From positions 1 through 43,440 of the IMG/VR virus record IMGVR_UViG_3300037427_001734: a stretch of 43,440 nt of DNA, one strand, 5' to 3'. The position numbers were made by a program, and so were the translations under genes. Source of the stretch: a virus. Below are positions 1 to 43,440 of the stretch, one piece after another; positions within the stretch are counted from its first letter, which is position 1; each line of letters opens with the position of its first letter. The notes beneath the pieces were generated by a model. The model searched no databases and was not told the DNA's origin. It saw only the letters and a list, made by a program, of their open reading frames with translations.

Positions 1-420
1 AACATAGATCAGATAACGGCCTTCGAGCAGCTCGTACAGACCGAGAGAAGCACTGACCCTGATCAACAGGACAGAGACTACATACTTAACTTGGAACGTC
101 AGATAGCGTCTCTCAGGGCTTCTCAGGAGTCTTTGAACAGGGACTACCGAGACCTTCAAACCAAGAAGAGTGCTATGCTGAAGGAAATGAAGGGAACCAG
201 AGAACAGAGGATCAAGCGACTGGAGGATTCAAAGCAGACTTTTACGGGGTGGGTGGCTCATCTCATGCAAAATCCTACTTTGGTCAAACAATATGGTGTG
301 GAAATGGAAAAGATGCGATTGGCTATGGAGCAAGAGAAAAAGCGACTTAGTGTTTTTCATCAATACGAGGACGGCCAAGTGGATCAACCATTCCTAACGC
401 CGGACACAGTGGAGGATTAA
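1..420 (+). CDS. Coiled-coil protein, C-terminal part
   Basis: The frame is open from the first base to TAA at 418-420, so this is the 3' end of a gene that starts before the window. An internal TTG at 91 could be read as a start but has no Shine-Dalgarno site. The visible 139 residues are highly charged and rich in Gln, Glu, Lys and Arg, with long helical stretches (LRASQESLNRDYRDLQTKK, then MEKMRLAMEQEKKR) typical of a coiled coil. There is no signal peptide or membrane segment. The acidic tail ends in DTVED. It lies one base before the HNH gene. Function is not recognisable; a phage regulatory or small terminase-like role is possible from its position upstream of the packaging genes, but nothing in the sequence proves it. 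Confidence 0.6.
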   Translation, partial: NIDQITAFEQLVQTERSTDPDQQDRDYILNLERQIASLRASQESLNRDYRDLQTKKSAMLKEMKGTREQRIKRLEDSKQTFTGWVAHLMQNPTLVKQYGVEMEKMRLAMEQEKKRLSVFHQYEDGQVDQPFLTPDTVED

Positions 421-421
421 T

Positions 422-1048
422 ATGGATACCAAAAAATGTCCAAAGTGTAAACAAGTTAAAACTATAGATTGCTTCGGTGAATCTTGGGATTATTGGAGGA
501 GCAGATACAAAATTGAATCAAAATGCAAAGCGTGTAGTAAAGAGTACTCCAATGGGAAACAAAGTCGTAGTACAGAAAATGGCCTTGAAAGAGTAAATAT
601 TAGACTCAAAGAAAAAGGGCTTAGAAAATGTTCGGAGTGCGATGGCATCTTCTCATTGGATCAATTTAATTATACCCCTTGTAATGATAGTTACGAATTA
701 AAATGTTTCAACTGTAGTGATACAAAAATACGAAATGCGATTCGTAATAGAATCAATGAGGCCTTGAAGAGAGGGGGAGCTAAGAAACCAAATAGCATCA
801 CTAGGCAGATTGAGACTTATTTAGGCTGTACTATCCCAGAGGCTAGAGCCTACTTAGAGTCAAAGTTCAGCGAGGGGATGAGCTGGAAGAACCATGCTCA
901 CGATGGTTGGCATATAGATCATATAGTACCCTGTGCTTGGTTCAACTTAAAAATCTATGAGGAGCAACTGAGGTGCTTCCATTTTACTAATCTTCAACCG
1001 CTTTGGGCGAAAGAAAACTTATCGAAAGGAGCTAGGTGGGCAGGATGA
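422..1048 (+). CDS. HNH homing endonuclease with zinc-binding N-terminus
   Basis: This is a 208-residue HNH endonuclease of the phage free-standing homing type. Cys pairs near the N-terminus (CPKCK, KCKACSK) and again in the middle (KCSECD, KCFNCS) look like zinc ribbons that would help bind DNA. The catalytic region is GWHIDHIVPCAWFNL followed by FTNLQPLWAKENLSKG, which is the family signature: the His-Ile-Asp-His motif supplies the metal and general-base histidine, and the NLQPLW...N segment completes the beta-beta-alpha metal fold. It begins one base after the preceding stop and its TGA overlaps the ATG of the dehydratase gene. Codons are more A-rich than those of the capsid genes, consistent with an independently mobile gene. 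Its cleavage site is unknown; nearby genes are the usual targets. Confidence 0.85.
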   Translation: MDTKKCPKCKQVKTIDCFGESWDYWRSRYKIESKCKACSKEYSNGKQSRSTENGLERVNIRLKEKGLRKCSECDGIFSLDQFNYTPCNDSYELKCFNCSDTKIRNAIRNRINEALKRGGAKKPNSITRQIETYLGCTIPEARAYLESKFSEGMSWKNHAHDGWHIDHIVPCAWFNLKIYEEQLRCFHFTNLQPLWAKENLSKGARWAG

Positions 1049-2127
1049 AAGCTATTATTTTTGGAGTAACGGGACAGGATGGAAGCCATCTTGCGGATTT
1101 ACTTTTATCAAAAGATTATCAGGTTGTTGGAGTAGCTCGTAGAAGCAGCGTAGACACCACTGAGAGAATAAAGCATCTAGAAGATGAGCCCAGTTTCAAG
1201 GTGGAGCTTGGAGACATCACAGATGCGCATAGCGTGATGAGTATCTTATCTAATAACGATGATGTAGATGAAGTCTATAACCTAGCCGCACAGTCGCATG
1301 TAGGAGTCTCTTTTAAGCAACCCGGACTTACTTGGGATATAACGGGTAAAGGGGTCTTAAATATTTTACAAAGCATTGTGGATCTAGGCATCGACTGCAA
1401 GTTTTATCAGGCGTCCTCAAGTGAGATGTTTGGAGACTCATATGATGTCGATGAGAATGGAAATAAATTTCAAAACGAAGACACTAAGTTCTTCCCTCAA
1501 TCACCTTACGCAATAGCAAAATGTGCTGCGCACTATATGGTAAGATTGTTCCGAGAGGCTTATGGCGTACACGCAAGTGCCGGAATTCTTTTCAACCATG
1601 AAGGAGAACGACGTGGAGAAAATTTCGTAACTCGTAAAATAACAAAGTGGATCGGAGACTACGTTAAGTGGGCTGGCGATCAAGGCTTAGATGCGTCGGA
1701 AGAACAGCATTTCACATTTGATGAAGGCGAAGATGGAGAACACATTGGAACCAGAAGAGAAATATTTCCGAAGCTCCGCTTGGGTAACTTAAAAGCGTTT
1801 CGGGATTGGGGATATGCTGGAGACTATGTAGAGGCCATGTGGAAGATGCTTCAGCAATCTTTGCCGGATGACTATGTAATATGCACAGGAAAAACATACA
1901 CCATAGAAGAATTCTTAGATGCCGCATTTGGATATATTGGAATTGAAGACTGGTCTAAATATGTTGTAGTAGACCCTAAATTTTATAGGCCGGCAGAAGT
2001 AGATTATTTAAGAGGATGTGCCGATAAAGCTAATGATGTTTTAGGATGGAAACCAAAGAATGACCTCGTAGGTCTAGTAAATATTATGATGGAAAGTGAT
2101 TTACCAAGTTTTAAATTAGGCTGGTAG
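1045..2127 (+). CDS. gmd: GDP-mannose 4,6-dehydratase
   Basis: Converts GDP-D-mannose to GDP-4-keto-6-deoxy-D-mannose, the precursor of GDP-fucose, rhamnose or perosamine. The 360-residue protein is an extended short-chain dehydrogenase. It has the NADP-binding motif GVTGQDG at residues 7-13, SSSEMFG at 124-130 with the active-site Ser and Glu, and YAIAK at 155-159 with the catalytic Tyr and Lys. The diagnostic segments ILFNHEGERRGENFVTRKI and LGNLKAFRDWG are also present. ATG at 1045 is chosen because it overlaps the upstream stop (ATGA) and follows AGGTGG; the GTG at 1036 is less likely. Residues about 211-240 form an acidic insertion where ordinary GMD enzymes run straight on. No partner epimerase/reductase is in the window, so the product may feed host enzymes or the glycosyltransferases encoded downstream. 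Confidence 0.95.
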   Translation: MKAIIFGVTGQDGSHLADLLLSKDYQVVGVARRSSVDTTERIKHLEDEPSFKVELGDITDAHSVMSILSNNDDVDEVYNLAAQSHVGVSFKQPGLTWDITGKGVLNILQSIVDLGIDCKFYQASSSEMFGDSYDVDENGNKFQNEDTKFFPQSPYAIAKCAAHYMVRLFREAYGVHASAGILFNHEGERRGENFVTRKITKWIGDYVKWAGDQGLDASEEQHFTFDEGEDGEHIGTRREIFPKLRLGNLKAFRDWGYAGDYVEAMWKMLQQSLPDDYVICTGKTYTIEEFLDAAFGYIGIEDWSKYVVVDPKFYRPAEVDYLRGCADKANDVLGWKPKNDLVGLVNIMMESDLPSFKLGW

Positions 2128-2130
2128 CTA

Positions 2131-2379
2131 ATGAAGCTATATAAAGTGTATCTAGATATGACGATAGTTGTAAGCAGACTGTCAAAGTACAGGATATATG
2201 AATACAATCATGAGACTCCAATAGTGTTTATGGAAGCTAACGATCCTGATGAGGCGTGCTTCAAAACATGCATGAGGTTATTAAGAATGATATTAGACCA
2301 AGATAGCTCACCAGAGGCTGAAGAGCTATGCAAGGAGATACAAGAAGACATAAGAGTAACTAAGGTTTTCTGCGCATGA
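2131..2379 (+). CDS. Small conserved-looking phage protein, unknown
   Basis: Not recognised. The 82-residue product has a basic, hydrophobic N-terminal beta-like part (KLYKVYLDMTIVVSRLSKYR) followed by an acidic helical part (SSPEAEELCKEIQEDI). There is no signal peptide and no convincing transmembrane helix. Two Cys residues near the middle (EACFKTC) are not arranged as a zinc ligand set. It starts four bases after the dehydratase stop and ends in an ATGA overlap with the HNH gene, so it sits in the same transcription unit and was probably kept as a gene. The ATG at 2131 is the first available start. Confidence 0.65.
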   Translation: MKLYKVYLDMTIVVSRLSKYRIYEYNHETPIVFMEANDPDEACFKTCMRLLRMILDQDSSPEAEELCKEIQEDIRVTKVFCA

Positions 2380-2639
2380 GAAGAAATTACGATGACCCTG
2401 TGTATAGAGACTGGCGTAAAAAAGTATACAAGAGAGATAAGTTTAGATGTCAAATGCCAGATTGTAAATCTAAATACAGAATACAAGCACACCATATTGT
2501 AAAATGGTCAAGTGCCGCTATATTGAGATATGATGTTGATAATGGCATAACCCTATGTCGCTCCTGTCACGAAAAGATAACGGGACACGAGCATTTATAC
2601 CAATCATTATTTCACGAAATAGTAAAGAAAAATGGCTAA
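2376..2639 (+). CDS. HNH endonuclease
   Basis: A compact 87-residue HNH nuclease (McrA-like HNH family). The protein has CQMPDC near residue 25, then the HHIVKW catalytic histidine segment, then DVDNGITLCRSCHEKI. The two CxxC-type pairs bind structural zinc, and His-Asn-His (AHHI, DNG, CHEK) forms the metal-dependent active site. Such small HNH proteins next to terminase genes are common in phages and, in several HK97-like phages, are needed with the terminase for packaging-site cleavage. That role is possible here, since the large terminase starts about 1.1 kb downstream. The start overlaps the previous stop and the 3' end overlaps the ERCC4 nuclease by eight bases. Confidence 0.88.
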   Translation: MRRNYDDPVYRDWRKKVYKRDKFRCQMPDCKSKYRIQAHHIVKWSSAAILRYDVDNGITLCRSCHEKITGHEHLYQSLFHEIVKKNG

Positions 2640-3123
2640 ATACAAGCAAGCGCCAGACTTCACTGTTATAAAAGATACAAGAGAGCAAGAAGGATACTAC
2701 TTCAGCAAATATAACAAATGCGCTGGAATGGTAGAACGCAAACTTGACACTGGTGATTATAGCATTGAGGGCATGGAACATTTAATATGTATAGAAAGAA
2801 AAGGATGTGTTGAAGAATTGGCTCAGAACTTGGGACAAAAGAAACACGCATTTTTAAATGAAATAGAACGCATGAAGGAGATACCTCATAGGTTTATTGT
2901 TTTGGAGTTCTCACTTGAAGACCTAGTAGAATTCCCAGACAATAGTAGGATACCTGAGAGCCAGAAGAAGAAGCTTAAAATATCTGGAAAGTATATGCTG
3001 AAATGCTTAATGGAGTTTCAGCTACATGATAATGTACATGTAATATTTGCAGGTAATAAGTACAATGCTTTTCTATTGGTTAGCAGTATTTTTAAACGTG
3101 TTAATGAGATGTACAATATATGA
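2632..3123 (+). CDS. ERCC4-type (XPF-like) nuclease
   Basis: A 163-residue nuclease of the ERCC4 fold, a branch of PD-(D/E)XK enzymes that cut branched or flapped DNA. The visible catalytic set is IKDTREQ at about 13-19 (metal-binding Asp and the conserved Arg-Glu), GDYSI at about 41-45, and ICIERKG at about 52-58, where ERK carries the catalytic Glu and Lys. The C-terminal part (KYMLKCLMEFQ, VIFAGNKYNAF) fits the remaining core helices and strands. No helicase or helix-hairpin-helix domain is attached, as usual for phage versions. It overlaps both neighbours (8 and 4 bases) and lies between the HNH nuclease and the ClpP-like gene, so a role in resolving replicated DNA before packaging, or in recombination, is the reasonable inference. 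Confidence 0.85.
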   Translation: MAKYKQAPDFTVIKDTREQEGYYFSKYNKCAGMVERKLDTGDYSIEGMEHLICIERKGCVEELAQNLGQKKHAFLNEIERMKEIPHRFIVLEFSLEDLVEFPDNSRIPESQKKKLKISGKYMLKCLMEFQLHDNVHVIFAGNKYNAFLLVSSIFKRVNEMYNI

Positions 3124-3764
3124 GCGACATTATTGAATCCATACATTGTCAGAATATAGATCTCAAACAAAGAGAAATATATCTACATGGCCAACATGGT
3201 TCATTTGAAGATGATCCGGGTGTTGAATATCGTATGGCCACAACGTTTGTAAAAAACATTAGACATTTAGATTATCTAAAGAACGAGCCTATCTTAGTTC
3301 ACATGCATAGCCTTGGTGGTAACTGGGGAGATGGAATGGCTATATTTGACGCAATAAAAATTTGCAGATCTCATGTCACAATACTAGTGTATGGACAAGC
3401 CGAGTCCATGAGTAGTATAATACTACAAGCAGCAGATAAAAGAATCATGATGCCTAATTCATATTTTATGTGTCACTATGGAAGTAGCGCTAGCGCAGGT
3501 AGTTATCTAGACACTCAAAACTGGGCAAACTTTGAACAAAAAATACTAGACACTATGTTAGATATATATACAGAGCGAGCGACAAAAGGTAAGTATTTTA
3601 AAGAGAAATACAGCCCGACGACTGAAGAGAAAGTGAAAAGATTTTTTAAGAGAAAACTAAAAGATGGTGACTGGTATCTGAACTCGCATGAAGCTGTGTA
3701 CTATGGCCTTGCAGACAATGTAATAACACACAGAAGCTACGGGAGCATCAATAGCCTAAAATGA
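3120..3764 (+). CDS. ClpP-like serine protease
   Basis: The 214-residue product has the ClpP/crotonase fold of Clp-type proteases. LVHMHSLGGNWGDGMAIFDA corresponds to the ClpP oxyanion-loop region. The nucleophile is probably Ser96 in YGQAESMSS, the general base His119 in YFMCHYG, and the acid Asp182 or Asp184 in KDGDWYLNSHEA, followed by the typical YYGLAD end. In many phages a ClpP-like enzyme is the prohead maturation protease. Here a second protease of the T4 gp21 type lies beside the scaffold, so this one may have another job, such as processing tail or host proteins. Translation is probably coupled to its neighbours: ATGA overlaps exist at both ends. Confidence 0.88.
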   Translation: MSDIIESIHCQNIDLKQREIYLHGQHGSFEDDPGVEYRMATTFVKNIRHLDYLKNEPILVHMHSLGGNWGDGMAIFDAIKICRSHVTILVYGQAESMSSIILQAADKRIMMPNSYFMCHYGSSASAGSYLDTQNWANFEQKILDTMLDIYTERATKGKYFKEKYSPTTEEKVKRFFKRKLKDGDWYLNSHEAVYYGLADNVITHRSYGSINSLK

Positions 3765-5755
3765 CATCAGAATTAAAAAAGATAGACGACGCTTGGTTAT
3801 CAATAGACGTTAACGAAGAAGAACTTTTCAACCCTATGGCTATGCTACGAGTGACAGAGGGCGACTTTCATCTAAAGTTGTCTTATTTAATGACTAGGCC
3901 AGAATATTTCTCGTTTATATGTAAGCACATATTAAATATACAAATTCTTCCATCGCAGGCATTAATGCTTTGTGAAATGTGGAATAGAAAATTTCCCATG
4001 CTTATTGCAAGTCGTGGGTTTGGTAAGTCCTTTATGCTTTCTCTATACGCTTTGCTTAGAGCTCTCTTACTACCAAACAGAAAAGTTGTCGTTGTTGGTG
4101 CTGCATTTAGGCAATCTAAAGTCCTGTTTGAATACATGGAAACTATTTGGAGAAACGCTCCTATACTAAGGGACATATGCAACGACGCTAGTGGGCCTAG
4201 ACGAGATGTTGACAGATGCGTTATGAGAGTAAATGACAGTACTGTAACTTGTTTACCTCTTGGTGACGGACAAAAAATTCGTGGTCAACGCGCTAATGAT
4301 ATTATATCTGATGAATTTGCATCAATACCTAGAGACATATTTGAAAATGTTGTAGCCGGTTTTGCTGCCGTTAGTGCAGACCCTATTGATAACGTAAAAA
4401 GGCTAGCGGCAGAGAAAAAAGCTAAAGACTTAGGCATTGATCTAGTAGAAGAAATGAAAGATGAACCTCAAGAAATAAAAATACTTGACAACCAAATTAT
4501 ACTATCAGGTACAGCGTACTATGACTTCAACCATTTTGCCACGTACTGGAAAAAATGGAAGCAGATAATAAAGAGTCAAGGCAGAGAAGATAGACTTAAA
4601 GAGGTATTTGGTGGAGACGATGTTCCTAAAAATTTTGACTGGAGACAGTATTCTATAATTAGGATACCATATGAGTTATTGCCAGAAGGATTTATGGATG
4701 CCGCACAGGTAGCTAGATCTAAGGCCACAGTTCACGCAGGTATTTACCAAATGGAATTCGGAGCATGTTTTACTAGGGACAGCCAAGGATTTTTTAAGAG
4801 GTCTTTGATTGAGTCATGCGTTGTATCTAATGACAACACAATAAAAGATTCCAAAGGCAACGAAATACACTTTGAAGCACAGTTGATGGGAGATCCTTCC
4901 AAGCAGTATGTATTTGGCGTTGACCCTGCTTCTGAAGTTGATAATTTCTCAATAGTTATTATAGAGATGAACCCAGACCACAGAAGGATTGTTCACTGCT
5001 GGACTACAAACAGGTCAGAACACAAAGAGAAGATAAAGAAAGGTTACTCTAGCGAAACTGATTACTACGCATACTGCGCTAGAAAAATTAGAGACCTGAT
5101 GAGAAGATTTAATTGTGCTCATATAGCTATGGATGCCCAAGGTGGTGGTATAGCCGTAATGGAGTCTCTTCATGATTTAGATAAGATTAAAGAGGGCGAA
5201 GTACAAATATGGCCAGTAATAGATTATGATAAACCAAAAGACACTGACGACGAAAGAGGACTGCACATATTAGAAATGTGTCAATTTGCAAAGTATGATT
5301 GGCTAGCAGGAGCAAATCATAGCTTAAGAAAAGACTTCGAGGATAAGGCCCTTGTCTTTCCATTCTTTGATTCTGTGAGCTTAGGCATATCCGCAGCAGA
5401 GGACGGGCTGAAGAATAGATTCTTCGACACTCTAGAGCAATGCGTAATGGATATAGAGGAGCTAAAAGACGAGCTGGCAATGATACAGATGACTCAAACC
5501 GCAAGCGGTAGAGACAGATGGGACACACCAGAAGTTGTTGTAGGAGCTGGAAAGAAAAGTAAGATGAGGAAAGACCGCTATTCATCTTTAATAATGGCAA
5601 ACATGGCGGCAAGAACCATAATGAAAGCACCAACCCCACAAGAGTATAACTTTTATGGTGGCTTTGCAACTATGGACAGTCCAGATAGAAAACAAGATGA
5701 CAACATGTACGTTGGGCCAAACTGGTTTACTGACAACATGAAGGATATCTACTAG
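3761..5755 (+). CDS. terL: Terminase large subunit
   Basis: Packaging motor and headful or site-specific nuclease, 664 residues. The ATPase domain shows a Walker A-like loop ASRGFGKS at 83-90, the conserved GDGQKIRGQRAND segment at about 168-180, Walker B IISDE at 181-185 with the catalytic Glu, and a coupling motif ILSGTA at about 247-252. The RNase H-like nuclease domain begins near residue 380 with FGVDPASEVDNFS (metal-binding Asp388), followed by AMDAQGGG (Asp458), and a likely third acid in KDRYSSLIMANMAAR near residue 600. Length and order match phage large terminases. It overlaps the ClpP-like gene by four bases and is followed by a 59-base gap with a promoter-like element before the portal. 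No small terminase was identified in the window. Confidence 0.96.
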   Translation: MTSELKKIDDAWLSIDVNEEELFNPMAMLRVTEGDFHLKLSYLMTRPEYFSFICKHILNIQILPSQALMLCEMWNRKFPMLIASRGFGKSFMLSLYALLRALLLPNRKVVVVGAAFRQSKVLFEYMETIWRNAPILRDICNDASGPRRDVDRCVMRVNDSTVTCLPLGDGQKIRGQRANDIISDEFASIPRDIFENVVAGFAAVSADPIDNVKRLAAEKKAKDLGIDLVEEMKDEPQEIKILDNQIILSGTAYYDFNHFATYWKKWKQIIKSQGREDRLKEVFGGDDVPKNFDWRQYSIIRIPYELLPEGFMDAAQVARSKATVHAGIYQMEFGACFTRDSQGFFKRSLIESCVVSNDNTIKDSKGNEIHFEAQLMGDPSKQYVFGVDPASEVDNFSIVIIEMNPDHRRIVHCWTTNRSEHKEKIKKGYSSETDYYAYCARKIRDLMRRFNCAHIAMDAQGGGIAVMESLHDLDKIKEGEVQIWPVIDYDKPKDTDDERGLHILEMCQFAKYDWLAGANHSLRKDFEDKALVFPFFDSVSLGISAAEDGLKNRFFDTLEQCVMDIEELKDELAMIQMTQTASGRDRWDTPEVVVGAGKKSKMRKDRYSSLIMANMAARTIMKAPTPQEYNFYGGFATMDSPDRKQDDNMYVGPNWFTDNMKDIY

Positions 5756-5780
5756 TTTGTGTATAATATTGTAACATTCC
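5756..5780 (+). promoter_or_regulatory. Putative phage late promoter A (before portal)
   Basis: TTTGTGTATAATA at 5756-5768 followed by GTAACATTC at 5771-5779. The core contains TATAAT and is closely matched before the tail tube gene (37499-37526) and more loosely at 7931-7943, 11033-11056 and 30272-30295. No -35 hexamer at normal spacing is evident. It lies in the noncoding gap between terminase and portal. Confidence 0.55.
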
Positions 5781-5796
5781 AATTAACATTCCAATT
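5773..5796 (+). repeat. Tandem 12-bp direct repeat in the portal leader
   Basis: AACATTCCAATT occurs twice back to back (5773-5784 and 5785-5796), immediately downstream of the promoter-like core and ahead of the portal ribosome binding region. The first copy overlaps the AACATTC part shared with the other promoter-like sites. It may be a duplicated initiation region or protein site, or a simple slippage duplication. Confidence 0.75.
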
Positions 5797-5814
5797 GATT
5801 CGAGAAAGAGTAAA

Positions 5815-7905
5815 ATGAGCCAGCAAAATGACAATATGATAACGTGGACTACTGACGCGGAAAAAACTAAAGCGTTTGCGTCACATACTGAAAACGTTGA
5901 AAGCTATGGCGGACTTTACAAATCTCAGGGGTATACATATAGAAACTTCATAGATATCGAGCCCAACAGGTCAGTAAGGCCCGGCTTTATGTCTCAAGAC
6001 TATCATGCCTTCAGACCACACGAGCAAGTTCCACAAAGGCAAAAGAAAGCCATCAAAATGTGCATGGACGCATATGACAAGGTTGGCATAATTAGGAATG
6101 TGATTGACCTAATGGGAGACTTTGGTAGTCAGGGAATTAACCTCGTGCATGAAAACAAAAGCGCGGAAAAGTTTTTCCGACAATGGTTCAAGAAAGTCAA
6201 CGGCAAGGAAAGATCTGAACGCTTTTTGAATAACCTATATAGGACTGGGAATGTTTTACTATATAGAAGTTATGCTGATGTTACTCCAGAGCTAGGCAAG
6301 TTTATGAAGTCTATGGCGAGTGACATTAAAGTCAATATGCCAAACATAATTAAAAATCGAATACCTTGGAGATACAATTTCTTCAACCCTCTTACCGTTA
6401 AGGCAAAAGATGGTAATCTCTCATTATTTTTGGGTAGAAAAAATTTCACAGTGAAAAACTCTATAAGTGAAAGCTTTAATAAAACAGGAATCCCTACTGA
6501 TATATTGCAGACCCTTCCCTCTAAAGTAAGAAGGGCAGTAGAAAGAGGCGACAGAGAGATAGAACTAGAAAGCGATAGATTAGAAGTATTCTATTACAAA
6601 AAAGACGATTGGAACCAGTGGGCCAATCCCATGATATATGCTATCTTAGATGATATTATCATGCTAGAAAAAATGAGACTAGCCGACCTTTCTGCTCTTG
6701 ATGGGGCGATATCTAATATAAGACTATGGACTCTTGGTAATCTAGACCATAAGATACTGCCTAATAAGGCCGCCATTAATAAATTGAGAGATATTTTAGC
6801 TAGTAATGTTGGCGGTGGTACTATGGAATTAGTCTGGGGCCCTGAGTTAACATATACAGAATCTAATAGTCAGGTTTATAAGTTCTTGGGTTCTGAAAAA
6901 TATCAGTCTGTGCTCAATAGTATTTATGCCGGACTTGGTGTTCCTCCGACGCTTACGGGAATGGCTGGTAACGGCGGCGGATTTACGAATAACTTTATCT
7001 CGCTAAAGACATTAGTTGAGCGTTTGCAGTATGGTCGAGACCTTCTAATAAAATTCTGGGAAGGCGAAATAGAGTCTGTAAGAAGAGCTATGGGTTTTAG
7101 AAAACCTGCTCACGTACACTTTGACCAGATGAGCCTAGCAGACGAAGCGACAGAGAAAAATCTAATTCTGCAACTCGCTGACAGAGACATTATATCACAC
7201 GAAACAGTTCTTGAAAGGTTCAAAGAAATTCCTTCAGTAGAAAAGATAAGATTAAGAAGAGAGATAACTGATAGACAAAAAGATAAATCGCCACATAAAG
7301 CTGGCCCTTATCATAATCCACAGCACGATCAAGACCTTGAGAAGATAGCTTTACAGCAGGGAAAAATGACACCTGAAGATGTTGGACTAGAAACATCAGT
7401 GCCTCCTCAAGATTCTCTACCTGAGACTCAATCACCTCCTACTGCTCCGGATGTCAAAAAACAAAACGACGATGAGGTCAAAGATCCTGATGGTGGTAGG
7501 CCCAAATTCAGCAATGATACGAAGCCTAGAAAACAAAGGGTTGAAACCCCAAAGTCAAATCCGGGAGTAGCTGAATTGATTATGTGGTCTAATAAAGCCT
7601 TTGACTTAATATCTAATACTGTAAATAAAGCTTATTTAGGAATCAAGGGGAAGACAAACCTCAGACAAATAACAAAAGCAGAGGTTCGTGATTTGGAAAG
7701 GATCAAGATAGACATATTTACAAATGTAGAACTTATGTCTGAAATAGATGATAGGACAATACAGTCAACACTCAACAAAGGGGTAGCTACACCAATTGAT
7801 TTTAAGAAGTTACTAACCTCTAAAAATATTTCGCTAGAGGACATGGCTATCAATGATTACAGAACATATGCAATAAGTGCCTATGTAGAATACACACTGA
7901 AATAG
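5815..7905 (+). CDS. Portal protein
   Basis: A 696-residue portal, the dodecameric ring at the capsid vertex through which DNA passes. Support comes from position directly after the large terminase, from length, and from portal-type segments: NVIDLMGDFGSQGINLVHEN near residue 100, LNNLYRTGNVLLYRSYADV near 140, and GVPPTLTGMAGNGGGF near 377-392 followed by a long helix (ISLKTLVERLQYGRD) that matches the portal stem/crown region. From about residue 500 to 580 the chain is Pro-, Asp- and Lys-rich and probably disordered. The last 110 residues are helical again, which is longer than a minimal portal and may be an extra domain facing the capsid interior. ATG at 5815 follows a purine-rich GAGAAAGAG. 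Confidence 0.9.
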   Translation: MSQQNDNMITWTTDAEKTKAFASHTENVESYGGLYKSQGYTYRNFIDIEPNRSVRPGFMSQDYHAFRPHEQVPQRQKKAIKMCMDAYDKVGIIRNVIDLMGDFGSQGINLVHENKSAEKFFRQWFKKVNGKERSERFLNNLYRTGNVLLYRSYADVTPELGKFMKSMASDIKVNMPNIIKNRIPWRYNFFNPLTVKAKDGNLSLFLGRKNFTVKNSISESFNKTGIPTDILQTLPSKVRRAVERGDREIELESDRLEVFYYKKDDWNQWANPMIYAILDDIIMLEKMRLADLSALDGAISNIRLWTLGNLDHKILPNKAAINKLRDILASNVGGGTMELVWGPELTYTESNSQVYKFLGSEKYQSVLNSIYAGLGVPPTLTGMAGNGGGFTNNFISLKTLVERLQYGRDLLIKFWEGEIESVRRAMGFRKPAHVHFDQMSLADEATEKNLILQLADRDIISHETVLERFKEIPSVEKIRLRREITDRQKDKSPHKAGPYHNPQHDQDLEKIALQQGKMTPEDVGLETSVPPQDSLPETQSPPTAPDVKKQNDDEVKDPDGGRPKFSNDTKPRKQRVETPKSNPGVAELIMWSNKAFDLISNTVNKAYLGIKGKTNLRQITKAEVRDLERIKIDIFTNVELMSEIDDRTIQSTLNKGVATPIDFKKLLTSKNISLEDMAINDYRTYAISAYVEYTLK

Positions 7906-7930
7906 TCTAAAATAAACTTTTTATATCTTT

Positions 7931-7943
7931 TTGTGTATATTAT
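7931..7943 (+). promoter_or_regulatory. Putative phage late promoter E (before protease)
   Basis: TTGTGTATATTA in the 54-base gap between portal and protease genes, resembling the TTTGTGTATAATA core elsewhere. The downstream sequence (AGAGGTAAGACAT) matches the other copies less well because the Shine-Dalgarno site falls there. The GTG inside it at 7933 is in frame with the protease but belongs to this element rather than to the coding region. Confidence 0.45.
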
Positions 7944-7959
7944 TTTAGAGGTAAGACAT

Positions 7960-9411
7960 ATGAAAATATACCAACAAGAAATTAACGACGGCATTGCTGA
8001 CCTAGTAAAATCGCAAGCTTCTATTGCTTATTGCACTACGGCGTCAGTGGCCTCTAAAGCGTCTGAACAGGATGCTGTAGAAATAGAAAAAATCATTGCT
8101 GGCAAGAGTAATCCAGATCAGATTGATTTGTATTATTTGGAGTCTGTTCTAGTTTCCACAGGTTGGAATAAGAACGACGACGTTTTCATGCCAGAGTCAA
8201 CTTGGGCTGCTAGAAGTACACCAGAAGATAAGCAGTTCAATTTTATGCACAATGAAAACGATATCATAGGACACATTACTAGTTCCTATGTTTTAGACAA
8301 AGAAGGAAATAAGATATCAGCAGATCAAGATGAATCTCCTAAAGATTTTGACATTATCACTGAAGCAGTTCTATATAATAGTTGGACTGATCCAGAGAAC
8401 AGGGAGAGAATGTCACAGATTATCGCTGAGATAGAAGAAGGAAAATGGTTTGTGTCAATGGAGTGTCTTTTCTCCGACTTTGATTATGCCCTCATAGGCC
8501 CCGAAGGAAATAATCATGTTGTCGCAAGATCTGACGAATCTTCATTCCTAACCAAACATTTACGCGCTTACGGTGGCGAAGGACAGTACGAAGGATATAC
8601 CGTTGGTAGAGCTCTTAAAAATATCGCATTTTCTGGAAAAGGATTAGTATCTAATCCAGCTAATCCCAGAAGTGTTATATTAGAGAAGAGTCGATCCTTC
8701 ATTATTAACGAAGACATGAGTAATTTTTCTATAGGAGATATATCAATGTCAGACAACAATAGCATCTTGGAACAGCAGATCACAAATCTCAAAGAAGATT
8801 TAGCTGTTGCCAAAGCAGAGAACGAAGCTATGAAGCAGTCTGTCGAAGAAGCAAAAGATAAAGAGTTTGCTACTACGATTGAAGCTTTTGAAGCCGATGT
8901 TCAGTCCAAAGATGAAGCAATCGCTAATCTTGAAGAGACCGTAAAGTCTACTCAGGCTAAAATTGCTGAATTGGAAGACGCACTTGCAACTTCGCAAGAA
9001 GAACTTGAAACAACTCAGAAGCAAATTGCTGAGATGGTTCAGAAGGAAAAGACTGCTGCTCGCAAAACAGCTTTAACTGAAGCTGGACTTGAAGAAGAAG
9101 CAGTTGAAGAATCTTTAGCTAAATTTGAATCCTTGGATGACGAAGCTTTTGAAGCAGTCGTTGCCCTATTTGGCAAAAAGCCAAAGAAAAAGAAGGATGA
9201 AGAAGAAGAAGCTAAGGATGATACTAAAGCTGAAGAAGTAGAAGCTGAAGAAGCAGAAGCTGAAGAAGCAGAAGCCGAATTGGAAGAAGCTTTTGAAGAA
9301 GTGGAAACAACTGAAGCGACTTTAGTTGATGCAACCAATGAAGAAGACGAACTTGCTAGCAGCAAGGCCGAAATCGCTGATTGGTTATCCAATAACGTTT
9401 TTTCAAAATAA
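7960..9411 (+). CDS. Prohead protease fused to scaffold
   Basis: A 483-residue protein with two parts. Residues 1 to about 250 are a gp21/U9-type prohead serine protease: FNFMHNENDIIGHI carries the probable catalytic His97 and GKWFVSMECLFSD the probable nucleophile Ser166, with a conserved KGLVSNPANPRS at about 227-238. From 263 on the chain is a long coiled coil (LEQQITNLKEDLAVAKAE onwards) and then a very acidic Glu/Ala-rich tail broken by KKPKKKKDEEEE. That is scaffold composition: it would fill the procapsid and be cut out by the protease. ATG at 7960 is chosen because AGAGG stands eight bases upstream; the in-frame GTG at 7933 lies inside a promoter-like element. It sits between portal and capsid genes, as expected. 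An internal start probably also yields scaffold alone. Confidence 0.88.
   Translation: MKIYQQEINDGIADLVKSQASIAYCTTASVASKASEQDAVEIEKIIAGKSNPDQIDLYYLESVLVSTGWNKNDDVFMPESTWAARSTPEDKQFNFMHNENDIIGHITSSYVLDKEGNKISADQDESPKDFDIITEAVLYNSWTDPENRERMSQIIAEIEEGKWFVSMECLFSDFDYALIGPEGNNHVVARSDESSFLTKHLRAYGGEGQYEGYTVGRALKNIAFSGKGLVSNPANPRSVILEKSRSFIINEDMSNFSIGDISMSDNNSILEQQITNLKEDLAVAKAENEAMKQSVEEAKDKEFATTIEAFEADVQSKDEAIANLEETVKSTQAKIAELEDALATSQEELETTQKQIAEMVQKEKTAARKTALTEAGLEEEAVEESLAKFESLDDEAFEAVVALFGKKPKKKKDEEEEAKDDTKAEEVEAEEAEAEEAEAELEEAFEEVETTEATLVDATNEEDELASSKAEIADWLSNNVFSK
8746..9411 (+). CDS. Nested scaffold protein (internal start)
   Basis: In-frame ATG at 8746 inside the protease gene, preceded by TAGGAGATATATCA, an AGGAG Shine-Dalgarno at about eight bases' spacing. 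Translation from here would give a 221-residue protein containing only the coiled coil and the acidic tail, exactly the scaffold part, beginning MSDNNSILEQQ. This is the lambda C/Nu3 arrangement, in which abundant scaffold is made from an internal start and a smaller amount of fused protease is carried into the prohead by its shared tail. The site placement at the domain border and the good ribosome binding site are what is seen; expression is inferred. Confidence 0.7.
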   Translation: MSDNNSILEQQITNLKEDLAVAKAENEAMKQSVEEAKDKEFATTIEAFEADVQSKDEAIANLEETVKSTQAKIAELEDALATSQEELETTQKQIAEMVQKEKTAARKTALTEAGLEEEAVEESLAKFESLDDEAFEAVVALFGKKPKKKKDEEEEAKDDTKAEEVEAEEAEAEEAEAELEEAFEEVETTEATLVDATNEEDELASSKAEIADWLSNNVFSK

Positions 9412-9432
9412 CCTTTTAAGGAGAAATTTAAA

Positions 9433-9924
9433 ATGGCTCTTAAAGCAGATAGATACGAACTCCAAACCGATATCAGCTTCTTCTACAACGACGTAGCTAA
9501 ATCTCGTGGCGGAGTTCTCGTTCACGATTCCACAACTGCATCAGGCGCAGCTATGGATCAAGGTGTTAACCTTGTGAAATATAAAACTGCAGCATCTACA
9601 GATATTCCTGTCGGAATTCTGTTAAACGACGTAGTTGATAAAGACCTTACTCGTACTCACCTTAACCAACATAAAGATGAAGTACAAAAGGGCGGTAAAG
9701 TTACTGTTCTTCGTAAGGGATATGTTGTTACTAACATGATTACAGGTACGCCAAACGTTGGAGGCGTTGCTTATGCTTGCGATATTAATGCTGGTAATAT
9801 TTCTGTAGGCGCTGTTAGTGCTGCAGCATCCGGTGCTCTAGGTATTGGACGTTTTATGACCGACGCGGACGAAGACGGCTATGCCAAGGTAGAAATTAAC
9901 TTACCTTACGGTCACGCATCGTAA
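9433..9924 (+). CDS. Probable capsid decoration protein
   Basis: A 163-residue, cysteine-poor, beta-rich protein lying between the scaffold and the major capsid gene, the position of head-stabilising or decoration proteins in many siphophages. It begins MALKADRYELQTD, has a Gly/Ala/Val-rich middle (VGGVAYACDINAGNISVGA) and ends in EINLPYGHAS. The pattern fits the family of decoration proteins whose single domain binds capsomer threefold or quasi-threefold points. TTAAGGAG precedes the start with standard spacing. Arginine codons are mostly CGT (4 of 5), as in the capsid gene and unlike accessory genes here, which suggests high expression. Assignment rests on position and composition; no catalytic motif is present. 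Confidence 0.65.
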   Translation: MALKADRYELQTDISFFYNDVAKSRGGVLVHDSTTASGAAMDQGVNLVKYKTAASTDIPVGILLNDVVDKDLTRTHLNQHKDEVQKGGKVTVLRKGYVVTNMITGTPNVGGVAYACDINAGNISVGAVSAAASGALGIGRFMTDADEDGYAKVEINLPYGHAS

Positions 9925-9954
9925 ACTTAACCTTTTTAATTAGGAGATTATATA

Positions 9955-10968
9955 ATGTCTTATACAGATAGACCTAGCGACGAATTTATCGCATTGCTCA
10001 AACAATCTGGCGATAGCGATATGAACGTTGCTCAAGCAGCTCAGCGAGAATTTGCCAAAGCTCTTGAACTCCCTTTGAGAAAAGGTGTTCTAGTTGGTAA
10101 TATTCTTGGCGACATTTTTGAAACTATTAATGTCGAACCGGGCGCAAGTACCGAGTTTCCACTCGATTTAATTTCACCGGGCATGGAAGGTGAGCACGTT
10201 GCTTACACGAATCCCGGACATGGTAGAGTACCAGAACGTAGCGTCGAAGGCGATTACGTAATGATCCCAACCTACAGTATCACTAGCTCAATCGACTATT
10301 TGCTTCGATATGCTCGTGACGCTCGATGGGACATCGTAGCACGCGCTATGCAGGTGCTCGAAGCTGGTTTCACTAAGAAGATGAATGACGACGGATGGCA
10401 CACCATTTTGGCTGCTGGCGTTGACAGAAATATCTTGGTATACGATGCTGACGCAACTGCTGGTCAGTTCACAAAACGTCTTGTATCTTTGATGCAGACT
10501 GTTATGCGTCGTAACTCTGGTGGTAACAGCGCTTCTGTAGGTCGTGGTCGTCTTACTGACCTCTACGTCAGCCCTGAAGCACTAGAAGATGTTCGTAACT
10601 GGGGATTGGATCAGGTTGATGAAGTAACACGTAGAGAAATCTACACTGCTTCTGAAGGTGGTGCACCAATCACTCGTATCTTTGGCGTGAATCTTCACGA
10701 CTTGGATGAACTTGGAGAAGGACAAGAATATCAAGACTTCTTCACTTCTAGCAGCGGACTTTCTGGTGCTGTCCAAGCTAGCGACACTGAGCTAGTAGTT
10801 GGAATAGATCAGGGAGCTAACGACAGCTTCGTAATGCCAGTTAAGCAGCAGCTCGAAATCTTTGAAGATCCTACTCTTCATAGACAACAGCGAGCTGGTT
10901 ACTACGGCTTTGCAGAAATTGGTTTTGGTGTACTGGACAATAGAAGAGTTATTCTTGGCTCATTCTAA
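9955..10968 (+). CDS. Major capsid protein
   Basis: A 337-residue capsid subunit, probably of the HK97 fold. It follows portal, protease/scaffold and decoration genes and is closed by a strong terminator. The N-terminal helical arm (FIALLKQSGDSD, QAAQREFAKALELPLRKG) is followed by a beta-rich body with EHVAYTNPGHGRVPE (E-loop like), a spine-helix-like segment ARDARWDIVARAMQVLEAG near residue 120, and a C-terminal domain ending YYGFAEIGFGVLDNRRVI. 15 of its 23 Arg codons are CGN, mostly CGT, whereas the neighbouring accessory genes use AGA/AGG. That codon signature, with an AGGAG site before the ATG, fits the most abundant virion protein. A protease cleavage site cannot be picked from sequence alone. 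Confidence 0.88.
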   Translation: MSYTDRPSDEFIALLKQSGDSDMNVAQAAQREFAKALELPLRKGVLVGNILGDIFETINVEPGASTEFPLDLISPGMEGEHVAYTNPGHGRVPERSVEGDYVMIPTYSITSSIDYLLRYARDARWDIVARAMQVLEAGFTKKMNDDGWHTILAAGVDRNILVYDADATAGQFTKRLVSLMQTVMRRNSGGNSASVGRGRLTDLYVSPEALEDVRNWGLDQVDEVTRREIYTASEGGAPITRIFGVNLHDLDELGEGQEYQDFFTSSSGLSGAVQASDTELVVGIDQGANDSFVMPVKQQLEIFEDPTLHRQQRAGYYGFAEIGFGVLDNRRVILGSF

Positions 10969-10996
10969 TCAGTAGTTTATCAAAACTATACAAAAG

Positions 10997-11031
10997 GCCA
11001 TCCTCATATATATGGGGGTGGCTCTTTTTTT
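10997..11031 (+). terminator. Rho-independent terminator after capsid gene
   Basis: GCCATCCTC (10997-11005) pairs with GGGGGTGGC (11014-11022) to give nine base pairs including two G-U pairs, with an AT-only loop, followed by T-rich CTCTTTTTTT. It lies 28 bases after the capsid stop and directly before a promoter-like element, so it separates head transcripts from the fibre operon. Confidence 0.9.
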
Positions 11032-11032
11032 A

Positions 11033-11056
11033 TGTGTATATATACTGTAGAACATC
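11033..11056 (+). promoter_or_regulatory. Putative phage late promoter B (before fibre operon)
   Basis: TGTGTATATAT at 11033-11043 and GTAGAACATC at 11047-11056, followed by a run of nine T. It begins right at the end of the capsid terminator, which is where a new transcript would be expected. The GTAGA/AAC and T-run part closely resembles the site at 30272-30300. Confidence 0.55.
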
Positions 11057-11083
11057 TTTTTTTTTAGGATTTAGGAGAATAAA

Positions 11084-11539
11084 ATGGCTGCATTATCAGA
11101 CTATTTAGAGTCTGGTCTTCTTAATTATCTTTTTAGGGGTCAGGCTTTCGCTGCGCCAAGCAATATTTCCATAGCTCTCACTAGCGGCGTACCACACGAT
11201 TCAGATACTGGTGAGACACTGCCAGAAGTTCCCAGTGGGTTAAACGGGGTTTCTACTGGTTATGCAAGAGTAAATTTAGGTGCTCCTGCAGATACGGTTT
11301 GGTCGTATACAACTGCTGACAATACACAAGGCAGTGGCATTGTTAGAAATAGTGGCCAAATTGTATTTCCAACAGCATTATTAGACTGGGGTGCTGTAAA
11401 TGGTGTGGCTATAACTACTCATGCAGATTATGGTAGTGGACAGCTTCTTATGCACGCTCCACTCAGCAATCCGCGCTCTATTTTTGCCGGAGACAATGTA
11501 AAATTTGATTATAACACATTAGAAATAAGCTTTAAGTAA
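11084..11539 (+). CDS. Small virion (tail-fibre-type) protein
   Basis: A 151-residue protein that matches by eye the widespread small phage structural family often labelled tail fibre protein. Its pattern is an N-terminal SDYLESGLLNYLFRG helix, a short beta strand ISIALTSGVPHDSD, a middle GYARVNLGA strand, then NSGQIVFPTAL...WGAVNGVAI and a final GDNVKFDYNTLEISF. Proteins of this type are short, all-beta after the first helix, and lie near head or fibre genes. AGGATTTAGGAGA precedes the ATG. It is the first gene after the capsid terminator and promoter B, and is followed after 14 bases by the first giant fibre. Its place in the virion cannot be settled from sequence. Confidence 0.6.
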   Translation: MAALSDYLESGLLNYLFRGQAFAAPSNISIALTSGVPHDSDTGETLPEVPSGLNGVSTGYARVNLGAPADTVWSYTTADNTQGSGIVRNSGQIVFPTALLDWGAVNGVAITTHADYGSGQLLMHAPLSNPRSIFAGDNVKFDYNTLEISFK

Positions 11540-11553
11540 GAGAGTGATTCAAT

Positions 11554-14500
11554 ATGACTATTCTTAGCAAGGGTGATCTTGTAGCTAACATCAATGCAGA
11601 TTTAGCTGACAATTCTACACAAGACATATCTCCAAGAGACGTTAGGCAAAACTTATTAGACCTAATAGACTCTGTGAACAATCTTACAGCTGGAAGAGAC
11701 TTAACTGGTAGCAATTTTGCCACCCCAGACACCAGAACTACTCTGGGCGGTCAGAACGCTCTAGGTAAGATAAATCTTGATACTTATACTAGTGTAGATA
11801 ACAGCGCATTTGGTTATTCCGCTATAGGTAATAATTATATTGGCTCTGGAAATACCGCCCTTGGTTCCTACTCTAATAGTTGCAATCTTTACGGTGATGG
11901 GAATGTTTCTGCGGGATATGCATCTCTTGGCATCAATGTATACGGCAATAAGAACGTAGCTGTAGGTAGCTATGCATTACATGGCACTAGAGATGGTGAT
12001 TACAACATTGCTATTGGTCATGGAGCTGGTTACTATATAGGAAATAATGATCATTATAAATTATACATAGGGGCACACAACGTAAGTGGTCAGGCAGCCT
12101 GTGACCTAGAACTTTACGGATCTGGTGTCCCTCTTATATTTGGTGAGCTAGACACGCTCCGCATGGGCGTATCAGTTAACTCTTTACATGACTATGGTGT
12201 TCTTCAAGTGTCAGGTGACATTTCTCCTAATCTAACGGAGATGCATCACTTGGGCCATCCAACATACAAGTGGAAATCCATCAACCAGAAGATTCACTTT
12301 TCTGGGGACTACATTGGTATCAACACGGCGTCGCCGTCTGGATCTCAAGGCTTAGTAACTGCTAAAGGTAATATTGTACCTGAAGTAAGCGATATATATT
12401 CTATAGGAAGTCATGATTTAAAGTGGGATGGTTATTTTAATGACATTACCGTAAGTGGTATTGCCAAGATCAATAACTACACATATAATGAAATATCCAC
12501 CTGCACCTACGAATGTAGAACAATATATCTAGCAGCTAGCGGCATGTGCGAAGGCGAGCCGGGCGTCTGCGGCTATATGACTGATGAAGAAGTAGAAGGT
12601 GGAGGCTTTGTTCTTAGGGCTAGTGGTACTGACTACAGAAGAGACTATGAGTTTTTATACAAAGCACCAGACTCTACTATTAATTGTGTTGAGTCAGAAA
12701 CATCCTATGCTAGATCAAGTTGGAATAGCAATATAAGCATACACATTGAGTCCGGAAGGCACTTGATGACAGACAGAGTTATCGGATGGTATGATACATT
12801 ATCGTTAGTCACAAACAGTGGATGTAATGGATTTTATATATATAACCTTCAAAATGACACAGACCCTACCAAATCTAATAGATTGGTATATGGCCCGAAC
12901 GTTGTCAAAAACGAACTATCCGCAAACGCTAATGGTCTTACAGATATAAACTTTGTCAGCTCTGGAATGAACACTTTTACGTCTGCAGTGGTTTCCTCTA
13001 CATCTGGAAATTCAGTTTCCACAATGCTTAAAACTAGAGGTGTTAAAAACTATGGTATGGGATTCCAAACTTCCTTTACCGACACCAAGGATGCGCTAGT
13101 TGTTAGCGAGGTCGCTGGGCTTTCTCCGGACGGCACTAATACTTCCTATGATTCATCGACAAATACTATAGCAGCTCACAGCCAACAGACTAACAGGCTA
13201 GAGATTGAATCTTTCCATACTGATAATACGAAGTTTAAAGCCGTAACTATCATGAAAAACCCTGTACTAACACAGGACTCTGGTAGGAATAATTCTAACT
13301 ACAATAGATGGCAAATAAATCCAGAAGGTGGTTTGGTTGGTGTAAGTAATTTTAGCTCAGAAAAACTTCCAAACTCTATATTTAATGTTCAGTCCACTGG
13401 GGACTTTTCTATCAAAGCTACTGCTCCGGATGGATTCAGACCAAGGCTAGAGTTGCTTTCTGGCCCTAACAATACCAATGAGTGGCTATCTAGTGGTGTT
13501 GCCACTGACGACGTTTCTGACGGAGCTGCATACGGCGGCCTTGTGATGGAATACTTACCTAGTGGTGGCAGGAGAGACTTCTGGTCTAGCGGTAATCCAA
13601 ATGAGCCCGCATCTGTACAGATAAAGCATAGAAGATATGGTATCATTGGATTAGTCACTGGCGATAATGACGGTATTTATAATGACGGCTCATCTGACTA
13701 TGGGTACGGAGCATCTAATGAACCGGGCACCGCTGGCGGTTACTTCCCATATCCGAACAATGCTGATGACAGCATATACCAAAATGCAGCTTCTAGATAT
13801 CCTAATCCTGACTATATTTATAGATCCTTTATTACTTTTAATGAATCTGGCGTAGGTGTAAATGTTAGAGACGCACATTCTGCCCTCACTTTAAGCGGGG
13901 TATTTAAAGGTGGTAATGTAAGAGGTGGAGTACTATCAATGGCTGTGCAGCCTGAAGGCACATCTCCCACTCTCGCTCATCATCTTGGTAGAGAAGGTTT
14001 TGGTGAACTAGTTGCTAGTGGGTTCAACATCGCAGATACGCACTCATTTGGTCAAGCGAGCACCATATGGTATTGTGATGCTTCAGGAAATAATTTTGAA
14101 TTAATCAATAACCCTCTTAACCCAAAAAATGCTGCTTCGTTTGTGACAAATGCAAGTGGGAATACTTTCTTAGGATATAGTTCACCTCAAGAAAGAGCCA
14201 CTTGGATAACGAATGGACATATGAGACATAACACCGGGTATGGCTTTGAAGCTTTAACTTGGGGTCAATATACTCAGTTCAGCACCGCTTTGGGTTCTCA
14301 GTCCCTTCTTAATATAGGTTCTGGTATAAGCACTGGATCTGGAGCCGTAGGCGTTGGCTATAGAGCAGGCGCAAACATGGTAAACGCTGTTAACTCCATA
14401 GCGATTGGAAATAACTGTGAAGCCCATGATTCCAGCAGTTCAATAACGATAGGCCCTAATATAACAAGTGGAAACTACGTCCCCCATAGCCATATGCTTT

Positions 14501-15975
14501 TAATTGGCGCTGGTGATGATAATATTATATTAAAAGGAAAAATGGGCCCGAATGAAAGCGATAAAGAACTAACAGTATCCAAAGGTAAGTTGACAGTTTC
14601 TTCCACTAATCAGGAAAAAGATAGTATAACTATCAAACATGATCAAAACTTCTTTGGTACTGATAAAGCTGCTTCAGTATTCCAAAAGAAAGACCTTCTA
14701 TCTGTATATCCAGATGGAGGAGTCGCATTTACCTTTACGGGAAGCAACGGCCACGAAAGCACTTTAGTTAGCATGATGCATGATGTTGCTCCGCTTTCTA
14801 AGTCTTCTAGCTTTGCAAATGTTAACACACCTGTAATGGGAGTTAGTGGCGACCTAAACGTACTTGGCCAACTTAACTTTGCTGATGGCACTGCAATGTC
14901 ATCCGCAAGCGGTTTAAATATTTCTCCCGGATCTGGCCTCTCTAGTAGACTTGAATCGGGCAAAGACTTCTTTGATTTGGATATTGAAGAGCTAGAGCTG
15001 GGAAGCACACTAAATGATCTATCGCCCAACGATTCTTTTCTAGCTATAAGTACTTCTACAAAAGTTGGTAAGATAAATATTAGTGAGCTGAGCTCGTTCA
15101 TAGAGGTTAGTGGTGGAACCAAACTAATGGCGAATTGCAACCATGTGTTTGCTAAGAACAGCTCCGTTGACCCTACTATAAATAAATATAGCAACTGGTT
15201 TGGCTGTTATGCCGGACACGGGGTTGTAGAATCCAACTACAGTAACTTTATAGGCCCAGAGGCTGGTAGCTACAGCACATCTGCTATCAGTGGTGCATAC
15301 AGTTCTAACTTCATAGGCCACAGAGCTGGATACGACGCAGATAATTCAGACAACTCGGTCTTCTTAGGAACTAACGCTGGTAATGGGGCTGTAGATTCAA
15401 GAATGTCTACATTCATTGGTCACTCTGCTGGACATGATGCCAAGTCTTCCTACTCTATTGCCATAGGCAACAATGCTTTGGAAACTTCTAGTGGAAGTTA
15501 CAATCTAGAAATCATAACAAAACAGACACAAAGTCTATTAGGTGGTTATCATACTAATAAGTTTAATATTATGAAGACCATTACTGGTGATACAATAACT
15601 AGCAAGGTGTCTGTAGGTGATGCTATCATACATCCTTCGGCTGTTCTAGCGGTAAATTATAGCAATGTAACTCACAGTGGTGATCCACATATTCAAGAAT
15701 GGTATGTAGATTCTCATAGGGCTGCTGCTGTAAATATCTATGGAGCTTTTGATAATGTGGTTCAAGGAACTTTAATAGGAACCCTATTCCCAGCTGCTGC
15801 AGCTGCAAGTCCCACTAGTGGCGAAATACAACTATATGGAAGTGGATGGCAGTCTACTGGAGCCAGCGTGTGGATTCATAACAGAGATACAACTGGAAGT
15901 GGAAATGTAGGTGCTTATGTTATGGCCATAAAGATAAACGATGAGTATAGACCAATATGGGTAGGATGTCAGTAG
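11554..15975 (+). CDS. Giant fibre with YadA-head-like repeats
   Basis: A 1473-residue virion adhesin or fibre. Residues 1 to about 65 (MTILSKGDLVANINADLAD...) form an N-terminal module shared with the gene at 31687, probably an attachment module. Three clusters of 14-residue-type repeats resemble the left-handed beta-roll of YadA/Hia trimeric adhesin heads: about residues 85-170 (NTALGSYS, NKNVAVGSYAL, DYNIAIGHGAG), 870-970 (FSTALGSQSL, GAVGVGYRAG, NSIAIGNN) and 1210-1320 (NFIGHRAGYDA, SVFLGTNAG, STFIGHSAGHDA, SIAIGNNAL). A Cys-bearing insert (STCTYECR, MCEGEPGVCG) lies near residues 310-345. Phases of SG-rich coil separate the clusters. Such proteins are homotrimeric and end in a host-binding tip. 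GAGAG precedes the start. Host receptor unknown. Confidence 0.75.
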   Translation: MTILSKGDLVANINADLADNSTQDISPRDVRQNLLDLIDSVNNLTAGRDLTGSNFATPDTRTTLGGQNALGKINLDTYTSVDNSAFGYSAIGNNYIGSGNTALGSYSNSCNLYGDGNVSAGYASLGINVYGNKNVAVGSYALHGTRDGDYNIAIGHGAGYYIGNNDHYKLYIGAHNVSGQAACDLELYGSGVPLIFGELDTLRMGVSVNSLHDYGVLQVSGDISPNLTEMHHLGHPTYKWKSINQKIHFSGDYIGINTASPSGSQGLVTAKGNIVPEVSDIYSIGSHDLKWDGYFNDITVSGIAKINNYTYNEISTCTYECRTIYLAASGMCEGEPGVCGYMTDEEVEGGGFVLRASGTDYRRDYEFLYKAPDSTINCVESETSYARSSWNSNISIHIESGRHLMTDRVIGWYDTLSLVTNSGCNGFYIYNLQNDTDPTKSNRLVYGPNVVKNELSANANGLTDINFVSSGMNTFTSAVVSSTSGNSVSTMLKTRGVKNYGMGFQTSFTDTKDALVVSEVAGLSPDGTNTSYDSSTNTIAAHSQQTNRLEIESFHTDNTKFKAVTIMKNPVLTQDSGRNNSNYNRWQINPEGGLVGVSNFSSEKLPNSIFNVQSTGDFSIKATAPDGFRPRLELLSGPNNTNEWLSSGVATDDVSDGAAYGGLVMEYLPSGGRRDFWSSGNPNEPASVQIKHRRYGIIGLVTGDNDGIYNDGSSDYGYGASNEPGTAGGYFPYPNNADDSIYQNAASRYPNPDYIYRSFITFNESGVGVNVRDAHSALTLSGVFKGGNVRGGVLSMAVQPEGTSPTLAHHLGREGFGELVASGFNIADTHSFGQASTIWYCDASGNNFELINNPLNPKNAASFVTNASGNTFLGYSSPQERATWITNGHMRHNTGYGFEALTWGQYTQFSTALGSQSLLNIGSGISTGSGAVGVGYRAGANMVNAVNSIAIGNNCEAHDSSSSITIGPNITSGNYVPHSHMLLIGAGDDNIILKGKMGPNESDKELTVSKGKLTVSSTNQEKDSITIKHDQNFFGTDKAASVFQKKDLLSVYPDGGVAFTFTGSNGHESTLVSMMHDVAPLSKSSSFANVNTPVMGVSGDLNVLGQLNFADGTAMSSASGLNISPGSGLSSRLESGKDFFDLDIEELELGSTLNDLSPNDSFLAISTSTKVGKINISELSSFIEVSGGTKLMANCNHVFAKNSSVDPTINKYSNWFGCYAGHGVVESNYSNFIGPEAGSYSTSAISGAYSSNFIGHRAGYDADNSDNSVFLGTNAGNGAVDSRMSTFIGHSAGHDAKSSYSIAIGNNALETSSGSYNLEIITKQTQSLLGGYHTNKFNIMKTITGDTITSKVSVGDAIIHPSAVLAVNYSNVTHSGDPHIQEWYVDSHRAAAVNIYGAFDNVVQGTLIGTLFPAAAAASPTSGEIQLYGSGWQSTGASVWIHNRDTTGSGNVGAYVMAIKINDEYRPIWVGCQ

Positions 15976-15987
15976 GAGAAATAAAAA

Positions 15988-18630
15988 ATGGGTCAACCCT
16001 CTAACTGTAATTGTAATTGCGACGATTCTGGCGGTGGTGGCGGCGGTGGTGGCGGCGGTGGCCCATTGCCATGCCCTCCTAACTGCGGCGATCCTCCAGC
16101 ACCAGTAGAGGGTGACGGAGTTCCTGCATACAGTGTATATCAACTTTGCGGCAATAATGAAGCACTTGAAGTAGACGATGGCACAAGGGGTTTTTGGCTT
16201 AAGAGAGTTATAAGCACAGCAGATATCCCCGTAGTAACAGTTGGATTTAATGGTGATTGCATAATTAGAACATCTGGCGATGGAACTTATTTCTATAAGG
16301 GAACAGATCTTGGCCACCATCCAATGCTGGTTGATTTGGCCAAAAGCCCAGACGTTTCCACTCAAGTATTCAGTTCAGGAGGCCTCCATAAAATATGCGA
16401 TGGCCCGGTGTGGGATGCTAGAGTTGGTACAGACTGCGGATTTGTTATGTCGGGCGGGAGTATTTTAGGCATAGGTAATCCACTTTTGCTTGGCGATGAA
16501 GAATATTATGAAAATGGCTGTATAGGCTCACCAATCCACCCAGCTTCTTCTATTGTTATGGACGATTTTATGAAGCAGGGGCTTGAGTCAGACGCCCTAC
16601 AGTCTGGGGTTGTCTTGTGGTCTAGATTTGTTGTGGCAGATGGTGCTTGCTACCAGCCCTACCAAAAGCCCGGACTTTTGTCTTGGGGTCTTAGTCTTTA
16701 CGGTCAGCTAGGCGCTAATCAATCATCGTATACTTATGGGGCTAAAATTTCAAACGACACAAACAATATACCAGAGCTTCCCGGAGACTATATATGCAGC
16801 GCATATTGGGATAACATGCGCGTAGGCAAGAATAATGTGGTTATCTCTTGTTACCACCAGTCACACCCTGACACTAGTCCTATAGGCTCCCTACCGCACA
16901 ACCAGATAATTGGCATTGGAGATGTTTCATCTCATGCGTGCGATTTCCATCAAAACAGGAATGACGAGGAGCAGAGTAATATTAACAGAGAAGCCAGACT
17001 GTTCAAATGGGCTTCGTCAGTCGATGCTCCTTCAGTTGTGTTTGAAGACCCCTTGTTTTATGGGGGAAATATGCAGTATAGGCATTCTATGACAAGTGTT
17101 GGTATTTTCGTCACGGCAAACACCGCCAGTATAACTTATCTCCCAGACGAATCCCTTCCAGATCCGTATTTAGTTCAAAGAAATATAGTTGATTTTAATA
17201 CTGGCAAAGCCGAAGGGTATTTTGGAAAAAATATATTTGAAGACACTATGCACTCAGCAGGGGATCGTGATTACAGCCCAAAAAAATCAGGCCCTGAGCC
17301 AGATTATATGTTTTCGCATTTAGGCGATGACAACTGGAAATCAATGGTCAGGCCTTACTTATCTAGCGTACAAACATGGGCAACCCAATTCAAGATTGGA
17401 GGCTCCACAGCAGCTTACGGCGGCGGTTCAGTCGCCGGCCCCGACGGTTATATGACTAAGCATTTAAATAGATTTCTTCATGTTGAAAACTGTAAGGATA
17501 AAAACGGATCACTTCCGCACGGACACTTCACGACGTGGGATGAAACGACAGTAACAAAATGTATACCACACTGGGACACTATAAACCAAACAACAGGTGG
17601 CTATCAAAGCGAAGTGCCAATGTTGTTCACTTGGCGAAACCCTAAAAACTATGAGAATGGATATGGTTATGATGAATACAACCGTGACGGCCAGCTTCTA
17701 GGAGAGATTGCCGATATACACGCTGGCTTTAGTCCTTATGGCGCAATAACCTTTGGCGGTGTTAGCTCTAATCTCGCTACTGCATGTTTTGGGCCATCAA
17801 GTATTGTTTACGATAACGGCGTTACACCCACAGCTCATATCGAAAATACCTTTGTACAAATGTCAACAAAAAGAGAACTTTGCCAAGGCTTCTTACACAC
17901 TAGAGCTAGTAAGTATGGTTCGTCCGCCCCGGAATTTACGCATGATGACTATGAAAGGAACAGACAGGAGGCCGAGGTTCCGGACTCCCAAAGATTCCCA
18001 ACATATGCAGACATGTTTCCGGGAGTAGTTAGGCATAGGCAGGGGCGATATCATATGTTTGAAAGCGATCAATGGTGTAAGTATCCATTTGGTCTTTACA
18101 ATCTTGACGCCACACCAGCTAACGGTCGTCCGCCTAACTTAATTTACAAAAGATTAGACAATAAACAAACACATACATTTCATAATCTGAAAAGCGGAGA
18201 CAATGCCGGATATGAGACACTCGAATATCCAATAGCACCAAATCAATGGTGTGTTTCTGGAGACCCCAATGGTAATGGGTATAACCAGTATTATTTTGTT
18301 AATTTCTTTCGTCCAGAAGTTCCCGCTGGCGAAGGAGATTCAAGCGACGTGGGATGCTGGAGGGCGCCTGCTATATCTAGGAGATTAGCCGAGCTCGCCA
18401 TGTCAAATGGTTCCGGAGTCGAGGCTATATACCTACCTGAAGATGCTGGAATAGGGTATAATTCCCCGTCAAACGCCCCTGCATCAGTTCCGATTGACCT
18501 TTACTTTATACAATACAGCCATGAGTTTTTGCCAGATACTCCACTACCTAGCAACTCTGCAAGGACAGCTTGGACATCACCACGACTGCGCGGTGCAATA
18601 CACTCATGGATGCAAATCCCAACCTATTGA
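15988..18630 (+). CDS. Large tail/adhesin protein with poly-Gly hinge and RCC1-like motif
   Basis: An 880-residue protein without a clear full-length family. The N-terminus is unusual: NCNCNCDD, then eleven consecutive Gly (residues 15-25), then PLPCPPNCGDPP, i.e. a Cys-rich anchor joined by a flexible hinge. Near residues 231-242 the segment LSWGLSLYGQLG fits the RCC1 beta-propeller repeat consensus, and CGFVMSGGSILGIGN near 150 could be another blade; two blades do not prove a propeller. The body is rich in Tyr, Trp, Asn, Gly and Pro (YGYDEYNRDGQ, HRQGRYHMFESDQW), as in carbohydrate-binding virion proteins. It lies between two giant fibre genes, 12 and 15 bases from them, with an AGGAG site, so it is most likely part of the same adsorption apparatus. 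Confidence 0.6.
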   Translation: MGQPSNCNCNCDDSGGGGGGGGGGGPLPCPPNCGDPPAPVEGDGVPAYSVYQLCGNNEALEVDDGTRGFWLKRVISTADIPVVTVGFNGDCIIRTSGDGTYFYKGTDLGHHPMLVDLAKSPDVSTQVFSSGGLHKICDGPVWDARVGTDCGFVMSGGSILGIGNPLLLGDEEYYENGCIGSPIHPASSIVMDDFMKQGLESDALQSGVVLWSRFVVADGACYQPYQKPGLLSWGLSLYGQLGANQSSYTYGAKISNDTNNIPELPGDYICSAYWDNMRVGKNNVVISCYHQSHPDTSPIGSLPHNQIIGIGDVSSHACDFHQNRNDEEQSNINREARLFKWASSVDAPSVVFEDPLFYGGNMQYRHSMTSVGIFVTANTASITYLPDESLPDPYLVQRNIVDFNTGKAEGYFGKNIFEDTMHSAGDRDYSPKKSGPEPDYMFSHLGDDNWKSMVRPYLSSVQTWATQFKIGGSTAAYGGGSVAGPDGYMTKHLNRFLHVENCKDKNGSLPHGHFTTWDETTVTKCIPHWDTINQTTGGYQSEVPMLFTWRNPKNYENGYGYDEYNRDGQLLGEIADIHAGFSPYGAITFGGVSSNLATACFGPSSIVYDNGVTPTAHIENTFVQMSTKRELCQGFLHTRASKYGSSAPEFTHDDYERNRQEAEVPDSQRFPTYADMFPGVVRHRQGRYHMFESDQWCKYPFGLYNLDATPANGRPPNLIYKRLDNKQTHTFHNLKSGDNAGYETLEYPIAPNQWCVSGDPNGNGYNQYYFVNFFRPEVPAGEGDSSDVGCWRAPAISRRLAELAMSNGSGVEAIYLPEDAGIGYNSPSNAPASVPIDLYFIQYSHEFLPDTPLPSNSARTAWTSPRLRGAIHSWMQIPTY
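16030..16062 (+). repeat. GGN microsatellite encoding eleven glycines
   Basis: Eleven consecutive GGC/GGT codons form a GGCGGTGGT-type repeat near the 5' end of the 880-codon gene. Unit changes by slippage would change hinge length by whole residues and keep the frame. Confidence 0.95.
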
Positions 18631-18645
18631 TGAGGATGATAAAAG

Positions 18646-21600
18646 ATGCCTTTTAACTTAAAAGATAGAGTACGAGAAACAACTACTACCGTAGGGACTA
18701 GCGACGTTGTTTTAGAGGGTGCATATTCTGGTTATAGATCTTTTCTTGACTCAGGTATAGGAGATGGTACATCAACTTACTATGTTCTTATTAATAATAG
18801 GCAATGGGAAGTTGGCATAGGAACTTTCATAGAGGCAGAAAGCAAGCTAACTAGAGATACCGTTCTTTCAAGTAGTATTGGGGGCACGAGTAAAATATCG
18901 TTGACTGGCGGAGTTTCAGATGTTTTTATAGCTCAACCGGCTGATAAGTCTGCTTTCCTAAATCCCGCTGGGCTAGTCTCTGGCGTATCTTTTACTGGCT
19001 ATGCTTTTCCAGATGGTAGTACTCAGACTACATCGGCGGCAGCAGCCTCTGGAAATCCAGTTGCTAACGCTATTGCGTTTTGGGCTGATTCTGAAAGCTT
19101 AGGGCACGATGCTGGTTTAAAATTTCAAGACAATAAATTTATAACAACTCATCCGGCAGAGTTCAGAGCATTAAGTGGAATACCCGTAACAATAATTCAA
19201 AACGGCTCAGGCAATATCTTTCAAGGGTATGTAGATAACTCCACAGACAGGACAATAGCTCTAAATCTGACAGATGAAAGCGCCCCAACTTGGACTCTTG
19301 GTCTCAGCGATACTCCGGTTGGAGATGGTGGCAATCCAACGTATGGATATGTTTATGGTAACAATGGTTCTGTTGGTCAGTATGCAACTAGTGATACTTA
19401 TCAAGTATTAAATTATACTAATGGATTTTGGATTGGTCACAAGTCTGCCAATATACTAAATGTTAGTAAAGATAACGGCACAAGGGTTTTGAATTCTCAA
19501 CCAGCAGTCACCGCGCTGGAGGTTCAAGGTGCAATATCCCAAAGTGAAAAATTACAAAAGTGGACTCAAAGCGATGACTCAGTTGTAGCCTATGTTGATA
19601 ACGTAGGAAATATAAGCGGGGTAATATTAAAGTTAAATAGTATTGATTTTTCTGACGGAACTCAACAATCAAGCGCTGCAGTTATAAATGTCTTCAACAT
19701 TGGCTCTGGAACGGCGCATAGAAGCTTAATAGACACAAACATTTCTGACATTACAACTAATACAAACAATATAGTAGCTTCAGGCGCTAGTATTATTGAT
19801 TCTTCTACTGCGCTTACGATTGCTTCTGGTACGGCGATAAGAGATGAAGCCTCAGCTAACGCCACTAGTATAACTGGTAATACAGGCTCGATAGTTGTAA
19901 ACAGAGATAATATAGTAGCTTCGGGGACTGCAATTATTAATTCCTACACAGATTTAGTCATTGCTTCTGGAACAGCAGAAAGAGATCTTACGGTAGCCTC
20001 TGGCACATCTATCGTTGGGCAGTTCTCTTCTAAGGCAGATTTACATAGCCCTGCGTTTGCGGGTACTCCTACAGCACCTACCGCTGCAGCCCTAACAAAT
20101 ACCACTCAGATTGCTACAACAGCTTTTGTCAGGACAGAAGTAACTAGCTTGGTTGATTCTGCGCCCGGAACTTTAGACACACTCAATGAATTGGCTTCTG
20201 CGCTTGGCGACGATGCAAACTTTTCTACTACTGTGACCAACTCCATTGCTACCAAGGCATCTAGCGTAGACTTGGCTGCTGCTAGTGGTTCACTTAGACA
20301 CGACTTAGATTTAGCTGCAAATAGTGGTGTTGATACTTCTGGCATAGCGTTTGGTGCTTATGCTTGGGGTAATCACGCAGACGTTGGGTATGCCGCGCCA
20401 ACTGACTTTGCTCTATTATATGCCAGTGGAGCTGAAACTTCAGGAATAGCTTGGACTGCGTATAACAGGGGAGATCATCGTGCTTTAGGTCTTGTCACAC
20501 ACGCCACGTTTGATTCTCAGGGCTTAATAAAAAGAGGCTCAAGTTCTGGAGTATATACTTACATAACAGACAACTCGGATAATTGGAATACTGCATATAG
20601 CTGGGGAGACTACGTACCATCAGGCACTGTTTCTAAAAAAGAAAGAGAGATGTTATTTAGTAGTGGCGTTGGCACTTCTGGAGTTGCTTTCGCAGCGTCT
20701 GCGGACGTTCCATTGTTATATGCAAGTGGAGCTGATACGTCTGGCATAGCATTTGGTGCTTACTCTTGGGGCAATCATGGAAGCGCAGGATATTTGACTT
20801 CTGAAACATTTGGTCTTTCTTCTGGTACTAAGTTAAGAAAAGATGTAGACCTCATATTTGCAAGTGGGCAAGACAGCTCTGGTATAGCATTTGCCGCCTA
20901 TGCTTGGGGAAATCATGCTAGCGCTGGTTATGGAAGTCCAACTGATATATCCAACTTGTTTGCAAGCGGGCAAGACACATCCGGTATAGCATTTGCCGCC
21001 TATGCTTGGGGCAACCATGCATCTGCCGGCTACCTTACGTCCGAGACTTCACATGCAGATGTTGTAGTCGATGGAGATTTTTCAACAAATGGTCTTCTAA
21101 AGAGAACTGGAGCAGGAGCTTATACTTCCGTAACAGATAATTCAAGCAACTGGAATAATGCTTATAGCTGGGGAGATCATACTCCTTCTGGAACTAAACA
21201 CGCAAGACAAATAGACATGCTCGCCAGTAGTGGTGTTGACACTTCTGGCATAGCTTTCGCTGCTTATGGGTGGGGAAATCATGCATCTGCTGGTTATCTA
21301 ACGTCCTATACAGAGACAAACAATTTGAGTTCAGCGGTTACTTGGGCCAATGTGCCAGATGCCAATATAACTCAGTCTTCAGTTGTTCAACACTCTGGAG
21401 CGTTAAAGGTTTTTGAATCCCAGATAACAGACTTACAAGATTACGCTCTTTTAGCAAGTCCGACATTCACCGGAACCCCAGCAGCGCCAACCGCCTCTGC
21501 TGCAACAAACACTACGCAAATAGCCACTACCGCTTTTGTTAGAACAGAAATTTCAAACCTCGTGGATTCTGCTCCCGGTGCGCTAGACACCCTCAATGAA

Positions 21601-24144
21601 CTAGCTGCCGCTATAAACGATGATGCAAGTTTCTCAACAACAGTCACCAACTCAATTGCTACCAAGATAGGCAATGTGGTTGAGGATACCACTCCTCAGC
21701 TAGGCGGAACATTAGACGCTAATAGCAATTCTATTGATATGGGTACTAACAACATTACCGACACAAAAGTTGGACAGTGGGATACTTCTTACGGGTGGGG
21801 AGACCACAGAGCTTTAGGCTTGGTGACTCACTCCACTTTTGGTTCTGAGGGACTTATCAAGCGAGGCTCTACCTCTGGTAGCTATTCCTTTATTACAGAT
21901 AACTCTAGCAATTGGAATACTGCTTATGGCTGGGGAAACCATGCGTCTGCTGGATACCTAACGTCAGAGACAAACAATTTGAGTTCGGCGGTCACTTGGG
22001 CAAATGTGCCCAACTCCAATATCACAGAGTCATCAGTGACACAGCATCAAGCTGCTCTCTCTATAACAGAGTCACAGATTAGTGATTTTGGTTCTTACCT
22101 TACCTCTGAAACTTTTACATCTCTAGTGCAGGATACTTCCCCTCAACTAGGTGGAACATTAGACGCCAATAGCCAGTCTATTGATATGGGCACTAACACC
22201 ATTACCGACACAAAAGTTGGCCAGTGGGATACTTCTTATGGCTGGGGCGACCACAGAGCTCTAGGCTTGGTTACACATGGTACATTTGGTTCTGAGGGCA
22301 TCATAAAGAGGGGCTCCACATCAGGGGATTATTCATTTATAACAGATAATTCTTCAAATTGGAACACTGCTCATGGCTGGGGAAATCATGCAAGTGCAGG
22401 CTATTTAACTGCTAGCTCAACCAATACACTAACAAATAAAACCTTAACAAGCCCTGACATAAACACGCCAGATATTGACGGTGGAACCATTGATGGAGCT
22501 ACCATTGCAACTAGTGATGTTACTGTTGGTAGTGACAAAACGCTAGATGTTTCTGCTGGAACTCTAACTACTTCAGCAGCTCAAAATTTAGCTATAGTTC
22601 AAGGTGCAGCTTCCAATATAGACATTGGAGCTTATGAGTTAAGAGCGCAGACTCTAGAATCCGACGTGTCTAATGGAACAGCGCCTTTGACAGTGGCTTC
22701 TACAACAGTGGTCACAAATCTTAATGCGGACAAGCTAGACGGTCAAGATGGAAGTCACTATCTAGACTATGGTAATTTTGTTATTGATGATGATGAAATA
22801 CCTATTGCAAAATTAGCGGCAGACAAAGTTACAATTGGTTCAACAGATGTCACATTGGGGGCTACTGTTACCACTTTTGCTGGCTTAGCATCTGTTACTA
22901 GCACAGCATTTGTAGGTGACCTAACGGGTACGTCCAGTAAGGTTACGGTAACTAATTCATCAGCCGCTACAGCTTATCCTATCGTATTTCATAATGAAAG
23001 TGACCACGGTAGTCTTCTTGATGACACTGGAGCATTTACTTATAAACCTAGCACTGGCGATGTTCTAATCTGGAACGCAGGGGCAGATAATCCTACCGTA
23101 ACAATTAAAAACAGTCACTCTGGTGCTACAGCAGGAACTTTAAAGTTCTTAAATTCATCTTCCACCGCTGGCGACAATGCCGTTTGTGGAAACATAGGTT
23201 TTTATGGGCGGAATGACAATGTTGGCGATGATACTGACATTCAGTTTGGAAAAATTCAAGTTACCGCAGCTGATACAGGCGATGGCGCAGAGCAAGGTTC
23301 AATGGGGTTCCATGTTGCTGAGTTGGACGGGACTTTGACTCAAGGCCTACTAATTGCTGGGCAAGATGCTAATGGTGAAGTTGATGTCACTATTGGAGCT
23401 GGAGCTGCGTCAACCACAACAATAGCTGGTACGCTGACGATGGGTAGTACAGCAGCCTTAACAAACGCTGGCTTAGTTGCTGTTGCCAACCAATCCAATA
23501 TTACTGGCTTGGGAACACTTACAACTCTTACTGTTGACAATATTACTATAGACGCCTCTACGATTGATTTTAATGGTACTACAGGAAACAACAAGATTGA
23601 ATTAACAGACGATCTTGCTAGTGCTTTAGATATTACTGAGTCTAGTAACTCTTACATAAAGTTTAATACCCAAAATGCGGGTACTGAAGTTACATACAGC
23701 AAAGAGGCTGTAGAGATATCAAAACCTCTTAAATGCACTAAAGCCATACACTCTTCAATATCAAAAACAAACGGTATTACAAGCGAAACATTGAAAGGTG
23801 GTGGGTCAGGAAATGTGGTTACTTTAGACTTAGCTGAAGCTGGGTTCTTTAGAGTTCAGTTGACCGCAAATGTAGATGAAATTTGGTTTAAAAATCAGTC
23901 TGAAGGACAAAAAGTAATTATAAGGTTTGAACAAGATGGTACTGGTAGTAGAACTGTAGATCTTAGCGATTCTTTCTATGCTACAGATGGAACCGCAGTT
24001 AGCGTTCAATGGCCTTCCGATACTCCACCTACTTTAACAACGACAGCTAGCAAAGCAGACTTAATTGGCTTATTAAACTTTGGGATACCAGCAGGCAGTG
24101 TACACTGGTACAATGCTGTAGTTATAGGGCAGAATTTTGACTAA
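18646..24144 (+). CDS. Long repetitive tail fibre protein
   Basis: The largest gene here, 1832 residues. The first 110 residues (MPFNLKDRVRETTTTVGTSD...) are a module shared with the gene at 33057 and probably bind the virion. The shaft consists of phage-fibre repeats: SGxDTSGIAFAAYAWGNH in about six copies between residues 560 and 890, DNSSNWNTAYGWGNHASAGY in several, and a lambda-Stf-like unit (FAGTPTAPTAAAL, TTQIATTAFVRTE, DTLNELA) at about 470-545 and again at 940-1010. Around residues 1010-1260 a module with QLGGTLDANS and GLVTHSTFGSEG is duplicated. The C-terminal 100 residues are a compact beta domain ending in WYNAVVIGQNFD, probably the tip. Its TAA overlaps the sulfotransferase ATG (TAATG). 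A trimeric side or central fibre is the likely structure. Confidence 0.85.
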   Translation: MPFNLKDRVRETTTTVGTSDVVLEGAYSGYRSFLDSGIGDGTSTYYVLINNRQWEVGIGTFIEAESKLTRDTVLSSSIGGTSKISLTGGVSDVFIAQPADKSAFLNPAGLVSGVSFTGYAFPDGSTQTTSAAAASGNPVANAIAFWADSESLGHDAGLKFQDNKFITTHPAEFRALSGIPVTIIQNGSGNIFQGYVDNSTDRTIALNLTDESAPTWTLGLSDTPVGDGGNPTYGYVYGNNGSVGQYATSDTYQVLNYTNGFWIGHKSANILNVSKDNGTRVLNSQPAVTALEVQGAISQSEKLQKWTQSDDSVVAYVDNVGNISGVILKLNSIDFSDGTQQSSAAVINVFNIGSGTAHRSLIDTNISDITTNTNNIVASGASIIDSSTALTIASGTAIRDEASANATSITGNTGSIVVNRDNIVASGTAIINSYTDLVIASGTAERDLTVASGTSIVGQFSSKADLHSPAFAGTPTAPTAAALTNTTQIATTAFVRTEVTSLVDSAPGTLDTLNELASALGDDANFSTTVTNSIATKASSVDLAAASGSLRHDLDLAANSGVDTSGIAFGAYAWGNHADVGYAAPTDFALLYASGAETSGIAWTAYNRGDHRALGLVTHATFDSQGLIKRGSSSGVYTYITDNSDNWNTAYSWGDYVPSGTVSKKEREMLFSSGVGTSGVAFAASADVPLLYASGADTSGIAFGAYSWGNHGSAGYLTSETFGLSSGTKLRKDVDLIFASGQDSSGIAFAAYAWGNHASAGYGSPTDISNLFASGQDTSGIAFAAYAWGNHASAGYLTSETSHADVVVDGDFSTNGLLKRTGAGAYTSVTDNSSNWNNAYSWGDHTPSGTKHARQIDMLASSGVDTSGIAFAAYGWGNHASAGYLTSYTETNNLSSAVTWANVPDANITQSSVVQHSGALKVFESQITDLQDYALLASPTFTGTPAAPTASAATNTTQIATTAFVRTEISNLVDSAPGALDTLNELAAAINDDASFSTTVTNSIATKIGNVVEDTTPQLGGTLDANSNSIDMGTNNITDTKVGQWDTSYGWGDHRALGLVTHSTFGSEGLIKRGSTSGSYSFITDNSSNWNTAYGWGNHASAGYLTSETNNLSSAVTWANVPNSNITESSVTQHQAALSITESQISDFGSYLTSETFTSLVQDTSPQLGGTLDANSQSIDMGTNTITDTKVGQWDTSYGWGDHRALGLVTHGTFGSEGIIKRGSTSGDYSFITDNSSNWNTAHGWGNHASAGYLTASSTNTLTNKTLTSPDINTPDIDGGTIDGATIATSDVTVGSDKTLDVSAGTLTTSAAQNLAIVQGAASNIDIGAYELRAQTLESDVSNGTAPLTVASTTVVTNLNADKLDGQDGSHYLDYGNFVIDDDEIPIAKLAADKVTIGSTDVTLGATVTTFAGLASVTSTAFVGDLTGTSSKVTVTNSSAATAYPIVFHNESDHGSLLDDTGAFTYKPSTGDVLIWNAGADNPTVTIKNSHSGATAGTLKFLNSSSTAGDNAVCGNIGFYGRNDNVGDDTDIQFGKIQVTAADTGDGAEQGSMGFHVAELDGTLTQGLLIAGQDANGEVDVTIGAGAASTTTIAGTLTMGSTAALTNAGLVAVANQSNITGLGTLTTLTVDNITIDASTIDFNGTTGNNKIELTDDLASALDITESSNSYIKFNTQNAGTEVTYSKEAVEISKPLKCTKAIHSSISKTNGITSETLKGGGSGNVVTLDLAEAGFFRVQLTANVDEIWFKNQSEGQKVIIRFEQDGTGSRTVDLSDSFYATDGTAVSVQWPSDTPPTLTTTASKADLIGLLNFGIPAGSVHWYNAVVIGQNFD
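21675..22400 (+). repeat. Duplicated ~447-bp module inside the long fibre gene
   Basis: Two adjacent copies start near 21675 and 22122. Each encodes DTxPQLGGTLDANSxSIDMG, then KVGQWDTSYGWGDHRALGL, then ITDNSSNWNTA and WGNHASAGYL; they differ by mostly synonymous changes. This is a direct repeat large enough for recombination to add or delete a module. Confidence 0.85.
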
Positions 24145-24809
24145 TGAAACCTAAAATATGCGCTTTAGTAAGCACGCCTAGATCCGGCACGCATTTTTTA
24201 AGGTCTGCACTAGACAACCACAAGCACATAGAATTTGCGGGAGAATTTTTTAAAGAAAACACGCATCCAAGCTTAATAAAAGAATATATCTATAAAGGCA
24301 CACTGGACGAATCAATTGTTAATCTAGACTACGTTGGATTTGTTTGGCATCTAGTGTTAACAAGCGACCTAGAGAAAAATAGCATAGATAAGTTCATTAT
24401 ACTAGAAAGAAAGAATAAGCTTGAACAATTTGTTTCATTACTTATAGCCACTAAAACAAAAAGTTTTGCATACACAAAAACAAAGGAAAGAATTGAGGTT
24501 GACCCCAACCACCTTGCCCATTTCATTAGTAGACATAATAATCTTTATTCAGAGTTTAGAAGCTCATTAACAGATTATAAAAACATATACTATGAGGATC
24601 TTTGTAGTAATTTCAGAGAGACTATAAAAGATATTCACAAATACCTTGAGGTACGCCAAGACATCCAAGAATGGGGAGAATCTTGGTTTAGGACTAATGG
24701 TAAAAACTTTGGACATAGCCCTTTAGTCAAACAAGAAACAAGACCTATGAGGGAAGTGGTAATAAATTACGAGGACGTGAAGGAATATGATGGATTTTAC
24801 AAGATATGA
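24144..24809 (+). CDS. Sulfotransferase family protein
   Basis: A 221-residue PAPS-dependent sulfotransferase-like enzyme (Stf0-type by eye). The N-terminal CALVSTPRSGTHFLR (residues 6-20) is the 5'-phosphosulfate-binding loop, and ILERKNKLEQFVSLLIA (86-102) fits the 3'-phosphate-binding region with the Arg and Ser that hold PAPS. NIYYEDL near 150 fits a conserved strand late in the fold. It would transfer sulfate to a sugar or lipid hydroxyl. Its ATG overlaps the fibre gene stop and its 3' end overlaps the methyltransferase by 23 bases, so it is translated with both. Only 1 of its 11 Arg codons is CGN, unlike the capsid gene. Acceptor unknown; a glycan on fibres, capsid or host surface is plausible. 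Confidence 0.8.
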   Translation: MKPKICALVSTPRSGTHFLRSALDNHKHIEFAGEFFKENTHPSLIKEYIYKGTLDESIVNLDYVGFVWHLVLTSDLEKNSIDKFIILERKNKLEQFVSLLIATKTKSFAYTKTKERIEVDPNHLAHFISRHNNLYSEFRSSLTDYKNIYYEDLCSNFRETIKDIHKYLEVRQDIQEWGESWFRTNGKNFGHSPLVKQETRPMREVVINYEDVKEYDGFYKI

Positions 24810-25410
24810 GTTTACACTAAATTGTGATCACCCAAACTGGATAACAGATAAAAGACATGTAGAAATTATATACGAATTTTTAATGCGTTCAGATATGAAA
24901 AGAATAGCTGAGATAGGCTCGTACACGGGTTTTTCTACAGCTGCTTTTATAGAGGCGCTTAATAACGGTAAAGATTTCAAATTACACCTATCAGAGCCTC
25001 GGCCAACAAAACAATTAGAAGCTGTAATGTCAATGTGCAAGAAGCCCGACAATGTGGTTCTTCATACTCAACACGGGGAAAAATTTTTAGAAGACTGGCA
25101 AGATTTTGATCTGGTGTTCGTCGATGCCGATCACTCAATGGCGGGAGCTGGATCTGACCTGTTAAGAATACTTGCTAATGATGTTACAAATGTAATGGCC
25201 CATGACACAAACCTTAGTAATATGGTTAGCAATTACGACGGAAGAGGGGCTGAGCTTTTAGGAAGAGTTTTAAAAATACATCCAGATTATAAAGTTATAG
25301 AAGATAAAAAGGAAAGAAAAGGCGAGTTTACTCAAAGAGGGTTTCTTTTTGCGTCTAAAGATGATGAGACCTACAGCATAGCCAAGGACGTTTTTGAAGA
25401 GCTATGTTGA
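24787..25410 (+). CDS. SAM-dependent methyltransferase (class I)
   Basis: A 207-residue Rossmann-type methyltransferase, like the Methyltransf_24 group. RIAEIGSYTGFSTAAFIEAL at about 39-58 is motif I for S-adenosylmethionine; LHLSEP is the acidic strand-2 end; FDLVFVDADHSMAGA near 105-118 is motif IV with the metal- or substrate-binding Asp-Ala-Asp-His; VMAHDTN follows. This resembles O-methyltransferases of sugars or small molecules. Two adjacent ATG codons (24787, 24790) are possible starts; AAGGA is better spaced for the second. It overlaps the sulfotransferase and the next gene by short stretches. A glycan O-methyl cap would fit the neighbourhood, but the substrate is not visible. Confidence 0.8.
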   Translation: MMDFTRYEFTLNCDHPNWITDKRHVEIIYEFLMRSDMKRIAEIGSYTGFSTAAFIEALNNGKDFKLHLSEPRPTKQLEAVMSMCKKPDNVVLHTQHGEKFLEDWQDFDLVFVDADHSMAGAGSDLLRILANDVTNVMAHDTNLSNMVSNYDGRGAELLGRVLKIHPDYKVIEDKKERKGEFTQRGFLFASKDDETYSIAKDVFEELC

Positions 25411-26075
25411 TATATCTTACTGATCTTAAACAGATGCCAAACTGGAGCAAAGAAGAAACAACACTAGATACAATTTTTCATTATGAGGTCACAAAAGGTT
25501 ACAGTGACATACATAGTTTAAGGTTGTTTGGTCTTTACAAAGATGAGTCTAGGAACATAAGACATAATGTATATCACCCAATGGATTATGTTTCCCACAA
25601 TGTCAAAATAGTCATAGGAGAATTTGACTGCATAGATAAGTCTAAGCCCAATAACTCGCATGTCGTAAAAGAAATAGACAGAGCTGGAAGTACATCTATA
25701 TTAAAGGTTGACTTTCCAGTCTTAAACAACAGGCACAAAGGATATCATCAAGACGAATACATAGATGAAGTTTTTGAAAAGTTAAAAAAGGACGAAAGAA
25801 TATTATTTTGCTATGTTACTCCTAGTGGAAAAGGCATAAGATTTGGATTTAAAGTTGATAGTAGAATACACAATGATTTGGAATACATTTCAAACTACTA
25901 TTTTTATGGAAAGCAATTTTTGAAGTATGACACAAGAGGCAGGCTTGACCTTGACTTTAATGCTAGCGAAACTGGCAGCTTTTATGAACTGGCTAATATT
26001 ACTAGCGTATATTGGTTCCTGCCTAATACGGATAAGTGGCACGTTAGAGAATCTGTAGAGCTTAAGAAAATATAA
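25404..26075 (+). CDS. PrimPol-like / BT4734-like domain protein (tentative)
   Basis: A 223-residue protein with no clear enzymatic family, but the segment ILFCYVTPSGKGIRFGFKVD (residues 133-152) followed by HNDLEYISNYYFYG (156-169) resembles the SPSGxGLK...H pattern of BT4734-like domains, which are related to archaeo-eukaryotic primases and usually precede a helicase in larger proteins. A strand with acidic residues (LKVDFPVL, 100-107) lies upstream where the fold would place it. The end (SFYELANITSVYWFLPNTD) could match the later part of that domain. No helicase is attached and the location, between two methyltransferases in a fibre island, is not a replication context. Alternatives are a degenerate copy or an unrelated structural protein. 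It overlaps both neighbours, so it is a real gene in this operon. Confidence 0.4.
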   Translation: MLIYLTDLKQMPNWSKEETTLDTIFHYEVTKGYSDIHSLRLFGLYKDESRNIRHNVYHPMDYVSHNVKIVIGEFDCIDKSKPNNSHVVKEIDRAGSTSILKVDFPVLNNRHKGYHQDEYIDEVFEKLKKDERILFCYVTPSGKGIRFGFKVDSRIHNDLEYISNYYFYGKQFLKYDTRGRLDLDFNASETGSFYELANITSVYWFLPNTDKWHVRESVELKKI

Positions 26076-26662
26076 TGGACTACGAATTTACAGAAGATTG
26101 GTTTTCTGAGGACAACCCAGAAAAAGTAGTTTGTCAATTTGACGAGTTCTTATCTGAGTTTAAGAACAAGCCTTCGACATTTCTTGAGATTGGATCTTTT
26201 GAAGGAATGTCAACCATATGGATGTTAGAAAATATACTAACAAACAAAGAGTCAAGACTTTTTTGTATTGATGCTTGGGCTGAATGGACTGGAGATGCCT
26301 TTGTAAGATTTGTAGAAAACATAAACAAGAGTGGCTTCAAAAACAAAGTAGACATAATCAAAGGTAATTCATCAACCTATTTATCAATATTCCCAGATGA
26401 TTACTTTGACTTTATATATATAGATGGAAACCATGATGAAAAAGCTGTCATCAAAGATGCAGTAAATTCTTTTAGGATTGTAAAAAAAAGAGGAATAATA
26501 TGTTTTGATGATTACCTGCTAGGTATAAGATATCCAAACAGTCCCGGATCAAAGGCCATGAAAGGTTCAGCAAAGAAGGCAATTGATTATTTTATTGAGC
26601 TTTTCAAAGATGAGATAGATATAATATATAAAGACTATCAATTATGGATTAGGAAAATATGA
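26075..26662 (+). CDS. SAM-dependent methyltransferase (class I), second copy
   Basis: A 195-residue class I methyltransferase. STFLEIGSFEGMSTIWMLEN (34-53) is SAM motif I, RLFCIDAW (61-68) ends strand 2 with the ribose-binding Asp, FDFIYIDGNHDEKAV (111-125) is motif IV, and IICFDDYL (141-148) supplies another acidic pair. This Asp/His layout is seen in metal-dependent O-methyltransferases that act on sugars or antibiotics. Motif I is similar to that of the 24787 gene (EIGSYTGFST against EIGSFEGMST), though overall similarity is low, so the two are members of one broad family rather than a recent duplication. Starts and stops overlap neighbours by 1 and 4 bases. Confidence 0.8.
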   Translation: MDYEFTEDWFSEDNPEKVVCQFDEFLSEFKNKPSTFLEIGSFEGMSTIWMLENILTNKESRLFCIDAWAEWTGDAFVRFVENINKSGFKNKVDIIKGNSSTYLSIFPDDYFDFIYIDGNHDEKAVIKDAVNSFRIVKKRGIICFDDYLLGIRYPNSPGSKAMKGSAKKAIDYFIELFKDEIDIIYKDYQLWIRKI

Positions 26663-27423
26663 AGATAGCCATAGCTCAGTTGTATACTAAGAATCTCGAT
26701 GAATGGGCCTGTATTGCCGTAGACAATAAAAAAAGATATGCAAGACTAAACAACTATGATCTTGTTTCAAAACGAGGTCTTTATGGTACTAAAGTCAAGC
26801 GACATCCAAGTTGGCACAGTATACTTTTAATATTGGAAATACTACAAACAAGTAATGTAGATTGGGTTTTTTGGTCTGACGTAGACGCATTGATAATGGA
26901 TCAAACTGTTAAGTTAGAAAGCTTTATAAGGCCAGATTGCGACATTATTATTCCGTCACAAGGAAAGGGTGAATACTGCGGTATAAAAACTAATAACTGT
27001 CTATGCTGCGGTCATTATTTTATCAAGAACACAAGGTGGTCAAAAGATTTCTTAAGGCGTCTGTGGAAGTGGCCAGAAGGTGAGTTTGATAAATACAAGA
27101 ACCACGGATACTGGGAACAATGTGGTATGAATTACATGTTCAACGAGAATGAGATGGATTTCGACAAACATGTACATATAGAAAAACAAAATAGATCTTT
27201 TAACTCTTTCTACTTTATGGATGGCTATGAGCATGAAGGCATGGAGTTTAAAGAATGGGGAGAGAGCTTCTTTAGGACTAAGGAGTCAAAAAAAGAACTA
27301 GAAAATGATTTAGGCACGGCTTATAACGAAGGTGATTTTATTATACATTTTGCCGGAAAACATTGCGCACCCTATAGAAAACACCTAATGGAACAATATT
27401 CGGAGAAAGTGAAATGGAACTAA
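26659..27423 (+). CDS. Glycosyltransferase, GT34-like (galactosyl/xylosyl/mannosyl type)
   Basis: A 254-residue glycosyltransferase of the GMA12/MNN10 (GT34) kind. VDWVFWSDVDALIMD (67-81) contains the DxD motif that binds the metal and nucleotide sugar; NNYDLVSKRG and HPSWHSILLILEIL upstream match the family's N-terminal half, and GDFIIHFAGKH near 227-237 matches the conserved C-terminal His segment. There is no membrane segment, so it acts in the cytoplasm. It may use a GDP- or UDP-sugar. A nine-residue EWGESFFRT near 199-207 recurs as EWGESWFRT in the sulfotransferase. It overlaps the next gene by ten bases. Acceptor unknown; a virion or host surface glycan is the natural inference. Confidence 0.78.
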   Translation: MKIAIAQLYTKNLDEWACIAVDNKKRYARLNNYDLVSKRGLYGTKVKRHPSWHSILLILEILQTSNVDWVFWSDVDALIMDQTVKLESFIRPDCDIIIPSQGKGEYCGIKTNNCLCCGHYFIKNTRWSKDFLRRLWKWPEGEFDKYKNHGYWEQCGMNYMFNENEMDFDKHVHIEKQNRSFNSFYFMDGYEHEGMEFKEWGESFFRTKESKKELENDLGTAYNEGDFIIHFAGKHCAPYRKHLMEQYSEKVKWN

Positions 27424-28241
27424 TAGTAAAAGTTAAATCAGATGGCTCTAACCCGTACTACCAAGACGGTGATGTTATAGACGCCATGTCTCTTGACCGT
27501 ATTTATTTGGCTCATGCGGAGATGATATGTCATACTAAAAACTTTGGGTTCAACACATCAGGGAAAAGAGATAGAAATACACTACTTGAAAAGTTTCAAC
27601 AGGCAACTCACATTTACAAGTTTGAAAGAGTGAACAGTAATGACGTTAAAAGAACCAACCTGATAACCAACGAAGAAGACATTCTCAATACAATCCCAAA
27701 TACAGAGGGCGAATCTATTAATGCTTATCAGTACATATCTAGGAGGCTAAAAAATCCAAATCACAAAATATTTGGAACTGGAGGTCGCGAGGTATGGTAC
27801 GGTCAACTAAGAAACGATGCTGAAGTTTTTATTCCGGTCGCTTGGAATCACATAGAAACAGAGAGTGACAACCTCAAAGACGACCACAATAGTTGGCCCT
27901 TTACTGACTTAGAAAAAAGACATTTCATTTGTATTAATACCTCTGGAAGGAGTTACGATGGAGACTCTTTTACTAGAGTTGAGCTTTCTGGTGGCACTGT
28001 AACGGAAAGAGCTTTGTCTGTTATGGAAGACTTACCTGAAGATCATCCAGATGATTATGAGCGCATTGTGCTGGCAAAAAGAAAATGGTTTGTTCCATAT
28101 TGGGATTTATCTTCTGAGCTTGGTAGTTCTGTAGATGATTTAAGAAATCCAGACCATACGTGCGATTGCAGGAAGCCAATGGATGAAAGGGAACATATTG
28201 ACATTCTAACTTACGATAAGATCACAGAGGGGTTATTGTAA
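27414..28241 (+). CDS. Uncharacterised phage protein
   Basis: Not recognised. The 275-residue protein begins with a beta-like strand MELIVKVKSDGSN and PYYQDGDVIDAMSLDRIY, suggesting a small N-terminal domain, then a Lys/Arg-rich helical part, then a region with WYGQLRNDAEVFIPVAWNHIE and a long acidic stretch. Near the C-terminus HTCDCRKPMD has two Cys and a His that could bind a metal or be accidental. No signal peptide or membrane helix. It overlaps the glycosyltransferase (10 bases) and its TAA overlaps the beta-helix protein's ATG, so it belongs to the fibre and modification operon; a structural or assembly role is as likely as an enzymatic one. Confidence 0.65.
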   Translation: MELIVKVKSDGSNPYYQDGDVIDAMSLDRIYLAHAEMICHTKNFGFNTSGKRDRNTLLEKFQQATHIYKFERVNSNDVKRTNLITNEEDILNTIPNTEGESINAYQYISRRLKNPNHKIFGTGGREVWYGQLRNDAEVFIPVAWNHIETESDNLKDDHNSWPFTDLEKRHFICINTSGRSYDGDSFTRVELSGGTVTERALSVMEDLPEDHPDDYERIVLAKRKWFVPYWDLSSELGSSVDDLRNPDHTCDCRKPMDEREHIDILTYDKITEGLL

Positions 28242-29374
28242 TGGCTACCGTAACAAAAACTATAGGGACTAGCAGTAGAGATTACTCGACTATTTCGGCA
28301 TGGGAGGCAGACTTGTCTGATGCTACTATATACTCTGATGGCGATGACGCAGTTGGAGAAATATATGCAGATTCTACATTTACTGGAAATACCGTAACTA
28401 TAGATGGTGGAACTAGTATTGGTGGTAGTTCTGGTCAAGACCTTAACTCTGTCAAGTTAACTGTAGCTGCTGGAAACAGGCATGACGGGACAGCAGAAAG
28501 TGGAGCATTGTTGAAACCCACGGCTAATTCTGGCCATAACGTAGGTATTATAGTTATTGAAATAGATAATTTTACACTTGAGTGGCTAGATATTAGTTTA
28601 GACAGTCTGGACTCTACTAATACAAACCGAGCTATAACAATGAATTCTGGCGTAGGAAATTTAACAATAAGAAATATGCTAATACATGATAAGGGTGGCA
28701 ATCCGGGATCTACTGGCCCATTTGCCATAGTAAGTAGTCAGGCTGGCACTACTAGTAACAATTGGTATTTTCTTAATAATATATTCTATAGCTTTATAGA
28801 AACTTCTAATGATAGTGCTGGAGCTATAATTATCAGGGCCTTCAAAGGAAATTTATACATATATAATAATACGGTGTACAAGATAAAATCCCAAGGAGGA
28901 AGTAAAGACGCTATTGGGTTTAGATTTGGGGATGGCACTCACATTCAGGCTAATATAAAAAATAATATAGTTGCTGGCTTAGACGAGGGAGACATAGCTG
29001 CTGCCTATTGGATGGACGAGGTTCCAAACTCAAACAGGGTGCTAAACTCAGCTACCAACCTTTCAGACGATACTTCTGACGCAGCAAAAGACGCCGAAGA
29101 CTTTGATGTTAATAAGAATGACTCAACAGGATTGATAGGCAAAACATTAGCGGAAATAGCTTTTGTGTCTACCACTGCTGGTTCAGAAGATTTACATATT
29201 ACAGAAGATTCTGTTTGTGTAGACGCCGGAACAGATCTAGGAACCACTGGCGGTACGCAAACTGATATAAACGGAAGAGACAGGGATTCTCAGGGGGATA
29301 CTTGGGATATTGGCGCACATGAGTTTGTAGCTGATGCTGACTCAACAGGCACATTCATGATTTTTACGGACTAG
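28241..29374 (+). CDS. Right-handed beta-helix (tailspike-like) protein
   Basis: A 377-residue protein with the composition and rung pattern of a parallel beta-helix: repeated short strands with Asn ladders (FTLEWLDISLDSL, NLTIRNMLIHDKGG, NWYFLNNIFYSFIE, NLYIYNNTVYKIKS, ANIKNNIVAG) between residues 105 and 255. The end TDINGRDRDSQGDTWDIGAHEF matches by eye the C-terminal motif seen in choice-of-anchor Q-type pectate-lyase-fold proteins. The N-terminus (YSTISAWEADL) resembles the start of that family too. Phage proteins of this fold act as tailspikes or polysaccharide-binding or -degrading enzymes; no catalytic residues can be named here. The ATG overlaps the preceding TAA, and the next gene starts three bases after the stop. 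Confidence 0.8.
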   Translation: MATVTKTIGTSSRDYSTISAWEADLSDATIYSDGDDAVGEIYADSTFTGNTVTIDGGTSIGGSSGQDLNSVKLTVAAGNRHDGTAESGALLKPTANSGHNVGIIVIEIDNFTLEWLDISLDSLDSTNTNRAITMNSGVGNLTIRNMLIHDKGGNPGSTGPFAIVSSQAGTTSNNWYFLNNIFYSFIETSNDSAGAIIIRAFKGNLYIYNNTVYKIKSQGGSKDAIGFRFGDGTHIQANIKNNIVAGLDEGDIAAAYWMDEVPNSNRVLNSATNLSDDTSDAAKDAEDFDVNKNDSTGLIGKTLAEIAFVSTTAGSEDLHITEDSVCVDAGTDLGTTGGTQTDINGRDRDSQGDTWDIGAHEFVADADSTGTFMIFTD

Positions 29375-29377
29375 TAG

Positions 29378-30232
29378 ATGCACACAACATTTATAATACA
29401 AGGCCCACTCACTAAAGACACCATAAGGTGCATACAGATGTATTCTCAGTTTGGCAATGTTATAGTTTCGCATTGGAACACAGACAATCCCACTCTAATA
29501 CAAGCTGCATATAATGAGGCCAGCAGTGCTCAAAATGTAGAAATAGTAACAAATGCCTTTGTGAAGAATAACTCGTACAATTGTGGGAATATGAATTTTC
29601 ATCTACAGAGCTTCAGGGCGGGACTGGAGAAATGCAAAACAGACTCAGCAATAAAGGTCAGATCTGACGAGTATATGACAGACCCCAGAAAATTGATGAA
29701 TGAGGTCGAGAAAAATCCTAACAAGATGACTGTATGCAACTTCCTTTTTAGAGGGGACTTTGTCTTACATCCATCAGACCACATAATGGGAGGCAACACG
29801 AAAGACATGCTGTCAATGGTTGGCAGGTGTATGGATACAGTAGCTAAATACAGAAAAGGCCAAAGGGTAGGTATTGATTCTTTGGGGCTATCTAGCGATT
29901 ATTGTTATGAGATTTTGATACCAGAGACACTTTTTTGCGTTAGTTGGCTTAAGGTTAAAGGTGTCGATATAACAGACAACTTTAATGGAAAAGGGTTGCC
30001 GGAAATAGAGTCGATAAATCGTTATATGATGAAAAAATACTACAATCTAGTAAGAGCGAGCGATCTTGGGGATTTCTTATTTAGGTTTACCAGCGCTCCA
30101 ATAGGAAGTCCTACCGCATATACAGATGAAAGTTCTTTTCTATATGGCACTGGTAGATGTCATATTAGATGTATTGGTGATTTTGATGATATTTATATAT
30201 CCAAACTTAGGGACGAAGAGCGTCCATCATAG
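29378..30232 (+). CDS. WavE-like lipopolysaccharide synthesis protein
   Basis: A 284-residue protein resembling the WavE family, first known from Vibrio cholerae lipopolysaccharide core synthesis and found in capsule and phage loci. The N-terminal FIIQGPLTKDTIRCIQMY (5-22) and VIVSHWNTDN (28-37) fit the family start, and NMNFHLQSFRAGLEKCK with AIKVRSDEYM (91-100) fits its conserved N-x-x-x-Q and K-x-R-x-D signatures, thought to belong to a glycosyltransferase-like fold. The last 100 residues are poorly conserved by eye. It is the last gene of the modification island; an 81-base gap with promoter D follows. With the sulfotransferase, GT34 enzyme and methyltransferases it suggests glycan assembly or alteration. 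Confidence 0.7.
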   Translation: MHTTFIIQGPLTKDTIRCIQMYSQFGNVIVSHWNTDNPTLIQAAYNEASSAQNVEIVTNAFVKNNSYNCGNMNFHLQSFRAGLEKCKTDSAIKVRSDEYMTDPRKLMNEVEKNPNKMTVCNFLFRGDFVLHPSDHIMGGNTKDMLSMVGRCMDTVAKYRKGQRVGIDSLGLSSDYCYEILIPETLFCVSWLKVKGVDITDNFNGKGLPEIESINRYMMKKYYNLVRASDLGDFLFRFTSAPIGSPTAYTDESSFLYGTGRCHIRCIGDFDDIYISKLRDEERPS

Positions 30233-30271
30233 AATACAGGCTAAATATTAAATATAATATATCCGAAAAAC

Positions 30272-30295
30272 CGTGTATTATCATGGTAGAGAACC
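30272..30295 (+). promoter_or_regulatory. Putative phage late promoter D
   Basis: CGTGTATTATC (30272-30282) and GTAGAGAACC (30286-30295) followed by T6, in the 81-base gap after the WavE-like gene. It aligns with the 11033 site through GTGTAT, GTAGA, AAC and the T run. The gap also carries AT-rich AAATATTAAATATAATATAT at 30243-30262 with a TATAAT; no convincing terminator stem was found there. Confidence 0.45.
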
Positions 30296-30313
30296 TTTTT
30301 TATGGAGTGAGAG

Positions 30314-30544
30314 ATGGCAATTTTCAAGCTAGAAATAGCTGACAGTGACGTAGACAGGGTATTTGATGCAATATGTTCTAACTACGGCTGGCAGGAAGAT
30401 GGCGGAGAAACCAAAGGTGAGTTCACTCACAGGACAGTAAGAGATTTTTTGCAGAACAATGTAAAGGCTTTTGAAACCAAAAAAGCTAAAGAGCAGGCAA
30501 TGAACTCTATAAGTAGCAACGTTTCTTTGAGCGATCCGGAGTAA
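30314..30544 (+). CDS. Small phage protein, unknown
   Basis: A 76-residue protein with an amphipathic start (AIFKLEIADSDVDRVFDAI), a middle GWQEDGGETKGEFTHRTVRD and a helical, Lys/Ala-rich end. The pattern resembles small proteins often found in phage structural clusters that pair with a second small helical protein, but no function is known to me. GGAG stands six bases before the ATG, and it is the first gene after promoter D. The next gene begins three bases after its stop. Confidence 0.7.
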   Translation: MAIFKLEIADSDVDRVFDAICSNYGWQEDGGETKGEFTHRTVRDFLQNNVKAFETKKAKEQAMNSISSNVSLSDPE

Positions 30545-30547
30545 AAT

Positions 30548-30760
30548 ATGTTTGGAGATCATGGCTTTTGTTCTGCAGCTTTTGGGGCAATATCCTCTGC
30601 TCCCGCGTACGTTAATCCATTAACAGAGCACGAAAGGCACTACTTTACAGCAAACATTCAACAGCAAGTTTCACACACGCTTGCGATAAAAACAAAACTA
30701 AGCAATGATTTAAGCATACAGCAGGAACAAGTAAGTACAATGGCTCTATCGAAGGGTTAA
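30548..30760 (+). CDS. Small phage protein, unknown
   Basis: A 70-residue product, not recognised. It starts MFGDHGFCSAAFGAISSAP, followed by a His- and Gln-rich helical part (HERHYFTANIQQQVSHTLA) and a short basic-polar tail. There is a single Cys and no membrane segment of adequate length. The weak ribosome site and the three-base spacing after the previous stop suggest translation coupled to the upstream gene. Confidence 0.6.
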   Translation: MFGDHGFCSAAFGAISSAPAYVNPLTEHERHYFTANIQQQVSHTLAIKTKLSNDLSIQQEQVSTMALSKG

Positions 30761-30764
30761 TCAC

Positions 30765-30833
30765 ATGCCTGAAGTAGTATTAGAATTTACGATGACAATT
30801 AAAACACAGCACACAGTTACACTAATAAGGTAA
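30765..30833 (+). CDS. Possible 22-residue mini-gene
   Basis: An ATG at 30765 is preceded by GAAGGG with eight bases of spacing and opens a 22-codon frame (MPEVVLEFTMTIKTQHTV...) ending four bases before the next gene. The peptide alternates polar and hydrophobic residues like a beta hairpin. It fills what would otherwise be a 77-base gap in a region with almost no gaps, which is why it is listed; it could also be just a leader that couples translation. Confidence 0.4.
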   Translation: MPEVVLEFTMTIKTQHTVTLIR

Positions 30834-30837
30834 ACAG

Positions 30838-31149
30838 ATGGCTAGCGAAATACATGTAGATGATGTTGGAACTAGATTTTTAGTTACTGTTAAAGACGAT
30901 GGCACTGCTGTGGATTTGTCTACGGCCACCGCGCTACAATTAAGTTTTAGAAAACCAGACGATCAAGTGCTTAGCAGAACTGCATCTACTTTTGCAGATG
31001 GAAGTTCAGCTTCAGGGGTCATGTACTATGACTCAATTGCAGGAGACTTGGACGAAGCAGGAAATTATAAAATGCAAGGCAAAGTCATTTTGACCAGCGG
31101 CACATTTTATACAGACATTCACACGTTTAAAGTTAACTGTAACCTATAA
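30838..31149 (+). CDS. BppU-like baseplate/virion protein
   Basis: A 103-residue all-beta protein. IHVDDVGTRFLVTVKDDG, VDLSTATALQLSFRKPDD and GVMYYDSIAGDLDEAGNY match the well-known N-terminal domain of BppU-family phage baseplate upper proteins, which is often found alone as a small structural protein in siphophages. The domain joins receptor-binding proteins to the tail. It has no extra C-terminal domain, so it may act as an adaptor for fibres encoded nearby. Start is four bases after the preceding mini-ORF; the next gene has a clear AAGGAG site. Confidence 0.75.
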   Translation: MASEIHVDDVGTRFLVTVKDDGTAVDLSTATALQLSFRKPDDQVLSRTASTFADGSSASGVMYYDSIAGDLDEAGNYKMQGKVILTSGTFYTDIHTFKVNCNL

Positions 31150-31159
31150 GGAGTAGAGC

Positions 31160-31675
31160 ATGTCTTGGCAAGGCCAAATGTCAACAATATTAAGATACTT
31201 AATTGATGACGTAGATTCATCAAAGTACAAATTCAGTGACAACAGAATAGAAACAACACTTTTAGTAGCAGCACAACTTGTAAACTTAGATGTTGATTTC
31301 AACAATACTTACACAATAAACGTAGAGACATGTAAACTTTCTCCAGACCCAACTGAGACAGCGACTAGAGAGGATGCGTTTATAAATTTAGTCTGCTTAA
31401 AAGCAGCGTGTGTGATGGTTGGCAGTCAGGTTAGAAGCGAGGCCGCCAACTCAATATCTATCAAAGATGGCCCATCCGCGATAGACTTGAGGGGAGTGTC
31501 TAGCACACTTACAGTTTTATACAAAGATTTATGTGAAAAATATGACAAGCTATTACTTGATTATCAAGCAGGTAACAGCATTGGCGGACAGTCTATACTC
31601 GGCCCATATAGCCCAGCTAGTGACTTCATGGGAAGAACTAGTGTAGGCCATAGAGCCGGTGGATACCAATTCTAA
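31160..31675 (+). CDS. Probable head-tail adaptor (connector) protein
   Basis: A 171-residue, mainly helical protein. The start (STILRYLIDDVDSSKYKFSD) followed by NRIETTLLVAAQLV, a PDPTETATREDAFINLVCLKAA segment and a helix pair fits the pattern of phage head-tail adaptors that bind the portal (HK97 gp6/lambda gpW-like position class). A typical C-terminal tail rich in Gly and Ser ends in VGHRAGGYQF. TAAGGAG precedes the ATG. Genes for the probable stopper, completion and terminator proteins come about 4 kb downstream, separated by a fibre set. The assignment is from helical pattern and position only. Confidence 0.5.
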   Translation: MSWQGQMSTILRYLIDDVDSSKYKFSDNRIETTLLVAAQLVNLDVDFNNTYTINVETCKLSPDPTETATREDAFINLVCLKAACVMVGSQVRSEAANSISIKDGPSAIDLRGVSSTLTVLYKDLCEKYDKLLLDYQAGNSIGGQSILGPYSPASDFMGRTSVGHRAGGYQF

Positions 31676-31686
31676 GGGAGTAAAAA

Positions 31687-32610
31687 ATGACTATTAAAAA
31701 CTCAGGTACAATATTTGAAAGCATCACTGCTCAGTTGGCAGACAATAACGCTGGATTGATTTCAGCCGAAGATGTTAGAGTAAATATGCAGGACATAGTA
31801 GAGTCCGTAAACCAGATAGTTGCTAGTGGTGACTTCAACACGAAGAACCCATTTCGCAATCAAAATGTTAGAGCTCAAATAAACTCCAACAACTATGGAA
31901 AATTCATAGCTGAGTCAGGGGTTGATTTTCCAAATGCGACTTGGGCTTCTGACACTACTCAATATGAACCTTTTCCGGGCGTTGGCGGATTAGACCATAA
32001 TTCGTTAGACAACCTCACGGTCGCAGATCCGCACACTCAGTATTTGCCGGCTGATGGCTCTAGAGCACTGACTGGACATATGAAAACTGGAGGAAACGCA
32101 ATTAGCGCCTCTGGTGATTCCACGAGGGGTATCAAATTTATCTGGAATGATAGCTTTGATGATGCCTATGTAGGTTCCGGCACTAACTTTGTATTTAATG
32201 ATGGATCTAAAGTTGGCACTGGAAAGTCAGTAGCAAAGGCTTGGATGCAGTTTGACGGAAACGACGGGTCTGCCCCAGTCATTAGAGAGTCATACAACAT
32301 TCATTCATTAACTGATAATGGAACCGGAAAGTATACAATTACATTCGTTTCAGGAGCTCTTGGAGACAACAACTACGCTGCATTTGGAACTAGCAACTGT
32401 ACTACTGCTGCGGCTAGCGCAGAAGATTTTGATAATAATACAGTTGGCCTTGTTCTTAGGGCTGGCGATGATGCTAGTACGCTTAGAACTATAACGTATG
32501 TAATAAGAAAAGAAGTAGATAACAGCTATGTTGATGGCCACGTTAATGACTTTGTTGTATTTGGTTTAGGCTCAGGTGTACATCCTGACGCTGATCCAAC
32601 GATAGCTTAA
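31687..32610 (+). CDS. Fibre protein, paralogous N-terminus to the 1473-residue fibre
   Basis: A 307-residue structural protein. Residues 1-65 (MTIKNSGTIFESITAQLADN, then ISAEDVRVNMQDIVESVNQI) align with the N-terminus of the gene at 11554 (INADLADNSTQDISPRDVRQ, LIDSVNNL), so both probably bind the virion in the same way. The middle contains a short fibre-like segment (SLDNLTVADPHTQYLPADGS, ALTGHMKTGG) that is common in phage tail fibres, and the C-terminal 110 residues form a beta-rich domain like the head or tip domain of short fibres (GTGKYTITFVSGAL). TAAGGGAG precedes the start. It would be a shorter fibre with the same anchor. Confidence 0.75.
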   Translation: MTIKNSGTIFESITAQLADNNAGLISAEDVRVNMQDIVESVNQIVASGDFNTKNPFRNQNVRAQINSNNYGKFIAESGVDFPNATWASDTTQYEPFPGVGGLDHNSLDNLTVADPHTQYLPADGSRALTGHMKTGGNAISASGDSTRGIKFIWNDSFDDAYVGSGTNFVFNDGSKVGTGKSVAKAWMQFDGNDGSAPVIRESYNIHSLTDNGTGKYTITFVSGALGDNNYAAFGTSNCTTAAASAEDFDNNTVGLVLRAGDDASTLRTITYVIRKEVDNSYVDGHVNDFVVFGLGSGVHPDADPTIA

Positions 32611-32627
32611 TATAAGGAAAATAAATA

Positions 32628-33050
32628 ATGTCAAAACTAGTAATTTATGAAAATAAAGATGGTGGTGTTTCTATTATATCGCCCGCGCAGGGCATTGACC
32701 CAAAGGATGCAGCGGCTGTGCTCGTCCCGCCAAAAGCTGCTTGGAAAATTGTAGAGCCATCTGATCTTCCATCTTCAAGAGTATTTAGAGACGCTTGGAC
32801 AATAGACGGTGTAGACGTTAAAAAAGCAAAAGCTATTTGGCTTGACAAGGTAAGGGCTGTTAGAGATGAGAGACTCAAAGAGCTAGATGTAAAATGGATG
32901 AGAGCCATGGAAAACGGCGAATCCAAAGTAGCTAATAGTATAGCAGCAAAAAAACAGATACTTAGGGACGTGACAGAAAGAAAGGAAATCGTTAAAGCCA
33001 AAACGCTAGAGGATGTAGAAAATTTCTGGCCTGAAATACTAGAGAGGTAG
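32628..33050 (+). CDS. Conserved phage protein, fibre-cluster type
   Basis: A 140-residue protein of a type common beside phage tail-fibre genes: an N-terminal beta part with KLVIYENKDGGVSIISPA, a PSSRVFRDAWTIDG segment (the FRDAW motif is typical), then a long helical tail (VKKAKAIWLDKVRAVRDERL). It may help fibre folding or attachment, as the short protein next to many fibre genes does, but this is inferred from position. TAAGGAAA precedes the ATG. No enzymatic motif. It separates two fibre genes with gaps of 17 and 6 bases. Confidence 0.6.
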   Translation: MSKLVIYENKDGGVSIISPAQGIDPKDAAAVLVPPKAAWKIVEPSDLPSSRVFRDAWTIDGVDVKKAKAIWLDKVRAVRDERLKELDVKWMRAMENGESKVANSIAAKKQILRDVTERKEIVKAKTLEDVENFWPEILER

Positions 33051-33056
33051 TAAATA

Positions 33057-34334
33057 ATGTCCGACTTAAACATGATTAAAATTCACGATAGGATAAAAGA
33101 GACTAGTAATACAACTGGTACTAGTAACTTTGTCTTAGAAGGAGCTTCTCCGGGATTTAGCCATTTTTCTGACTATGTTGGGCAAAGCGGCCTAACATAC
33201 TACGCCATTACTGACGGCACTAACTGGGAAATAGGGTCTGGTAGATTTCTAGACTCTGGAAGAAATATAGGTACTTTTTCTAGCAGCCAGTTAGTAAGAT
33301 TCCCTTCAAAAAGCTCTAATGACAACAGCGTGGTTGACTTTGGCGCAGGTGTAAAAGAAGTTTTTGTTACCTATCCGTCAGAAGCCGCAGTGTTTGGTGT
33401 TGGCGGTCTAGACGCTAGCAACCCAGTGCCTCAGAAAAGCGGTATAGCTTTCTGGAATAATGACAATAGCATAAATTATTCTAGTAATCTACTATGGGAT
33501 AATTCAACGAGTATGCTTGGTATTAATACTAATACCCCTCAGTATCAGATAGATGTGCGAAGTGAGAATCCAGCGGATTCAATCATAAGAAGCTCGGGAT
33601 TGATATTAGGCGAGTCTGGCGTGATATTCTCTGGCGTAAATATCGTAAGACAAACTGAGCCGTTTAAAAGAAATGAGACCAGTGCACTTACAAACTCAAA
33701 TTCAGTCATTTGGTTAAGTGGCGCGGTACATCAAACAATTCACCTAGAGAGACAATCCGCAACACATTTTCTTGCCGGCCCAACTACTGGTTCTCCCGCT
33801 TCTTACCCATCTTTTAGGGCTATAGCAGCAACAGACTTGCCCGCCTTAGAAGACGATTATGTTTTAAGAGCTTCTGGAGATTACTATCGCCAGAGTATAT
33901 TGATAGTATCTGGAATAGCTGTGACATCATCTGGAGCTTTGAGGGCTAGTATAGGTACTGTTTCCGGAATGGCCTTGGTTGCGTCTGGTGTAGCATCTTC
34001 AAAAGCAATAGCTTCTGGATTTGCTCAGGCAGATATTAACGCTGCAACTAATAGCTATTCATACAACTTCAACACGACAAATACAAGCAATACCATTGTA
34101 AATCAAAGTGGGTTTTTAACCATACCAATTTTTGAAGACAAAGCTCAATTACCAACACCAATATCGGGTATAGCTGGACAGGTAGCGATATTGAAATATC
34201 AAGGCGCGGACGCAGTAGACAGGCAGTACATGCTTGCTTTTTGCGCTCCCAGTGGGGACGGCACAGGAGGTCAATATGTTTGGTGGGCTCCTTCCGGTAG
34301 TCATCAAATGCTGTACGAACCTATTGTAACCTAG
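33057..34334 (+). CDS. Fibre protein, paralogous N-terminus to the 1832-residue fibre
   Basis: A 425-residue fibre. Its first 120 residues (IKIHDRIKETSNTTGTSNF, VLEGASPGFSHFSD, TYYAITDGTNWEIGSGRF) align with the start of the gene at 18646 (NLKDRVRETTTTVGTSDV, VLEGAYSGYRSFLD, STYYVLINNRQWEVGIGTF), so the two share an attachment module. The middle has fibre-like beta and coil segments (SGIAFWNNDNSINYSSNL) and Ser/Gly/Ala-rich repeats; the C-terminal part (ISGIAGQVAILKYQGADAVD) is a compact beta domain ending with a Gly/Trp-rich loop (GGQYVWWAPSGS). A GAGAGG site precedes ATG. Probably a shorter fibre for another receptor or position. Confidence 0.78.
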   Translation: MSDLNMIKIHDRIKETSNTTGTSNFVLEGASPGFSHFSDYVGQSGLTYYAITDGTNWEIGSGRFLDSGRNIGTFSSSQLVRFPSKSSNDNSVVDFGAGVKEVFVTYPSEAAVFGVGGLDASNPVPQKSGIAFWNNDNSINYSSNLLWDNSTSMLGINTNTPQYQIDVRSENPADSIIRSSGLILGESGVIFSGVNIVRQTEPFKRNETSALTNSNSVIWLSGAVHQTIHLERQSATHFLAGPTTGSPASYPSFRAIAATDLPALEDDYVLRASGDYYRQSILIVSGIAVTSSGALRASIGTVSGMALVASGVASSKAIASGFAQADINAATNSYSYNFNTTNTSNTIVNQSGFLTIPIFEDKAQLPTPISGIAGQVAILKYQGADAVDRQYMLAFCAPSGDGTGGQYVWWAPSGSHQMLYEPIVT

Positions 34335-34345
34335 TAAAACAAAGA

Positions 34346-34355
34346 TAGTTAACTA
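34346..34355. repeat. 10-bp perfect palindrome in a fibre-gene gap
   Basis: TAGTTAACTA is its own reverse complement and is followed at once by TTAATTAACT, giving overlapping dyads in the 42-base gap before the 34377 gene. It could form a weak hairpin or be a protein site. The gap lacks the TGTGTATAATA element. Confidence 0.6.
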
Positions 34356-34376
34356 TTAATTAACTGGAGAGTTAAA

Positions 34377-34589
34377 ATGGCAGATGTAATAATTTCAAGC
34401 TCGGGAACATATCATTCGACTGAGGCCAATAATGGTAACGCTGTTACTTTTATTACCCCGGTTGGAATGGGCTCGGCAAAAATACTAACAGCGGAGAACA
34501 ATGTCTATATTGGTTCGGGCACACTTGTCTCGCGATATACAGACAGATTCGATGATCCTAGATATTATACTGGAGATAGCGCAAGCTAA
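34377..34589 (+). CDS. Small virion-type protein, unknown
   Basis: A 70-residue, all-beta looking protein (VIISSSGTYHSTEANNGNA, VTFITPVGMGSAKILTAEN) without Cys or membrane helix. It lies between two fibre genes and follows a GGAGAG ribosome site, so it is probably structural, such as a small fibre-tip or spike-associated protein. No family recognised. Confidence 0.6.
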   Translation: MADVIISSSGTYHSTEANNGNAVTFITPVGMGSAKILTAENNVYIGSGTLVSRYTDRFDDPRYYTGDSAS

Positions 34590-34596
34590 CTTTTAA

Positions 34597-35403
34597 ATGG
34601 GTATACAAAAAATAATTGGCGCAAATGAAATTAAGCAGGGTACTATTATATCCCACGTTGACCGTGCTGGAGGAATAGATAGTATCGCCTCCGCGCTTTC
34701 AAACGGCGGGGTTAATAATTCTGGCGTAATTGTTGATCGCATGAAGGTATATAGATTTTACAGTGGTGATTCAGATGGATTACAAAGCACTACTACTTAC
34801 ACGATAGCTGCTGGTGCAGACGATGGTAGAGCAGCTAGAAGGGGCACTAGTGCTACTAGTGTTTCAACCTATAACACACAATTTGCACATAATGCGACTA
34901 AAGCATACCTTGGTACGCAGTTTGATGATGAAGAGGGAGAATACGATTACTTTGCAGGATACTTTAGGTTTAATAGTATTGTTGCAGCACAAGGAGCTAC
35001 TGTTCAGAGTGCCTACTTGAAGTTAAATAAGGAAGGGTATGCAGGCGGTTCGAGTAATCATGATTTTTATGTAGCTGCTCTTGATGCAGATAATCAAGCT
35101 GCTCCAACAGCCGCAAGTCATCTTAACCACAGCAACTTCACTACAGCCGAAGTCGCTTGGGGTAACAATACAGACACCGGGAATGGAACACTTAGAAGTG
35201 CAGCTAATGGAACTGTCTTAAGCTCTCCCGATATTAAAACTGTAATTCAAGAGATATTAGATAGGTCAGGATGGTCTTCGGGCAACAGCATAGTGCTTAT
35301 GTTCTACACAAAAACTGCATATACCTATGGAAACGCTATGCCATACATTGAATTTTATGATGACTCAGGAGATGACGCTCCGCAATTAGAAATAACAATA
35401 TAA
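34597..35403 (+). CDS. DNRLRE-like carbohydrate-binding virion protein
   Basis: A 268-residue protein. An N-terminal part (MGIQKIIGANEIKQGTIISH) is followed by a C-terminal beta-sandwich that fits the DNRLRE/CBM96-like pattern: FAGYFRFNSIVAAQGATVQS, AYLKLNKEG, then EVAWGNN, DIKTVIQEILDRSGWSSGN and SIVLMFYT. These domains bind polysaccharide or decorate surface proteins. In phages they occur at receptor-binding ends of tails. The start has no strong Shine-Dalgarno site and probably depends on upstream translation. It closes the second fibre set; the next gene is a connector-type protein with an AAGGTG site. Confidence 0.65.
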   Translation: MGIQKIIGANEIKQGTIISHVDRAGGIDSIASALSNGGVNNSGVIVDRMKVYRFYSGDSDGLQSTTTYTIAAGADDGRAARRGTSATSVSTYNTQFAHNATKAYLGTQFDDEEGEYDYFAGYFRFNSIVAAQGATVQSAYLKLNKEGYAGGSSNHDFYVAALDADNQAAPTAASHLNHSNFTTAEVAWGNNTDTGNGTLRSAANGTVLSSPDIKTVIQEILDRSGWSSGNSIVLMFYTKTAYTYGNAMPYIEFYDDSGDDAPQLEITI

Positions 35404-35411
35404 GGTGACTT

Positions 35412-35891
35412 ATGGCAATTAATGTTCCTCAAAGTGTTTTCGACAAATATTTTGAAGTTATTGACTCTACCTTTAACATCTTTGGCGTGACATGTCAGTT
35501 GGTTTTTATCGAGAAGGTAGAGGTTGAGTCTTCTAGCTTTGACAATTTCCCTGTGCATGATTCTATATCAGCTCACAGAAGAGGAGGGGGAAACCCCGGA
35601 TTTGAAAGGGCAGATGTAGTCTACGAGGAAGTGGAAAAAACTGAGGACATAAAATTAAAAGTGTATTGGGATGCAAAGTCTTGGGTAAAGGTTGGAAGCA
35701 ATATTGTAGTGCCTGACGCAGCAATACAAACCATAGGTTTCATGACGGATTTACCAAAAATACTTAGAGCAAAAGAACTCATTGTTCATAAAGGCATAAA
35801 AGACTACAAGGAGTTTAGATTTAAGAGGACAGGAGATCCAATTCCTATGGGGTTAAAACAAGACAGATACTTTGCCTGCTTTTGGGATTAG
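35412..35891 (+). CDS. Probable head completion / stopper protein
   Basis: A 159-residue protein at the position expected for the stopper that closes the connector after packaging. The sequence is mixed: IFGVTCQLVFIEKVEVES, IKLKVYWDAKSWVKVGS and a C-terminal strand pair (ELIVHKGIKDYKEFRFKR). That resembles the small beta-barrel of phage head-closure proteins (SPP1 gp16/HK97 gp7-like), but the match is by fold pattern and order only. A loop of unusual AHRRGGGNPGF near residue 55 is Gly- and Arg-rich. AAGGTG gives a good ribosome site. The neighbours are probable completion, terminator and tube genes. Confidence 0.45.
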   Translation: MAINVPQSVFDKYFEVIDSTFNIFGVTCQLVFIEKVEVESSSFDNFPVHDSISAHRRGGGNPGFERADVVYEEVEKTEDIKLKVYWDAKSWVKVGSNIVVPDAAIQTIGFMTDLPKILRAKELIVHKGIKDYKEFRFKRTGDPIPMGLKQDRYFACFWD

Positions 35892-35895
35892 TTAA

Positions 35896-36525
35896 ATGGC
35901 ATTTGGCTTAAAATTAATAGATCCATTCTCAGTTATAGATAGCAGAATAAATGCAGCTATATCAGAAGAGGTCAATAAAAGACTAATTAGAAATAAGGGC
36001 TTTATTGAAGCACAAATGAGTAAGATGATTCAAATGTGGGTTAGAGCTCAACCCGAAATGCTGGAAATAGGATTAGAAAAAAGACTAGCCGGCATGTTAG
36101 GCATAAGAAAAGGCTTAGGGCCAACGGCAGTAGACTCAATAGTCATGGCCGTTGTGGCTGCTTCAAGTTTTAGGTTTGCAAGGTTTGATAAGCAAATGCG
36201 TGGTGTTGCTGAACTGAACTTTCAACCAACCACTTTCCTAAATCTTTTGGGTTTAGGCACAGGGCACACAAAGACTAAGAATGGAGCAGACTTGCATTGG
36301 CTTGACTGGTTATTAATGCAGGGTAATAAGATGATAGTGGTGGGATACCATTATGAACCAGAAAGTGGAAGAGGCAGGTCAGGATTAGGAGCCATGGATC
36401 AGGGTGGTGCTTTTAGAATTCCTCCAGAGATGGCCGGTGTCTCGACAGATAACTTTATAACAAGAGCGTTTTCTGGCAAGGAGAAAGACATTATGAATTT
36501 GTTCCAGAGAGTTCTTGCGAGGTAA
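35896..36525 (+). CDS. Probable tail completion protein
   Basis: A 209-residue, mostly helical protein in the position between stopper and tail terminator. It begins with helices carrying SRINAAISEEVNKRLIRN and MIQMWVRAQPEMLEIG, followed by LDWLLMQGNKMIVVGYHYEP and GRGRSGLGAMDQGGAFRIPP, a layout that fits the HK97 gp10-like tail completion family loosely (helical hairpin then a C-terminal beta part). No enzyme motif. It starts four bases after the previous stop with a weak ribosome site and is followed by a terminator-like gene three bases later. Tentative. Confidence 0.4.
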   Translation: MAFGLKLIDPFSVIDSRINAAISEEVNKRLIRNKGFIEAQMSKMIQMWVRAQPEMLEIGLEKRLAGMLGIRKGLGPTAVDSIVMAVVAASSFRFARFDKQMRGVAELNFQPTTFLNLLGLGTGHTKTKNGADLHWLDWLLMQGNKMIVVGYHYEPESGRGRSGLGAMDQGGAFRIPPEMAGVSTDNFITRAFSGKEKDIMNLFQRVLAR

Positions 36526-36528
36526 ATT

Positions 36529-37497
36529 ATGTCGTTCCACTTAAAAGGGTTTGATAATGTACAAGAATCGACCCTCAGTAATGAAATACAAGACAATATA
36601 ATAGAATTCTTTGACTGGGCGCTGCTCAACAAGGGAAACTATTTTAACGTGACCGCAGGTGAAACTGCTCCAAACGGTTACGACTACAGTAAGTTAAGGC
36701 TCTCTCAAAACGAGAACTTCACTGCTGGGACATGTTGGGAAGGAGTTAGATCTAACTGGGTATGGCAAAGCGGAATTGAGAGTACGCCAAGTCCTTTAGT
36801 GGGCACCAACAATACCAAACCCGGAATTTCAGGTGTATATATTAATGACACATTTTACCCTACTACAACTACGGGGTCTTATGCGCACCATGTAGACTAC
36901 TACAACGGAAGAGTTGTTTTTGATAACGCCCTTCCCACTGGTACTAAGATACAAGCTGAGCACAGTTATAAGTGGATAAATGTTGTATATGCAAACGAAG
37001 TTCCTTGGCTAAGAGAGGTTCAGTACAGATCTTATGATATAAATGGAGAATTTTTCAATCAGTCAAAAGGCGATTGGGACATTCCACCTGAAGCTAGGCT
37101 ACAATTACCAGCAATAGCTGTGGAGATAGTGCCTAGAAGAAGAATATCTGGCTTCCAGCTTGGTGGGGGTTCATTCGTAGAAACGGATGTTTTATTCCAC
37201 TGTATAGCTGAAAATGAATTGGAAAGAAACAAGTTGGTAGACATAGTTTCTCTCCAGAACGAAAGGACTTTTTCTACCTATGACAGCAATTTAGTGGCTG
37301 ATGCTGATGAATTCCCTATTGATTATAGGGGTTTTCCAGTGTCTGGAGCGCTTGATTTCAAGCGATTAGCACTAACACACGCTGGGGCCGCAATAAGATT
37401 TAAGAACTCTTCAGTTCAGGGAATGGACGTAATTGGAAACAGTTTTTACGGCGGTATAGTAAAAATGACCGCTGAGGTAATTAAATTAAACGTATAA
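36529..37497 (+). CDS. Probable tail terminator / neck protein
   Basis: A 322-residue protein directly upstream of the tail tube gene, separated by promoter C. N-terminal helices (NEIQDNIIEFFDWALLNKG) are followed by a beta-rich region with many Tyr, Trp and Asn (GETAPNGYDYSKLRLSQNE, YAHHVDYYNGRVVFDN) and a mixed C-terminal half (LPAIAVEIVPRRRISGFQLG, LVDIVSLQNERTFSTYDSN). The C-terminal half fits the alpha/beta terminator type loosely, while the N-terminal beta part is extra for a terminator and might be a neck or collar domain. It is at least virion-associated by position. No known motif decides the role. Confidence 0.45.
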   Translation: MSFHLKGFDNVQESTLSNEIQDNIIEFFDWALLNKGNYFNVTAGETAPNGYDYSKLRLSQNENFTAGTCWEGVRSNWVWQSGIESTPSPLVGTNNTKPGISGVYINDTFYPTTTTGSYAHHVDYYNGRVVFDNALPTGTKIQAEHSYKWINVVYANEVPWLREVQYRSYDINGEFFNQSKGDWDIPPEARLQLPAIAVEIVPRRRISGFQLGGGSFVETDVLFHCIAENELERNKLVDIVSLQNERTFSTYDSNLVADADEFPIDYRGFPVSGALDFKRLALTHAGAAIRFKNSSVQGMDVIGNSFYGGIVKMTAEVIKLNV

Positions 37498-37498
37498 T

Positions 37499-37526
37499 TT
37501 TTGTGTATAATACAATAGTAAACATT
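37499..37526 (+). promoter_or_regulatory. Putative phage late promoter C (before tail tube)
   Basis: TTTTGTGTATAATA at 37499-37512 and GTAAACATTC at 37517-37526, sharing a 13-base core with promoter A. It lies between the terminator-like gene and the tail tube gene, whose start has a clear TAGGAG. The position suits a strong promoter for an abundant tail protein. Confidence 0.58.
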
Positions 37527-37549
37527 CTATAACTTATAGGAGAGAAATA

Positions 37550-38704
37550 ATGGCTGGTACTGCTAATAATAGAATTTTCTATGCTTGTCAGGCTGTAGGC
37601 TTTGCTAAACTGGGTCACGATGGCTCAGATTACAAAGTTGCCCACGGTGTTCAAAGCGTAGGGATAACGACAAACTTTAACTTGGAACAAGCTTTTGAGC
37701 TTGGCCAAATTCAAATTTATGAAAACATCGAGGGTACTCCTGACGTTGAAGTAACAATGGAGAAGGTTCTTGATGGAAGACCACTTTTATACCACTTGGC
37801 TTCTCAGGGTGCAACCTCCGCTGGGCTTGTTGGTCGGTCTAAAGAGCGAGCAAACGTTGCGCTTGGTATTTGGAGTGACGGCTTTGATTACGTTGGTCAA
37901 GAAGCTGGTGGTCACAACAATCAACCTGTTGTTCAGGTGAATATGTCAGGTATGTACTTATCTTCTTTGAGTTACAATATGCCTATTGACGGCATGGCAA
38001 CTGAGTCAGTAACATTGGTAGGTAACTATAAGACTTGGTTAACTGGCGATAGCGACACTGACCTAGATCCCTCTAGTGAAGGCTTCGGAAGTGACAAGCC
38101 TGCATCATCTGGTCTGGGCGGTGTTCAAAGAAGAGAAAACTTCATGCGGGCGAAGTCCATATTACCGACTGATATTGATGGTGTAACAACAAACGGCGCG
38201 GGTGGAATTCAAGATAGCTGTCACTTGCAGAGTTTCTCGGTCAGTACAGACTTCTCTAGAGAAGACATCTTTGAACTTGGCAAAAAGGCTCCTTACTATA
38301 GATCAACAAACTTCCCAATTGAAGTTACCTGTGACATTGAAATGGTTTCTATATCTGGTGACTTTATTGGTGCCTATGAGTTTGGTGATCCAGCGTTGTA
38401 TCAAACCGACGCCCTTAATACTACGGCGTCAGGTGACAATACTGCTGAGCAAAAAATTGTGTTTGTCCTAGAAAATGCCACAGCATTTGACTTGGGTGAA
38501 AAGAACAGACTTTCTTCTGTCAGTTATGGTGGAGGAGATGCTACTGGTGGTAATGTAAGTGTTTCTTACAGCTATACTAACTTTAACGACTTAGAAGTGA
38601 TTTCTAGTGGAGACCCCGCCCTTTCAGAACACGGCGGAAGTCTCAAGTATAGCCCTGCACAGTCTGGATACTCAGGAAACTGGGGTAAGGTAATTAACGC
38701 CTAA
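37550..38704 (+). CDS. Major tail (tube) protein with duplicated domain
   Basis: A 384-residue tube subunit. Two halves carry the same motif: GVQSVGITTNFNLEQAFELG at 33-52 and HLQSFSVSTDFSREDIFELG at 225-244, each followed by a proline-containing strand (TPDVEVTMEKV and NFPIEVTCDIEMV). So the protein looks like two copies of a tail-tube beta-sandwich in one chain, which would make a trimeric ring act like a hexamer. VVQVNMSGMYLSSLSYNMPI in the first half is the tube-wall strand pair. Arg use includes more CGN than in accessory genes. Promoter C and TAGGAG precede it. A +1-frame ORF (38700-38804) begins at its end. Confidence 0.82.
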   Translation: MAGTANNRIFYACQAVGFAKLGHDGSDYKVAHGVQSVGITTNFNLEQAFELGQIQIYENIEGTPDVEVTMEKVLDGRPLLYHLASQGATSAGLVGRSKERANVALGIWSDGFDYVGQEAGGHNNQPVVQVNMSGMYLSSLSYNMPIDGMATESVTLVGNYKTWLTGDSDTDLDPSSEGFGSDKPASSGLGGVQRRENFMRAKSILPTDIDGVTTNGAGGIQDSCHLQSFSVSTDFSREDIFELGKKAPYYRSTNFPIEVTCDIEMVSISGDFIGAYEFGDPALYQTDALNTTASGDNTAEQKIVFVLENATAFDLGEKNRLSSVSYGGGDATGGNVSVSYSYTNFNDLEVISSGDPALSEHGGSLKYSPAQSGYSGNWGKVINA

Positions 38705-38804
38705 TAATTTAGCGGTTGATATTAAAACCGCAGGAACAACGCCAAAGTTTGCGATAGCTATTAGGAAAGCAAGTGGCAGAGGCGTAAGGAAGGACTTAAT
38801 ATGA
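38700..38804 (+). other. Open +1-frame stretch after tail tube gene, possible small protein or frameshift tail
   Basis: One base out of frame with the tube gene's last codons, codons run open from about 38697 to TGA at 38802-38804 and would add PNNLAVDIKTAGTTPKFAIA and then IRKASGRGVRKDLI. The stretch contains no ATG, GTG or TTG. Its stop forms an ATGA overlap with the leader ORF start, as real genes here do. Codon use looks coding. It could be the product of a +1 frameshift at the tube stop, a gene with an unusual start, or a remnant. No classical slip site was found. Confidence 0.3.
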
Positions 38805-38836
38805 TAATCAAATACTCCCGTCTTGAGGTTTTGTAA
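38801..38836 (+). CDS. Possible 11-codon leader peptide
   Basis: ATG at 38801 follows a strong AGGAAGGA Shine-Dalgarno (38787-38794) with about seven bases' spacing and encodes MIIKYSRLEVL. Its TAA (38834-38836) shares one base with the start of the next gene. The leader's fifth to seventh codons lie in the left arm of an inverted repeat. This suggests a regulatory leader rather than a functional peptide. Confidence 0.45.
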   Translation: MIIKYSRLEVL

Positions 38837-38859
38837 TGAAGCAGCATGAACGGGAGTAT
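38812..38859 (+). promoter_or_regulatory. Hairpin enclosing the 38836 gene start
   Basis: ATACTCCCGT (38812-38821) and ACGGGAGTAT (38850-38859) are exact inverted repeats of ten bases separated by 28. The loop contains the ribosome binding sequence (TTGAGG) and the ATG at 38836; the right arm is codons 5-8 of the gene. In mRNA it could hold the start in a loop, and ribosomes on the leader ORF would open it. Confidence 0.65.
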
Positions 38860-39873
38860 CTCATATCTAGGATTAGGGCTGGAGTTTGCTTAGTTAATAT
38901 ACGGGGCATTGACTTAGTAATAAAACCGCCAGACGCGCTCAAGAAATTGCAGATTGATAAAGTATTCAAGGAATCGTATAATAGATCTTACGAAGACGGA
39001 ATAATGGATCATGATGAAATGGAAGAGTGGATGTTTGATCAGGGCTTATGGGTATATGAAGACCAAAAAGCTCTGGACGACCTAGCCAAGGATATAGAAA
39101 CCTTAAAGCTCGAAATGTATAACAACAGGAGCAAGGTTTCAATTAGGGAGAGCGCACGTCAATACTTGAGGACGGCGGAGAGAGCACAGGATGAAGCGGT
39201 AAATAGAAAAACATTTCACATACCACATACTTGTGAGGGGATAGCTAGGACAGATCAGTTTAGAGAGCTTTGTAGAATATGTACATATAAGGACGACAAA
39301 TTATATGACTTTTCTGAAATAAGCGTAGATGAGGTTGTAGCGGAATATCACACCCATACACTCACGGAAAAACAGATTCGTAACCTTGCCAGAGAAGAGC
39401 CTTGGAGATCCTTGTGGGCTATTAGAGAAGCTGCTAGCATACAACTTTTTTATAACCATGACAAGGAACTAACCAGCGATCAAAAAAACTTATGTATATG
39501 GTCTATAATGTACGACAATATACAGGAATCCGCAGAGCCTCCACCAGAAGAGGTCATTGAAGACGACGATGTTTTAGATGGTTGGTTCATATTCCACAGG
39601 AAGAAGAGAGAACGAGAAAAACTTGAAAACGAGTTTGAAAATAAAACCAGTGCGAATATATCCAATAAAAACGAAGTATTTGTAATGGCCCAGAGCGATA
39701 AAGAGATTGAGCAGGTTAATAGCATGAATCCTCTATATGCTCAACAAACCAAAAAGAGAAGATATAAAGAACTACAGCAAAAGGGAAAATTAGAGCAACA
39801 TCAGTTTAGAGACCAGCAACTTATACTGCAACAGATGAGTAATCAACAGTATAAGGACAAATTTAGGAGTTAA
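38836..39873 (+). CDS. Pre-tape-measure tail assembly protein (paralogue 1)
   Basis: A 345-residue protein in the slot of tail assembly chaperones, between tube and tape measure. It is helical and highly charged. Residues about 45-85 (DGIMDHDEMEEWMFDQGLW and then LDDLAKDIETLKLEMY) align with the gene at 40253 (DGVMTKQELKQLMKDKGIW, then IEDSLVSLERRLY), so the two are paralogues. A probable metal cluster is IPHTCEGIARTDQFRELCRIC. The C-terminal third is a Gln/Lys/Glu-rich coiled coil ending in QQYKDKFRS. It may bind tape measure or tube subunits. Its expression is probably controlled by the leader/hairpin ahead of it. Lambda-type G/GT frameshifting was not seen. Confidence 0.55.
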   Translation: MKQHEREYLISRIRAGVCLVNIRGIDLVIKPPDALKKLQIDKVFKESYNRSYEDGIMDHDEMEEWMFDQGLWVYEDQKALDDLAKDIETLKLEMYNNRSKVSIRESARQYLRTAERAQDEAVNRKTFHIPHTCEGIARTDQFRELCRICTYKDDKLYDFSEISVDEVVAEYHTHTLTEKQIRNLAREEPWRSLWAIREAASIQLFYNHDKELTSDQKNLCIWSIMYDNIQESAEPPPEEVIEDDDVLDGWFIFHRKKREREKLENEFENKTSANISNKNEVFVMAQSDKEIEQVNSMNPLYAQQTKKRRYKELQQKGKLEQHQFRDQQLILQQMSNQQYKDKFRS

Positions 39874-39878
39874 AGGAA

Positions 39879-40250
39879 ATGGACGATTTCAAAGACTTAA
39901 TAAGAGCTCAAGAGAGCTATAAGACTGCTCGCGAAGATAAATTTAAGGTTAACTCGCGTGACAGGCTAGCAAAGATAATAAAGAAAAAAATACAAACAAC
40001 CATGATAGGCGCGCTAAGCAGCTTAGAAGACCATCTTGGGTTTCTATGGGGGACTAATGAAAAAGACCTCACGCAAGAGCAAACCTATATGAAAGAACTG
40101 TATCAAAAAGTCAGATCTGAGATATTAGATAAGGGAAATACTCAGGCCAGAAATGTCGATGCAGAACTATCACAGTATGATGTGAAATGGTTAAAGTATA
40201 CCGTGGAAATGCCAATAGCAAACCCAAAGACTAACGAGGAAGGGAACTAA
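39879..40250 (+). CDS. Small tail-assembly-region protein
   Basis: A 123-residue, helical, charged protein between the two paralogous genes. MDDFKDLIRAQESYKTARED leads into a basic stretch RDRLAKIIKKKIQTT, an amphipathic helix, then a helical end (AELSQYDVKWLKYTVEMP). No family recognised. Its start is five bases after the preceding stop with AAAGGAA in front; the next ATG follows two bases after its stop. It could be an assembly chaperone or small structural component; position is the only support. Confidence 0.55.
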   Translation: MDDFKDLIRAQESYKTAREDKFKVNSRDRLAKIIKKKIQTTMIGALSSLEDHLGFLWGTNEKDLTQEQTYMKELYQKVRSEILDKGNTQARNVDAELSQYDVKWLKYTVEMPIANPKTNEEGN

Positions 40251-40252
40251 AG

Positions 40253-41140
40253 ATGCCAAAAGAAAAGTTTACTGATATAAATATTTTAGACGAAGATGGT
40301 GTGGAGCACAACATTCGAGTCATTAAACCCACAAACAAACTCAATTCAGAGGCCCAAAGAATTGGAGCCAAGGTTTGGACTGACTGCATCCAAGATGGAG
40401 TTATGACCAAGCAGGAGCTCAAGCAGCTAATGAAGGATAAAGGAATTTGGGGTGAAGCCCACGACAAGCGTCAAAGGGAAATAGAAGACTCACTTGTATC
40501 CCTCGAAAGACGGCTTTATATTAATAAGAGAAAGAAGATGAAACTCTCTGAAGCAAAGCAAATTGCTTACGACATGAAGAGAAAGAGAATAGAGCTGCGG
40601 GATCATATTGCTGAAAGAATCGCCCTAGAGAGTAATACTGCAGAATCTTTAGCAGATAATGCTAAATTTGACTTTCTTGTGGCAAATTGCACTTTGTTCC
40701 AAAACGGACAAAAGGTGTATAAAACAATAGAAGACTATCAAAATGGAGCTGATGACATCGTAGCATTTACCGCTGCTGCAGCACTAGCGGAGATGTTATA
40801 CTCTTTAGACGCTTCTTTTGAAAGAGGGTTGCCGGAAAATAAGTTTTTAGTGGCCGCTGGATTGGTTAATGAAGACTTAGATCTGGTAAATAAAGAAGGT
40901 GAGTTAGTTGACCTAGATGGTAAGGTTATCAACGAAAGAGGTTGGTATCAAGACGAAGACGGTAATAGGGTTGATAAAAATGGAAACCCGATGACTGACC
41001 AAGGTACTTATATCCCCCAAGTATCTTATATAGATGATGAAACTGGGGAGGAAATAGTTGTTAGTTTAGACGACGAACAAGAAGGAGAAGACACACCAGA
41101 GGAAGAAACAACAGAAGAAAACAACGACACGGAAAGTTAA
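40253..41140 (+). CDS. Pre-tape-measure tail assembly protein (paralogue 2)
   Basis: A 295-residue protein. Residues 1-170 are helical with the conserved DGVMTKQELKQLMKDKGIW segment that pairs it with the 38836 gene. A middle helical region carries LADNAKFDFLVANCTLFQNG, matching RTDQFRELCRICTYKDD of the paralogue in position. The C-terminal third is acidic and repetitive: GELVDLDGKVINERGWYQDE, DGNRVDKNGNPMTDQGTY and an end of Asp/Glu with Thr. The DxDGxxxD-like repeats resemble calcium-binding loops but could be simple linkers. It lies before the tape measure as assembly chaperones do. The start lacks a clear ribosome site and overlaps its neighbours' spacing closely. Confidence 0.55.
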   Translation: MPKEKFTDINILDEDGVEHNIRVIKPTNKLNSEAQRIGAKVWTDCIQDGVMTKQELKQLMKDKGIWGEAHDKRQREIEDSLVSLERRLYINKRKKMKLSEAKQIAYDMKRKRIELRDHIAERIALESNTAESLADNAKFDFLVANCTLFQNGQKVYKTIEDYQNGADDIVAFTAAAALAEMLYSLDASFERGLPENKFLVAAGLVNEDLDLVNKEGELVDLDGKVINERGWYQDEDGNRVDKNGNPMTDQGTYIPQVSYIDDETGEEIVVSLDDEQEGEDTPEEETTEENNDTES

Positions 41141-41175
41141 AGATAGTGTAGTCACGCATATGAAAGCACTTTATA

Positions 41176-43440
41176 ATGTCTAAATTCGTACTGACTGCAC
41201 AGTTGCAGCTACAAGCGCCTACAAACACTAGACAGGTAGTCACAAATATCCAGAATCAACTGGGTGGTGGTGTTACTGTCCATGTCAATGTTAAAAATGG
41301 TAAGCAAGCCAACAAGCAAGTAAAAGACCTAGCAAATAATACTAACGCAGCTGCTGACGCAGCTACTAAACTTGGTAGGTCGTTTGCTGTTTCGTTTAAG
41401 CGCTTTGCTGCTTTCTCTATTGCCACAAGAGCTGTCGGGGTATTTACCCGAAGTCTTGGTGACTCAGTACGTGCTGCTGTTGACTTTGAAAGACAACTTA
41501 TAAAGGTTTCTCAGGTTACTGGGAAATCAATGCGTGATCTAAAAGGGCTTACTGATGAGGTAACTAGGTTAGCAACTGGCTTAGGTGTTAGCTCTTCAGA
41601 GCTGTTGAATGTTTCTAGAATCTTGGCTCAGGCTGGTTTATCTGCTAATAATACCAAAACAGCCTTAGCAGCCCTAGCAAAATCTTCTCTTGCTGCCACG
41701 TTTGATGATATTACTCAAACTGCTGAAGGCGCAATTGCTATCCTTAATCAGTTCGGCCAAGGCGCAGCCGCCTTGGAGAGCCAGCTTGGTGCCATTAACG
41801 CTGTTGCTGGCCAGTTTGCTGTTGAATCGGCAGACTTGATTGCGGTCATAAGACGTACTGGTGGTGTGTTTAAAGCTGCTGGTGGTGACCTCAATGAGCT
41901 TATTGCGCTCTTCACTTCTGTTAGATCTACTACTCGTGAGTCGGCTGAATCTATTGCCACTGGTCTTAGAACTATTTTCACACGTATCCAAAGACCAAAA
42001 ACTATTCAATACCTACAAGACTTAGGGATATCCCTTACAGACGCTGAAGGTAAGTTTGTAGGGGCATACGAAGCTATAAGAATACTTAGTAACGCTATGG
42101 CCAATATGGAGGCAGGTGATCTTAAGTTCATTGAAATAGCCGAACAGCTTGGTGGTTTTAGACAAATCGGTAAGATTATTCCGTTATTGTCAGAATTCGC
42201 TACCGCTGAGCGCGCACGTCAAGTTGCAATGGATGGAGCAAACTCACTCACTGAAGATGCAGCAACCGCACAAGGTGCACTTTTGGTCAGGGTCACTGCG
42301 CTCAAAGAAGAGTTTTTAGCATTAGTCAGAAGTATGACAGCCGCGCCACTATTTCAAATAATGGCCAACTCAGCTATTTCTTTAGCTAGTGCGCTTGTAA
42401 AGGTTGCAAGTGTTCTTAAAAACATTCTACCTCTTATAACTGCTTTAGGTGCTGTGAAGATATTTGGCACGCTCGGCAAGTTTGCTGGCGGCTTTGGTGG
42501 CCAGCTAGCTGGAGCAGGCGGGCCTAGAGCCTTTGCTAGTGGTGGTTTAGTTCCCGGCACTGGCAACAGAGACACTGTTCCCGCAATGCTAACACCCGGC
42601 GAGTTCGTTATAAGAAAATCAAGCGTGGGCAAAATCGGCACGAATAGACTCTCAGCAATGAACGCCAAGGGTTATAATAAAGGCGGAAAAATATTAGACG
42701 CCAAGAAGTTAGCAGTCATATCTTCTGACCCTTTCAACGCCACTCCTTGGGCGGACACTGATTCAATTCCCTCATCTGAGGTAGGCAAAAAAAGACCTTC
42801 TAATAACTGGGAAGGGCCTCAAGGTAAAGGTGCCAAAGCTTTAATAGGTGGCGTATTCCAAGCTGGAACGCCGGGAGCAGAAGCCGCTTTAAAATCCATT
42901 GCAGACCAGATGGGCAATAGTAAATCCTTTAAATTTACCTCTGAAGGACTTTCGTCAAAGGTGGCGAAAAAGTTTGATGAAGCTTTAGACGAAGGCGTTG
43001 TCACTGGCGTCAATGCATCAATTGGTCAATTATCAAAAAGTCTTGGCGCTGGAAAACCAAAAACAAAAATGCCAGATGGCAGCGCACTCGTAAACGCTGG
43101 ATTTAAAGGTAGTTTATTTGAAGAAGTTCTCGCTGGATTTAATGGGGCGCCTACTGCCGACATCGCTGACGAAACTGCTCCATGGGACTTTCCTCAAGGT
43201 ATATCTGGAACTCTCGGAAATCTTTATAAAACAGCAAAAGAAGCTCAGCTAATTGATGCAAAATTAGTAGCCGCAAAAGACAGAAAGAAAACAAAGATAG
43301 ATGACGAAGGTAATATAACATCCGGCGTTTCTAAATACACAAATTCAGCCTTTGTGAGTAAGGCCACTTCAGCTTTGACTCAGGCAGTTTATCATAAAGC
43401 ATTTGACGCTGGAAAGGCAGCTGAGCAGCCAGTCCCCGGA
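41176..43440 (+). CDS. Tail tape measure protein, 5' part
   Basis: Open to the window end; 755 codons visible from ATG at 41176. It sets tail length and enters the host with DNA. After a short beta start (MSKFVLTAQLQLQAP) the TP901-type domain follows: AVDFERQLIKVSQVTGKSM, GLTDEVTRLATGLGVSSSEL, ILAQAGLSANNTKTALAAL, TQTAEGAIAILNQFGQG, RRTGGVFKAAGGDLNELIAL and IATGLRTIFTRIQRP. Then a hydrophobic segment (LVKVASVLKNILPLITALGA) and a GGLVPGTGNRDTVPAMLTPG motif typical of tape measures. Near residues 645-696 a set GSLFE, PWDF and LIDAK resembles PD-(D/E)XK nucleases and is unusual here. The ribosome site is weak. Confidence 0.9.
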   Translation, partial: MSKFVLTAQLQLQAPTNTRQVVTNIQNQLGGGVTVHVNVKNGKQANKQVKDLANNTNAAADAATKLGRSFAVSFKRFAAFSIATRAVGVFTRSLGDSVRAAVDFERQLIKVSQVTGKSMRDLKGLTDEVTRLATGLGVSSSELLNVSRILAQAGLSANNTKTALAALAKSSLAATFDDITQTAEGAIAILNQFGQGAAALESQLGAINAVAGQFAVESADLIAVIRRTGGVFKAAGGDLNELIALFTSVRSTTRESAESIATGLRTIFTRIQRPKTIQYLQDLGISLTDAEGKFVGAYEAIRILSNAMANMEAGDLKFIEIAEQLGGFRQIGKIIPLLSEFATAERARQVAMDGANSLTEDAATAQGALLVRVTALKEEFLALVRSMTAAPLFQIMANSAISLASALVKVASVLKNILPLITALGAVKIFGTLGKFAGGFGGQLAGAGGPRAFASGGLVPGTGNRDTVPAMLTPGEFVIRKSSVGKIGTNRLSAMNAKGYNKGGKILDAKKLAVISSDPFNATPWADTDSIPSSEVGKKRPSNNWEGPQGKGAKALIGGVFQAGTPGAEAALKSIADQMGNSKSFKFTSEGLSSKVAKKFDEALDEGVVTGVNASIGQLSKSLGAGKPKTKMPDGSALVNAGFKGSLFEEVLAGFNGAPTADIADETAPWDFPQGISGTLGNLYKTAKEAQLIDAKLVAAKDRKKTKIDDEGNITSGVSKYTNSAFVSKATSALTQAVYHKAFDAGKAAEQPVPG

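Follow-up and report, generated by a model that had tools for sequence, protein, structure and literature searches.

A conserved start-codon hairpin with an upstream ribosome landing site at a candidate tail assembly chaperone gene of uncultured phages

The window, that is, the whole stretch of DNA analysed, comprises the 43,440 nucleotides of IMG/VR virus record IMGVR_UViG_3300037427_001734. Between its tail tube protein gene and the next gene, here called gene A, lie predicted RNA structures and a short leader open reading frame (ORF) with its own Shine-Dalgarno (SD) site. The features of the locus are as follows:

37550..38704, plus strand: tail tube protein gene, upstream of gene A; its AlphaFold model matches the T5 pb6, DT57C and P74-26 tail tube proteins (best E 1.9e-10)
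38712..38731, plus strand: hairpin 1, a simple hairpin that folds in the window directly 3' of the tube stop codon and is followed by AGGA (38732-38735)
38735..38792, plus strand: second structured RNA element, identified by covariation, crossed arms and a model match of 47.4 bits
38739-38743 with 38781-38785, plus strand: stem P1 of the second element, enclosing its core
38751-38758, 38763-38766 and 38769-38774, plus strand: core of the second element, GCGATAGC, AGGA and GCAAGT, respectively
38787..38794, plus strand: SD site of the leader, AGGAAGGA, assigned from its sequence and from the GGA-type SD ahead of the hairpin in relatives
38801..38836, plus strand: leader ORF MIIKYSRLEVL, 11 codons and a stop (ATG ATA ATC AAA TAC TCC CGT CTT GAG GTT TTG TAA)
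38812..38821, plus strand: 5' arm of the start-codon hairpin, ATACTCCCGT, assigned from its sequence and from relatives
38825..38828, plus strand: GAGG, the SD site of gene A, inside the hairpin; TGAGG is conserved in most relatives
38836..39873, plus strand: gene A, 345 aa, candidate tail assembly chaperone, from its tube/tape-measure position and its paralogue, gene C
38850..38859, plus strand: 3' arm of the start-codon hairpin, ACGGGAGTAT, in codons 5-8 of gene A (GAA CGG GAG TAT)
39879..40250, plus strand: gene B, 123 aa, unnamed product, in conserved order
40253..41140, plus strand: gene C, 295 aa, paralogue of gene A by hhalign

Gene A is distantly paralogous to gene C, the second gene after it (hhalign probability 99.3, E 6e-21, 190 columns). 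Downstream of gene C, a long coiled frame resembling a tape-measure protein, judged by eye, follows position 41176 and is a probable tape-measure gene, which places gene A between the tube gene and the probable tape-measure gene, as in chaperones of the lambda G/GT type. The name 'tail assembly chaperone' is plausible for gene A on the grounds of this position and of the paralogy. The structural model of the gene A product is helical and confident (pLDDT 88); a fold search with it returned no significant structural relative, the weak matches, some of them named chaperones, having E values of at least 0.2, and searches for Pfam, PHROG and recognised RNA-binding families gave no match. Relatives of gene A were found in about 80 IMG/VR contigs and 3 genome contigs at 25-48% identity, and nearly all of them retain the order tube, A, B, C. 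A search for isolated phages in 50,697 phage records yielded no sequence relatives of the tube protein, gene A or gene C. The group that carries tube, A and C is large and uncultured, with contigs of up to 174 kb.

A sequence-only reading of this DNA had pointed to a 10-base perfect inverted repeat (38812-38821 versus 38850-38859) whose 28-base loop contains the GAGG and the ATG of gene A, and to an SD site followed by an 11-codon ORF. Both were confirmed, and the last A of the leader TAA is the first base of the ATG at 38836 (TAATG). We observed that the 28-base loop is not open: two more short helices form within it, and the terminal loop above them holds the A and U of the AUG. Taken alone, such a repeat could be due to chance: perfect 10-mer inverted repeats with a loop of 3-45 nucleotides number 2 in the window versus 1.4 expected, and folding of 141 nt of RNA from the window gave a moderate z of -2.2 versus shuffles; its significance comes from relatives.

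The hairpin was therefore judged on an alignment of 51 sequences, consisting of the window and 50 relatives with 36-48% protein identity. The same three-tier hairpin surrounds the start codon in 51/51 of them, with predicted energies of -18 to -30 kcal/mol. In this alignment 95.8% of cells are paired, two-sided changes occur at 6 pairs, and each of five hairpin measures was reached by 0/500 shuffles. The codon for Arg6 is CGG in 51/51, while CGG makes up 1.6% of the Arg codons elsewhere in the same genes. The codon for Glu7 is GAG in 49/51 versus 28.6% elsewhere, and the two exceptions at codon 7, GAT in L043 and GAA in L048, are both matched by changes in the 5' arm. The CGG bias and the compensated exceptions argue that the constraint acts on RNA and not only on protein, and the G-U pairs inside the stem speak for RNA and against DNA. 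Accidental pairing, or a by-product of protein coding, might have been suspected given that about one such repeat is expected per window, but this explanation is refuted by the comparative data, namely conservation with compensation over 51 sequences together with the CGG bias. In the relatives, TGAGG and CATGAG are conserved around the internal loop of the hairpin; each genome has one site, always at gene A. No Rfam family was matched by the hairpin at the gathering threshold, in the window or in relatives. A hairpin that bridges the SD to a start codon lying beyond it, as at T4 gene 38, was considered and rejected: no conserved in-frame start follows the 3' arm, and gene A has nearly the same starting point in distant relatives that lack the hairpin.

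The sequence-only reading had made the hairpin's standing depend on relatives keeping the repeat, with any drift of the arms compensated. The comparison is mostly in its favour: the arm changes of L043 and L048 are compensated, but a small clade formed by L065 and L070 is without the hairpin. Both of these are long branches sitting inside the hairpin clade on the tree, and have probably lost the structure, which is also absent from a distant clade (L067-L079). In L049, compared with L042, the hairpin is gone through an apparent single clean deletion between the arms, around position 3001, that also removed the gene A start codon; a possible cause is an assembly or amplification artefact. L067, L069, L071, L072, L076 and L077 carry a different GC-rich hairpin, in some cases with a U-run, in the gap from the tube gene to gene A, immediately before position 3001.

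One could read the start-codon hairpin as a transcription attenuator: gene A would begin with an intrinsic terminator that leader ribosomes would block, and transcription would step down after the tube gene. Codons 8-9 of gene A are TTT TTT in about half of the relatives and thereby provide a U-run after the stem, and several distant relatives carry the different hairpin just mentioned. In the window, however, the stem is followed by TATCTCATATC, which has no U-run, and a terminator scan was negative there. The U-run is also what Tyr and Phe codons normally give in AT-rich genes (TTT 444, TTC 126 elsewhere), and its presence or absence makes no difference to how well the hairpin is conserved. 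Because the window hairpin is intact although it lacks a U-run, a terminator is disfavoured, and we regard it as very unlikely. Slimmer still are the chances of an mRNA processing site of the RNase III type that splits the tube mRNA from the downstream mRNA. The hairpin is indeed long, mostly paired and located between cistrons of different expected demand; its helices, though, are short and interrupted by internal loops, its sequence conservation exceeds what a double-strand nuclease needs, and cleavage would take away the start of gene A.

Ahead of the hairpin, 45/52 sequences have a leader with its own SD at normal spacing. The leader start codon lies 3-17 nt before the 5' arm, and the stop falls between -3 and +11 from the gene A start in 37 of the 45. 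The leaders are 1-17 codons long, occupy three frames and have no peptide in common: those of L026 and L033 read MGNSRSEVT and end in TAATG, that of L054 reads VKQYYSRTCKV and ends at -5, and that of L016 is ATG-TAA only. Frame 0 is closed by in-motif stop triplets in 39/45 and open in 6/45; avoidance of fusion with gene A was dropped as independent evidence, frame 0 being open in so few cases anyway. In seven relatives (L015, L032, L044, L047, L051, L052 and L056) the hairpin is present but no leader start of the ATG, GTG or TTG type is. At the place of the leader ATG of other relatives they have ATA (six) or ATT (one), 6-7 nt past the GGA and 20-45 nt upstream of the gene start; this triplet may represent a lost start, a weak start or a plain standby site. 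All seven fall within one 17-row clade of the tree.

These observations bear on the translational attenuation that the sequence-only reading had proposed, in which passage of ribosomes through the leader opens the hairpin and couples gene A to it; that reading further suggested that the arrangement would yield little chaperone relative to tube protein, a ratio reached in lambda by other means. The proposal is supported in that the SD and AUG lie within a conserved hairpin that is probably inhibitory, and that leaders with an SD and a stop close to the gene A start recur across relatives. What finds no support is attenuation by regulatory codons or a stalling peptide, since leader frame, length and peptide all vary, and across the 52 sequences we found no conserved leader codons or stalling peptide of the kind used in classical leader-peptide attenuation (erm, trp type). 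Nor is there support for a leader being needed in every case, given the seven relatives without a standard leader start. The variation in frame, length and peptide suggests that the leader probably loads a ribosome that melts the hairpin, and does not act through peptide sensing. Ribosome footprints reach about 15 nt past the start codon, and a ribosome initiating on the leader would already cover part of the 5' arm, so that a leader as short as the ATG-TAA of L016 could still be effective.

Comparison of the sequences shows a module in which the predicted SD and start of gene A lie in a conserved hairpin, with a putative ribosome landing site (a GGA-type SD, usually with an ATG) just upstream. 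We propose, with a probability of roughly 0.6, that the interval from the tube gene to gene A is a cis-acting translation-control module in which a ribosome recruited by the leader would open the hairpin, the frame and peptide of the leader being irrelevant. From the opening of the hairpin by the leader onward, each step of this mechanism is one that we infer. The hairpin would hold direct initiation at gene A very low, and a ribosome initiating at the leader or reading through it would melt the lower stem. This ribosome would terminate close to the gene A AUG and then either reinitiate or leave the site open. The yield of gene A would in this way be capped separately from that of the tube gene, at a dose set by the strength of the leader and the stability of the hairpin.

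Between the tube gene and the leader lies the second structured RNA element, which the sequence-only reading had overlooked. Its core, GCGATAGC...GGA...GC(A/G)AGT, is invariant in 28 distinct sequences. MAFFT with RNAalifold overlooked the enclosing stem P1, whose arm spacing is variable; P1 was settled by per-sequence duplexes and crossed arms. The covariation score of P1 is 0.405 versus 0.156 in shuffles (0/500), and its own arms pair at -12.9 kcal/mol versus -4.9 kcal/mol for crossed arms. A model of the element found one strong copy in 14/28 whole records, always at this locus, and one weak second match in one record. Outside this locus, matches to the GCGATAGC and CTCCCGYCATGAGGTT patterns in viral contigs were rejected as chance. 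The element is not recognisable in group B relatives or L061, and neither the window nor the relatives gave an Rfam match to it. By sequence comparison it is a well-supported, previously undescribed RNA structure absent from Rfam. Hairpin 1, farther upstream, has a counterpart at the same place in most group A genomes, with changing sequence.

The two structures differ in how their sequences are kept. In the same 28 genomes, two-sided diversity occurs in 0.05 of comparisons for the lower stem of the start-codon hairpin versus 0.594 for P1, while the lower stem also pairs more fully (98% versus 81%). Part of the conservation of the 3' arm is coding (HEREY/F); coding constraint accounts for some of the lower-stem conservation but not for the CGG codon. 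Given this difference in diversity, pure coupling is insufficient to explain the conservation of the lower-stem sequence, and its retention beyond base pairing suggests, as a guess, that a phage or host factor may recognise the hairpin in trans.

The hairpin might accordingly be viewed as chiefly a translational operator, recognised through its sequence by a host protein or by a phage protein such as the gene A product or the tube protein, which would shut off gene A once in excess, in the manner of MS2 coat protein or T4 gp43, with the leader and upstream element tuning access or offering a second site. Such a role is compatible with coupling. It would fit the strict lower-stem sequence, the motifs around the internal loop, the single site per genome always at gene A, and the presence of a second element with an invariant internal loop, but the binding protein is hypothetical, gene A belongs to no recognised RNA-binding family, and the 3' arm is conserved in part for coding. 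We consider an operator possible, if on balance unlikely. The MS2 replicase operator is a single sequence-conserved hairpin at the start site that is bound by coat protein. A hairpin with conserved sequence at the start site is also found in the T4 gp43 operator (PMC3014915). Here, in contrast to both, the start codon lies in the terminal loop of a three-tier hairpin. The GCGATAGC element could, again as a guess, be a second protein-recognition site. Rather unlikely is the idea that the two structured RNAs form one device sensing a tail protein, in which a phage protein would bind the GCGAUAGC/GGA/GCRAGU internal loop, the start-codon hairpin or both, adjusting synthesis of the chaperone, and perhaps of the tape measure, to the state of tail assembly. 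If true, double-stranded DNA phages would here possess a riboregulator that senses assembly and sets chaperone dose in place of the lambda frameshift.

The proposed opening of the hairpin by a leader-recruited ribosome has parallels in known systems. Translation of Salmonella mgtQ opens a hairpin over the mgtB ribosome-binding site (RBS), so that, as here, a short ORF in the gap between operon genes frees the next RBS (PMC8092293). However, mgtQ uses alternative stems and destabilising Asp/Glu codons (PMC8092293), whereas the phage leader runs into the very hairpin it would open, ends at the start of gene A and has no conserved peptide. Models of translational coupling include RNA unfolding and reinitiation, as for f1 VII/IX and MS2 coat/lysis (PMC12548453). 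In these pairs, too, translating the first cistron either opens a structure that inhibits the second or supplies a ribosome that reinitiates there, but their upstream cistrons encode real proteins, whereas the module here has a leader of 1-17 codons without conserved sequence. Inhibitory hairpins of T4 gene e, soc, 49 and I-TevI and of Aeh1 mobE likewise hold the SD and/or AUG of a DNA phage gene in a helix and reduce initiation (PMC3014915). Those cases have no leader ORF, and in T4 gene e and I-TevI the hairpin provides control of early versus late transcripts; the module described here is conserved down to 36% protein identity and is accompanied by a second RNA element. With lambda G/GT the locus shares the placement of genes between tube and tape measure and two related products that have a domain in common (A and C here). 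The lambda pair arises by programmed frameshift, whereas here there are two separate paralogous genes, and control would be exerted at gene A initiation.

We found no description of this module in the open-licence literature; it is new in detail, while its general kind is already known. The locus provides a testable RNA module at the point where the late operon steps from an abundant tube protein down to rarer assembly factors. The CGG codon signature (51/51) is unusually clear and shows a route to finding such sites in uncultured viruses. If the mechanism holds, the module would be a second evolutionary answer, beside programmed frameshifting, to the dosing of tail chaperones.
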